NCBI GenBank assembly: GCA_029237695.1
Contig: CM055266.1
Coordinates: 12,603,805 to 12,667,804, forward strand
Direction: 5' to 3'
From: Conchocele bisecta
Taxonomy: Eukaryota; Mollusca; Bivalvia; Lucinida; Thyasiridae
DNA length: 64,000 nt
In this document: positions 1 through 64,000 of the stretch, in pieces
How the letters are laid out: every line of letters begins with the position of its first letter
How positions within the stretch are numbered: position 1 is the first letter of the stretch
Notes under the pieces: generated by a model
Databases searched by the model: none
Seen by the model: only the letters and a program-made list of their open reading frames with translations
Told to the model about the DNA's origin: nothing
Program-made: the position numbers and the translations under genes

Positions 1-104
1 TAGAAGTTATAACATATTTCTCTGATGTTGTTTAGTGATGGACAGACGGACAACCTGACTCCAGTATACCCCCCCAAAACTCGTTGCGGGGGGTATCATC
101 AGTG
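1..104 (-). mobile_element. 5' end fragment of a tandem-core (Helentron-like) element, reverse orientation
   Basis: Read on the minus strand, this matches the start of the element at 2674-2775: a hairpin of C-run and G-run arms (ATACCCCCC / GGGGGGTAT), then GGAGTCAGGTTGTCCGTC and the first bases of the core repeat. The element runs off the left edge of the window. Confidence 0.6.
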
Positions 105-228
105 TAAAGTGTCGACGTCATGGGTGTACGTGTTATTGTTTTATAGAATTGTAATGGAGGAGCAACAGAAAATCGTTGGAATTAAATTCATGACGTCACG
201 CAAAAAGACAGAGAAAGACAGTTACCAC

Positions 229-419
229 ATTTTGTAATACACTGTGTTAAAGGTACATGCCCACTCAGTAGGCACAAAATGTTCTTTTATCGGAATTAAA
301 TAAGTGTATAAGTGTGTCATTACTCCACCAGTTCTAAAAATTACAAGTGCCAGCTATATAGATATAATCATTTAGTAATATATATTTTACTGATGGTGAC
401 ACTCGGTGGTATCAGGCTA
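229..419 (+). repeat. dispersed repeat D, copy 1
   Basis: Starts at AATACACTGTGTTAAAGG and runs through a stretch with ATATAGATATAATCATTTAG. Other copies: 34578-34791 (nearly full), 13266-13312 (start only), and 14264-14310 plus 15383-15460 (split by a Tc1 element). The 3' part ends in TATGCAAATGAGGCATGA in the other copies; here it stops at 419, where a different sequence begins. No coding potential; class unknown. Confidence 0.65.
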
Positions 420-1389
420 ACTATACGTTAAGAAAAAAAATAGTTTACCAAAATTTTCTCTGGGCAACTGGTTGAAAGTAGGTCAAATCCAAGATGGCCA
501 CCGTCAAAATAGCAGAAAATACCCATGAAGCAAACTAGACATATGATAAGTCAATTTACATTGGCTGAATGATACAAATTCAATCGACTACTATTTTGGC
601 CACATAAGGTCACCAAAAATTCAAAATGGCTGCCAAAAGCCAAAATGGCTGCCAAAGTATGAACAAAATTGTGATATTTATTAACGAATTTCAATGAAAA
701 GCGTGTCAGATGTCATTTTCACAAAATAGTTAAACACTTGTGGTTTATTAAACACATATAACACACATGCACACAAATGATGGACACAACCATACTGTTT
801 AAATATGAACTATAAGAAACTAATAATTACACTTGAATATAATGAGATACCACTGAACTCAGTTCGTGGTGCAATTTGCATATGTTTGTTTTTCAAAATA
901 GGCCCATACCATAATTTGTCCACTCCATCAGGCCCTATGTTTAGATATTCTCATTCTGCTTGTGATTTGGAAGCTGAATCTGGTAGGTACTTTCCCTGCA
1001 GTGGCTGCTGTTTTTAAATAGACTCTACCTGTCAGCACTACATAGCTGGAATTATGCCTGTGTAATCATATCAGTGATACTCACTAGTGTAGGCTCTGGG
1101 GGGAGTTTGTGTACATTTTCCTTTTAGAGCAAAACTTTGCATTTTCATGTTCTGTATGCCAAAAGACCTTCAAAAAAGTTTGGGTAGGATTTCCAAATCA
1201 AGTACGTTTTCTCGGCAGAGGCCATTTTGGATTTTAGCATGGGTGCCAAATGGCTAAATTTACGATATTGTAGTTTCACAGTGTAAACTATTATTAGGTA
1301 CCCATATATTGTTCATTTGGATTTGTTATGATTATTTAGATGTTACTGATATTCTTTTAGCATGATTTAATACTTTAATCATTGATTTA
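420..1389. other. non-coding flank of nuclease-family relic A
   Basis: No gene seen. Contains CCAAGATGGCCACC (about 490), several AAAATGGCTGCC motifs (620-655) and GAGGCCATTTTGG (about 1214). The inverted repeats of the element at 27149-34366 carry the same kind of motif, so this may be the decayed 5' terminal region of the element that carried relic A. That link is inference; I could not find a matching right end. Confidence 0.35.
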
Positions 1390-2466
1390 ATGTTCAATAC
1401 GGACATTTTTTACTCAAATTTAGCTGAAAATTCCACTCATTTGGAAAGCATCCCTATGTCTGTTGGCGTATCACTCACCAAATATTGTAGACTATTTGTT
1501 CTCCGCCGTAGTGATAATTATTGGACGGGAATATTTAGTGACCTGTACATTGAACAAGTCCTGATGAGCAGTTTGAAGTCGGTTGTTGGGCTAACTAGAG
1601 GTCGTGGTTTTGATGCGTCAACCAGTCTGGTCTGGCTACTATCAATTCCTGTATGTGGTGAAGTACACAAGGCTATGCAGGAAGTGGCGGGCCTCTCGAC
1701 CACCAGTGCAATGGAGACATAAAGGTCTGAAACGGGCAAAATTCAAACGTGACGCAAAAGATCTTCAGTCTGTCATGGATTATCTCGAAGAGAGAAAGCC
1801 ATTCTTAAAGGAATCCAAGGAACTGCGCAGCCTGTCATCAGGAGTCATAGCTGAAGGTTCGGTAAATGTGGATTCAGCTGAAACTGTCGGTACTGCAATC
1901 CTGACATCAATGGAATGAATGTCGGTTTCGAAACATAAATTTTCTAAAACCAAACAGGTAAATACTCTAGCATCATCAGTGTGTGTGTCAGTGGATGGCG
2001 ATACAATTGAGATCGATCCTCAGCAATTATACCAGCGCCTATACTTGTCGCCGACATCGGCAGCATTGATACGAAAACACTGTTCCAGTATGAACTGTGC
2101 TCATATCTGACATCATTATTTGATAAGAAGCTCCTTATGCGACTTGCAGACAAGGCCGATCTCCTGAATGGGTTAGTCATTGATGGAGGGGCGATGTTAC
2201 AGCGCCTTCCATGGTCGAAGTCCACATCATATGTAAACATTTGTCAACTTTATACACAGTTTGTACGCAGCCACTTCCGCAATGCTCTTGTTGTGTTTGA
2301 TGGCTATGAGTCTGGTCCTTCTACGAAAGATGAAACCCATCAGAGGCGTACTGGCAATGATATGGGTGTGAATGTGGATTTCACACCAGGTATGCTGCTA
2401 AAGATGAAGAAACAACCGTTCCTGGCAAATACAAGAAACAAGCAGAAGTTCATTTTTCAACAATTT
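1390..2466 (+). pseudogene. relic A of the FEN/XPG-like nuclease family (middle and nuclease N-part)
   Basis: Three reading-frame pieces join into one family member: 1390-1722, about 1710-2050, and 2137-2496. The first carries the scaffold motif NYWTGIFSDLYIEQVLM, followed by TRGRGFD; the second carries ERKPF and SSGVIAEGSVNVDSAE; the third carries VIDGGAMLQRLPW and VVFDGYESGPSTK. The last two look like the two metal-binding strands at the N-terminus of FEN1/XPG nucleases (an Asp near the start, then VFDG followed by basic residues). Breaks: a frameshift near 1708-1720, an in-frame TGA at 1916-1918 and a frameshift near 2040-2055. The homology stops at about 2466, so the second half of the nuclease and the CXC domain are missing. 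No introns are visible. Relic C (28187-32687) has the same domain order but belongs to another subfamily. Role in the cell unknown; non-functional here. Confidence 0.7.
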
Positions 2467-2481
2467 TGTCCAATCTCAAAA

Positions 2482-5400
2482 CTTAACTTTGGGTAAATGT
2501 CTTTTAACATCTGTTTTCATTCATGGAATGCCTTGATATTTCATACATGCATTCATCTGATGATACTCTATCGTGCTATAGCAAATCCATGACCCACCAC
2601 CCATCCCTTACCCCAAGGTCAAGGTCACAAACTTAGCACATTCATAAACTTAACGTTGGGGTAAATGTCTTATTATACCCCCCGCAACGAGTTGTGGTGG
2701 GGGGTATACTGGAGTCAGGTTGTCCGTCCGTCCGTAAACTTAAAAAACATCAGAGAAATATTGTTATAACTTCTATTTCCTTCATCTAAAATGCTTAATA
2801 TTTCACACATGCGTTCCTGTAAGGCTCTACTACCATGCTGTGCCAAATCCACGACCGTCCAACCCCCGCTGATCCCAAGGTCAAGGTCAAATACTTAGTC
2901 TCTTTACAAAACTTAACATCAGAAAAATATTGTTCTAACTTCTATTTCGTTCATCTAAAATTCTTAATATTTCACACATGCATTCCTGTAAGGCTCTAAT
3001 ACCATGCTGTGCCAAATCCATGACCGTCCAACCCCCGCTGATCCCAATGTCAAGGTCAAATACTTAGTCTTTTTACAAAACTTAACATCAGAGAAATAAG
3101 TTATAACTTCTATTTCCTTCATTGAAAATTCTTATTATTTCACTTGTGCATTCCTCTAAGGTTGTACTATCATGCTGTGACAAATCTACGACTGTCCAAC
3201 CCCCGCTGATCCCAAGGTCAAGGTCACATACTTAGTCTCTTTACAAAACTTAACATCAGAGAAATATGTTATTATAACTTCTATTTCTTTCATTGAAAAT
3301 TCTTAATATTTCATATGCTGTGACAAATCCCCGCTGATCTCGAGGTCAACGTCACATACATACCGTATAACCTCGAATTAACGCCCCCCCCCTCCTAATA
3401 AACCCCCCCCCCCAAATATTTTTTTGTTTTTTTTTACCAATGACCGCCAATTTCAAACACAAATAATCCTTAAATCCTTATTTGTGTTTGAAAGTTTGAA
3501 ATTGGCGGTCCTTGGTAATTTATTTATTTTTTTTTTTTACTGGCTAATAAACGCCCCCCCCCTTTTGTAAAATGTAACGCCTCTGGGTGCGTTAATTCGA
3601 GGTTATACGGTAGTCTCTTTACAAAACTTAACATCGGAGATAATTCTATTTCCTTGCTCGGATCTGCTTCACATTTGACACACTCATTGCTCCAATGGAC
3701 CTCTACCACCCTGTGACAAATTCATGTTCATGCCGCTTGCGCTAATCCCAGAGTCAAGGTCACAAGCCCACACACTTGGAAATTTTTACATATTTTAGGG
3801 GTACCTGGGCCCACGCGGGGGGTATTCCGTAAGCCTCGCTTACTGACCAATCTAGTTACATCTGTTTCCTTTCATGGAACGCCTTGATATTTCATACATG
3901 CATTCCTCAGATGACCCTCTATCATGCTGCAGTAAATCCACGACCCACCACCCAACCCTTACCCCAAGGTCAAGGTCACAAACTTAGCATGTTCATAAAC
4001 TTAACGTTGGGGTAAATGTTGTGTAACTTCTGTTTATTTACAGGGAATGCCTTCATATTTCATACATGCATTCATCTGTCTATCGTTGCTTATAGCAAAT
4101 ATCTGGCTATTAGCCACCTTTATCCGTGCTTTATGAGCAAATCCATGACACCCCTTTCCCCAAGGTCAAGGTCACAAACTTATCACATTCGTAAACTTAA
4201 CGTTGGGGTAAATGTAACATCTGTTTCCTTTCAGAACATTCATCTGCTGCTACCCTATCATGCTATAGCAAATCCATGACCCACCGCCCACCTCTTACCC
4301 CAAGGTCAAGGTCACAAACTTAGCACATTCATGAACTTAACGTTGGGGTAAATGTTGTGTAACTTCTGTTTATTTACAGGGAACGCCTTCATATTTCATA
4401 CATGCATTCATCTGATGATACTCTATCGTGCTATAGCAAATCCATGACACCCCACCCCTTTCCCCAAGGTGAAGGTCACAAACTTAGCACATTCATAAAC
4501 TTAACGGTGGGGTAAATGTAACATATGTTTCCTTTCATGGAACGCCTTGATATTTCATACATGCATTCATCTGATGTTAGCCTATCATGCTATAGCAAAT
4601 CCATGACCCACCTCTTACCCCAAGGTCAAGGTCACAAACTTAGTACATTCATAAACTCAACGTTGGGGTAAATGTTTTATAACATCTGTTTCCTTTCATG
4701 GAACGCCTTGATATTTCATACATGCATTCCTCAGATGACCCTCTATCATGCTGTAGCAAATCCACAACCCACCACCCAACCCTTACCCCAAGGTCAAGGT
4801 CACAAACATAGCATGTTCATAAACTTAACATTGGGGTAAATGTTGTGTAACTTCTGTTTCTTTACAGGGAACGCTTTGTTCTTTCATAGGTACATGCATT
4901 CATCTGATGATCCTCTATTGTGCTACAGCAAATCCATGACCCACCCCACCCCTTTCCCCAAGATCAACATCATAAACTTAAAGTTGGAGTAAATGTCTTT
5001 TTATAACTTCTGTTTCTTTACCTTGAACCACCTTGATATTTCATACATGCATTCATCTGATGATACTCTATCGTGCTATAGCAAATCCATGACCCTGCCC
5101 CCACCCCTTTCCCCAAGGTCAAGGTCACAAACTTAGCACATTCATAAACTTAACGTTGGGGTAAATGTTTTATAACATCTGTTTCCTTTCATGGAACGTC
5201 TTGATATTTCATACATGCATTCCTAAGATGACCCTACATGTATATCGTGCTGTAGAAAACCCACAACCCACCACACAACCCTTACCCCAAGGTCAAGGTC
5301 ACAAACTTAGCATGTTCATAAACTTAACGTTGGGGTAAATGTTGTGTAACTTCTTTTTTTTTACAGGGAACGCTTTGATATTTCATACATGCATTCATCT

Positions 5401-5900
5401 GATGATCCTCTATTGTGTTACAGCAAATCCATGACCCACCCCTTTCCCTAAGATCAACATCATAACCTTAACGTTGGAGTAGATATCTTTTTATAACTTC
5501 TGTTTCTTTACAGGGAACGCCTTGATATTTCATACATGCATTCATCTGATGATTCTCTATTGTGTTACAGCAAATCCATGACCCACCCACCCCACCCCTT
5601 TCCTCAAGATCAATGTCGCAAACTTAGCACATTCATACATGCATTCCTCATGTGAATAGCTATCATGCTGTAGAAAATCACCAACTTAGTGCGTTCATAA
5701 ACTTAACGTTGCGTTAAATTTTGTTTTACTTCTGCTTTCAGGGAGCGCATTGATATTTCATACATGCATTCATCTTAATACATGTATGCTATATCATGCT
5801 ATGCAAATCCACGAACCACCTTCCACCACTGACCCCAATGTCAAGGTCCACCGCACACCCCTTAACCTAACATCAAGTTATATAATATTCATGTTTTTTT
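2482..5900 (+). repeat. tandem array of ~165-175 bp cores (GTTGGGGTAAATG type)
   Basis: About a dozen or more imperfect units, each with AACTTAACGTTGGGGTAAATG-like sequence, a run through TTTCATACATGCATTC, then AAATCCATGACCCACC and CCCAAGGTCAAGGTCACA. Interrupted at 2674-3856 by a different tandem-core element. Short open frames here are chance frames of the repeat. The array ends in GTTATATAATATTCATG, as do arrays ending near 19285 and 43520. The core array of a non-autonomous element; its own ends are not clear. Confidence 0.85.
2674..3856 (+). mobile_element. nested tandem-core Helentron-like element, complete
   Basis: Begins TATACCCCCCGC with a hairpin, followed by TCCGTCCGTCCG and several ~170 bp cores (AACTTCTATTTCCTTC ... 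CCAAGGTCAAGGTCA). Ends GCGGGGGGTATTCC...CTAGT, so the subterminal inverted repeat is ATACCCCCCGC / GCGGGGGGTAT. The interrupted host core reads GTCTTAT|TACATCTG; the uninterrupted form is present at 18295-18310. The element therefore sits between two T bases with no target duplication, as known for Helentrons. An inner inverted repeat (about 3367-3615, CGTATAACCTCGAATTAACG and its complement) is a further small foldback insertion. Confidence 0.75.
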
Positions 5901-5954
5901 ATACAACTGTGCCAAGTTTGAGTGAAGGCTGCCAACATGCGAGCTTCGTTGTCT

Positions 5955-6175
5955 TCTGACAACTCTTGTTGTATCCAATTCTATATCATTTCTACTTTAC
6001 ACATCTGTGCCTAAATTAGTATATATGTTTAACACAACGAGATGAATAAATAATGCTATAGAGTTTCAAATTTTCATTAATGTTTCTTGCCTGAGTGACA
6101 GCTTCACATTTCTGCATCTTCGCTGTCTGGCCCATATTCGACAAGCGTATTTTGTGACTTACAGCACAGTTGTTG
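5955..6175 (+). repeat. duplicated segment U, copy 1
   Basis: Matches 8930-9085 (TGTATCCAATTCTATAT..., GACAGCTTCACATTTCTGC, TCTTCGCTGTCTGGCCCAT). The copies differ by small indels. No coding potential seen. Confidence 0.6.
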
Positions 6176-6243
6176 TTTTTCAGTCCAGGCGGGTGCTGTG
6201 GGTAACCGTGAGCCTCTGCTTGCTTGCTCCAGTTTATTATGTT

Positions 6244-6561
6244 TTACCCCTGTGCGTCCGTTTGTGCGTCTGTGCGTCCGTAAGGCAAATGCAATTAACT
6301 ATGTCTATCTAGGGATGCTGCTTTGTTTCGCATAAGACCCATGCCTGAACACCCAATGTCAAGGTCACTAGGGGCTTATGTTCACCTTGTTTGTAAGGCA
6401 AATGCGTTTAATATTTTCTCAATAACTCCTTAACTCCTTCACCAATTTCAATAATATTTACCCACAATGTCTGTCTAGGGATTAGCTTCGTGATAACAAT
6501 GCCCTTTTACTATCAAGGCTGCAGGTGGGGGCATCCGCGTTCTATGAACACACTTTCTAGT
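6244..6561 (+). mobile_element. short tandem-core element
   Basis: TTTTACCCCTGTGCGTCCG start with GTGCGTCCG repeats, two short cores (GGCAAATGC..., CCAATGTCAAGGTCACT), and a 3' end GGGGGCATCC...TTTCTAGT. The layout matches the other tandem-core elements here, with the CTAGT end. Confidence 0.5.
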
Positions 6562-6623
6562 TTTATTTAAATTAATTAATTACCTTTTTGAAAAATCCAC
6601 ACTCTGTTCACCTTTATTATCAG

Positions 6624-6686
6624 CTACAGATGACAGTGAAGGAGCAACTGCACTTCATCAGACCGAAGCCCTGAAATCGGGACCTG
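6624..6686 (+). CDS. candidate 63-nt internal exon (uncertain)
   Basis: An acceptor with a pyrimidine tract (TTTATTATCAG) is followed by 63 nt open in one frame, phase 1 at both ends, with the peptide TDDSEGATALHQTEALKSGP. The donor (G|GTTTCC) is weak. Phase and acidic composition would fit the macro-domain gene downstream, joining directly to the 11609 exon, but it does not join in frame to the 10716 exon as drawn. The bases after the donor belong to repeat T. May be chance. Confidence 0.25.
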
Positions 6687-6965
6687 GTTTCCAAAGAACA
6701 ATGAGCGTGCCATTATTTAGGGTTAGTATGGCAGTAGTGGTCTAATCACAATAACAATGCATTTGGATATAATTTGTTTTGGGAAACCCGTATGTAATAG
6801 CAAATTTTGTCCAAATATTTAGGGTTAATACGATAAGTGTTTGCGACTATGGTGCTTTGTTTCACGTCTGAACATCCAAGGTCAAGGTCACTGAGGACTT
6901 ATGTTCATATTACATGTATGATCAAGGCTGCAATGACAGGTTTAGCTTAGTAATAATCAGCCGTT
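6687..6965 (+). repeat. duplicated segment T, copy 1
   Basis: Matches 12937-13262 (GTTTCCAAAGAACAATGAGC, GGTTAGTATGGCAGTAGTGG, a TCAAGGTCA motif and a shared end near ACACTAGTG). Non-coding; class unknown. Confidence 0.6.
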
Positions 6966-6996
6966 TTTACACTAGTGTATATATATTATGATTTTT

Positions 6997-8829
6997 AGCT
7001 TGACTATTCGAAGAATAAGTAGAGCTTATGTTGTCACCCCGGCGTTTGTATATGGAATACTACTGGCCCTACACCCACCATACTTGGACAACTTCATATC
7101 CTAGTGATGTACATCAATAACCCCTGATCTATATTTGACCTTGACCTACATTTCATCTTGAATTACTTGGTTAATTCCCTTGGTTAAGGTTTTTATTCAA
7201 CCTTGGTTAAGGTTTTTAGTCAAGCTTGTATATGCAATACTACTGGCCCTACACCCACCATACTTGGACAACTTCATCTCCTAGTGATGCACATCAATAA
7301 CCCCTCATTTATATTTGACCTTGACCTACATTTCCTCTTGAATTACTTACTTAATTCCCCTTGGTTAAGGTTTTTAGTCAACCTTGGTTAAGGTTTTTTT
7401 TCAAGCTTGTACATTGAATACTATTGTGCATCCAGACACCATACTTCGACAACCTTTTCTCATAGGTATGTACATCAATAACCCCTGATCTATATTTGAC
7501 CTTGACCTACATTTCCTCTTCAATTACTTACTTAATTCCTTTGGTTAAGGTTTTTTAGTCGACCTTCTATATGGAATACTACTAGCCCTACACCCACCAT
7601 ACTTGGACAACTTCATTTCCTAGTGATGTACATCAACAGCCCTGATCTATATTTGACCTTGACCTACATTTCCTCTTGAATTACTTACTTAATTCCCCTT
7701 GGTTAACGTTTTTAGTCAAGCTTGTAGATGGAATACTCCTGGCCCTACACCAACCATACTTGGACAACTTCATCTCCTAGTGATGTACATCAACAACCCC
7801 TGACCTATATTTGACCTTGACCTACATTTAACCTTGAATTACTTACTTAATTCCCCTTGGTTAAGGTTTTTACTCGACCTTGGGTTTTTACTGATTAAGC
7901 CTTTTACTCAAGCTTGTACAAATGGAATTACTATTGTGCATTTACAGACCCACCATACTTGGTCAACCTTTTCTCATAGTGATGTACATCAATAACCCCT
8001 GATCTATATTTGACCTTGACCTACATTTCCTCTTGAATTACTTACTTAATTCTCTTTGGTTAAGGTTTTTAGTCAAGCTTGTAGATGGAATACTCATGGC
8101 CCTACACCAACCATACTTGGACAACTTCATCTCCTAGTAATGTACATCAACAACCCCTGATCTATATTTGACCTTGACCTACATTTAACCTTAAATTACT
8201 TACTTAATTCCCCTTGGTTAAGGTTTTTACTCGACCTTGGTTAAGGTTTTTAGTCAAGCTTGTAGATGGAATACTATTGTGCATACAGACACCATACTTG
8301 GATAACTTTTTCTCATAGGGATGTACGTCAATAACCCCTGACCTTTATTTTACCTTCACCCTACATTTAACCTGATTTATTACTTGCTTAATGTTTATAG
8401 TCAAGCTTGTACTATGGAATACTTCTGGGCCTACATCAACCATACTTGGACAACTTCATCTCCTAGTGATGTACATCAATAATCCCTGACCTATATTTGA
8501 CCTTGACCTACTTTTATCCTTTTTAGATTACTTAGTTATCTCCCCTTGGTTACGGTTTTTACTCAAGCTTGTATATGGAATACTCCTGGGCCTACAGCAA
8601 CCATACTTGAAAAACTTTATCTCCTAGTGATGTACATCAATAACCCCTGACCTATATCTGACATTGACCTACATTTAACCTTGAATTACTTACTTAATTT
8701 CCCTTGGTTAAGGTTTTTAGTCAACCTTGGTTAAGGTTTTTATGCAGGCCGCAGCCACCTTATTTGTCAAGCTATGTGTACATCGACAACCCTCGTAGTC
8801 GAGCTATGCTGTTCTCCTACAGCTCTTGT
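6997..8829 (+). mobile_element. tandem-core Helentron-like element, ~10 cores
   Basis: 5' end AGCTTGACTATTCG with a hairpin; 3' end TAGTCGAGCTATGC...CTCTTGT. Subterminal inverted repeat AGCTTGACTA / TAGTCGAGCT. Inside are about ten ~165 bp cores with GGAATACTACTGGCCCTACA, CTAGTGATGTACATCAAT and TTTGACCTTGACCTACATTT. The TGACCTTGA motif is the complement of the TCAAGGTCA found in other cores. Confidence 0.75.
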
Positions 8830-8929
8830 TTTCTATATTTTTGTATTCATTTCTATATAGGGTACAGAGTTTGTGTACACAACTCCTCTGAAACCGTTCC
8901 GTCATTCGATCTGAAACTATACATTTTTG

Positions 8930-9085
8930 TGTCCAATTCTATATAATTTCTACTTTACACATCTCTACCTGAATTAGTATACAATGCTATAGAGTTTAAA
9001 ATCTCGTTAATGTTTCTTGCCTTTGTGACAGCTTCACATTTCTGCATCTTCGCTGTCTGGCCCATCTTCGACGGGCGTATTTTGT
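8930..9085 (+). repeat. duplicated segment U, copy 2
   Basis: Second copy of the segment at 5955-6175, with small indels. It follows the end of the element at 6997-8829. Confidence 0.6.
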
Positions 9086-9119
9086 GACATACGGCACTCC
9101 TGTTTAAACTTTGTATGCT

Positions 9120-9612
9120 TATTGGGCATCATCCGTATATTCATTCTGTGTCCCACTCATGCAGCCCCTGTGCCCCAAGGTCAAGGCCAAATGACTTAGA
9201 AGTTTGGGTTATTATAAAAATCTCCACAACACTTACTCCAATTTACTTCTAACATCCAATACTTCTCATTCATCATCCATGTTTTCTTTATATAGCCTGC
9301 TCATGTGGGCCACATGCCCAAGGTCAAGGTCAAATGACTTTTGTGTTAAAATTTTTACATACCTTATATTTCCACAACACTTACTCCGATTTACTTCAAA
9401 TTTAAAAAAAATCTTTATTATCTTCCATATTTTCCTTCTATAGCCCACCCATGTGGCCCACATGCCCAAGATCAAGGTCAAATTTGCATTAAAGCTTTTA
9501 CTTTTACATACCTTATATCTCCACAACCCTTAATTCAAACTTCAAATAAATACACTCCGAGACCATCAAATGCCTTGGCGGGCTCGACATGTGGGCCACA
9601 GCCATCTGGTAA
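9120..9612 (+). mobile_element. tandem-core element with 3' end, 5' end unclear
   Basis: Three short cores (TTTACATACCTTATATCTCC, CATGCCCAAGGTCAAGGTCA) and a 3' end GGCGGGCTCGACATG...CCATCTGGT. A related 3' end is at 40195-40230 (GGCGGGCTCGACATGCGG). The open frames here are repeat frames. Confidence 0.5.
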
Positions 9613-9745
9613 TGAACTAATGCACAAGTGATTTGGTCTTTCCGCTAAACAAATGAGTGAGTGTAGCAAAGCTTTTATTTAGCTGAAGCATCCAATCACG
9701 AGCACATTACTTCACGATGATCGGCTCACCTGATTAAAACACATT

Positions 9746-10354
9746 TGTATACCTCCGGCATACGAAGTATGTCGAGCGGTATATAGTTTTCAAAATTATG
9801 TTTGTCCGTCCGTCTGCGTTAAAGTTTTTGGGTACCCATTTTCTCTAACGGTAAGTCGGATTGACCTCAAACGACATAGATTTCCTTATCATCATCCATA
9901 TTTTCATTCCATACCACACGCATGCGGCCTTCATGTTCAAGGTGAAGTTACTTAGAAATTTGCGTTAAAGTTTTCGGGTACCAATTATCTCTGCAACGGT
10001 AAGTCGGATGGACTTCAATCTTCATATACTTCCTTATCATCATCCATGTTTTTATTCCATACCACACCCATGCGGCTTTCATGTCCATGGTCAAATTACT
10101 TACAAATTTGCATCTGTAAGATTTGCGTTAAAGTTTTCTGGTACCCCATTATCTCTGCAACGGTAAATCGGATTGACTTCAAACTCCATATTCTTCCTTA
10201 TCATCATCCATATTTTCATACCATACTGCACCCATGAGGCCTTCATGTCCAAGCTCAAGGTCAAATTAATTAGAAATATTTGCGTTTAAGTTTTTATTTG
10301 TCAGTCCAGGCGGCAGCCGGGTGTATACGTGAGCCTCTGCTCACTTTCTCTAGT
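9746..10354 (+). mobile_element. tandem-core Helentron-like element, complete
   Basis: 5' end TGTATACCTCCGGCATACG followed by GTCCGTCCGTC; 3' end GCAGCCGGGTGTATACG...CTCTAGT. Subterminal inverted repeat GTATACC(T)CCGGC / GCCGGGTGTATAC. Three cores contain TCTCTGCAACGGTAAGTCGG and TCATCATCCATATTTT. A similar 3' end lies at 6181-6235. Confidence 0.65.
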
Positions 10355-10429
10355 CTTTCATTTTACACGTTATTTTCTCAAATCAAATAATCAAGTTTAA
10401 AAAAATATGGGTGGTAATGATGCAACCAA

Positions 10430-10715
10430 CCAGCCAACCAATCAATTAGTCTATCACCCAATCAAACAACCAGCCAAACCATTCAATCAACCAACCAACC
10501 AACCCACAAAACCAATCAACTAACCCAACGTACCAACCTATCAACCAACCACTTAACTGACCGACCAACCCACCAAATCAACCAACTAACCCAACATATC
10601 AACATGGTCAATCAATTAACCAATCAAACGACCGGCCGACCCACCAACCAATCAGTCAACCAACCAATTTTACCACCAACCCACCATACAACCAATCAAT
10701 CAATCAATCAATCAG
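10430..10715 (+). repeat. CAAC/CAAT low-complexity tract
   Basis: About 285 bp of degenerate CCAACCAATCAA units ending in five exact CAAT repeats, directly before the candidate exon at 10716. Confidence 0.9.
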
Positions 10716-10806
10716 GAGGATGAACCATCTGACAGACCACGCATTGAAGAAGTTCAAGATCTTCCTCAGGCGATGCGAAGCTCGGACGCGAATCCCCAAA
10801 AATCAG
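10716..10806 (+). CDS. candidate 5' exon of the macro-domain gene
   Basis: Open for 91 nt with an acidic, probably disordered peptide (EDEPSDRPRIEEVQDLPQ, then AMRSSDANPQKSG), ending in a good donor CAG|GTAACA at phase 1. The next exon (11609) needs exactly one base from the previous exon, and the junction gives GAA (Glu), so the frame continues. The acceptor is unusual because it lies in the CAAT repeat; an internal acceptor at 10750 would give a phase 1-1 exon of 57 nt instead. Upstream exons and the start codon were not found. Support is from reading frame and splice phase, not homology. Confidence 0.4.
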
Positions 10807-10989
10807 GTAACAATTCCAACTTCAAATGATTTACACGATTCTGAGCATTTTCATTGGTCACAAACGGCCACAACCAGGGCATATGGCTAGAGTTTATATG
10901 TGAATAAACCCCATCGAAATTTCAAATGCGAAAAACATGAAACGCAACTTCCGGGTCATCATCGGCATTAGGATCACCCCCATTAATTC

Positions 10990-11251
10990 TTTATCAGGTA
11001 ACGAGGTTCGTATTGGCCGAATACAAATTTACATACTGATTGATAACATATTTCTGTATCAGGCATTCACCTGATACCAATATCCGGGTTACAACGAATT
11101 GAAAACTGACATTTTATTGGTCGAACGCGTCGCATGACGTTACCGAATAACGTTTATAGTGGAATGACGTCACGGAAACAAGTCCTCGTTCTTTTCAACA
11201 AAAACAATGTCATAATTGCTCATTCTGTAGCCAAAAACGTTACCTGATAAA
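10990..11251. mobile_element. MITE with TTTATCAGGTAACG ends
   Basis: Terminal inverted repeat TTTATCAGGTAACG / CGTTACCTGATAAA around 262 bp with no coding capacity. A second copy at 39575-40417 is split by a retroposon. Confidence 0.6.
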
Positions 11252-11264
11252 TAGAATAATCATG

Positions 11265-11370
11265 CTAGTGTCTTTTTATATCAAGTTTATCAGGCTCCGC
11301 TCGGAAACGGTAGGAATTCCTCGGCAAGCCTCGGAATTCCTACGCATTTCCTAGCCTCTGGTTATCTTTC
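11265..11370. repeat. foldback sequence next to the MITE
   Basis: CTAGTGTCTTTTTATATCAAG...GGAATTCCTCGGC...GAGGCTAGG-like sequence in inverted order; the same foldback, better preserved, lies at 39443-39561, again next to the TATCAGGTAACG MITE. The two are probably one composite repeat. Confidence 0.5.
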
Positions 11371-11608
11371 CTTAACTTGATCTGGAACTTTACACCGGAT
11401 ATTCAATACCAAATATCAGTGGATTGGCAAGTTGCTATTTTGCCATAGTGTAAAAGATTTTAGCACACCGCTCATATTCCTTTAAATCTTGGAGGATTTA
11501 ACTTTAATATGTAATACCTTATTTGCGCATCCGTTTTACGTTTTTTATCGCGCCCTGGTGATTATATTAGGATCAATACGGTATGCATGTTTCTGCTCTC
11601 TGTTTTAG

Positions 11609-11674
11609 AACTGCTGAAGAAAAAGGAAACAGGCGAGCTTAGTTTGACAAATGATTATGTCGATCAAATGAAAA
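11609..11674 (+). CDS. macro-domain gene, duplicated small exon, copy 1
   Basis: A 66-nt exon between TGTTTTAG and GTAAGTCTG, phase 1 at both ends. Its peptide starts ELLKKKETGELSLTND and ends VDQMK. A copy of the same length with nearly identical introns lies at 35398-35463, and a 72-nt relative at 15582-15653. Other frames contain stops. The exon is highly charged and could extend the helical N-terminal region known in MACROD proteins; that is inference. The flanking introns align to the 35398 copy far better than the exon itself, the reverse of what ordinary purifying selection gives. Confidence 0.5.
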
Positions 11675-12388
11675 GTAAGTCTGAAATTTAAGAATTAGCC
11701 TTCTTTTTATTTTGTGAAATTTGTACAAATATTGATTTTATTACGAAAAATTGATTTCTCTATGGGAATTTAACATGGGGGAAAAGGTGATGGAGTAGCT
11801 GACGGAGCAGTCAAAAAACGAAAAAAATTGGAAATTACTTCTGAAACCTGGCTAGATAGCTTGGAAATGATTTAACTAAGAAAACAAAAGTTAAATTTTG
11901 AAAATCGGTCCACTATTTCGGAAATTAGAAAGATTTCCCCAATAATGTTTTTGCATTGTTTATGTAGCCGTAAAATTTGGGCAGCTGTCGTGAAACAGAC
12001 AGTAGTTTGACAAATGACGAGATCACACAATTAAGACTTAAGCCTGAAATTTGTGGATACAGTAAAGTTCTGCTATTAATCTTAGAGCGTGGGATAACGA
12101 AAAGTGTCATCTGCTGTTGTTTAATATTTTGTCTTTATTCATAATAAAACATGGTTTGGCAGCACTTTAGAATCATATCCATTGGAAATGATTCTCAAGC
12201 GTTGTCAAAACATGTTTTTAAAAAGAAAAATGGAATATAAAAATGAAACGGCAGACGACAAAAAATTAATTCAGCATTGTAAGTGTTAAGACCGCTTGTG
12301 GGTCTGAAGAAAAGTTGTCTTATTAGTGAGTCGGTCTTATTACCGGAACTGAGTAGAGACCAAATCCGTAAGTCTTTGCATGCTGGGA
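11675..12388 (+). repeat. intronic segment S, copy 1 (duplicated with the small exon)
   Basis: Matches 15654-16290 and 35464-36490: AGCCTTCTTTTTATT, TATGGGAATTTAACATGG, CTGGCTAGATAGCTTGG, TAGCCGTAAAATTTGGGCAG and AACATGGTTTGGCAGCACTT in the same order. This copy lacks the foldback present in the other two. A piece of S (13313-13420) also lies before the LINE insertion. The match to 35464-36490 continues almost to 12390. Confidence 0.7.
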
Positions 12389-12481
12389 AACTTGCGGGAG
12401 GAGGAGATGCACAGATACAAGCCAACTTCCAAGTCATTTCTCAAGGAGAAAGAAAAACTAAAGCCACTCTCTGAGGCTAGT
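12389..12481 (+). CDS. possible exon, not placed in the gene model
   Basis: Starts where the match to segment S ends. One frame reads LREEEMHRYKPTSKSF, then LKEKEKLKPLSEASDMP, up to a strong donor CCA|GTAAGTAT. Charged and coding-like, with an in-frame Met just upstream (near 12382). It ends at phase 0, while all other candidate exons join at phase 1, and it has no clear acceptor. May be an alternative first exon or a relic. Confidence 0.25.
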
Positions 12482-12936
12482 GACATGCCAGTAAGTATAT
12501 ACAGAGCTGCAGATAAGTTTTGTATCTGAAGTGTATTATACCCCCATATTTGAAATTCAATGCGTATTTTACTTTTACAAATGTATTATTGATTTTCTTC
12601 CTTTATATTAAATAGGGAACAAATGATAAGAAATTAAACAAATTTAAAAATTCACTTATTTGAGCTGCAAAAAAGCAAACAGTGTTTTGCAACTCAACTA
12701 AGTAAATTTTCAACTTTATTACGGTATTTTCACTACTTAATTTGAAAATCAATGCGTACTTTCGCATTGCAGTGAGTATTTTGTTCTCCCACTTTGGATA
12801 GTCAATGCGTATTCTGCTAAAATAAGTGCGTAAAATACGTCAATGCGCACCTTATCTAGAGCTCTGAGTATAATATACTGTGTTTCCTTTAAGTTTTTGG
12901 ACAACCATTTATTTTGGGAAACATATAAAAGTATAT
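12482..12936. other. intergenic or intronic, no gene seen
   Basis: AT-rich, with three spaced repeats of TCAATGCGTA-like sequence (12560, 12750, 12800). Nothing else recognised. Confidence 0.5.
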
Positions 12937-13262
12937 GGTTTCCAAACAACAATGAGCGTGCCATTATTTAAGGTTAGTATGGCAGTAGTGGTCTAATCAC
13001 AATAACAATGTATATGGATATAATTTGTTTTGGAAACCTGTATTAACAGGTTTCCCAAAGCAAATTTTGTCCAAATATTTAGGGTTAATACGATAAATGT
13101 TTGCGACTGGTGCTTTGTTTTGCATACACCTCGCGTCTGAACACCCAAGGTCAAGGTCACTGAGGACCTATGTTCATATTACATGTATGATCAAGGCTGC
13201 AACGACGGGTTTCGCTTAGTGATAATCAGCCATTTTTACACTAGTGCAGATATATTATGATT
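12937..13262 (+). repeat. duplicated segment T, copy 2
   Basis: Second copy of 6687-6965, starting GGTTTCCAAACAACAATGAG and containing CCCAAGGTCAAGGTCACTGA. It differs by small indels. Confidence 0.6.
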
Positions 13263-13265
13263 GTT

Positions 13266-13312
13266 AATACACTGTGTTAAAGGTACATGCCCCCTCAGTA
13301 CGCACACACATT
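13266..13312 (+). repeat. dispersed repeat D, copy 2 (start only)
   Basis: TAATACACTGTGTTAAAGG...CACTCAG-like start of repeat D. The sequence then changes to segment S (13313-13420), then a LINE insertion; D resumes at about 14264. Confidence 0.5.
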
Positions 13313-13434
13313 TGTGGATACAGTAAAGTTCTGCTATTTTTTCTTAGAGTGTGGGAAACGAAAAGTGTCGTCTGCTATTTTGTCTTTATTCACAATAAAA
13401 CATGGTTTGGCAGCACTTTAGAATAAAAAATTAC

Positions 13435-14260
13435 TATAGTAGAGTCTAGTATATGTGATTTTTGTAACATGAACATAGAAACATTCAATCATTTGTTTTG
13501 GGAATGTACAGTAATACAACATTTTTGGTCACAAATGACTAACTTTTTAATACAAAAGGGCATTACAGTGAACATCAATTTTTATACTACTTCATTTGGA
13601 ATAATCGAAACGGTAGCGCATGAAAAGCAATTACAATATATCTTAATCCTAGCAAAATATTATATATTCAAATGTAAATATAATAAGTCTATTCTACGTT
13701 TCGACAATTTTTTATCGTACTTAAAACATAGTATTACGGTAGAAGAAATTATAGCGCAAAGGAAAGGAAAAATGGAGATACATCAAAATAAATGGAGGGA
13801 TTTTGATTTATAATATTACACGATCAGACCGAGCATCATTCAATATGGACTAAATCGAAAACTAGTTACACTTCACTACATGCTGTGTTATGTTGCTGAA
13901 AATGACTGTTTTGTACCGCAAGGGGTACTTGTTGTATGCATAGGTATCGTCTTATATATGGCATACAAACGAAAAACATAAGTTGTATTATGAAATTGCA
14001 AGTGTTTTACTTTTGTTTTACACGTGCATGCACGTGCTTACATAGAACATGAATGTTACAGGCTGGAAAAACTATTCTCTTAATGTCTTTCGCTTCCTAG
14101 CTGGAACTCAGCTCAATACCTTCTTCCCATTCTATTATTTTCAACTTCTTTCTATCTATACTAAAAAAAAACACAATTGTTTTCTCATGTAATATTGTAA
14201 TTGTATACTTGTATGAATGTAACATATTCTGAGAAATAAATAATATATAAAAAAAAAAAA
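13435..14260 (+). mobile_element. 5'-truncated LINE with 14-bp target-site duplication
   Basis: Flanked by the exact 14-bp repeat GAATAAAAAATTAC (13421-13434 and 14261-14274). Holds the last coding part of a non-LTR retrotransposon, a ~430 bp 3' UTR, an AATAAA-like signal (14236) and an A-run up to 14260. The perfect duplication points to a fairly recent, 5'-truncated insertion. Confidence 0.85.
13436..13813 (+). pseudogene. LINE ORF2 C-terminus (zinc-knuckle tail), truncated
   Basis: In frame from 13436: ESSICDFC, then NIETFNHLFWEC, giving a C-x2-C-x(n)-H-x4-C knuckle, followed by an aromatic-rich region (AKYYIFKCKY) and a Lys-rich end, stop at 13811-13813. This pattern is known for the C-terminal end of L1/Tx1-like LINE polyproteins, where it takes part in RNA binding during target-primed reverse transcription. 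Endonuclease and reverse transcriptase are absent, so the insertion is dead. Clade assignment is tentative. It is not evidently the same lineage as the fragment at 43527, since the two cover different parts of the protein. Confidence 0.7.
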
Positions 14261-14310
14261 GAATAAAAAATTACAATTGCCCGCTATATAGATATAATCA
14301 TTTAGTAATA

Positions 14311-15382
14311 CACGTAGCCACAAAAGAAACGATGCCTATTTTGAAAGCATAAGTTATCAAAACCGGCAAACGTACGCATTTGGTCAGAGTATACCCTGGT
14401 GTGCAAGTCGTGTCGCAAGGGAATGTCCGACTTTGAACCGTGTCCACTCAACCGTTCTTCAGCTATGTCAATTTTAATGATTTGCTCGAACTCCCCGATA
14501 TCCACACTCTGAGGTACATGTACAGGTAAAACGACCGGTCTGCTTGTGCCCAAATGAAAGAAAAACATCAAACGTTGAGGAAAAGTTGTGAAAGGTAATG
14601 CCGACATTAAATGAAAGTCAGTGACTTCGAGCGTTTGGAATGTTGGAATCTGGTCGGCGTCACGTTGACGTCGCCGCTCAATTTGGAGTGTAACGCATTA
14701 CAATAACGCATCTGGCAGGACGATACAAAACATGTGGATCAGTTGATGATCGCCCCCGTTCAGGCAGACTACGCGTAACTACAAGTGATCAGAACCGTCA
14801 CATTAGGACATACCACTTATGTAACCGTTTTCTATCCGCTCCATCAACTGCTGCTGTTACGCCTGGTCGAACCAACAACCGGATTAGTGCGCAAACTGTC
14901 CGGCGAAGACTCGCTGAGCACGGTATTAAACCCGTATGTCCGTACAAAGGATCAAAACTGACGCCACGTCATCGACATGATAGGGCACAATGGGCACGTC
15001 AACACATGTGATGGACTCGGAATCAATGGAATAAGGTGTTATTCAGTGACAAATCCAGATTTCTTTTGGAACGTACACACGGACGTAACTGGGTCTACAT
15101 TAGACGCGGAAAACGCTTCCCTGATGCGTGCGTACGTCAAATGGACTGGTATGGAGGCGACAGCGTCATGGCATGAATTCTGTGTGACTTCGTATGGTGA
15201 CGCCTACGTGATTCGCAATGGTCTGACGTCAGCATCTGGTGGTTAACTGGACATTTTGTTAGTGAAATTAGCGTAATACATTTGAATTTCATGTTATATT
15301 TTAGAATAAAGTAAAATGTAATGCTTACAATACATTTATATTCACAATTATATGTATGTATCGTTTCTTTTGTGACTACGTA
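14311..15382 (+). mobile_element. Tc1/mariner-type transposon relic in a TA site
   Basis: Terminal inverted repeats CACGTAGCCACAAAAGAAAC... and the complement ...GTTTCTTTTGTGACTACGTA. Flanked by TA on both sides (14309-14310, 15383-15384). The insertion splits repeat D exactly at TTTAGTAATA|TATATT, as shown by the intact copies at 229 and 34578. 1072 bp, shorter than a full Tc1 element (about 1.6 kb). Confidence 0.85.
14600..15246 (+). pseudogene. Tc1-like transposase, internally deleted and frameshifted
   Basis: Pieces of a Tc1 transposase are readable: a start MSDFER, then in another frame SDQNRHIRTYHLCNRF, TPGRTNNRISAQTVRRRL and LTPRHRHDRAQWARQH (helix-turn-helix region), then VLFSDKSRF with the catalytic D of the DDE triad, RGKRFPDACV and YGGDSVMA. 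Stops replace Trp and other codons (for example TGA after QHM near 15010, and TGA after GGDSVM-A). The part holding the second D and the E of the triad is missing. Non-functional. An opposite-strand frame at 14302-14607 overlaps the terminal repeat and is not a gene. Confidence 0.8.
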
Positions 15383-15465
15383 TATATATTTTCCTGATAG
15401 TGACTCGGGTGGTATCCAGCTATTTTCATATGCAAATGAGGCATGATATTTTTTAATTATTTATA
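15383..15465 (+). repeat. dispersed repeat D, copy 2, 3' part
   Basis: Continues repeat D after the Tc1 insertion: TCCTGATAGTGACTCGGGTG...TATGCAAATGAGGCATGA, as at 34730-34790. Confidence 0.65.
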
Positions 15466-15581
15466 CTAATTAAATGCGTCGTCAGAAAAAAATAATATTT
15501 TCGACAGATTATAAAGTATGATCATTGCACATCAAAAGTTAAATACAGAGAATAAATAGGAATGTCCATTAACATTTTAAG

Positions 15582-15653
15582 GAAACGTGGAAAAACTGCG
15601 GAATGGGACAACCGAGCTTAGTAGGAAAGAAGGCAAGATGAAACAAATGATAA
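15582..15653 (+). CDS. macro-domain gene, duplicated small exon, copy 2
   Basis: 72 nt, phase 1 at both ends, peptide starting RNVEKLRNGTTELSRKEG and ending KMKQMI, then GTAAGTCTGAACTTTAAG. The donor side matches the introns after 11674 and 35463. The acceptor (ACATTTTAAG) is poor, and the upstream intron is unrelated to the other two copies, so this copy may be inactive or acquired by a partial duplication. Joining after the 11609 exon gives AGA (Arg); joining before the 35398 exon gives AAA (Lys); the frame stays open. Confidence 0.4.
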
Positions 15654-16290
15654 GTAAGTCTGAACTTTAAGAATGAGCCTTCTTTTTATTTCGTGAAAAT
15701 ATTGATTTTATTACGAAATATGTATTTCTCTATGGGAAATTTTTTGGAAATTGCTTCCGAAACCTGGCTAGATAGCTTGGAAATGATTTAACTAAGAAAA
15801 CAAAAGTTAAATTTTGAAAATCAGTCCACTATTTCTGATATTAGAAAAATTTCCCCATGTTAAATCCCCATAGACAACTTCACTGTGTGAAGATGTCTAT
15901 GGGGATTTAACATGCGGAAATTGTATTTTCGTAATAAAATCAATATACGGTAAGACCAAATTTCACGAAATAAAAAGAAGGCTCATATTCTTCACAATAA
16001 TGTTTTTGCATTGTTTATGTAGCCGTAAAATTTGGGCAGCTGTCGTGAAACAGACAGTAGTTTGACAAATGACGAGATCACACAATTAAGACTTAAGCCT
16101 GAAATTTGTGGATACAGTAAAGTTCTGCTATTAATCTTTAGAGCGTGGGATAACGAAAAGTGTCATCTGCTGTTGTTTAATATTTTGTCTTTATTCATAA
16201 TAAAACATGGTTTGGTAGCACTTTAGAATCATATCCATTGAAAATGATTCTAAAGCATTGTCAAAACATGTTTTTTATAAGAAAAATGGA
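15654..16290 (+). repeat. intronic segment S, copy 2, with foldback element
   Basis: Same order of blocks as 11675-12388. Contains a ~75 bp palindrome at 15848-15922 (AATTTCCCCATGTTAAATCC ... complement) that is absent from the 11675 copy but present at 35885-35952 and 40873-40955. Ends near 16290, where the sequences part. Confidence 0.7.
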
Positions 16291-16299
16291 ATATAGAAA

Positions 16300-18060
16300 A
16301 TAAACAGCCAACACACAGCAGCCATGTGTCGAACTGCTTCCCCAAGGCGATATTCAAATAACACTGCTAGTGACCTGCACATGAGAAATGGGCCATAAAC
16401 AATTCCCCTTAGCCAAATATTGACACTGGACACACCGTGGATATACGTAGGTACAGATAGTGTGTATTCACTGTTTATTGATTAGGTTGAAAAATAGACA
16501 TAGCGGTCGCCGATAGTATACGGTACTACTACTACCTGAATACACGACAGTCCAGCATAGCCCCATATCAGTGTATGCGCAGGCGAATCGGGGGCTATGC
16601 TGGTTGCACATGTCATAAGGTCTTGATCGTGAATACTTGTCAATACTTTCCAAAAATAGTAACACAGTCAGTCGGCAACCTAGCAACGACCATTACGGAA
16701 TGTTACCGAGTGCATATGCGCGACGCTTGATTTAGCATCTAAAATCTTACATCAAGCGCTTATGGGATTGAGATAATCGGTCCTCATTAATTATTCACAG
16801 AACGGCAGACGTGTGACGTCACTTCGAAAACCAAACCAAATGCCCAATGTGGATAAATGTGGCTTCAAGGATGGAGAAATGGGGCTTATGACATTTGCGG
16901 CTTGTGTATATATCCAGATCATCTTGCTTATTATTCGGCACATTCGATGCGTATTTTTACTACGCTTAGTGTATCCTACTAGTGTATTTCAACGTCATAG
17001 CGGACACCTGTCGAATATAGATATTTCCGTTTCCGGGCTTATTTTGTTTGATAAAAAATGCGTAAAACTGGCAGAAATCATTTTTTTTTAAATTTATCTA
17101 CCTACCTATAACGGTCAGGATGACTTCTGGATTAAAAATGCGGGTGAAAAAGTACGCGCAATACACAGCGAAATACGGTATGAGGAATCCATTTCCAGTA
17201 TCAGTTTGGAGATTAGAGGTCAAGAGCACGTGCTAAGGTCACATTCAAGATCATTTATGTCCAAAATATGTCTATTTTGAGCCAAACACAAACGATGGCA
17301 TGTAATTACCATATTGGAGTCAGGTTCCATAATATTAAATATCTTATGTGAACTATATATGCTTTTGGAATGACATTGGGGGATATTATCACTTCAAACA
17401 AGGTCAAAGTCAACTTTGTCAGCTATGCATAAACTAGCTCGTATCTGTTTGTATCTATCGTATTGATTATTCAAATAGTATTACTGCATGAACAATACTT
17501 TGTTATTTAAACACTAGGAAAAGGTTGATGATGTGCCATCTCAAATACCCGCTTAACTGCTTTGACCGTGAGGTGACCCGTGAAGGTCACAGCCCAAATG
17601 TGAAATATTTGCCCTAATCGGCATTCGCCAAGAAACCCACATACAAAGTTTCAACAGTGTACAATCATGAATGAATGAGGAGATTGCGGAACAAGATTTG
17701 TGAACGACAGCCAGACGGACGGATGGACGGACAGATAAACTCTTGACTAAAACAATATACGCAACCTTTTTTCAAAAGGCGGGTTTAAAGATTTTGGATA
17801 TTAGGCTATGCTATATTATGAAAGTCAGTATCAATATCATTATTTAATATCAGACATCAAGTCTACAGAACACTACATTCAGAACGAGAAGCAGAAGCGA
17901 TCATAATATCAAAGCCAAGGCTGATTCTGCAAACCTGGGAATGTAACTAAACCAAAATGTGCAATAACATGGCACTTTTTTAAAAAAAAAAACCCAGTTG
18001 ATTATGCACCTAGACAATTTTCAGGTATATTTACGTTTTTTATACGACCGTTTCGTTTTT
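16300..18060. other. no gene seen; possible reverse tandem-core fragment at 17200-17790
   Basis: Open frames at 16468-16686 and 16813-17091 have no recognisable motifs and no supported splice context. The 17200-17790 part has AAGGTCA motifs and ends in GACGGACGGATGGACGGACAG (17718-17738), which looks like the (TCCG)n run of a tandem-core element read backwards. The rest is AT-rich unassigned sequence. Confidence 0.4.
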
Positions 18061-19289
18061 AGCTCGCCTGCACAAAGTGCAGAAGAGCTTATGGCATACC
18101 CCCGGCGTCGTCGGCGTCCACATACTTAACGTTGGGGTAAATGTCTTATAACTTCTGTTTCCTTTCATGGAACACCTTGTTATTTCATACATGCATTCAT
18201 CTGATGATACTCTATCGTGCTATAGCAAATCCATGACCCACCACCCATCCCTTACCCCAAGGTCAAGGTCACAAACATAAACTTAACGTTGGGGTAAACG
18301 TCTTATTACATCTGTTTCCTTTCATGGAACGCCTTGATATTTCATACATGCATTCCTCAGATGACCCTCTATGCTGTAGCAAATCCACGACCCACCACCC
18401 AACCCTTACGCCAAAGTCAAGGTCACAAACTTAACATGTTCATAAACTTAACGTTGGGGTAAATGTTGTGTAACTTCTGTTTATTTACAGGGAATGCCTT
18501 CATATTTCATATATGCATTCATCTGACTCTATCGTGCTATAGCAAATCCATGACACCCCACCCCTTTCTCCAAGGTCAAGGTCACAAACTTAGCACATTC
18601 ATAAACTTAACGATGGGGTAAATGTCATGTTTCCTTTCATGGAACACCTTGATATTTCATACATGCATTCCTCAGATGACCCTCTATCATGCTGTAGCAA
18701 ATCCACAACCCACCACCCAGCCCTTACCCCAAGGTCAAGGTCACAAACTTAGCATGTTCATAAACTCAACTTTGGGGTAAATGTTGTGTAACTTCTGTTT
18801 ATTTACAGGGAACGCCTTCATATTTCATACATGCGTTCATCTGATGATACTCTATCGTGCTATAGCAAATCCATGACCCACCCCACCCCGTTCCCCAAGG
18901 TCAAGGTCACAGACTTAGCGCATTCATAAACTTAACGTTGTGGTAAATGTCTTATAACATCTGTTTCCTTTGATGGAACGCCTTGATATTTCATACATGC
19001 ATTCATCTGACGATACTCTATCATGCTATAGCAAATCCATAACCCACCACCCACCCCTTATTCCAGGGTCAAGGTCACAAACTTAGCATGTTCATAAACT
19101 TAAATTTGGGGTAAATGTTGTTTAACTTCTGTTTTCAGGGAGCGCATTGATATTTCATACATGCATTCATCTTAATATGCTATATCATGCTTTATCAAAT
19201 CTACGACCCACCTTCCACCACTGACCCCAATGTCAAAGTCCACCGCACACCCCTTAACCCAAGGTCAAGTTATATAATATTCATGTTTT
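18061..19289 (+). mobile_element. tandem-core element, 5' end and core array
   Basis: 5' end AGCTCGCCTGCACAAAGTGC with a hairpin (GCACAAAGTGC), a GGCGTCGTCGGCGTCC stretch, then about seven cores of the GTTGGGGTAAATG type with ACCCCAAGGTCAAGGTCACA. The array ends in GTTATATAATATTCATG. No 3' end seen before the next element begins. Confidence 0.7.
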
Positions 19290-22200
19290 TATGCCCCCGC
19301 CACCGAATGGTGAGGGGGGCATATAGTGTTACCGGCGTCCGTACGTACGTAATGTACGTACGTAACGTACATACGTACGTAACGTACGTACGTCCCGAAA
19401 CCTTAACGCTGGGTAAATGGCTTATAATTTCTGTTTCCTTGCTTGCATCTGCTTCACATTTCACACACGCATTGCTCCAATGGTCCTCTACCGCCCTGTG
19501 ACAAATCCACATTCGTCCCACCCCCGCTAAGCCCAGGGTCAAGGTCACAGACTTGGTGTGTTCAAAACTTTAACGCTGGGTAAATGGCTTATAATTTCTG
19601 TTTCCTGGCTCGGATCTGCTTCACATTTCACACACGCATTGCTCAAATGGTCCTCTACCTCCCTGTGACAAATCCACATTCGTCCCGCCCCCGTTAAGCC
19701 CAGGGTCAAGGTCACAGAATTGGTGCGTTCGAAACCTTAACCCTGGGTAAATGCCTTATAATTTCTGTTTCCTTGCTCGGATTTGCTTCACATTTCACAC
19801 ACGCATTGCTCCAATGGTCCTCTACCGCCCTGTGACAAATCCACATTCGTCCCGCCCCCGCTAAGCCCAGGGTCAAGGTCACAGTCTTGGTGCGTTCGAA
19901 ACCTTAACGCTGGGTATATGGCTTGTAATTTCTGTTTCCTTGCTTGGATCTGCTTCACATTTCACACACGCATTGCTCCAATGGTCCTCTACCGCCCTGT
20001 GACAAATCCACATTCGTGCCGCCCCCGCTAAGCCCAGGGTCAAGGTCACAGACTTGGTGCGTTCGAAACCTTAACGCTAGGTAAATGCCTTATAATTTCT
20101 GTTTCCTTGCTCGGATCTGCTTCACATTTCACACACACATTGCTCCAATGGTCCTATGCCACCCTGTGACAAATCCAATTTTGTGCCGCCCCCGCTAAGC
20201 CCAGGGTCAAGGTCACAGACTTGGTGCGTTCAAAACCTTAACGCTGGGTAAATGCCTTATAATTTCTGTTTCCTTGCTCGGATCTGCTTCACATTTCACA
20301 CATGCATTGCTCCAATGGTCCTCTGCCACCCTGTGACAAATCCACATTCGTGCCGCCCCCGCTAAGCCCAGGGTCAAGGTCACAGATTTGGTGCATTCGA
20401 AACCTTAACGCTGGGTAAATGCCTTATAATTTCTGTTTCCTTGCTCGGATCTGCTTCACATTTCACACACGCATTGCTCCAATGGTCCTCTGCCACCCTG
20501 TGACAAATCCACATTTGTGCCGCCCCCGCTAAGCCCAGGGTCAAGATCACAGACTTGGTGCGTTCGAAACCTTAACGCTGGGTAAATGCCTTATAATTTC
20601 TGTTTCCTTGCTTGCATCTGCTTCACATTTCACACACGCATTGCTCCAATGGTCCTCTACCGCCCTGTGACAAATCCACATTCGTCCCACCCCCGCTAAG
20701 CCCAGGGTCAAGGTCACAGACTTGGTGTGTTCAAAACTTTAACGCTGGGTAAATGGCTTATAATTTCTGTTTCCTGGCTCGGATCTGCTTCACATTTCAC
20801 ACACGCATTGCTCAAATGGTCCTCTACCTCCCTGTGACAAATCCACATTCGTCCCGCCCCCCGTTAAGCCCAGGTCAAGGTCACAGAATTGGTGCGTTTC
20901 GAAACCTTAACCCTGGGTAAATGCCTAATAATTTCTGTTTCCTTGCTCGGATTTGCTTCACATTTCACACACGCATTGCTCCAATGGTCCTCTACCGCCC
21001 TGTGACAAATCCCCACATTCGTCCCGCCCCCGCTAAGCCCAGGGTCAAGGTCACAGTCTTGGTGCGTTCGAAACCTTAACGCTGGGATAGGGTGTAATGG
21101 CTTGTAATTTCTTTCCTTGCTTGGATCTGCTTCACATTTCACACACGCATTGCTCCAATGGTCCTCTACCGCCCTGTGACAAATCCACATTCGTGCCGCC
21201 CCCGCTAAGCCCAGGGTCAAGGTCACAGACTTGGTGCGTTCGAAACCTTAACGCTGGGTAAATGGCTTGTAATTTCTGTTTCCTTGCTCACATCTGCTTC
21301 ACATTTCACACACACATTGCTCCAATGGTCCTCTACCGCCCTGTGACAAATCCACATTCGTCCCGCCCCCGCTAAGCCCAGGGTCAAGGTCACAGACTTG
21401 GTGCGTTCGAAACCTTAACGCTGGGTAAATGCCTTATAATTTCTGTTTCCTTTCTCGGATCTGCTTCACATTTCACACACACATTGCTCCAATGGTCCTA
21501 TGCCACCCTGTGACAAATCCAATTTCGTGCCGCCCCCGCTAAGCCCAGGGTCAAGGTCACAGACTTGGTGCGTTCAAACCTTAACGCTGGGTAAATGCCT
21601 TATAATTTCTGTTTCCTTGCTCGGATCTGCTTCACATTTCACACACGCATTGCTCCAATGATCCTCTGCCACCCTGTGACAAATCCACATTTGTGCCGCC
21701 CCCGCTAAGCCCAGGGTCAAGGGTCAAGGTCACAGACTTGGTGCGTCGAAACCATTAACGCTGGGTAAATGCCTTATAATTTTTTCTGTTTCCTTGCTCG
21801 GATCTGCTTCACATTTCACACTCGCATTGCTCCAATGGTCCTCTGCCACCCTGGTACAAATCCACATTCGTGCCGCCTCCGCCAAGCCCAGGGTCAAGGT
21901 CACAGACTTGGTGCATTCGAAACCTTAACGCTGGGTAAATGCCTTATAATTTCTGTTTCCTTGCTCGGATCTGCTTCACATTTCACACACGCATTGCTCC
22001 AATGGTCCTCTGCCACCCTGGTACAAAACCTCATTCGTGCCGCCTCCGCCAAGCCCAGGGTGAAGGTCACAGACTTGGTGCGTTCGAAACTTAACGCTGG
22101 GTAAATGCCTTATAATTTCGTTTCCTTGCTCGGATCTGCTTCACATTTCACACACGCATTGCTCCAATGGTCCTCTGCCACCCTGTGACAAATCCACATT

Positions 22201-22601
22201 CGTGCCTCCCTCACTAAGCCCAGGGCCAAGGTCACATACTTGGTGCGTTTGAAACCTTAATGCTAGGTAAATGCCTTATAATTTATGTTCCCTTGCTCGG
22301 ATCTGCTTCACATTTCACACACGCATTGCTCTAATGGTCCTCTGCCACCCTGTGACAAATCCACATTCGTGCCGCCTCCGCCAAGCCCAGGGTCAAGGTC
22401 ACAGACTTGGTGCATTCGAAATTTTAACGCTGGGTAAATGCCTTATAATTTCTGTTTCCTTGCTCGGATCTGCTTCACATTTCACACACGCATTGCTCCA
22501 ATGGTCCTCTGCCACCCTGTGACAAATTCACATTCAAATATGCCTTGTTTTCTTTGGCTGCCAGCAGGGGCATTCGTGTGCCAACAGGCCACATTTCTAG
22601 T
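19290..22601 (+). mobile_element. tandem-core Helentron-like element, about 19 cores
   Basis: 5' end TATGCCCCCGCCACCGAATG with a hairpin, then an (ACGT) microsatellite at 19340-19395, then about nineteen ~165-170 bp cores (GGTAAATGCCTTATAATTTC, GCTCGGATCTGCTTCACATT, CCCAGGGTCAAGGTCACAGA). 3' end CAGGGGCATTCG...TTTCTAGT. Subterminal repeat ATGCCCC / GGGGCAT. Open frames of up to 120 codons here are frames of the repeat. Blocks of cores at 19380-19930 and 20590-21240 are alike over several units, a sign of multi-unit duplication. Confidence 0.8.
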
Positions 22602-23800
22602 TCATATGCATTCCTCAGATGACCCTCTATCATGCTGTAGCACATCCACGACCCACCACCCAACCCTTACTCCAAGGTCAAGGTCACAAAGTTAGCATGT
22701 TCATAAACTTAACGTTGGGGTAAATGTTGTGTAACTTCTGTTTATTTGCAGGGAATGCCTTCATATTTCATACATGCATTCATCTGCTGACCCTCTATCA
22801 TGCTGTAGCAAATCTACGATCCACCACCCAACCCTTACCCCAAGGTCAAGGTCACAAACTTAGCATGTTCATAAACTTAACGTTGGGGTAAATGTTGTGT
22901 GACTTCGGTTTATTTACAGGTAATGCCTTCATATTTCATACATGGATTCATCTGATGATACCCTGTCATGATATTGCAAATCCATGACCCATTGCCCATC
23001 CCTTACCCCAAGGTCAAGGTCACAAACTTAGCACATTCATAAACTTAACGTTGGGGTAAATGTCTTCTAACATCTGTTTTCTTTCATGGAACACCTTGAT
23101 ATTTCATACATGCATTCCTCAGATGACCCCCTATCATGCTGTAGCAAATCCACGACTTACCACCCAACCCTTACCCCAAGGTCAAGGTCACAAACCTAGC
23201 ACATTCATAAACTTAACGTTGGGGTAAATGTTGTGTAACTTCTGTTTATTTACAGGGAATACCTTCATATTTCATACATGCATTCATCTGATGAAACTCT
23301 ATCGTGCTATAGCAAATCCATGACCCACCTCCCACCCCTTTCCCGAAGGTCAAGGTCACAAACTTAGCACATTCATAAACTTAAAAACAACGTTGGGGTA
23401 AATGTCTTATATCATCTGTTTCCTTTCATGGAACGCCTTGATATTTCATACATGCATTCATCTGATGATACTCTATTGTGCTATAGCACATCCATGACCC
23501 ACCCCATACCCCAAGGTCAAGGTCACAAACTGAGCACATTCATAAACTTAACGTTGGGGTAAATCTCTTATAACATCTGTTTCCTTTCATGGAACGCCTT
23601 GATATTTCATACATGCATTCCTCAGATGACCCTCTATCATGCTGTAGCAAATCCACAACCCACCACCCAACCCTTGCTCCAAGGTCAAGGTCACAAACTT
23701 AGCATGAAACTTAATGTTGGGGTAAATGTTGTGTAACTTCTGTTTCTTTACAGGGAACGCTTTGATATTTCATACATGCATTCATCTGATGATCCTCTAT
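22602..23800 (+). repeat. core array (GTTGGGGTAAATG type), cut by relic B
   Basis: About seven cores as at 2482-5900. The array stops inside a unit at GATCCTCTATTG|ATGACC, where relic B begins. Confidence 0.75.
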
Positions 23801-25310
23801 TGATGACCACAGTGCAAGAGGAGTGCACAGGACTTAACTTACTTGCACCTGTGGGAGTGGTGCAGAAAGGGAGCCATTGCTTGCTGCGCTCATCATGTTC
23901 CCATCCCCAGTGACTAAAAAGAGGGAGTGTCTGGTGGAAAGAGATGGACTGTTTCCAGATGAAACTGGCTTGGAGCAAGGACCTCTTGACATGCTCAGAG
24001 AGAGCAGCGGGTAGGCGGAATGTTATCGAGCGAACGACTGCCATTGGAGAAGAGATGGTGCCTAGCTTCGTTGACACTTGTTGACACTTACTATACATGA
24101 GCACAATGAATTGCTCGATGTGCTGCATGTGAACAGATTCAGAATTAAGGACTCCGGTTCTCCTGTTAGTGCAATCTGCGTCTCTGTCAGGCCTGATGTA
24201 CTGTTCCATGCATTCCACGCAGTCTTCTTACCGTTAAGAGAAAGTGAAAACATTGTATCTCTTTATTGTATCAGACAGAGGAACTGTCACTGTCTAGCCG
24301 TCTATTCACATATTCATCATGTGCCTTACCAACCTCATCAATTTGGTATAGACACCACTACATCATGCTCCATTATGCAGCGTGTATCAAGAACAACAAG
24401 ACCATGATCTGTAGTTGAGAATGGATTCCCCAATCCGACCATCACCTTCATGAATGCCTGTACGTCATTGAGAAACCTTGACTGTAGGCTTCCTCGTGGT
24501 GACCAGTTGTTGCCGGCGTAAGTATGTGGACACCTTCAAACTCTTTGATCATCCTGACACAATCTGGGCCAGTCAACATATATAATGCAATGGCATCAGT
24601 GTCATCATACAAGTCAGAACCTCCACCGTTTCCCTGGAGAAGTGTGTTGCTTTGTTCGTGTGACTGGTCTTTTGCCATGAGTCTGAAGATGTGCTTGGAT
24701 CTTTGTACCGTGAGATTTCCATACAAATACTCCACATACACTGCTGGATGTTTCACAACGAGCTCGATCATGTCTCTGACGTGAATTGGCAACCAGCCGG
24801 CATAATTGGAATGGTCCAGAACAAAGTACCAGGCACAAAGCTCATCGCACACCTGGACGTAGAGAAGGAAGTCACCCTCTCTCAAAAAGTACACAAATCG
24901 ACACATCAGTAATTCAAGTTTGATGACCAACGACCAATATTTGAACATGAGAACATCAGCGGATTGCCTTTTGCTCCACATCTCGAACGACTCATTCTAT
25001 GTATAATGAGAGTACGCATTTTGCCTCAACACTGAGAGAGAAACAAGTGACACCTGATGAACAGAGCGAGTGCGTTTAGTCATTTAGAGCGACTGGTGTC
25101 CCAGCCAGACCCTCTCAGCATCTTGCCCATCATCAGCTGCCACTTGTCCTCAATATGCAAGGCTCCCAGCTGCTTGACAAACTTATCCTCGCCAAAGACG
25201 TCAGGAAACTGCCACTGCAATTGTGTGCATATGACATAGAGAAAGATGTATATTTGTGGGTAAAACTAACCAGTCCTCAGTGTGTCGCTTACAGACAGCA
25301 CAAGCAACCT
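23801..25310 (-). pseudogene. relic B of the FEN/XPG-like nuclease family, second subfamily, internally deleted
   Basis: Minus-strand order: about 25240-25085 (FGEDKFVKQLGALHIEDKW, GKMLRGSGWDTS), then 24981-24448 (MWSKRQSADVLMFKYWSL, QVCDELCAWYFVLDHSNYAG, GNLTVQRSKHIFRLMAKDQ), then directly about 24250-23800 (LNGKKTAWNAWNS, IEQFIVLMYSKCQQVS, EHVKRSLLQASFIWKQ). In full-length relatives as I know them, a nuclease core and a long linker lie between the second and third parts; here they are deleted, leaving only the end of the GC(D/T)...GxGKKTAW helix-turn-helix-like motif. The CXC domain is lost where the core array begins. Further frameshifts lie near 25075, 24440 and 24130-24220. The opposite strand has chance frames only. 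Confidence 0.7.
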
Positions 25311-25752
25311 GTAATTTCACTTCCATAACACGTTCATATGACACAGTGAGCCCAACACTATGATGTGATGAATGTTAATTTATATTCCAGAATATTATAA
25401 TCAAACCGAATATATAGAAATTGTCTCGAAATATCAATATTTTGTGCCAAAATGACCTTGACGGTGACCTTAGCACGTAACATTGGCCTCGAAATGACAA
25501 AATCACACTGGAAATGGACTCCCCATACCCGAAAACCTATATAAAGTGGTTTCATTTATTATTCTACTACTTTTAGTCGTCAAGTTGTTTCACTGTCTCA
25601 ATCTGGATGGCGGCCATCTTGAATTGTCAAATATGGCCGCCACAGCGGGAGCCCAGCTTGGCTCCCGTGAAATAATGAAATGTCATGGTCATATCTAACA
25701 CTAGTCCAAAAATGGTGCTTGTAGACAATTGTGAACAATTGAGGTGGTTTTT
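25311..25752. other. 5' flank of relic B
   Basis: No gene. Contains CGGCCATCTTGAA (25610) and ATGGCCGCCAC (25635), the motif found in the inverted repeats of 27149-34366. On the minus strand TTTATATAGG (about 25540-25549) could be a TATA box for relic B; this is only a guess. Ends at the next element. Confidence 0.35.
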
Positions 25753-27024
25753 TGTCGCGCCCGCTTGCGGAAAGCGCGATATAGTCGGCACTTTGGCGTA
25801 CGTACGTGTGTCCAGTTAAAGTTTTTGGTTAAAGTTGTTTGGTTAAGTTTTTTGGTTAAAGTTTTTGGTTAAGTTATTTGGTTAAAGTTTTTGGTTAAGT
25901 TTTTTGGTTAAAGTTTTTGGTTAAAGTTTTTCGTTATACTATATCTCTGCAACTGCTTTGCCCATTACCTTGAAACTTCACATGGGTGTTTATCATCATC
26001 TATATTTTCATTCTACCCCCCTCCCGTGCGGCCCCTGTGCCCAATGTCAAGGTCAAATTACTTTGAAGTTTTTGGTTAAGTTTTTTGGTTAAAGTTTTTG
26101 GTTAAGTTTTTTGGTTGTTTTTTTTAAAGTTTTTAAATTTTTTGTTGTACTATATCTCTGCAACTGCTTTGCCCATTACCTTGAAACTTCACATGGGTAT
26201 TTATCATCATCTATATTTTCATTCTACCCCCTCCCGTGCGGCCCCTGTGCCCAATGTTAAGGTCAAATTACTTTGAAGTTTTTGGTTAAGTTTTTTGGTT
26301 AAAGTTTTTGGTTAAGTTTTTTGGTTAAAGTTTTTCGTTATACTATATCTCTGCAACTGCTTTGCCCATTACCTTGAAACTTCACATGGGTGTTTATCAT
26401 CATCTATATTTTCATTCTACCCCCCTTCCGTGCGGCCCCTGTGCCCAATGTCAAGGTCAAATTACTTTGAAGTTTTTGGTTAAGTTTTTTGGTTAAGTTT
26501 TTGTCGCGCCCGCTTGCGGAAAGCGCGATATAGTCGGCACTTTGGCGTACGTACGTGTGTCTGGTTAAAGTTTTTGGTTAAGTTGTTTGGTTAAGTTTTT
26601 TGGTTAAAGTTTTTGGTCGAGTTCTTTGGGTAAAGTTTTTGGTTAACTTTTTTGGTTAACTTTTTTGGTTAAAGTTTTTCGTTATACTATATCTCTGCAA
26701 CTGCTTTGCCCATTACCTTGAAATTTCACATGGGTGTTTATCATCATCTGTATTTTCATTCTACCCCACTCCCGTGCGGCCCCTGTGCCCAATGTCAAGG
26801 TCAAATTACTTTGAAGTTTTTGGTTAAGTTTTTTGGTTAAAGTTTTTGGTTATGTTTTTTGGTTAAGTTTTTTGGTTAAAGTTTTTGGTTATGTTTTTTG
26901 GTTAAATTTTTTGGTTAAAGTTTTTGGTTAAGTTTTTTGGTTAAGTTTTTCGTTATACTATATCTTTTTTTTTAGTGTCCATGCCTCGCCACTAGGCGCG
27001 ACATGCAGGCCGCGGCCATCTAGT
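25753..27024 (+). mobile_element. tandem-core Helentron-like element, GTCGCGCC type, with an internal second 5' end
   Basis: 5' end TGTCGCGCCCGCTTGCGG forming a hairpin with AAAGCGCGA; 3' end AGGCGCGACATGCAGGCC...CATCTAGT. Subterminal repeat GTCGCGCC / GGCGCGAC. Cores alternate GGTTAAAGTTTTT simple repeats with TATATCTCTGCAACTGC, TCATCATCTATATTTTCATT and CCAATGTCAAGGTCAAATTA. A second 5' end at 26502 shows that two elements were joined or the end was duplicated. Confidence 0.8.
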
Positions 27025-27148
27025 TAGATTAAACCCCCCAACTATATAGTTTTCACAGTTTTGGGCTCGGTTACATTTTGGAAAATACGAATCAAGACAT
27101 TTTGTGCGTATGAATAAAGCAGCTATTATCTTTAGTTTTCACAGTTAG

Positions 27149-27985
27149 TAGTCTGGCAGTCAACTAGCTTAACCTGGAAGTGGAGTATATACAATGTTTT
27201 TTGATTGATTTTGGTCACTGAGACCATAAAGATTGAAAATCCGCGTGATGACACCCTGTCATCTTTGGGCAACTTTTCTAATTTGCATAAAACCAAGATG
27301 GCCGCCAGTGTTCTATTGCATATACTATAATTAGGATATCTCGGCTTCTAGAAGAAAGGGATTTTGAAACAATCTAAACTGTTTTAGCAGGGCTTTTAAG
27401 ACATTGGGAAACAAATGGAATAATTTTTAATATGATTCGAAAACTCCTTCATTCGGATAAATCCAAAATGGCCGCCAGTGTTCTATTGAATATACTATAA
27501 ATTAAGTATCTCGGCTTCTAGAAGGGATTTTTTGAAACGATCTAAACTGTTTTAACAGGGCTTTAAGACATTGGGAATCAAATGGAATAATTTGTATTAT
27601 GATTAGAAAACTCCTTCATTTGCATAAATCCAGATGGCCGCCAGTGTTCTATTGAATATCTATAATTAGATATCTCGGCTTCTAGAAGGGATTTTAAAAC
27701 AATCTAAACTGTTTTAACAGGGCTTTAAGACATTAGGAACCAAATGGAATAATTTTTAATATGATTCGAAAACTCCTTCATTTGCATAAATCCAAGATGG
27801 CCGCCGTACGAACTACACAATCTTCAATTGTAATATATACTTAACCAAACTGTCTTTGTGTATGTTTTCGATGACAAGGGGACATATTTTAAGCATCAAT
27901 GACTTTACGACACAAGGAACACAATGGAATAGCTTTAATTATCATTTGACAACTCCATCATTTGCATGAAACCAAGATGGCCACT
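27149..27985 (+). repeat. left terminal inverted repeat with three internal ~165 bp units
   Basis: After the outer ~145 bp come three tandem units, each from AGTGTTCTATTG through TCTCGGCTTCTAGAAG and AACTCCTTCATTTG to AAGATGGCCGCC (ends near 27474, 27638 and 27804), then a unit with TGTATGTTTTCGATGACAAG. The right repeat has one such unit. A fourth AAGATGGCCAC follows at 27976. Confidence 0.8.
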
Positions 27986-28186
27986 CTCAAAATGTCTCAT
28001 GAGACCGGTTTTATGTCCCCACATTCTGGATACAATTTTGGATACATTTGAAATTCTTATATTACCATGTTAATATATTAGCTTTATTTTCATATGCCAA
28101 TGCTGAACCAGCCATGGCGCATAAATAATCATTCACATTTCCTCTCCTAAACTACTGTGATATTATTGTTTTTAGTATATGACATT

Positions 28187-31100
28187 TCACACAGTTATCA
28201 ATATGATATTTCTCTCATGTGTCTGTGTTGACATTAATACCTGTCTATTGTCATCGTCGTCATCTGCATCAGAGGCTACATCACAATTAGTCAATTCGTT
28301 ATGACAGTCCTCAGCATGACACCCGCAGAATACAGTGCACGGTAGTTTACCGCTCACACATCCACATCTTCCTGACTTGCAAGGTCTATCACTTTCACAA
28401 GCGCAGCGAATCAGTTTCAAAATCTCTTGTGGGGCAAGGGACACATCTTCATGTATCGGTTTAGGCAGCATAGTCTTGGAACTGTCGTCACGAACGTATC
28501 CATGTTCTGTGGGAGGTAGCGAGGGAGGGTCTAGATCCAAAGCATGTTTCCAAACAGCTGCCTGCAGGTGTGCTCGTTTGACATTTTCCAGAAATGCTTC
28601 TGTTTTGGGAGGTAGAGACTTCAGCTTTGGTATGGCTGTGGTGCCCTTTCCCACCTTTGTGGCCCATGACTTCTTCCTTGCTTCAGACATATTACTACAG
28701 TCCTTGTGTCCATAGCATGCGGCCACAAACTTGGATGCCTGTCTTGTTATATCTGGTAACAATGCATGAATGTCACCCAAAAGTGACAAGGAGTAGCCTT
28801 CTCGCAGTACTTTCAGTATCCTGACTTTACCAATACCGAAATAGCATGCACATGTATCACAACCCGATAGGGCGTGCATAGACAACAGTCCATCTACTAT
28901 GCTCTGATGTTGTTAAACAGTAGCTTGTATGTCAATAACATTTCTACCATGAATCGGCGATTCCATGATCATGTGACTGGTTAACTGTCGCTCAAAGTAG
29001 TGGTGAAGCAGAAGGATGAAGACGTCGGTGTCATCTGCAATCACTGACACGCCTACTTTGCATTCAGTCGCGACTGTTACTGCTTGTTGAACAATGATGC
29101 AGTCTGCCTCTTCATGAGATGTAGACATGTCTTCGCGGTTTGATCACCACTACCCCATAACTTATTTCAACTGGTGTGTTTATCACAACTGCTAGTGATG
29201 ACAAGTTTGTGGGCCATTGTGTAGTCTCGATGGAAAAGTAGTGTCTCTGGTAAGCTCTTGACATATAATTTCCATCAGCTGTGATTTATTTTCTGACACT
29301 GTCAGGACAACTTTCTGTGGGGGTAGAGGTGTATCTAGAGCCAGTCGGTGTACTCTGCTTGCTTCTGTTGTTCTATTGCATCTGGTCGTACTCTTGGTAC
29401 TGAAATCCTGGTACCTGTCGAACACGAGATAGACATCGCTATAAGTAAGTTTATGTTGGATGTACTGTTTGAAGTTCACAACAAAGTCACGGACTGTCCC
29501 ATTCGCTGGCCAGTGTATCACCCAGAGGACAGTTGAACCATCTAGCACCCTGCAGTCGACTTTGGGTGATACATTCCTTGATGCCATTTCAACTTGTAGT
29601 TGCTTCTTCAACTGTGCCTTAGCCTTTCCAGTTCTCATGTCACCCGAGTCGTTGAACATCGATGTAGGCACCGGAGATAGCTCATACGATAGTAATGTCT
29701 TGATGTCTATTGTGTCACGACAGCTAGCTTGGAGTCCTATTACTCGGGAAAAGAGAAGAGTGGTATTGAACAATTTTGCTGTACCAATATTCACATGCTT
29801 TTTTGTTACTTGCATTGTCACCATCTTTTTAGAAATGGGATTGTAGAAGCCATCTGGCCAAGCACTCTCGAATTCTTTCATTTGTTTGGTCCCATGGTCA
29901 CAGTCTTATCAACGTTCACTGAAACAGGTGCCACTCGACCACTGACAATGTTCACTATCTTGTCTGCTTTCGTTGCTGGTGGACAGAGGATCGATGCTCC
30001 GATCTAACTTCTGACGAATGGTTGCCCTGTCAGCTGCGTCTGCTGCAATCCTCGATTTCTGCTCCTCTTTGTGGGTGTCCTATCTTGCTTCATGATCTGG
30101 GTCACTCATACGGGCAATGTCTTCACCAGCTTACTTCGAATGTGAGACCAAGTGCCCATGTCTTCAGAGTGTCTGGGTCGCAGCGTGATTCCAATGATTC
30201 CCACATGGCTGTGACCATACCTCATGAAGGTGGTCTCTATAAACATGTCACTCCAGATGCCGTTCCATACACCTGGAATGTGGTGCATGACATGTTCACC
30301 TTTCATGAATCTATCTCTGACCTCTGATGGCATTCCTTCCATTGACCGAAGGTAATATAGCCCATATCGTGCATAATTGACATGCCCGCTGGCGAAAAAG
30401 TAAGGCATCATCTGTTGAACAGCCTCCAGATGAAGTGGCCAGTCACCTTCCCTCTCTGCTCTGATGTACTGCATCATGATGAAGACTGGTTTAATAACCA
30501 CATCGACCCACAACTTTGCCGTTCTGCTGCTCGCCATATCGTCAAGGAATAAGATGAGTTCATCATAACTTGCCATGTTATTTTCATGTACAATCCTACG
30601 CAGCAGTTTCCTCGGCAACAATGCGAAGGGCGCGCACATTCTCTGTGGAAACTTCTTTCCAGACAACATTTTTGCAACCCCCGAAAACGCTTCATTCATG
30701 ACCTCTGCGAGTCCACTTTCTGCCATCAAGCTTCCAACTGCCCCAACAAAGCTCATTAGCATAGCATGCCGCCAAGACGCAGTACTACATTTGTTCAAAC
30801 TGCTCTGGATGTGTCCATAAGATCTGTAATGATACCCTGTACAGTTGTTGATCACATGTAAAGATGGTAAATTCCTGGCCAGTTTGTGCTGTTAGTCTTT
30901 CAGCCTGTACTAATGGCGGTCATCATCGTATCCGGATCTGCTGGTGGCATGTCAATAAGAGGCATGTACACTGCTTATTCTTGGGTGACAGGGACTGCCC
31001 ATGCTCTCGACACAGTTTTGTGTTGTATCCGTTGAACTCCGGACATGCATCACCAGACGTAATGTCCTTGATAAAGGCAAAGTCATTTACCGTAGCTCTC

Positions 31101-32687
31101 TCTTTTGCAATGACCTTGTGAGCCAAGAACTTTAGAGGCAATACTACTCTCTTGGTAGCTTTCATGGGCATGTTTGGTTTCTTTGGTCCATTGTATCGTT
31201 GAATCTCCAGTTCATATTGAATTGGAGTTGGCATATCAGCTTTCTTCACACGGGGGATCGTTTGCTGCACAGCATCCTGTGATACAGATGTATGTTGTGG
31301 CTGTGTCAGGAGTAGAGCTAAGGAATGTGTGGACAACTTTCCATTTTGAGAAGATATGTCGGCATCAAAGTTGTCAGCGACTGCCTGCACTAACCCCACA
31401 TGACAATCAGATAAACCACCAGACTGGTTTCTGTGGAGGCTGCTATTGCGGCCGATTTCTTGAAGCGAAGAACTTTCATCATATGAGCACGAGACTCCAA
31501 AATGATGAAGTTGTTTTACTATGTCCTTTGAGTCCTTCATAAGCATACCTAGTGCAATCTGAAGCGTTGTTGGGATGTTCCTGAGCAAACTGGTAATGAT
31601 ATTGCCGATGAGTATTGCTGGTAGAGTTTTGTCTAGTTTTTGGCGATATTTTCGCTAGCAAATGAAATAGTGTGTCACTTACACAGTCTGCGGCACTGTC
31701 TTTGTCAATTCGGATGTCATAATGCCGTTCAATGTGCTCTACATCTTGGAGTTCTTGAATGATCTTCTTTCCCACACTGTTGATTGCACTATCTAGTTCA
31801 CCACAGTCATCAGATGGAACCAGCTTTAGGAGACCCGAAGTTTTGCTTCTAAATACAACGAGGTTAGCTACGCCAGGAGACGATAGCACAAGGAGATCTT
31901 CACCAAAGTGATGTGAAAGTTGTTTCACCAATTGCTTTCGCGCCGTCAGTCTGGTACCCCCATTGTCTTCATACAATTGGAACAACTCTACAGAGTTCCA
32001 GATTTGAGAAAGGTCTTGATTAAGTGTGTTAACCAGTGCATTGAAAGCATCGTCATTCTGTCCAGCATGTGATACGCTTGCAGAGGCACACTTAACCGAT
32101 CTTTCGCCCAGGAATTTCGACATGCAATCAACATGGTAACGTGCATCGGCAGCATGCAAGTCACTGAGCGCTCCCAGTACACGTACTCTCACCTCGCTAG
32201 CCCAGCCATCATTTCGCGTGTCACATGTCTCGAGAATTACGTATTTGAATGATTTCGCACCACTACCTCGATCAGCGGTCCTGCATAAAACAGCACGTCT
32301 CCAGCGATCGGGGTGCTTTGGATCCTTTTCAATATCACACGGAAGGCCACAAAATATACAATGATGCAGGAACTCAAAGTTAGATGCACCAGATCTACGT
32401 TGTTGTTTCTTAGGTATACCTCCAGACGTTTGTGGTGGGACTCCTTGTCTTTTGAGGTGTCTATTCACCTGTTGTTGTGAAACATATGTCGACACACAGT
32501 TTCTGTGACACTGAATCGTAAGGTCACTGTTAGCGTCAAGTTTTTCTTGTAGCACCACATGTAGGCCATCACCATATTGTTTGCTACACTTGATGATTGT
32601 CTTTATTCTCGCACTCCCAGCAGAGCTCAAGTCTGTGGCACCCGGATCACATCCAAACTTCCACTTGAAACAGCACTCTTCTTCCTC
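28187..32687 (-). pseudogene. relic C: near full-length FEN/XPG-like nuclease / CXC family gene, frameshifted
   Basis: Intronless, about 1,500 codons. Probable start MEEEECCFKW (32687); an in-frame Met also lies at 32732. Order: Cys/His region (CSKQYGD...CHRNC; CIFCGLPC...C), middle part (TTLQIALGMLMKD; KFLAHKVIAKERATVNDF), scaffold with MSFVGAVGSLMAESGL, LWVDVVIKPVFIMMQYI and GIWSDMFIETTFMRYGHS, then nuclease motifs LDGSTVLWVIHW, VYLVFDRYQDFSTK, STSHEEADCIIVQQ, IADDTDVFILLLH and HALSGCDTCACYFGIGK, and a CXC domain (CACESDRPCKSGRCGC, CTVFCGC). The EEAD, DDTD and GCDT...GIGK series parallels the acidic residues and helix-two-turn-helix of FEN1/XPG. Breaks seen: an extra A in an A5 run at 31637-31641; shifts near 30965, 30915, 30800 and 30773; a stop near 30070; shifts near 29960, 29890 and 29145; TAA at 28910-28912. 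Some could be assembly errors, but not all lie in homopolymers. Function unknown; its place between inverted repeats suggests a transposition protein. Confidence 0.8.
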
Positions 32688-32759
32688 CATATTTCTTTTA
32701 CTGAAAACAGAAGTTAGTACATTAGAAAACAAGAGACCCAGATACCTTAACGTTCACCT

Positions 32760-33869
32760 GAAGGACTGAGTGCAATTTTCTCTTTTTTCCAACATGTGAT
32801 TTTTGCTTAGTCAAGGGCAATAACTGTGTCGTTACTGAATGGATCGGCATCAAGAATATGAGGTGCGTAACTACACATGATGACAAACATTCCTGTAACA
32901 TTTGGCAACTCTAGGTCAACATTTTTCTTTTTTTTTTCTTTTTTTTTTTAAATGATTTGACAAGGTCGTAATAGCATGTACTATGCCTCAGCATATCAGT
33001 TACTCCACTGTGATACTAGTATAGGCTGTCGCCATGTCAAGTGAGACGGAATAAAGACTGCATGTACCGTTTAATGGAATGGAGACTGGTTCTGGCTCAC
33101 ATCTTGATGGTGTCCAACTGTTGTCGGGTCGGCAGATAGTGTAACGATGGCGGGTGATGGCCTCTGGTCATGTTGATGGTATGTCTGAAAAATGATTATG
33201 GACGTCTATAGGTCTACATATTTGCCAGCATGAGCAAAATTTAGGAAGAGGTGGGGAGTTATTCATCAGTCCGAGTACTGTTACGGTCCGGATATAGGGA
33301 CATAGATTGGTCGAAAATGACTATCTTCACATTCACAGAAAAAAATGGGCAGGTTTGGGCCCAGAACTGCTTTTAGTTTTTTTTCCAGGGTGGGGAGGGG
33401 GAGGGCGTTACTCATCATTCCGACTACTGGTACCGTTCGAGTATTGGCATGTAAACACATTAACTATATTCAGCATTTATAATATAAGTTTCAGATCAAC
33501 AAGAGATGAAGCAAAGTTGTAGTTAATGAGTTTTAACTATCTACAAGTTTGTTATTAGCATATATAAGTGGATAGAACATGTATAATTACCTGAAATACA
33601 TAAAAAATAGCAGATGACAGTTTTTTTTTTGTTGTTGTTGTAGCCTGTAGGTCTTCCACTCCTCCCGCTGACTTTTCGGCTCACAATCGCAAAATAGACA
33701 TTTGTCAGCCATCGTGATGGTCAATTTTGGATTTCTATGAACAGGGACTAGTCGAAATATTATTTTCACTTCAGAAACAGATTCTTTCCCACAGAAAACC
33801 GATGTGGGCGCGCCAAGATCATCTTCGTACGTCTATTTGAACAGAAGTTATAATTTTTTCCAGGGTTTT
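32760..33869. other. 5' region of relic C inside the element
   Basis: No gene. Holds T-runs (32930-32950) and a repeated GTGGGGAGTTATTCATCAGTCCGA-like sequence (33250 and 33395; phrase GTTA(C/T)TCATCA). Expected to contain the promoter of the minus-strand gene; no clear TATA box recognised. Confidence 0.4.
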
Positions 33870-34366
33870 GGTGACCATTTTGGTGGCCATCTTGGATGTT
33901 TATACAGTTTTTCGCAGCATTGATGCTTAAAATCTGTCCCCTTGTCATCGAAAACATACACAAAGACAGTTTGGTTAAGTATATATAAATATATTGCCAA
34001 ATATATGACAATTAGAAGATTTTGTAGTTTGTACGGCGGCCATCTTGGATTTATGCAATTGAAGGAGTTTTCGAATCATAATAAAATTATTTCATTTGGT
34101 TCCTAATGTCTTAAAGCCCTGTTAAAACAGTTTAAATTGTTTTAAAATCCCTTCTAGAAGCCGAGATATCTTAATTATAGTATATCAAATAGAACACTGG
34201 CGGCCATCTTGGTTTTATGCAAATTAGAAAAGTTGCCCAAAGATGACAGGGTGTCATCACGCGGATTTTCATTATTTATGGTCTCAGTGACCCAAATCAA
34301 TCAAAAAACATTGTATATACTCCACTTCCAGGTATACCCCTAAAATCCCAGTTGACTGCCAGACTA
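33870..34366 (-). repeat. right terminal inverted repeat
   Basis: Complement of 27149-27292 joined to one ~165 bp unit and the following TGTATGTTTTCGATGACAAG stretch. GGCGGCCATCTTGG occurs twice (34033, 34199) and GGTGGCCATCTTGG once (33885). Differences from the left arm are few point changes and small indels; I did not compute an exact identity. Confidence 0.8.
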
Positions 34367-34577
34367 TAGGTAGCAGTGACCAGTTAGCCGCCAATTTCGT
34401 ACAATTTACAAACAGTAATTTATTCTAGAGAAAACATGTGGATGGGAATGGTTTGCACCAGCACAGTACATTTGCCTCTTGATGATGATTGAGAAAATAT
34501 GCAACTTTCAGTCTCCACTTCCGCAAGTGATCAGTTTTTGTGGAGATAACATAGTTCAGTACTTTCAGTACTTTGAT

Positions 34578-34791
34578 TAATACACTGTGTTAAAGGTACA
34601 TGCCCACTCAGTAGGCACACAATTTTCTATATCGGAATTAAATAAGTGTATAAGTGTGTCATTACTCCACCATTTCTAAAAATTACAAGTGCCCACTATA
34701 TAGATATAATCATTTAGTAATATATATTTTACTGATAGTGACGCGCGGTGCTATCGGGCTATTTTCATATGCAAATGAGGCATGATATTTT
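34578..34791 (+). repeat. dispersed repeat D, copy 3 (nearly full)
   Basis: Most complete copy in the window: AATACACTGTGTTAAAGG ... TATGCAAATGAGGCATGATA. A tandem-core element begins at its T-rich end. Confidence 0.7.
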
Positions 34792-35338
34792 TATGCCCCC
34801 ACCACCGAATGGTGAGGGGGGCATATAGTGTTACCGGCGAAACCTTAACGCTCGGGTAAATGTCTTATAATTTCTGTTTCCTTGCTCGGATCTGCTTCAC
34901 ATTTAACACATGCATTGCCCTGTGACAAATCCACGATCATCCCGCCCCCGCTAAGCCCAGGGTTAAGGTTACATACTTGGTGCATTTGAAACCTTAACGC
35001 TCGGGTAAATGTCTTATAATTTCTGTTTCCTTGCACGGATCTGCTTGATATTTCTCACATGCATTGCTGTAATGGTCCTCTATTGCCCTGTGAAAAATCC
35101 ATTATCGTCCCGCCCCTTCTAAGCCCAGTGTCGTCACATACTTGTTGCATTTGAAATGTCAACGCTCCGGTAAATGTCTTATATTTTCTGTTTCCTTGCA
35201 TGGATCTGGTTGATATTTCACACATGTATTGCTCTAATGGTCCTCTACCACCCTGTGACAAATCCACTATCGTCCCACCCCCGCTAAGCCCAGGGTCAAT
35301 GTCACATACTTGGTGTGTTCTAAACTCGGGTAAGTATC
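34792..35338 (+). mobile_element. tandem-core element, 3' end missing
   Basis: Same 5' end as 19290 (TATGCCCCCACCACCGAATG, hairpin) but the (TCCG)n run is absent. Three cores with GCTCGGATCTGCTTCACATT-like sequence. It stops abruptly at GGTAAGTA|TCGCGCCCTGG, where segment S begins; no GGGGCAT...CTAGT end. Confidence 0.65.
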
Positions 35339-35397
35339 GCGCCCTGGTGCTTATATTAGGATCAATACTGTATGCAAGTTTCTGCACTCTGTTTTAG

Positions 35398-35463
35398 AAC
35401 TGCGTGAGAAATTGGATACAAACAAGCCGATTGGGACACTTGACACGATCAAACAAATAAGAA
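35398..35463 (+). CDS. macro-domain gene, duplicated small exon, copy 3
   Basis: 66 nt between CTCTGTTTTAG and GTAAGTCTG, phase 1 at both ends. The peptide starts KLREKLDTNKPIGTLD and ends IKQIR; the first residue is completed by the A of the preceding exon. It joins to the 36738 exon as AAG (Lys), frame open. About 60 bases on the 5' side and several hundred on the 3' side match the surroundings of the 11609 exon closely, while within the exon only the first few and last few bases agree well. Confidence 0.5.
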
Positions 35464-36490
35464 GTAAGTCTGAAATTTAAGAATGATCCTTCTTTTTATT
35501 TCGTGAAAATTGTTCAAATATTGATTTTATTACGAAAAATTGATTTCTCTATGGGAATTTAACATGGGGGAAAACGAGGTGGAGTAGCTGACGGAGGAGT
35601 CAAAAAACGAAAAAAAATGGAAATTGCTTCTGAAACCAAATTTTACAGCTATGCAAAAACAATTTTTTTTGTAACCTTCTTTTTATTTCGTGAAAATTTG
35701 TCAAATATTGATTTTATTACGAAAAATGACTTCTCTATGGGAACTTAACATGGGGAAAAAGAGGTGGAGGTGAAAAAAATTTGGAAATTGATTCTGAAAT
35801 CTAGCTAGATAGCTTGGAAATGATCTAAGTAAGAAGACAAAAGTTAGATTTTGAAAATCAGTCCACTATTTCTGAAATTAGAAAAATTTCCCCATGTTAA
35901 ATCACTATAGACTCTTTGAAGATGTCTATGGGGATTTAACATGGGGGAAATTGTATTTTCGTAATAAAATCAATATTGGACCAAATTTCATGAAATGAAA
36001 AGAAGGCTGATTCTTAAATTTTCCTTAAATTTAATATTGTCAAAAACAATAATGTTTTTGCATTGTTAGTATAGCCGTAAAATTTGGGCAGCTTTCGTGA
36101 AACAAACAGTAGTTTGACAAATGATGAGATCACACAATTAAGACGTAAGTCTGAGATTTGTGGATACATTAAAGTTCTAAAGTTCTGCTATTAATCTTTA
36201 GAGAGCGGGAAACAAAAATTGTCATCTGCTGTTGTTAATATTTTGTCTTTATTCACAGTAAAACATGGTTTGGCAGCACTTTAGAATCATATCCATTGGA
36301 AATGATTATAAAGCATTGTCAAAACATGTTTTTTATAAGAAAAATGGAACATAAAAAATAAACAGCAGACGACAAAAATGAATTTAGCATTGTAAGGTTT
36401 AAGACCGTTTGTGGGTCTGAAGAAAAGTTATCTTATTAGTGAGTCGGTCTTTATTACCGGAACTGAGTAGACCAAATCCTTAACTCTTTG
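35464..36490 (+). repeat. intronic segment S, copy 3, with foldback element
   Basis: Blocks as in 11675-12388, plus an internal repeat of the first 200 bp (35670-35760 repeats CTTCTTTTTATTTCGTG...AACATGGGG) and the ~70 bp foldback at 35885-35952. The match to copy 1 runs to about 36510. Confidence 0.7.
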
Positions 36491-36737
36491 CATGCTGGCA
36501 AATTTGTGGGCTATAAAGAATTCAATAGCATACAAACATTAATTATATTTTCTTTTATTTCTCCCTGTAAATTTCATGAATATGGAATTAATTTCATTAG
36601 AATTGAGTCCATCAGGATCTACACTGCAAACATTGCAAGAAGTCGGTAGTGTTGAAAGGGGTAAGCATTATTCAACAACATACCATATTACTGCGGAAAT
36701 TCCTGGAGCGTAATATGTTGGAATGTTCTTATTTCAG

Positions 36738-36848
36738 AGGTATTTATCTCCATGTCGAAACAAGAAAAAAGAGAATTTTACGAGTGTGGAGAAAAATTCC
36801 TCATCAGCCAGCAGGTGCTTTCATGGCAAGACACCGGACAGACAGCTG
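36738..36848 (+). CDS. macro-domain gene, MACROD-like N-terminal exon
   Basis: 111 nt between TCTTATTTCAG and GTAAATATA, phase 1 at both ends. It reads VFISMSKQEKREFYE, then CGEKFLISQQVLSWQDT. The pattern Met-Ser-x-x-Glu-(Lys/Arg)-Arg, an aromatic residue and LSW before a Lys/Glu-rich linker is the conserved segment just before the macro domain in MACROD1/MACROD2. The flanking exons fit in phase. In the family, this N-terminal helix packs against the macro domain of the ADP-ribose hydrolase. Three consistent lines (splice sites, phase, family motif) make this, with the 40968 exon, the best-supported host coding sequence here. Confidence 0.6.
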
Positions 36849-37341
36849 GTAAATATAAGGTTCGACAGACGTTGGGTAAACTTTTGCCATGACACAATGG
36901 AACTGTTTGAACCCCAAGGCCGTAGGCCGCGGGTTCAAACAGTTCCCGAATGCCACGGCAAACGTTTACCCACGGCTGTACATGGTCGAGCGTTATTGTT
37001 AAATTTCTGTCGAAATCATGTAATTTGAGCATATATACAAAGTACTTTTTGGTACTTTGATAATTGCTCAATTCAACATACACATACATATTCCGGTGCC
37101 GCAGTACACGTCGTGTGATGCAGCTGCATCAATTTCAAAATTTCAGTACGACCGTTGTGAACTGGTCTGGTGATGTAATGGATCGTTCCAGTAATGTCAT
37201 GAGACACATGCATTACGTAGGTGTTGGCTTGGCCCCGGAATGAGTATTGTCTTCAGCCATATTCAAACAGCACCCGTTGTACGTTTGAACACGTAGCTGT
37301 GAGCGGTGTCAAAGAACATCTGTCATGTGACAACATCTCTT

Positions 37342-37592
37342 TATGCCACCTATGCGATAGCAAGGGGGGCATATTGCATTGCTCTTGAGGTTCCGTACGT
37401 CCATCCGTATGTCCATCCATCTTGTGTACATTTACGTCGAAAAGTTTGTAAGAGTCCAGTATGCCACAAACATAATGTCTAGTTGTAACTTTTTATAGGT
37501 TTCGCCCTGTCTGTACATCCGTCTGTTGAATGTTTTTGTAATAGTTTCTCAAATAGGGGCCTTAAGTGCGTCGACAGACCACATTTTCTAGT
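37342..37592 (+). mobile_element. short tandem-core element, single core
   Basis: 5' TATGCCACCTATGCGATAGC with hairpin, GTCCATCCGTATGTCCATCC, one incomplete core, 3' end GTCGACAGACCACATTTTCTAGT. A minimal member of the 19290-type group. Confidence 0.5.
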
Positions 37593-37639
37593 TTTGTACC
37601 CAAGAACATGTGCCTTTTTTAGTCATTTTATTTTTTAAT

Positions 37640-37760
37640 AAAAATCACGGCTATGTGATTGGCAAAAGCCGGGCGGTAAGTTTTCGCTTATCCAATTGTC
37701 TATGCCTTGAAGAAAACCTGGCTTGGTGGCTTTGCCTCGTCTATTGTTCATGAAATATAT
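37640..37760 (+). mobile_element. 3' end of a CCAGGTTTT-type element
   Basis: GAAGAAAACCTGGCTTGGTG, GCTTTGCCTCGTCTATTGTT: the same 3' end as the third-level element at 53500-55938. The rest of the element was not recognised here. An open frame at 37635-37925 on the minus strand covers it and is not a gene. Confidence 0.45.
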
Positions 37761-38023
37761 TTGCAGATACTGTGATATTTTCTGTAAATGACGTCGAAAG
37801 TTGACAAAAGGACATTTTGTCATCTCTTGAAGCCATTTACGGAAAATATCGTAAACACATTTTATCATGGTCATGTCAGAAAAAATGGCACATTTAGCTC
37901 GTGAAGCTTTGAAAAAGGGGCACATTCATCTTTAATATGAAACAATATTTTTAATATTACTTGAAATTACATAAAAAATGTTAATGCCAGTAAAGAAAAA
38001 ATAATGGAATAAAGTACAATTTT

Positions 38024-39343
38024 TGTCGCGCCCGCTTGCGGAAAGTGCGATATAGTCGGCCGTTTGGCGTAAGTACGTACGTACGTACGTACGTACGTAC
38101 GTATGTACGTACGTACGTACGTACGTGTGTCCGGTTAAAGTTTTTGGTTAAGTTGTTTGGTTAAGTTTTTTGGTTAAAATTTTTGGTTAAGTTCTTTGGT
38201 TAAAGTTTTTGGTTAAGTTGTTTGGTTAAGTTGTTTGGTTAAGTTTTTTGGTTAAAGTTTTTGGTTAAGTTCTTTGGTTAAAGTTTTTGGTTAAGTTTTT
38301 TGGTTAAAGCTTTTGGTTAAAGTTTTTCGTTATACTATATCTCTGCAACTGCTTTACCCATTAGCTTGAAACTTCACATGGGTGTTTATCATCTTGTATA
38401 TTTTCATTCTACCCCCTCCCGTGCGGCCCCTGTGCCCAATGTCAAGGTCAAATTACTTTGAAGTTTTGGTTAAGTTCTTTGGTTAAAGTTTTTGGTTAAG
38501 TTTTTTGGTTAAGTTTTTTGGTTAAAGTTTTTGGTTAAGGTTTTTGGTTAAGTTTTTTGGTTAAAGTTTTTCGTTATACTATATCTCTGCAACTGCTTTG
38601 CCCATTACCTTGAAATTTCACATGGGTGTTTATCATCATCTATATTTTCATTCTACCCCCCCTCCCGTGCTGCCCCTGTGCCCAATGTCAAGGTCAAATT
38701 ACTTTGAAGTTTTTGGTTAAGTTTTTTGGTTAAAGCTTTTGGTTAAGTTTTTTGGTTAAGTTTTTTGGTTAAAGTTTTTTGTTATACTATATCTCTGCAA
38801 CTTCTTTGCCCATTACCTTGAAACTTCACATGGGTGTTTATCATCATCTATATTTTCATTCTACCCCCCTTCCATGCGGCCCCTGTGCCCAATGTCAAGG
38901 TCAAATTACTTTGAAGTTTTTGGTTAAAGTTTTTGGTTAAAGTTTTTTGTTAAGTTTTTTGGTTAAAATTTTTTGTTATACTATATCTCTGCAACTGCTT
39001 TGCCCATTACCTTGAAACTTCATATGGGTGTTTATCATCATCTATATTTTCATTCTACCCCCTCCCGTGCGGCCCCTGTGCCCAATGTCAAGGTCAAATT
39101 ACTTTGCGGAAAGCGCGATATAGTCGGCACTTTGGCATACGTACGTGTGTCCGGTTAAAGTTTTTGGTTAAGTTGTTTGGTTAAGTTTTTTGGTTAAAGT
39201 TTTTGGTTGAGTTCTTTGGTTAAAGTTTTTGGTTAAGTTTTTTAGTTAAGTTTTTTGGTTAAAGTTTTTCGTTATACTATATCTTTTTTTTTAGTGTCCA
39301 TGCCTCGCCACAAGGCGCGACATGCAGGCCGCGGCCATCTAGT
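38024..39343 (+). mobile_element. tandem-core Helentron-like element, GTCGCGCC type
   Basis: 5' TGTCGCGCCCGCTTGCGG, an (ACGT)n microsatellite at 38068-38127, GGTTAAGTTTTT repeats, four TATATCTCTGCAACTGC cores, 3' AGGCGCGACATGCAGG...CATCTAGT. At 39104 a core is fused to a 5'-end piece (GCGGAAAGCGCGATATAGTC), as at 26502 and in the 54465 array. Confidence 0.8.
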
Positions 39344-39442
39344 TTTTAATTTTTTACAATTGGCCAGCATAGTGCCCCAAAATCGAGCATGGCGCAGTAA
39401 CATGCTAAAATTGGCTCGGGGATATACATAGAGATACCAGTC

Positions 39443-39561
39443 TAGTGTCTTTTGATAGTTTATCAGGCAAGGCTAGGAAATGCGTAGGAATTCTGAGGCT
39501 TGCCGACAAATTCCTACCGTTTCCGAGCTGAGCCTGATAAACTTGATATCAAAAGACACTA
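39443..39561. repeat. foldback (palindromic) sequence
   Basis: TAGTGTCTTTTGATAGTTTA ... its complement TCAAAAGACACTA, with inner arms GGAAATGCGTAGGAATTC and GAATTTCCTACCG-like sequence. Could form a ~119 bp hairpin. A decayed copy is at 11265-11370. Confidence 0.65.
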
Positions 39562-39574
39562 GCTTGGTATTCTA

Positions 39575-40417
39575 TTTATCAGGTAACGTTTTAGGATACA
39601 TAATGAGCAGTTATTACACTGACGTAATTCGGTATCATCATGTGACGCCATCAAGTACGTAGTCGGCCAGTGGGTGGTTGATCGGACGAACGTGACGGCT
39701 TAAATTAACGGTATGGGTTCCTCCTTAGTGATCACGATTTGCCTGGTTTGACCCTCAGGTACGTTTTTATCTTTGGCTTTTTTGCTACCTGGGAGTTGAA
39801 TTGGGTTATTGCCCATTATAAAAGTAGTAGGATTATTACTGATCCTACTGCTTTTGGAAGGGGGCCAAGTGATTCTGCTGTGGCAAGGACCTTTCATCAG
39901 ATCAGGATTATTCTAATTTCAGGGCTGATTATATAGTTTTTTTTATTGTAAATATTCAGTTCTGATTTTGGGATTTTCTCCCCATTTGTACATGTACTAG
40001 AAGTTGAACATGTACATGTACTTGTACAGGTAATATATGGGATTTAGTGTTGATAGGCCGTTAAACCCCAACAAACAAACAACTCCAATTTATTATCATC
40101 CATATTTTCATTCTAAGCTTTTACATACCTTATATCTCCATAGCCCTTAATTCAAACTTCAAATAAATACACTCCGAGACCAACAAATTCCTCGGCGGGC
40201 TCGACATGCGGGCCACGACCATCTTGTTTCTTATAAATATTCAGTTCTGATTTTGGGATTTTTCCTCCACATGCACATGTACTTGTACAGGTAATATATG
40301 GGATTTAATACTAAACCCATTGACCCGGCCTTAAATAACCTTAGCTGTTGATAGGCCATTAAGCCCCAACAAACAAACAAACGTAGTCGGCCAAAGCAAA
40401 GCTTGTTACCTGATAAA
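39575..40417. mobile_element. TTTATCAGGTAACG MITE split by a retroposon
   Basis: Left end TTTATCAGGTAACG (39575), right end TTACCTGATAAA (to 40417), as in the uninterrupted copy at 10990-11251. The middle is the insertion 39670-40380. Confidence 0.6.
39670..40380 (+). mobile_element. SINE-like retroposon with 13-bp target-site duplication
   Basis: Flanked by ACGTAGTCGGCCA on both sides (39657-39669, 40381-40393). Ends in a CAAACAAACAAA tail after CTGTTGATAGGCCATTAAGC. A B-box-like GGTTTGACCCTC lies near 39747. The tail region occurs twice (39945-40078 and 40231-40380) around a tandem-core fragment with GGCGGGCTCGACATG. Related pieces: 41260-41385 (tail) and 49870-49950 (body). Polymerase III origin is inferred. 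Confidence 0.6.
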
Positions 40418-40872
40418 TATTATAAGGCCATACCATATCTTTTCTATGTTAAGCGTCCACACAGTTGACTGAAACCTACATACGTATCCGGTAAAAACAA
40501 ACAAGGCCTTGAAAAAAACAAAGATAAATTTATGTTAAAAACTTCCTCAACCCTTTGCAGACTGCTTTTTAGCATAAATTTAAATTTCCGCCTGCAAGCT
40601 TTAGAAAAAAATAAGAAGAAGATTAGAGAAAAATACTCTAATTAAACATATTATGTGTAAATTCATGAACGGACATAAAACGCACCAAGTTCCCAATCAG
40701 TTTTCATATTACTTCACCAGTAAATAGTGTAAAATAGCATACATGTACATAGTTTTTTTTTTCACAGAACCACCCTCAAAACCTACCCGCATGCGAATGC
40801 TTAACAGAGAAAGAACTTGCCATGGTGTAATATTATATTACGATGTGGTTGTTTTCGTCAATGAAATGATGT

Positions 40873-40955
40873 ATTTCCCCATGTTAAATCCCGTTAAATC
40901 CCCATAGACATCTTCACAGAGTGAAGATGTCTATGGGGATTTAACATGGGGAAAT
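40873..40955. repeat. ~80 bp foldback just before the macro-domain exon
   Basis: ATTTCCCCATGTTAAATCC...CATAGACATCTTCAC, then the complement to AACATGGGGAAAT. Same element as 15848-15922 and 35885-35952. Here it ends 12 bp before the splice acceptor of the 40968 exon, so it overlaps the polypyrimidine and branch region. Confidence 0.7.
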
Positions 40956-40967
40956 TGTTTATTGCAG

Positions 40968-41090
40968 ACATTCCGGTGGAGAAGGAGAAGTTTGCAGCAA
41001 CTGTTGAGCTCAATGAGAAGGTGGGACTGTGGTACGGCGATATCACGTGGCTTGAGCTAGACGCCATTGTCTGTTCCGTTTCATCGGCAA
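40968..41090 (+). CDS. macro domain, N-terminal part (MACROD-like exon)
   Basis: 123 nt between TTTATTGCAG and GTACGTTT, phase 1 at both ends. Reads DIPVEKEKFAATVELNEK, then VGLWYGDITWLELDAIV and CSVSSA. The family sequence at this place is the beta strand with GDIT followed by L-x-V-D-A-I-V-N-A-A-N; the match to GDIT-x-LE-x-DAIV is clear. The two Asn of NAAN that contact ADP-ribose are changed (DAIVCSVSS here), so hydrolysis or binding may be lost. Such proteins remove mono-ADP-ribose from Glu/Asp or hydrolyse O-acetyl-ADP-ribose. The following exon with the Gly-rich loop was not found in the remaining window. Pseudogene or diverged paralogue are both possible. Confidence 0.6.
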
Positions 41091-41259
41091 GTACGTTTAC
41101 CACAATTTGTATACAAGGGGAGCATGTTGCATTGCCACAAATATACCATATTTTTCTTATTTTCCATGAAAACACATTTTGGTATTTCTAGTGAAATGCC
41201 AAGACATGTTTTAATTTCGAAGCAAATGATTTAATAATTGTTGTCTGTTGATGTGTAAA

Positions 41260-41385
41260 CTATGTACTTGAACATGTACATATACTGGTAATATATGGGA
41301 TTTAGTACTAAACCCATTGACCCGGCCTTAAATGACCTTAGCTGTTGATAGGCCGTTAAACCCCAACAACCAAACAAACAAACTA
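41260..41385 (+). mobile_element. SINE-like 3' tail
   Basis: GGTAATATATGGGATTTAG, CCCATTGACCCGGCCTTAAA, CTGTTGATAGGCCGTTAAAC, then AACAAACAAACAAAC. Same tail as 40280-40380. Confidence 0.55.
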
Positions 41386-43526
41386 TCGTGCTATAGCAAG
41401 TGCATGACCCACCCCCCCCCCACTCCTTACCCCAAGGTCAAGGTCACACACTTAGCACATTCATAAACTTAATGTTGGGGTAAATGTCTTGTAACATCTG
41501 TTTCCTTTCATGGAACGCCTTGATATTTCATACATGCATTCATCAGATGACCCTCTATCATGCTATAGCAAATCCGCGACTCACCACCCAACCCTTACCC
41601 GAAGGTCAAGGTCACAATCTTGTTCATGTTCATAAACTTAACTTTGGGGTAAATGTTGTGTAACTTCTGTTTATTTACAGGGAACATCTTCATATTTCAT
41701 ACATGCATTCAGCTGATGATACTCTATCGTGCTATAGCAAATCCATGACCCACCCCCACCCCTTTCCCCAAGGTCAAGGTCACAAACTTAGCACATTCAT
41801 AAACTTAACGTTAGGGTAAATGTCTTATAACATCCGTTTCCTTTCATGGAATGCCTTGTTATTTCATACATGCATTCATCTGATGATACCCTATCATGCT
41901 ATAGCAAATCCATGACCCACCGCTCACCCCTTACCACAAGGTCAAGATCAGAAACTTAGCACATTCATAAACTTAACGTTGGGTAAATGTATTATAACAT
42001 CTGTTTCCTTTCATGGAACTCCTTGATATTTCATACATGCATTCATCTGATGATACTCTATCGTGCTATAGCAAATCCATGACCCACCGCCTAACCCTTA
42101 CCCCAAGGTCAAGGTAAGAAACGTAGCACATTCATAAACTTAATGTTGGGGTAAATGTCTTATAACATCTGTTTCCTTTCATGGAATGCCTTGATATTCC
42201 ATACATGCATTCCTCAGATGACCCTCTATCATGCTGTAACAAATACACGACCCACCACCCAACCCTTACCCCAAGGTGAAGGTCACAAACTTAGCATGTT
42301 CATAAACTTAACGTTCGGGTAAATGTTGTGTAACTTGTTTCTTTACAGTGAACGCTTTGATATTTCCTACATGCATTCATCTGATGATCCTCTATTGTGC
42401 TACAGCAAATCCATGACCCACCCCCACCCCTTTCCCCAAGATCAACATCATAAACTTAACGTTGGAGTAAATGTCTTTTTATAACTTCTGTTTCTTTGCA
42501 GGGAACACCTTGATATTTCATACATGCATTCATCTGATGATACTCTATCATGCTATAGCAAATCCATGACCCACCCCCACCCCTTTCCCCAAGGTCACGG
42601 TCACAAACTTAGCACATTCATAAACTTAACGTTGGGGTAAATGTCTTATAACATATGTTTCCTTTCAAGGAATGCCTTGATATTTCATACATGCATTCAT
42701 CTGATGATAGTCTATCATGCTATAGCAAATCCATGACCCACCGCCCACTCCGAACCCCAGGGTCAAGGTCACAAACTTAGCACATTCATAAACTTAATGT
42801 TGGGGTAAATGTCTTATAACATCTGTTTCCTTTGATATTTCATACATGCATTCCTCAGATGACCCTCTATCATACTGTAGCAAATCCACAACCCACCACC
42901 CAACCCTTACCCCAAAGTCAAGGTCACAAACTTAGCTTGTTCATAAACTTTACGTTGGGGTAAATGCTGTGTATATTCTGTTTCTTTACACTTTGAACGC
43001 TTTGATAGTTCATACATACATTCATCTGATGATCCTCTATTGTGCTACAGCAAATCCATGACCCACCCCCACCCCTTTCCCCAAGATCAACATCATAAAC
43101 TTTACGTTGGAGTAAATGTCTTTTTATAACTTCTGTTTCTTTACAAGGAACTCTTTGATATTTCATACATGCATTCATCCGATGATCCTCTATTGTGCTA
43201 CAGCAAATCCATGACCCACCCCCACCCCTTTACCAAGGTCAAGGTCACAAACTTAGCACATTCATACATGCATTCCTCATGTGAATAGCTATCATGCTGT
43301 AGAAAATCACCAACTTAGTGCGTTCATAAACTTAACGTTAGGTTAAATTTTGTTTTACTTTTTTTTTCAGGGAGCGCATTGATATTTCATACATGCATTC
43401 ATCTTAATATGCTATATCATGATATAGTGAATCCATGACCCACCTTCCACCACTGACTTCAATGTCAAGGTCCACCACACACCACTGGACTTAACCCAAG
43501 GTCAAATTATATAATATTCATATTCA
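41386..43526 (+). repeat. core array (GTTGGGGTAAATG type), ~12 units
   Basis: Units as at 2482-5900, with CCCCAAGGTCAAGGTCACAA in most; some carry AAGATCAACATCATAAAC instead. Ends in ATTATATAATATTCAT, where the LINE fragment starts. Confidence 0.8.
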
Positions 43527-44475
43527 TGGCTTAATTTCGCATGTCGTAAACAAGGGATCAAAACTATTTTGCGCTTTCGTTGATTTTTCGAAAGCCTTTG
43601 ATTATGTAGTACGGAAAAATCTGTGGTATAAGCTGATACAGATAGGAATAAGAGGGAAAATATTTAATGTTATTAAATCGATGTACGCAAATATTAAATC
43701 AAGGGTTAAGTTCAATAATTGTCTCAGTGAAGAATTTACGTGTGATTTGGGGGTCCATCAAGGGGAATGTCTCTCTCCGTTTTTATTTGCCATGTATGTT
43801 AACGACTTGGAGGATGAATTTTACCTAAAGGGAATAGAAGGTATTGATACTGGTATGATTAAACTATTATTACTCCTATACGCCGATGATATCATTATAT
43901 TTGCCGAGTCCGCTGAAGGTTTACAGCATGGTTTAAATGTATTGGCCGAGTACTGTCAAAAATGGAAGTTAACAGTAAATAAAGAGAAAACAAAAATAAT
44001 GGTTTTCCGGAAGGTTGGGGTGTTGCCGAGACAATTACATTTTTCATATCAAAACAAAGAAATTGAAATTATTTCACAATTTTCATACCTTGGAATAGTT
44101 TTCTCATCTGGAGGTTGTTTTTCACAGACACAGAGCACACTATCAGGCCAAGTACGGAAGGCTGTATTTAAGTTAAATAAATGCCTGCACAGTTTTAATG
44201 AATTGACACCAAAACATGTGCTACAGCTATTCGATAAACTTATATTACCGATTTTAAATTATGGAAGCTAGGTTTGGGGATTTGCACAAGCGAATCAGAT
44301 CGAGCGTACCCATTTACAATTCCGTAAAATATTACTTGGTGTTAAAATATCAACTCAAAATGATTTTATATATGGAGAACTTGGAAGAACAACATTACAT
44401 ACACTCAGATTATTTAATATAGTTAAGCATTGGCTGAGAATGATGAACATGCCAGAAAGAAAATATGTATTATAA
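43527..44475 (+). pseudogene. LINE reverse transcriptase fragment with stop codon
   Basis: In frame from about 43527: KLFCAFVDFSKAFDYVV (motif A, catalytic Asp), SMYANIKSRVKFNN, GVHQGECLSPFLFAMYVND (motif B), LLLYADDIIIFAES (motif C, YADD with two catalytic Asp), WKLTVNKEKTKIMVFRK, FSYLGIVFSSGG (thumb) and LFDKLILPILNYGS. TAG at 44269-44271 replaces a codon before VWGFAQANQIERTHLQF, which continues the protein to about 44475. This is a non-LTR reverse transcriptase, of a kind abundant in molluscs. The endonuclease, the palm start and the C-terminal knuckle are missing; the right side ends at a foldback. Intact polymerase motifs next to a single stop suggest moderate age. Clade not assigned. 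Confidence 0.85.
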
Positions 44476-44650
44476 GTTATTGTGATTCTACACAGGTTAT
44501 ATGGTGTAATATTGCCCGTCTGAAGGTATGTTCACCCTCGGCGATATATTGCCTGTCTGGAGGTATGTTCACCCGAGGCGATAGCCGAGGGTGAACATAC
44601 CTTCAGACGGGCAATATTACACCATATAGCCTGTGTAGAATCACAATAAC
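44476..44650. repeat. perfect-looking foldback with 67-bp arms
   Basis: Left arm 44476-44542, right arm 44584-44650: GTTATTGTGATTCTACACAG and complement, with ATTGCCCGTCTGAAGGTATG in both. A short partial third copy (GCCTGTCTGGAGGTATGTTC) fills the loop. Can form a cruciform. It ends the LINE fragment. Confidence 0.85.
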
Positions 44651-44849
44651 GTATTTGTCATACCGCAGATCCGTTATTTGGCCGTATAAACATATCTCTT
44701 CTTTTGATCTTTGCGTTTCTTCAGGAAGAAAAATAATCCGACATTCGATTTTCTACCGTCAGTTTTAATATAAAGGCGTAAATGAACATTTTGTTTTTTT
44801 ATTAAACGAAAACAAACTAAATATTGTGTTAGAAATCCATCCAAAACGA

Positions 44850-45349
44850 NNNNNNNNNNNNNNNNNNNNNNNNNNNNNNNNNNNNNNNNNNNNNNNNNNN
44901 NNNNNNNNNNNNNNNNNNNNNNNNNNNNNNNNNNNNNNNNNNNNNNNNNNNNNNNNNNNNNNNNNNNNNNNNNNNNNNNNNNNNNNNNNNNNNNNNNNNN
45001 NNNNNNNNNNNNNNNNNNNNNNNNNNNNNNNNNNNNNNNNNNNNNNNNNNNNNNNNNNNNNNNNNNNNNNNNNNNNNNNNNNNNNNNNNNNNNNNNNNNN
45101 NNNNNNNNNNNNNNNNNNNNNNNNNNNNNNNNNNNNNNNNNNNNNNNNNNNNNNNNNNNNNNNNNNNNNNNNNNNNNNNNNNNNNNNNNNNNNNNNNNNN
45201 NNNNNNNNNNNNNNNNNNNNNNNNNNNNNNNNNNNNNNNNNNNNNNNNNNNNNNNNNNNNNNNNNNNNNNNNNNNNNNNNNNNNNNNNNNNNNNNNNNNN
45301 NNNNNNNNNNNNNNNNNNNNNNNNNNNNNNNNNNNNNNNNNNNNNNNNN
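44850..45349. other. assembly gap of 500 N
   Basis: Exactly 500 N, a conventional placeholder for a gap of unknown size. Frames across it are meaningless. Confidence 0.99.
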
Positions 45350-45589
45350 TATGAATATATTTTCTTTACTAAATATACTCTGTTGACAAACAGTGTTGAT
45401 CCTGATGAAATACCTCATTTAATATCATCCTTCTATTTATATGAGATTCGAATTTGAATGGACGTCAATCGATATTCAAGCCGTCAATGGGCCAGTCCAG
45501 ATGCTGTTAAACATGACATTCTGGTATTTGGTGTTGGAAAGTGTTCATTGTCACAGCAAATTAAAACACTAGTAGCATAAAATGGTGCC

Positions 45590-45790
45590 GTGTCAGATTA
45601 TCAAAACTTTTTGAGCACATTCTCTATTCTCATGCTTGAAATTGGGAAATTTGATGGGTCGAGGACTGAGCACAGGCCAATCAAATTTGCTGATTTCGTG
45701 TACGAGAATGGAGAATGTGCTCGGGAAGTTTTAGAATCATGGGCCATGAATGAATTGAAGGGTCAACATGAGGTTCACCAAACATCGGTA
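45590..45790 (+). CDS. possible exon or transposon coding fragment, unrecognised
   Basis: Open frame with coding-like composition (KFADFVYENGECAREVL, ESWAMNELKGQHEVHQTS) up to a possible donor TCG|GTATGTC near 45789; after that the frame becomes low-complexity Phe/Leu. No acceptor stands out. I do not recognise the family. It is next to the gap, so context is lost. Confidence 0.2.
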
Positions 45791-46254
45791 TGTCAAATGT
45801 TAGAAAACTTCGTATTTATTTCCGTTAATACGGTCCGCCAGGTGTTAGAGTTCTCAAACCTACACAATCTGTTATTTGTGATTTGTCTAACTTTATTTGT
45901 GTTTTTAAAGTTTAATTTAATTGTTGAACACAGCGTGAAATTTCCACTGCAGGGCAGGGCGCTGCCATGTTTTTTTTCGTCACCATCACTGAAACGCTTA
46001 AATAATACGTCGTCAATAACAACGCTCTTTGTTGAATAGCAGGTGCGCGGAAGAGTAAAGCGTTTGGATTACACAGTCTATAAGGTCGTACTTGATTTGG
46101 ATATACCGAACTTGATTATTCCTGTACAAAATATAGTTTTGTAAAGGGGCAAAATCGGCAAAAAAAAAAGAGAAGAATACTTAGTACGTTCACGGCGATA
46201 AAAGATTTTGAGTCGGCGGGTTTTTTTCTGGTCGGTCGCGTTTGGGCAAACAAA

Positions 46255-49200
46255 CACCTTCTTTATTATGGCCTTATCATCATCTATATTTTCATTCTAC
46301 CCCACTCCCGTGCGGCCCCTGTGCCCAATGTCAAGGTCAAATTACTTTGAAGTTTTTGGTTAAGTTTTTTGGTGAACTTTTTTGGTTAAAGTTTTTTGTT
46401 ATACTATATCTCTGCATAACTGCTTTGCCCATTACCTTGAAATTTCACATGGGTGTTTATCATCATCTATATTTTCATTCTACCCCCCTCCCGTGCGGCC
46501 CCTGTGCCCAATGTCAAGGTCAAATTACTTTGAAGTTTTTGGTTAAGTTTTTTGGTGAAAGTTTTTTGGTTAAAGTTTTTTGTTATACTATATCTCTGCA
46601 ACTGCTTTGCCCATTACCTTGAAATTTCACATGGGTGTTTATCATCATCTATATTTTCATTCTACCCCCTCCCGTGCGGCCCCTGTGCCCAATGTCAAGG
46701 TCAAATTACTTTGAAGTTGTTGGTTAAGTTTTTTGGTGAAACGTTTTGGTTAAAGTTTTTTGTTATACTATATCTCTGCAACTGCTTTGCCCATTACCTT
46801 GAAATTTCACATGGGTGTTTATCATCATCTATATTTTCATTCTACCCCCCTCCCGTGCGGCCCTGTGCCCAATGTCAAGGTCAAATTACTTTGAAGTTTT
46901 TGGTTAAGTTTTTTGTTTTTTTGGTTAAAGTTTTTGGTTAAGTTTTTTGGTTAAAGTTTTTCGTTATACTATATCTCTGCAACTGCTTTGCCCATTACCT
47001 TGAAACTTCACATGGGTGTTTATCATCATCTATATTTTCATTCTACCCCCCTCCCGTGCGGCCCCTGTGCCCAATGTCAAGGTCAAATTACTTTGAAGTT
47101 TTTGGTTAAGTTTTTTGGTGAAAGTTTTTTGGTTAAAGTTTTTTGTTATACTATATCTCTGCAACTGCTTTGCCCATTACCTTGAAATTTCACATGGGTG
47201 TTTATCATCATCTATATTTTCATTCTACCCCCCTCCCGTGCGGCCCCTGTGCCCAATGTCAAGGTCAAATTACTTTGAAGTTGTTGGTTAAGTTTTTTGG
47301 TGAAACGTTTTGGTTAAAGTTTTTTGTTATACTATATCTCTGCAACTGCTTTGCCCATTACCTTGAAATTTCACATGGGTGTTTATCATCATCTATATTT
47401 TCATTCTACCCCCCTCCCGTGCGGTGTGCCCAATGTCAAGGTCAAATTACTTTGAAGTTTTTGGTTAAGTTTTTTGTCAAATCTTGTTATACTATATCTC
47501 TGCAACTGCTTTGCCCATTACCTTGAAATTTCACATGGGTGTTTATCATCATCTATATTTTCATTCTACCCCCCTCCCGTGCGGCCCCTGTGCCCAATGT
47601 CAAGGTCAAATTACTTTGAAGTTTTTGGTGAAAGTTTTTTGGTTAATGTTTTTTGTTATACTATATCTCTGCAACTGCTTTGCCCATTACCTTGAAATTT
47701 CACATGGGTGTTTATCATCATCTATATTTTCATTCTACACCCCTCCTGTGCGGCCCCTGTGCCCAATGTCAAGGTCAAATTACTTTGAAGTTTTTGGTTA
47801 GTTTTTTTCGCGCCTGCTTGCGGAAAGCACGATATAGTCGGCACTTTGGTGTACGTATGTACGTACATGTACGTGTGTCCGGTTAAAGTTTTTGGTTACG
47901 TTTTTTGGTTAAAGTTTTTTGTTATACTATATCTTTTTTTTTAGTGTCCATGCATCGCCACAAGGCGTGACATGCAGGCTGCGGCCATCTAGTTGTTATA
48001 CTATATCTCTTTTTTAGCTCACCTGAGCAAAGCTCATGTGAGCTATTGTTATGGCAAAGTGTCCGTCGTCCGTCGTCCGTCCGTCCGTCCGTGAACATTT
48101 TCAATCATCTTCTTCTCCCGAACTGCTGAGCCGATATTGGTCAAACTTCACAGGGATGATATATGGGTGATGCCATTTCAGATTTGTTAAAATGGAGGTC
48201 ATCGACAATCCAAGATGGCCGCCATCGAAAAGTAGGTCAAATTCTTAAAAAATCTTCTCACGAACCGCCAGGCCGATTTCGACGATACTTGGTATGAATG
48301 ATCGATAGTTAGCGCTGTTTCAGATTTGTTCATATGGTGGCCCGTGGGTCAAAAATTGGCGTCGCCCGATGGGTCAAATAGGGGTCAAATTTTATTTTTA
48401 ACCGAATATAGTCATGTATTATATCAAATCGAAGGTATCGACGAGACAATCACTCTGGAACATTTTTTTGTCTAAATCATATGATTACGCCATCCAAGAT
48501 GGCCAACGATAGTTCAAATGGTCATTCTTTTACTAAAGATTTCAAACGTCTTCTTCTTGTAAACTGCTTGGCCGATATTGGCCAAACTTAACTGTAATGG
48601 TCTGTGGTTGAAGCCTGTTCATTTTTGTTAAAATGGAGGTCATCACCAAATCCAAGATGGTCGCCGTTGAGAAGTAGGTCAAATTTTTAAAAAATCTTCT
48701 TCTCACGAACCGCCAGGCCGATTTCGACGATACTGGGTATGAATGATCGATAGTTAGCGCTGTTTCAGATTTGTTCATATGGTGGCCCCTGGGTCAAAAA
48801 TGGGTGCGGCCCGAGGGGTCAACTAGGGGTCAAATTATATTTTTGTTTTTCCGAATATGGTCATATAATATATCAAATCGAAGGTATCGACTAGTTGATC
48901 ACTCTGGAGCATTTTTTGTCTAAATCAGATGATTTTGTCATCCAAGATGGCCACCGAGAGGTAAAAAAGTTGTTCTTTTACTAAAGATTTCCAACGTATT
49001 CTTCTTGTGAACTGCTTGGCCGATATTGGCCAAACTTAACTGTAATGGTCTGTGGGTGAAGCCTGTCCATTTTTGTTAAAATGGAGGTCATCACCAAATC
49101 CAAGATGTCCGCCGTTGAAAAGTAGGTCAAATTGTCAAAAAAATCTTCTCACAAACCGCCAGGCCGATTTCGACGAAACTTTGTATGAATGATGGATAGT

Positions 49201-49542
49201 TAACGCTGATTCAGATTTGTTCATATGGTGGCCCCTGGGTCAAAAATGGTCATGGCCCGAGGGGTCAAATAGGGGTCAAATTTTATTTTTGACCGAATAT
49301 GGTCATTTTATATATCAAATCGAAGGTATAGCAGTAAATCACATGCACATTCGCAATATATGTTAGATCAGAAGGAAACAACAAATTCTGTGGAACATTT
49401 GAAGTTGTAAGTGAAGAGTCTTTGTGAAGTCAAGATGACCACTATGGAGGCTTTTAGGTGAGCGATACAGGCCCATTTGGGCCTCTTGTTTAGTGTCCAT
49501 GCCTCGCCACAAGGCGCGACATGCAGGCCTTGGCCATCTAGT
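46255..49542 (+). mobile_element. tandem-core element, GTCGCGCC type, split by two younger elements
   Basis: Ten or so cores (TATATCTCTGCAACTGC, TTGAAATTTCACATGGGTG, CCAATGTCAAGGTCAAATTA), mainly 46255-47805, then a short complete element of the same type (about 47809-47993) and the insertion 48016-49490, then the 3' end AGTGTCCATGCCTCGCC...CCATCTAGT at 49491-49542. The uninterrupted order of these last blocks is seen at 39285-39343. The 5' end was not found. Confidence 0.75.
48016..49490 (+). mobile_element. AGCTCACCTGAGC-type tandem-core Helentron-like element, complete
   Basis: 5' AGCTCACCTGAGCAAAGCTC hairpin, then GTCCGTCGTCCGTCGTCCG; three ~430 bp cores with AATCCAAGATGGCCGCC, CCGCCAGGCCGATTTCGACG and GGGGTCAAATTTTATTTTT; 3' TTTTAGGTGAGCGATACAGG, a GGCCCATTTGGGCC hairpin and CTCTTGT. 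Subterminal repeat CTCACCT / AGGTGAG. Inserted in the T-run of the host element (empty site at 39283-39295). Confidence 0.85.
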
Positions 49543-49560
49543 GTTATAATAATTATGGTA

Positions 49561-49764
49561 CAGTGGAACCTCTCTAAACGGGACATTCATGCAGTCTCTG
49601 TATATTTGATTGTATGGGTTTCATTGCCATCTATCGCTGATGATTATGCCTGTTCCAGTTCGCAATGCACATCTGCTTGCCTTGGTGTGGTTGTGTCTGA
49701 TTTACAGCGGAACCTCTCTAAACCTGTCACATCCCAGGGTGTCCTGGTTAGGGAGGTTCCACTG
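49561..49764. mobile_element. pogo/Tigger-like MITE
   Basis: Inverted ends CAGTGGAACCTCTCTAAAC and the complement GTTAGGGAGGTTCCACTG, TA on both sides (49559-49560, 49765-49766), 204 bp, no transposase. An inner GCGGAACCTCTCTAAACC repeats the end sequence. Confidence 0.75.
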
Positions 49765-49869
49765 TATTTGTAAATCTGCTAAAAAACAAGGAAATTTCAA
49801 CCAAGAATTAAATTTGCAATGTGTTAAACGGCAGTTAGTGAACATTTCATTTCTTGGGTCCATACTAAT

Positions 49870-49950
49870 CCTATTTTAGGGGAAGGGGCCAAGTGACTTT
49901 GGTGTGGTATGGACCTGGCACCAGGTCAGGTTATTCTACTTTTAGGACGG
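49870..49950 (+). repeat. fragment of the 39670-type retroposon
   Basis: GGGCCAAGTGA...GTGGTATGGACCT...GATCAGG-like order matches 39835-39930 of the retroposon (GGGGGCCAAGTGATTCTG). Confidence 0.45.
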
Positions 49951-50064
49951 TTCAGATGAATGGGCATAACATGTACTTTCATGGAGAAATGAAGAAGATA
50001 GAAGAAAAAATTGTGGAAATATACTGCAGGAAGCTGGTTAGCTTAAAAATATTCTCCGTTTCAG

Positions 50065-50257
50065 GTGGGGATGGGTTGTGGCCTAGGGGTTAGAACACCT
50101 GACTTCCATTTCAGAGGTTGTTGGTTCAAACCTCGCCTGAGGCATCAAAAATACTTTCATATAGCATTTCAATCCCACTGGTCTGTCGGATGAGACTTTA
50201 AACTGTGGTCCCGTCTCTATATGACCTTAGTTGTTGCTGGGACATTAAACCCTGTCA
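50065..50257 (+). mobile_element. tRNA-derived SINE
   Basis: Polymerase III A box in GTGGCCTAGGGGTTAGAAC (50079-50097) and B box GGTTCAAACCT (50123-50133), spaced as in a tRNA. Then a conserved central part (GGATGAGACTTTAAACTGTG, GGTCCCGTCTC) and a tail GACCTTAGTTGTTGCTGGGA, CATTAAACCC. Near-identical TTCTCCGTTTCAGG and TTTTCTGTTTCAGG just outside may be an imperfect target duplication. Not a tRNA gene: the acceptor stem does not pair. Confidence 0.75.
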
Positions 50258-50436
50258 CCTTTTCTGTTTCAGGCATTTCCCTGTATCTCTATGGGTGTCG
50301 AGGGTAAGTTGTAACCCAAATTTTCTGGATGTCACATATGAAGACTGCCAACCAGAACTTATATAGATATAGTAATTTACAATAACTTCCGAAGGGAAGC
50401 ACATTTAATACACATTATTTTAAAGTCACTCTTTTT

Positions 50437-51369
50437 TGTCGCGCCTGCTTTAGCAGAGACGCGACTATAGTCGTTGTATTTTCCGTCGTCGTCCGCGTCG
50501 TCCGCGTCGTCCGCGTCGTCCGCGTCGTCCGCGTCATCCGCGTCGTCCGCGTCGTCGTCCGCGTCGTCGTCCGCGTCCGCGTCGTCGTCCGCGTCGTCGT
50601 CCGCGTCGTCCGGTTTTTTTTGTACGGCAAATGCGTTAAAAAAGTTATTTTTTTTTCACAATATCTCTTTAACCCCTTGCCAGACATTGATAATATTTCA
50701 CATCAATGTTTGTCTAGGGATGATGCTTCATTACGCACACCCCCACATCCAAATTATCAAGGTCAAGGTCATTTATTTACTTGTAATGTTCACGGTTTTT
50801 GTAACAGAAATACGTTAAATTATTGTTTTTTTCACAATATCTCTTTAACCCCTTGCCAGACTTTGATAATATTTCACATCAATGTTTGTCTAAGGATGAT
50901 GCTTCATTACGCACACCCCCACTTCTAAATTTTGAAGGTCAAGGTCATTTATTTCCTTGTAATGTTCGCCGGTTTTGTAACAGAAATACGTTAAAGTTAT
51001 TGTTTTTTCACAATATCTCTTTAACCCCTTGCCAGACTTTGATAATATTTCACATCAATGTTTGTCTAGGGATGATGCTTCATTACGCACACCCCCACAT
51101 CCAAAGTCTGAAGGTCAAGGTCATTTATTTCCTTGTAATGTTCACCGGTTTTGTAACAGAAATGCGTTAGTTATTGTTTTTTCACAATATCTCTTTAACC
51201 CCTTGCCAGACTTTGATAATATTTCACATCAATGTTTGTCTAGGAATGATGCTTCATTACGCACACCCCCACATCCAAATTTTGAAGGTCAAGGTAATTT
51301 ATTTACTTGTAATGTTCACAGTCAAATGCCTCGGTAGGCGCGACACCGCTTCCGTGGCGGAATTCTTGT
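50437..51369 (+). mobile_element. tandem-core Helentron-like element with GTCGTCCGC microsatellite
   Basis: 5' TGTCGCGCCTGCTTTAGCAG, hairpin with GAGACGCGAC; a ~135 bp GTCGTCCGCGTCGTCC microsatellite (50477-50612); four ~175 bp cores (ATCTCTTTAACCCCTTGCC, AAGGTCAAGGTCATTTATTT); 3' GGTAGGCGCGACACCGC...TTCTTGT. Frames of Ser/Ala or Arg/Thr repeats here come from the microsatellite. Confidence 0.8.
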
Positions 51370-51395
51370 ATTAAATTTTCCACCACATGGATATA

Positions 51396-51470
51396 CAGTT
51401 GAGCACCAGTATCTCGAAGTCGAAGGGAGATCATCCATTTAGTTGAGATAAGAGTAGGTTCGAGATAGCG
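51396..51470 (+). mobile_element. pogo-like terminal fragment
   Basis: TACAGTTGAGCACCAGTATC, then TCGAAGTCGAAGG: the same kind of terminus as 63650-63880 read inward (CAGTCGAGCCCTAGTATCTC). No transposase. Confidence 0.35.
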
Positions 51471-51592
51471 ATGAAGTGACATGGTCGAATAGTTTCGCAA
51501 AAATATGAATTCAAGTTACCCAATACACCACGAGTAAACAATAAAAGATGTGTTGATTTTATAACTACATGTATTAATTTTTTTACATGTAC

Positions 51593-51660
51593 AGTGCGAC
51601 CCCGGTAGTACACGCTTCACTATAACACGGTTTCGGTTAGTACACGGTTGTGCCTTGCCT
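51593..51660 (+). mobile_element. pogo-like terminus TACAGTGCGACCCC
   Basis: TACAGTGCGACCCCGGTAGT, then TACACG repeats. A mirror image GGGGTCGCACTGTA ends at 61604. Only about 14 bp agree, so the two may belong to different insertions. Confidence 0.35.
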
Positions 51661-53499
51661 CCTGATTTGTTTGCCTATTAGTATATAAAAATCGTGTTAA
51701 ATTTGTAACAGTCTATCGTCAGAAATCGTGTTATATTTGCGATCATATTGCTGCGGAAAGTGGTATTATTATTGTTAACTATTGATTGCGGTATGTATTA
51801 TCTCTGTGTGTTTGAAGTTAAGAAATAAAGGTAGTACTTGCATGTACGTACATTAGTACAATTCCGCATTTCCTCATCTTCCGTCATTTACAGAAAATAT
51901 CACAGTAACATCAAACAATACTGCAAGGTCCGATTTTCTTTTGAAGTCTGCCAGAAACCAGAACACACATATCATCAGCCGATTACTCCATGACCCAACA
52001 TTCCTTTCATATATAAAGCCACCGACAATTCCGCATGAATTCTGAATTTTGTGTCAACTTTTCAACACCATTTACGGAAAATATTTTCGAAATCAATATC
52101 GGCGAAATATGGCGACAGATCTGCGTATAATCCAGTGTTTTTTTAGCTCACCTGAGCGAAGCTCATGTGAGCTATTGTTACCGCAATGTGTCCGTCGTCG
52201 TCGTCCGTCGTCGTCGTCTGTGAACATTTTCAAACGTCTTCTCCTCGGTAACCATTGGGCCTATTGTTACCAAACTTCATGGTCATGGTCCTTAGGTAGG
52301 GGGATTACAAAATTGTTAAAATGACGTCATTACGTAATCCAAGATGGCCGCCGTCTAAAAATAGCATAAATTCTTCAAAAATCTTCTTCTCAAGAACCGC
52401 CGACCTGATTTCGACAAAACTTGTTAGGAATGATCGATGTACAATGCTTTTTCAAAGTTGTTAAAAGGGTGACCCCGAGGTTAAAAATGGGCGTGGCCCG
52501 TGGGATCAAATTGGGGTCAAATTTTATTTTTGACTGAATATGGTCATATCATATATCAAATCGAAGGTATCAACGAGGCGATCGCTCTGCTGCATTTATT
52601 GTCGAAATCGGATGGTTATGTCATCCAAGATGGCCGCCAAAAGGTCAAACGATTGTTCTTTTATTATACCCACTTTTTTGTAAAAAAAAAATGGGTATAT
52701 TGTTTTCGTCACGGGTGTCCGTCCGTCCGTACTTACGAGAGCTACATTGTGAGGTTGCTGTGTTGTGCTGAAACCCACCCACCGCCCTATTTAAGACACT
52801 TGGATAAGTGTTTTTCAAATATAATTAACTAATGGCTAGCTCATTTGCATATTATGCGATTTATTCCGTAAGAGAATCGTTAAGGAAGAAAATAACGGAA
52901 TAAGTTGCTACATTGTGAGGTTAACCCCACAGTGTAAACATCAAAGGAAATAACCTCACAATGTATCTCTCGTAAGAACGTCCGTCCGTCCGTCCGTACG
53001 TCCGTTACGTCCGTCCGTCCGTCACGTTTCTTGTAACTCGAAAAACTTGTTCACCTTCATACCTACGCGCCTGATATTTGGTATGTAGCTTCGTTATCAT
53101 GTGCAGATGCGCAAAGTGAATTCGGATTTTTGATCCGACCCTCCATCATGGATTATCTCCCCCATTTCGGACTCGAATTTCCCATTTTTTCCTTGTAACT
53201 CGATTACCTTCTACCTACGCGCCTCATATTTGCTATCAGCTTCGTTATCCCATGTGCCAATTGCGCAAAGTAATTTCGGATTTTTGTCCGACCCTCCTAT
53301 GGATTATCTCCCCCCTTCGGATTCAGAATTTTCCCATTTTTTTCCTTGTAACTCGAAAAACTTTTTCACCTTATACCTACCTCATATTTGCTATGCAGCT
53401 TCGTTATCATGTGCAGATGCGCAAAGTGAATTCGGATTTTTAGATCCGACCTCCATTATGGATTATCTCCCCCTTTCGGACTCAGAATTTCCCATTTTT

Positions 53500-55938
53500 A
53501 GCCAGGTTTTTTGAAAAAAATCCAGGCTTTATTAGGTTGAAATTCCGGCGGGCAAAGCGGGGCGGCGGCGGGGGGGCGGGCGGCGGGCGCGGGTCAAATC
53601 AATGTTAAGTCGTTTGAGTCGTTTCTTTGTTACTGACGGGCCTAGGACCACCAAACTTTCACAGCTTCATAACAAGGGGTGGCCCACCACATCATACCAA
53701 CTGTTGGGTTTTTTTTTTAACTTCACCCATTTTTTTTTCGCTAATCGACTTAGCCATTTTCTTAAGTCGCAATTTGCATTAAGTTTTCGTGTTTGAGTCC
53801 ATTTCTTTGTTACTGTACCACCTAGGACCACCAAACTTTCACAGCTTCATAATCAAGGGGTACCCACCACATATCACTATCCAACATGTTCTTTTTTTTT
53901 AACTTCACCCATAATCGCGCATTTTCTTGTTTTGTTTTAACAATTCAACCCATTTTTTCGCGACAGGTCGATTTTTTTTTTTACACCCCAGCCTATTCCA
54001 CAATGTTAAGTTTTCGCGTTTACAATGTTAAGTTTTCGTGTTTAGTCCATTTTCTTTGGTACTGTACCACCTAGGACCACCAAACTTTCACAGCTTCATA
54101 ACCAAGGGGTGCCTACCACATACAACTATCCAACATGTAACCATTTTTTTACCTTCACCTATTATTTCTACGTAATTGACTTAGCCATTTTCAACGTTAA
54201 CATTTTTAAACGTACGTCTGGTTAAGTTTTTTGGTTAAAACTTTTTTCGTTATACTATATCTCTGCAACTGCTTCGCCATTACCTTGAAACTTCACATGG
54301 GTGTTTATCATCATCCATATTTTCATTCTAACCCCAACCGTGCGGCCCCTGTGCCCAATGTCAAGGTCAAATTACTTTGAATTTTTTTTGTTAAAGTTTT
54401 TTCGTGTACTATATCTCTGCAACTGCTTCACCCAATACCTTGATACTTCACATGGGTGTTTATCATCATTGTCGCACCTGCTTGCGGAAAGCGCGATCCT
54501 GTGCCCAATGTCAAGGTCAAATTACTTTTTTGAATTTTTTTGTTAAAGTTTTTTCGTGTACTATATCTCTGCAACTGCTTCACCCCCCAATACCTTGATA
54601 CTTCACATGGGTGTTTATCATCATTGTCGCACCTGCTTGCGGAAAGCGCGATCCTGTGCCCAATGTCAAGGTCAAATTACTTTGAATTTTTTTGTTAAAG
54701 TTTTTTCGTGTACTATATCTCTGCAACTGCTTCACCCAATACCTTGATACTTCACATGGGTGCTTATCATCATTGTCGCACCTGCTTGCGGAAAGCGCGA
54801 TCCTGTGCCCAATGTCAAGGTCAAATTACTTTGAATTTTTTTGTTAAAGTTTTTTCGTGTACTATATCTCTGCAACTGCTTCACCCAATACCTTGATACT
54901 TCACATGGGTGTTTATCATCATTGTCGCACCTGCTTGCGGAAAGCGCGATCCTGTGCCCAATGTCAAGTCAAATTACTTTGAATTTTTTTGTTAAAGTTT
55001 TTTCGTGTACTATATCTCTGCAACTGCTTCACCCAATACCTTGATACTTCACATGGGTGTTTATCATCATTGTCGCACCTGCTTGCGGAAAGCGCGATCC
55101 TGTGCCCAATGTCAAGGTCAAATTACTTTGAATTTTTTTGTTAATGTTTTTCCTGTGTACTATATCTCTGCAACTGCTTCACCCAATACCTTGATACTTC
55201 ACATGGGTGCTTATCATCATGTCGCACCTGCATTGCGGAAAGCGCGATCCTGTGCCCAATGTCAAGGTCAAATTACTTTGAATTTTTTTGTTAAAGTTTT
55301 TTTGTGTACTATATCTCTGCAACTGCTTCACCCAATACCTTGATACTTCACATGGGTGTTTATCATCATTGTCGCACCTGCTTGCGGAAAGCGCGATCCT
55401 GTGCCCAATGTCAAGGTCAAATTACTTTGAATGTTTTTGTTAAAGTTTTTTCGTGTACTATATCTCTTGCAACTGCTTCACCCAATAATTCCTTGATGAC
55501 TTCACAGGGTGTTTATCATCATTGTCGCACCTGCTTGCGGAAAGCGCGATTCTGTGCCCTATGTCAAGGTTCAAATTACTTTGAATTTTTTTTGTTAAAG
55601 TTTTTTCGTGTACTATATTCTCTGCAACTAGCTCTTCACCCAATACCTTGATTACTTCACATGGGTGTTTATCATCATTGTCACACTGCTTGTGAAAGCG
55701 CGATATCGTCAGCATTTTGCATACGCTCCGTCCGTTCGTCCGTAGTGTCCGGTTAAAGTTTTTTGGTTTAAAGTTTTTCCATCTACTATATCTATTTTTT
55801 TAGTGTCCATGCCTCGCCCCAAGGCGCGACATGCAGGCCACGGCCATCTAGTCTACAAAAAGTGGGTATAATTATGTTAATCCAAGTGTCTATGCTTGGA
55901 AAAAACCTGGCCTTCGTGGCTTTGCCTCGTTTCTTGTT
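53500..55938 (+). mobile_element. third-level nested element (CCAGGTTTT type)
   Basis: 5' AGCCAGGTTTTTTG...AATCCAGGC, a G-rich stretch (53545-53595), cores with CACCTAGGACCACCAAACTT, 3' GGAAAAAACCTGGCC...GCCTCGTTTCTTGT. Interrupts a core of the second-level element in its T6 run (CCCATTTTT|TCCTTG). Confidence 0.7.
54215..55852 (+). mobile_element. fourth-level GTCGCGCC-type element with end-core satellite
   Basis: Cores as in other GTCGCGCC-type elements, 3' end AGGCGCGACATGCAGGCC...CATCTAGT. From 54465 to 55700 about eight or nine ~150 bp units each begin with a copy of the element's own 5' end (GTCGCACCTGCTTGCGGAAA, GCGCGAT), run into the second half of the core (CCTGTGCCCAATGTCAAGGT) and end TGGGTGTTTATCATCATT. 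The proper 5' end is not found. Confidence 0.7.
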
Positions 55939-58900
55939 TCCTTGTAACTCGAAAAACTTTTTCACCTTCATACCTACGCGCCTCATATTTGCTATGTAGC
56001 TTCGTTATCATGTGCAGATGCGCAAAGTGAATTCGGATTTTTGATCCGACCCTCCATCATGGATTATCTCCCCCTTTCGGACTCAGAATTTCCCATTTTT
56101 TCCTTGTAACTCGAAAAACTTTTTCACCTTCATACCTACGCGCCTCATATTTGCTATGTAGCTTCGTTATCATGTGCAGATGCGCAAAGTTAAATTCGGA
56201 TTTTTCATCCGACCCTCCATCATGGATTATCTCCCCCTTTCGGACTCAGAATTTCCCATTTTTTCCTTGTAACTTGAAAAACTTTTTCACCTTCATACCT
56301 ACGCGCCTCATATTTGCTATGTAGCTTCGTTATCATGTGCACATGCGCAAAGTGAATTCGGATTTTTCATCCGACCCTCCATCATGGATTATCTCCCCCT
56401 TTCGGACTCAGAATTTCCCATTTTTTTCCTTGTAACTCGAAAAACTTTTTCACCTTAATACCTACGCGTCTGATATTTGGTTCGTAGCTTCGTTTTGATG
56501 TGCTGATGCGCAAAGTGAATTCGGATTTTTGATCCGACCCTCCATCATGGATTACCTCCCCCTTTCGGACTTAGCATTTGGGGAAAGTGGGTATATTGCG
56601 ATGGCGCGCCATCGACTTTTTCTAGTTAGAGATTTCAAAATTCTTCTTCACATGAACCGCTTGGCCCATGGTGGCCAAACTTAAAAGTTTTGGTCCAAGG
56701 GTGAAGCCTTTTCAGATTTGTTAAAATGGAGGTCATCTCTAATCCAAGATGGCCGCCGTTTAAAAATAGCATAAATTCTTAAAAAATCTTCTTCTCATGA
56801 ACCGCTAGCCGGATTTCGACGAAACTTGGTAGGAATGATCGATGTACAATGCTCTTTCAAAGTTGTTAAAATGGTGACCCAGGGGTCAAAAATGGGCGTG
56901 GCTCGTGGAGTCAAATTGGGTCAAATTTTATTTTTGACTGAATATGGTCATATCATATATCAAATCAAAGGTATCAACGAGGCGATCACTCTGGTTCATT
57001 TTTTGTTAAAATGGAGGTCGTCGCTAATCCAAAATGGCCGCCGTCTAAAAATAGCACAAATTCTTAAAAAATCTTCTCAAGAACCGCCAACAGGATTTCG
57101 ACGAAACTTGGTAGGAATGATCTATGTACAATGCTCTATCAAAGTCGTTAGAATGGTGACCCGGGGGTCAAAAATGGGCGTGGCCCTGTGGGCTCAAATT
57201 GGGGTCAAATTTTATTTTTTTACCAAATATGGTCCTGTCTATATCAAATTGAAGGTATCAAAGAGGTGATCGCTCTGGTACATTTTTGTCGAAATTGGAT
57301 GGTCTTGTCATCCAAGATGGCCGCCGAAAGGTCAAAAGGTCATTCTTTTATTAGAGATTTCAAAATTCTTCTTCACACGAACCGCTTGGCCCATGGTGGC
57401 CAAACTTCACAGTTATGGTCCATGGGTGAAGCCTTTTCAGAGTTGTTAAAACGGAGCTCGTCGCTAATCCAAGATGGCCGCCGTCTAAAAACAGCACAAA
57501 TTCTTCAAAAATCTTCTTCTCATGAACCGCCAGCCGGATTTCAACGAAACTTGGTAGGAATGATCGATGTAGAATGCTCTTTCAAAGGTGTTAAAATGGT
57601 GACCCCGGGGTCAAAAATGGGCGTGGCCCTGTGGGGTCAAATTTTATTTTTGACTGAATATGCTCATGTCATATATCAATTTGAAGGTATCGATGAGGCG
57701 ATTGCTCTGGTGCAATATTTGTCGGAATCAGATGATTGTGTCATCCATGATGGCCGCCAAAAGGTCCATTCCAACGTCTTTTTCTCAGGAACCACATGGC
57801 CGATGCTGGCCAAACTTCATAGTAAGTTAAGATCCTTGGGTGAAGCATTTTCAGATTTGGTAAAATGAGTCATCGCATCGCTTAATCCAAGATGACCGCC
57901 ATCTAAAAATAGCACAATATTTTTAAAACACATATGAACTCAATGTCGCATTCTCCTCTGGTGTTCATGGAGTCAGGTGAGCGAATTAGGGCCATCATGG
58001 CCCTCTTGTTTTTTAATCCATTCCTTTCGGAATACACATTTACGGGTATGAAATTATTAAATAATTTATTTTTATTTTTGTTATTTCTCAATGAAAGTAT
58101 ATGTTGTGACCACTCATTTGAACCGTCTCGATGAGACGGTTTAAATGGTGGCCGCGGCATATACTTCTGAGTGCATAGAAGGAAAATATTTTTCCGCAAA
58201 CATAAACGTATCCTCAGCATGAAATGGGTTACTGCATGATTGCCCCATGATGCGATGATGAAAGTCGCACGTTCGCGACGTCTGCGGCACATCAAAAGGG
58301 ATGTTGACCAATCAGTAACATTTCAAAACATAGCCTAAAGGTCACACAGTTTACAGCCTCGTGCTGAATGATGTCATACGATAAACACCTGTTAGTTGAC
58401 ACGGTTGGGTGTTATCGATTTTTTGCACAAAGCAACACACAAATCTCGTCTGTGTAATATAAGTCGGGTGTAATCGCATCGCGGATTTGGAATTCATATC
58501 CCCTGGCACTATTAAAATAAAATAGAATCGACTTCTGCAATTACGTTGAAAACTGACATAATTTTCGGAGCCGATATTGAATTTAAAAATCGGTCCTGTC
58601 TTCCGTAAATGGCATTGAAATTGACATAAATTTCAGACTAGTCCATTTATAAAAAAAAGGGGTGTACATATCTGTGGCGTTGAAAGGGTTAACATAATGA
58701 CCAGTGGGGTTTGAGTATACACAGATTGCAACGCGTGAGCTTTGGGCTGATGGAACAGGATATCGGTCATTGGATCATTGCGTCATCGAATGGCTACATG
58801 TGTTTACAATAATGCATTGCATGGACCTGCGTAGATCTACATTCTACATGGATAAATTATAAAATAAAACATGACGGTAACAATTCTTGGTCGATTCAAT

Positions 58901-59807
58901 ATATTTATTACATGCAAAGATACAGTTGTTTCTGTCAAAATGTTCCGAGTTTATACGTGTACAAAGTGTTGTGCGTTGCGTATCCGTGGAGTTTCCGTTA
59001 TTTGCGTTCCAAAACCGTGTGTCGTCATACGTGTAATACGTTTTCGGCCATGCGTTGCGTTTCCCCACTCTTGCGCATGCGCGAAAGTCGAGCAAACCGT
59101 GTTCAACGCATTGAGTTTCAAAAGTGTGTAATCCGTGTACAACGGTTGTAAACGTATACAAACGGTTGTAAACAACGCATTGAGTTTCAAAAGCGTGTAA
59201 TCCGTAAACGTATACAACGGTTGTAAACGTATACAACGCTAAGGTAAACCGTTTAAACGATTTAACGCTTTCTTTGACGAACGGTTACACGCTTCTACAT
59301 GTACACAGCACCGTACAGATGAAAAAAACCGTGTTATACGTATAACACGTTTTCACGGGTTTTAACGCATTACACGTTTTGGTATGCCAACCGTGTATCG
59401 TGTAGAATGCGCAGCATGCTCAGATCGTTGTTCGTGTGTGTACATGTATATATACTTCTAGACTGCAGGGCTTCTAAAATTTTCAGTTTTCCGGTTCTGG
59501 ACCGATTTTTGAACTCTCAGACCGATTGAGATTTGAAAACTAGTCTTAAAAATCGGTCCGAGAAAAATTGCCAGTCGGCTGCTATTTCGCTATAAACCTT
59601 GTAAATTTACGGTTTTGACCAAGTAATTTATGACACATATCCGCGGGCCATATCCCTGTTAAACCAGTGTGCAGCTCGCTGTGTATTCAGTTTCTCCATA
59701 TATCGATTTTTCTTAACACACGCGTGGGAGAGGTGTATAGCGGATTAGTGACTGAAATAGACTGGCTTCAGCGTAAAGATACGAGAGTTCCTAGATTCGC
59801 CATTTCT

Positions 59808-59960
59808 GAGGTCTACAAATACATTAAATATGCCTAAAAGCATCAGTGAATGAAGAAACAAAATTAATTTTTATATGGAGGGTGTAAAATAAAAAAAATT
59901 ATTATTGTTTTCTTCATTAATTGAAGATTTTAGGCATATTTAATGTATTTATAGACCTCG
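59808..59960. repeat. hairpin with ~32-bp arms
   Basis: GAGGTCTACAAATACATTAA...GCCTAAAA and its complement TTTTAGGCATATTTAATG...GACCTC, one mismatch seen, loop of ~90 bp. Confidence 0.75.
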
Positions 59961-60954
59961 GTCCGTTACTTCAACCTGTGATATTACACAGACGAGATTT
60001 GTGTGTCGCTTTGTGCAAAAAAATCGATAACACTAAGCCCTAGCAACTAACAGGTGCTTATTGTATGACATCATTCAGCACGAGAAATGCGTCGTGACCA
60101 CTCCTTTAGGCTATGTTTTGAAATGTTACTGATTGGTCAACACGCCCTTTGATGTTCCGCAGACGTCGCGAACGTGTGACTCATGGGGCAATCATGCAGT
60201 AACCCATTTCATGCTGAGGATACGATTATGTTTGCGGGATATATTTTCCTTCTATGCACTCAGAAGTATATGCCGTGAGCACCATTTAAACCGTCTCGTC
60301 GAGACGGTTCAAATGAGTGGTCACAACGTATACTTTCATTGAGAAATAACAAAAATAAAAATAAATTATTTAATAATTTCATACCCGTAAATGTGTATTC
60401 CGAAAGGAATGGATTACAAAAAAAAAACTGGATTATACGCAGATCTGTCGCCATGTTTCGCCGATATTGATTTCGAAAATATTTTCCGTAAATGGTGTTG
60501 AAAAGTTGACACAAAATTCAGAGTTCATGCGGAATTTCGGTGGGATTATGCACGTATCAACAGCTAATCGTCCGCATGACACGTGACCATTATTTATTAA
60601 CAATTAATCCTTTTAAGCGCCTGTTGATTGCGAGCATTATACATTGTAATAAGCGTCTGTCTATCGCGAGCACTATACAACGTACCCCGACCATCGCGTT
60701 ATAATGGAGCTGCAATGTATTGTTGTTTACACCCGTATAATTCATTTTCCATATCAGGGGCGAAATGAGTCTGCCTTACAATAATTCGCATGTGCGGAAT
60801 GGTGGTACATGTAGGTGCGAAACGATCCGCCTGTAAACGATCCAGACCGAACAGGTACATGTATTCGCGATATTTTAAAAGTGACGAAACAAGGCCGCCT
60901 CGAAGCGATCGGGGATCGGGGCCGAACAGGTATTCGCGTTAAAACGTGTAACCG

Positions 60955-61325
60955 TTGTACACGTTTCAACGCTTTCATATAGCTACACGCTTCCAGGTAA
61001 AGCGTTGTACACGTTTCGACGCTTTCACCTCGCTACATATGTATACGCCAAAGCGTGTTATACGCCTTGAAGCTAAACGTATTACACGCTTTAAAACGGT
61101 TTGACAATGTGTATTACACGTGTACGAACCGTATTATACGTTTTAAACAACGTATACAACGCTTTTAAACTAAACGGTTTGACAATGTGTATTACACGTG
61201 TACGAACCGTATTATACGTTTAAACAACGTATACAACGCTTTTAGACTAAACGGTTTGACAATGTGTATTACACGTGTACGAAACGTATTATACGTTTAC
61301 ACAACGTATACAACGCTACAGCAAA
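60955..61325 (+). repeat. ACGT-rich tandem array, ~77 bp unit
   Basis: Three units of CTAAACGGTTTGACAATGTG, TATTACACGTGTACGAACCG, ATTATACGTTTAAACAACG, TATACAACGCTTTT, preceded by looser copies. Two units recur at 63145-63300. Open frames here follow the repeat. Confidence 0.75.
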
Positions 61326-61679
61326 CCGTTGCGTTCGCGTTGCGTTCGCGTTGAGTTTGCAAGTGTTGTCTACGGTGGAACAAAAACGCAGACTGCACTG
61401 TAACAGTGAAAACATTACATATGACATATAGATAGAAAATTATGGCATATTATAGGCATTGGCGACGTCGTACATTCGCAAAGTGTACATGTATTTGTTG
61501 TTGACACGATGCGTCTTTGGCGAGTACGGATATTGCACGGTTCGGATAAGCAACACAGAAGGTCGTATGTCGCCGGACTTCCGTGCAATAGAGGGGTCGC
61601 ACTGTACCAATTAATTGACAAACAACATTATGAACATTACATGCATTGTACATTCAGTAGAAAATAGTTAATAATGTAC

Positions 61680-63385
61680 AGTTGTTTCTGTCAAAATGTT
61701 CCGGGTTTATACGTGTACAAAGTGTTGTGCGTTGCGTATCCGTGGAGTTTCCGTTAGTTGCGTTTCAAACCGTGTGTCGTCTACGTGTAATACGTTTTCG
61801 GCCATGCGTTGCGTTTCCCCACTCTTGCGCATGCGCGAAAGTCGAACAAACCGTGTTCAACGCATTGAGTTCAAAAGCAGTGTAATCCGTGTACAACGGT
61901 TGTAAACGTATACAACGGTTGTAAACAACGTTATTGAGTTTCAAAAGCGTGTAATCCGTGTACAACGGTTGTAAACGTCTACAACGGTTGTAAGCGTATA
62001 CAACGCTAAGGTAAACCCTTTAAACGATTTAACGCTTTCGTTGACGGTTACACGCATCTCAATGTACACAGCACCGTACAGATTAAACCGTGTTATACGT
62101 ATAACACGTTCCACGGGTTTTAACGCATTACACGTTTTGGTATGCCAACTTTGTATCGCGTAGAATGCGCATAAAGCTCCGATCGTTGTTCGTGTGTGTA
62201 TATATACTTCTAGACTCACTGCAGGGCTTCTAACATTTTCAGTTTTCCGGTTCTGGACCGATTTTTGAACTCTCAGACCGATTGAGATTTGAAAACTAGT
62301 CTTAAAAAATAAAAAAACGGTCCGAGAAAAATTGCCAGTCGGCTGCTATTTCGCTATAAACCTTGTAAATTTACCGGTTTTGACCACCAAGTAATTTATG
62401 ACACATATCCGCGGGCCATATCCGTGTTAAACCAGTGTGCAGCTCGCTGTGTATTCAGTTTCTCCAAATATCGATTAATCTTAACACACGCGTGGGACAG
62501 GTGTATAGCGGATTAGTGACTGAAATAGACAGGCTTCGGCGTAAAGATAATACGAGAGTTCCTAGACTGCCATTTCTGATGATGTAATAAAATAAAAATA
62601 AAGAAACCATGCACTGTGTTTATCTGTGTTCGTAATATTTCACCCAATTAACTGACACGGACTATCGGCCCGGGCTATTCCATATTAAGTTAGGAACTGT
62701 TACATTATGCTGTATTAGGCGTCATTTTTGTGTATATAAAATGTACATAGGAATGCCGCAGATCTGATGAGCCGGCTCACGTGATCTACAATTCTCAAAC
62801 ATTTTGATAAACGATAAGGTACATCTGTCGTGTTAAAAGCGTGACTCATTAGTCATCAGGGATTAGGGATCAATTGAAGTGCTAAATCACACCGCCGATG
62901 TACTTTGAACTCGATCTGAGGTATGTATTCGCGATATTTTAAAAGGGACGAAACAAGGACGCCTCGAAGAAGATCGGGGCCGAACAGGTATTTGTGTTAA
63001 AACGTGTAACCGTTGTACACGTTTCAACGCTTTCATATAGCTACACGCTTCCAGGTAAAGCGTTGTACACGTTTCAACTCTTTCACTCGCTACATATGTA
63101 TACGCCAAAGCGTGTTATACGCCTTGAAGCTAAACGTATTACACGCTTTAAAACTAAACGGTTTGACAATGTGTATTACACGTGTACGAACCGTATTATA
63201 CGTTTAAACAACGTATACAACGCTTTTAAACTAAACGGTTTGACAATGTGTATTACACGTGTACGAACCGTATTATACGTTTAAACAACGTATACAACGC
63301 TACAGCAAACCGTTGCGTTCGCGTTGCGTTCGCGTTGCGTTCGCGTTGAGTTTGGAAGTGTTGTCTACGGTGGAACAAAAACGGA
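61680..63385. repeat. duplicated segment V, copy 2
   Basis: Same order as 58920-61390 but without the inverted-repeat arm; 62580-62920 is single-copy sequence here. Contains the same hairpin-prone GTATACAACGG words and GCGTTCGCGTTGCG at 63315-63345. Confidence 0.65.
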
Positions 63386-63649
63386 GACTGCACTGTACAT
63401 GTAGGCTTACTCACCAACAAGGAAGTAAAATTGTATTTACATAAATGAGTAACATTATAATACTAGCAACAGAATTGTACACGTTTTAAATGATACAAAA
63501 TTTACACCGACACGGGTTAGGGTTAAACACTAACACTAAACACTAACCACCAATGACCAACATTACAAGGTAGGTGTGAATTTATTTTATTTGATATGTT
63601 TTTAAAATTAGTGTCAACCAAAATCGATCTTGGCAGCCAAGCAGGCGCT

Positions 63650-63880
63650 TAAGCGATTTATGTTGTCGAGATAGCGAAGAGATTTGTAACATATTTCTAT
63701 ACGGAGGGGACAGAATGAACAGTCGAGATAGAGAACATATACGAGATAGGGCATGGTCGAGATAGCCGAGGAAATTTATATTAAACAAATAAAGATATAA
63801 TTCGGGACTTTAGTGAATCACCGAGATAGGGGATATAATCGAGATACTGATATTCGAGATACTAGGGCTCGACTGTATAT
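63650..63880 (-). mobile_element. pogo-like terminal fragment
   Basis: Repeated CGAGATA words and a right end GAGATACTAGGGCTCGACTGTATA. Resembles the start at 51396 read inward. Left side not found. Confidence 0.4.
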
Positions 63881-64000
63881 AGTTATACATAGATATATTC
63901 TGCAAAAACCAGGAACCCACTTTTCCGACGTTCAGCACCAGGCCTTTATCAAGGAATTAGTTTCTACTAAATGCTAAGTGGCATTCATTTTTTTTAGATT
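63881..64000. other. window edge, nothing recognised
   Basis: No gene or known repeat seen. Confidence 0.4.

Follow-up and report, generated by a model that had tools for sequence, protein, structure and literature searches.

The segment at positions 27149-34366 of the window (the whole stretch of 64,000 nucleotides of Conchocele bisecta DNA analysed here) very probably belongs to the AcademX type of the Academ superfamily, as a young DNA transposon present in multiple copies. The transposon is 7,218 bp long and not assigned to a strand; the genome contains at least 15 copies with both ends, this one included. Its single protein, a part of this identification held with the same high confidence, would consist, from the N-terminus on, of a Cys/His region, a DDE core resembling that of the P element, a nuclease of the FEN/XPG type and a CXC domain. 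The family is new and young, and of the known Academ kind; the preliminary description of this DNA was right about the nuclease, whereas its claim of a new superfamily is not upheld.

The first 17 bases, TAGTCTGGCAGTCAACT, are identical at the two ends of the element, at 27149 on the plus strand and at 34366 on the minus strand, in agreement with the inverted repeats reported in the preliminary description. By repeat-pair analysis the outer part of the left terminal inverted repeat covers 27149-27354 (plus strand) and that of the right one 34151-34366 (minus strand). The arms 27172-27354 and 34151-34333 are 97 % complementary over 183 nt, and further inverted arms follow inward as far as 27901 and 33918. 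Four imperfect subterminal repeats of approximately 165 bp each, carrying the motif ATTTGCATNAANCCAAGATGGC, lie at 27281-27982 on the plus strand and have inverted partners at 33918-34224; the motif was found six times at up to 3 mismatches in comparison to 0.04 matches expected. An Rfam scan of the element at gathering thresholds gave no match. Comparison of the flanking sequences revealed the triplet TAG directly outside both ends (27146-27148 and 34367-34369, no strand assigned) as the target-site duplication.

The left end of the element, used as a probe as had been proposed earlier, gave at least 41 matches in the genome. Twenty stretches fetched from these matches were examined, together with the window copy, for the presence of two common ends; six of them (L023-L028) failed the two-end test and are outside the count of 15 copies. 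The 3-bp flanks are equal in all 15 two-ended copies and the fourth base is never common to both sides. The triplets differ between copies (TAG, AAT, CCA, ATG, AAA, TTG, ATA, TAT, TAA, CTG and TTA) and therefore represent target sequence, not element sequence. Pairwise identity among the 15 copies ranges from 94.6 to 99.7 % with a median of 99.1 %, hence the family is young. L014 is a 4.3 kb deletion copy with both ends intact.

To look for empty sites, we took the two flanks of every one of the 15 copies, linked them through a single triplet and searched the window and the fetched loci for the result; four junction-spanning matches were inspected closely. The joined flanks of L017 matched the window at 52241-52428 (188 columns, 92.6 %) and those of L022 matched L025 (172 columns, 94.2 %), in both cases gap-free and with the triplet present once; these are sites without the insertion. 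The match for L010 contains gaps, but away from the junction, and that for L013 has a two-base gap at the junction. The element is a recently active DNA transposon, and its mobility, proposed in the preliminary description, is established by the equal flanks of all 15 copies and the two gap-free empty sites. A reading without any transposon, in which the segment would be a host gene family that has duplicated or a piece of viral or Polinton DNA, has next to no probability. The named animal homologues, from Holothuria, Nematostella and Branchiostoma, carry the annotation hypothetical, predicted or uncharacterised protein, which would suit a host gene, but a host gene family is rejected on the exact common ends, the triplet duplications and the empty sites, which also speak against a virus. 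Viral origin is further rejected on the pattern-matching stretches examined, as a relative is encoded in 0 of 16 such stretches from viral contigs and 0 of 60 from prokaryote genome contigs.

The transposase gene occupies 28240-32690 on the minus strand, with the ATG at 32690-32688 and the end at about 28245, a position blurred by small indels, and comprises approximately 1,480 codons; no introns were seen in the gene of the window family. The single minus-strand gene of about 1,500 codons described before is thus real in position and size, but the window copy is broken, which had gone unnoticed: it consists of five open pieces of at least 100 codons on the minus strand. The best copy, L010, keeps a single frame of 1,479 codons between its ATG and the final TAG, interrupted by two further in-frame TAG codons, and the gene is intact in none of the 15 two-ended copies. 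Homologues were taken as the best 120 of 128 from the protein search and the best 120 of 156 from the profile search, and 63 of the 176 distinct homologues listed match from before residue 100 to past residue 1380; uninterrupted relatives therefore exist. The N-terminal region (approximately 32060-32690, minus strand) contains the conserved residues C7, C15, H63, C66, C112, C115, H187 and C190 (numbering of protein P0003, used throughout) and is probably involved in zinc or DNA binding.

The RNase-H-like DDE transposase core was located at approximately 30114-31403 on the minus strand (P0003 residues ~431-860) from the predicted model, fold matches, Pfam and conservation. The best fold match of this core, found with a second-look aligner, was the P-element transposase, followed by Hermes and RAG1. 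Foldseek on its own did not reach significance with the transposase part (best E 0.34), and a PDB sequence search with the protein returned nothing significant (best E 0.47). Among homologues covering each position, D440 is kept in 163 of 163, D614 in 173 of 173 and E818 in 146 of 147. The RNase-H-like order in the model, the fold matches and these three residues together point to a DDD/E core, as expected of Academ. The core overlaps a weak match to Pfam DUF6589, for which P0003, at 21.7 bits, falls short of the 27-bit cut-off, whereas P0163 reaches 28.4 bits and the genomic copy L016 28.7 bits. DUF6589 was matched at E ≤0.01 in 6 of 33 family members; P0107 and P0109 gave no match, and neither did any of 14 control genomes (0/14), all of them prokaryotes by name and hence silent on animals. 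The P-element transposase (6pe2) differs from the window protein, which has a FEN nuclease fused on. Target-site duplications in the P superfamily are 8 bp long, and membership in it was rejected on the 3-bp duplications of 15 out of 15 copies. The transposase and the 3-bp duplication had both been missed in the preliminary description, whose refuting conditions left a second enzyme out of account.

The FEN/XPG nuclease core follows at approximately 28524-29576, also on the minus strand (P0003 residues ~1040-1390). The motif series listed in the preliminary description is present in the order given there, with the CXC cysteines after it, and the FEN/XPG-type core with a CXC end is supported by the predicted model, the fold matches and the conserved residues. 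The structure prediction proposed at that time yielded the FEN/PIN fold: the model contains a PIN-like fold with a helix-two-turn-helix (GIGK), with fold matches, and on this model the nuclease is assigned to the FEN/XPG fold. The metal-binding acidic cluster of FEN1 (D34, D86, E158, E160, D179, D181 and D233) and its K93/R100 have counterparts here, placed by order and position in the model. Among homologues the acidic residues are kept as D1050 in 126/127, D1091 in 124/124, D1195 in 108/108, D1219 in 106/106, D1221 in 104/106 and D1277 in 104/104; E1193 is kept in 99/108 and is D in 7 more, and the basic residues K1099 and R1106 are kept in 108/113 and 104/112, respectively. Structural alignments with Exo1, FEN1 and XPG nucleases show only about 11-17 % identity, and the window nuclease differs from these in being fused to a transposase and followed by a CXC domain. 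The latter, of the TSO1/EZH2-like type with conserved cysteines, lies at approximately 28299-28436 on the minus strand (residues ~1420-1465). Its similarity to EZH2 chains in the PDB sequence search was non-significant (E 6.7), and Pfam at the thresholds used detected neither an XPG nor a CXC domain, be it in P0003 or in 33 family members.

The genome also holds other families of this kind; the C-terminal part of the protein used as a query gave at least 110 matches. Eight further loci, whose main matches show 44-57 % identity at the protein level, were read. Six of the eight have two recognisable ends, all beginning with TAGTC, and the inverted repeats that the preliminary description had expected in relatives are present in these two-ended loci. 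Equal triplets flank four of the six (L042, L044, L047 and L048), and they are unequal in L041 and in L045, whose left end is doubtful; on reading L043 and L046 one end of each was not found. The protein match of L042 and L047 covers the C-terminal half only, from about residue 735 and including the nuclease, and D440 and D614 are missing. In both, the left repeat passes almost directly into the middle of the gene, and by this arrangement they look like deletion derivatives.

These two loci bear on the earlier view that the element belongs to a new superfamily moving by its FEN/XPG nuclease alone, instead of by a DDE or HUH enzyme. The FEN/XPG fold and motifs are genuine, and L042 and L047 have ends and duplications although they match the C-terminal half only. 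Against this stand the deletion-derivative appearance of both loci and the P-element-like fold in the same protein, in which D440, D614 and E818 are conserved at least as well as the FEN residues. A superfamily using only the nuclease is rejected on account of this RNase-H-like DDE core, and we regard such a mode of movement as very improbable.

The placement in AcademX rests on comparison with the described features of that lineage. The AcademX nuclease is reportedly of the XPG type (Kapitonov and Jurka, 2010; Kojima, 2020); the window element likewise encodes a nuclease. The preliminary description knew of no named superfamily of this kind, but two named groups fit: Academ is counted among the DDD/E transposase superfamilies in PMC9587614, and AcademX, according to PMC10045372, has an element-encoded nuclease and 3-4 bp duplications, in comparison to 9-10 bp in AcademH, the difference being tied there to the encoded nuclease versus helicase. 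By description, AcademX resembles the window family in its DDD/E transposase with nuclease, its 3-4 bp duplications (3 bp in all 15 copies, and in four of the six two-ended loci of other families) and its terminal inverted repeats, found in the window element and its relatives alike. The protein of the window family also has a CXC end, and its elements have TAGTC ends. An amplification of Academ specific to bivalves, with 100 autonomous elements curated and a mean length of 5,565 bp, is reported in PMC10294476, in which neither the word nuclease nor XPG occurs. No paper containing Academ and XPG as whole words was found in the literature searched.

RecQ helicase is mentioned for Academ in PMC3627910. 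The same genome contains at least 71 DUF6589 matches and at least 38 RecQ-type matches, and the two occur within 10 kb of each other, on opposite strands, at no fewer than seven places (C1:54.72 Mb, C1:102.42 Mb, C5:59.29 Mb, C9:31.37 Mb, C13:54.00 Mb, C16:5.12 Mb and C492:0.27 Mb), in comparison to about 0.03 expected by chance from rough arithmetic. Eleven of the 38 listed RecQ-type matches sit at these places, none reaching the family cut-off; two of the places are C16:5117840-5120175 and C1:54721675-54728606. By their sequence matches these loci are consistent with AcademH, with DUF6589 as a possible link to the window family. AcademH may have its transposase core in common with the window family (a weak DUF6589 similarity) and differs in having a helicase in place of the nuclease and 9-10 bp duplications, according to PMC10045372.

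For the mechanism, insertion at varied sites with a 3-bp duplication and the presence of two conserved, predicted nuclease folds in one protein are established. The DDE domain would cut and join the 3' ends at a stagger of 3 bp, and the element ends may be bound by the Cys/His and CXC regions. The FEN/XPG domain would cut the 5' (non-transferred) strand at the element ends, both cuts thus coming from a single polypeptide. The role of the FEN domain as 5'-strand cutter, by which the protein would correspond to TnsB and TnsA combined in one chain, is put forward tentatively, at somewhat less than an even chance. To our knowledge TnsA is not a FEN-fold enzyme. In Tn7-like systems a DDE enzyme and a second, unrelated nuclease jointly cut both strands, dead TnsA leads to cointegrates instead of simple insertions, and natural TnsAB fusions occur (PMC8188705); these systems are prokaryotic and the likeness is one of analogy only. 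An extended version, which we consider unlikely as it stands, is that the window protein is the eukaryotic equivalent of TnsA-TnsB in a single chain. The DDE domain would then cut and join the 3' ends, and a captured FEN/XPG repair nuclease would cut the 5' strand and decide whether movement is clean cut-and-paste or replicative (cointegrate-like), the swap for a helicase in AcademH altering the outcome and the duplication length.

Alternatively, the FEN/XPG domain could act after integration, removing 5' flaps or trimming gaps during repair and perhaps setting the 3-bp duplication, with the second strand cut by the DDE domain or by host enzymes; we think this possible, if rather doubtful. Flap removal is the established job of FEN1 in cells. 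The association of AcademH and AcademX duplication lengths with helicase and nuclease, as stated in PMC10045372, also favours such a role. However, host FEN1 would already be on hand, so the strict conservation of an element-borne copy would be harder to explain. No transposition assay of any Academ element was met in the literature searched, although the searches were aimed at other questions. Two unrelated, strongly conserved nucleases are joined here in one protein, and the family offers exact ends, duplicated triplets and empty sites as well as numerous uninterrupted relatives; with it, the benefit of a flap nuclease to a DDE transposon becomes testable. The window family may also account for a part of the TSO1/CXC proteins that animal annotations list as uncharacterised, the one named case being P0035 of Holothuria, a homologue that bears the source annotation Tesmin/TSO1-like CXC.

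The transposase core of the AcademX-type element weakly matches the Pfam family DUF6589. Among the matches listed, this family and a RecQ-type helicase were found on opposite strands and a few kb apart at seven places in the genome to which the window belongs: C1:54.72 Mb, C1:102.42 Mb, C5:59.29 Mb, C9:31.37 Mb, C13:54.00 Mb, C16:5.12 Mb and C492:0.27 Mb (C numbers denote contigs). These are probably elements of AcademH, the helicase-bearing Academ lineage, and there is a hint that DUF6589 corresponds to the Academ transposase core.

The matches of the element protein to homologous predicted ORFs repeatedly ended at the same query positions. Among the matches listed, the end fell at 774-775 for 11 of 176 distinct homologues (P0144, P0148, P0150, P0151 and P0153-P0159) and at 1092-1093 for another 10 (P0078-P0080, P0082, P0087, P0097, P0098, P0130, P0131 and P0133). 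Such recurrence suggests that the otherwise intronless transposase gene carries conserved introns in other lineages. The homologue P0071 is filed under a Sedimenticola bacterial MAG. Since none of 60 pattern-matching stretches in prokaryote genome contigs encoded a relative, P0071 may be animal DNA within a symbiont assembly.

Two loci of other families in the same genome, L042:4482-8640 and L047:4170-8604, possess both ends and a 3-bp duplication and are apparent deletion derivatives. Both are missing the first half of the gene, and with it D440 and D614 of the DDE core, and retain an open FEN and CXC frame of 758 codons in L042 and 653 codons in L047, which may reflect youth rather than selection.

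Two old copies, L027 and L028, lie head to tail on C5 at about 56269257-56284060. Their identity to the window element is 89 and 90 %, respectively, and the two agree with each other at 84 %. The bases TA are common to both ends at their junction, and the outer left end of the pair is degraded. Such an arrangement could result from nested insertion or from a circle junction.

The subterminal repeats of the window element (27281-27982 and 33918-34224) contain ATTTGCAT, a perfect POU octamer motif, adjoining the YY1-like AAGATGGC. With up to 3 mismatches allowed, the window contains 6 matches to the joint motif versus 0.04 expected, and all of them fall inside the transposon (27149-34366). These matches may be promoter or end-binding sites. 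Directly left of the transposon lies an array of 13-bp tandem repeats resembling TGGTTAAGTTTTT (26526-26995).
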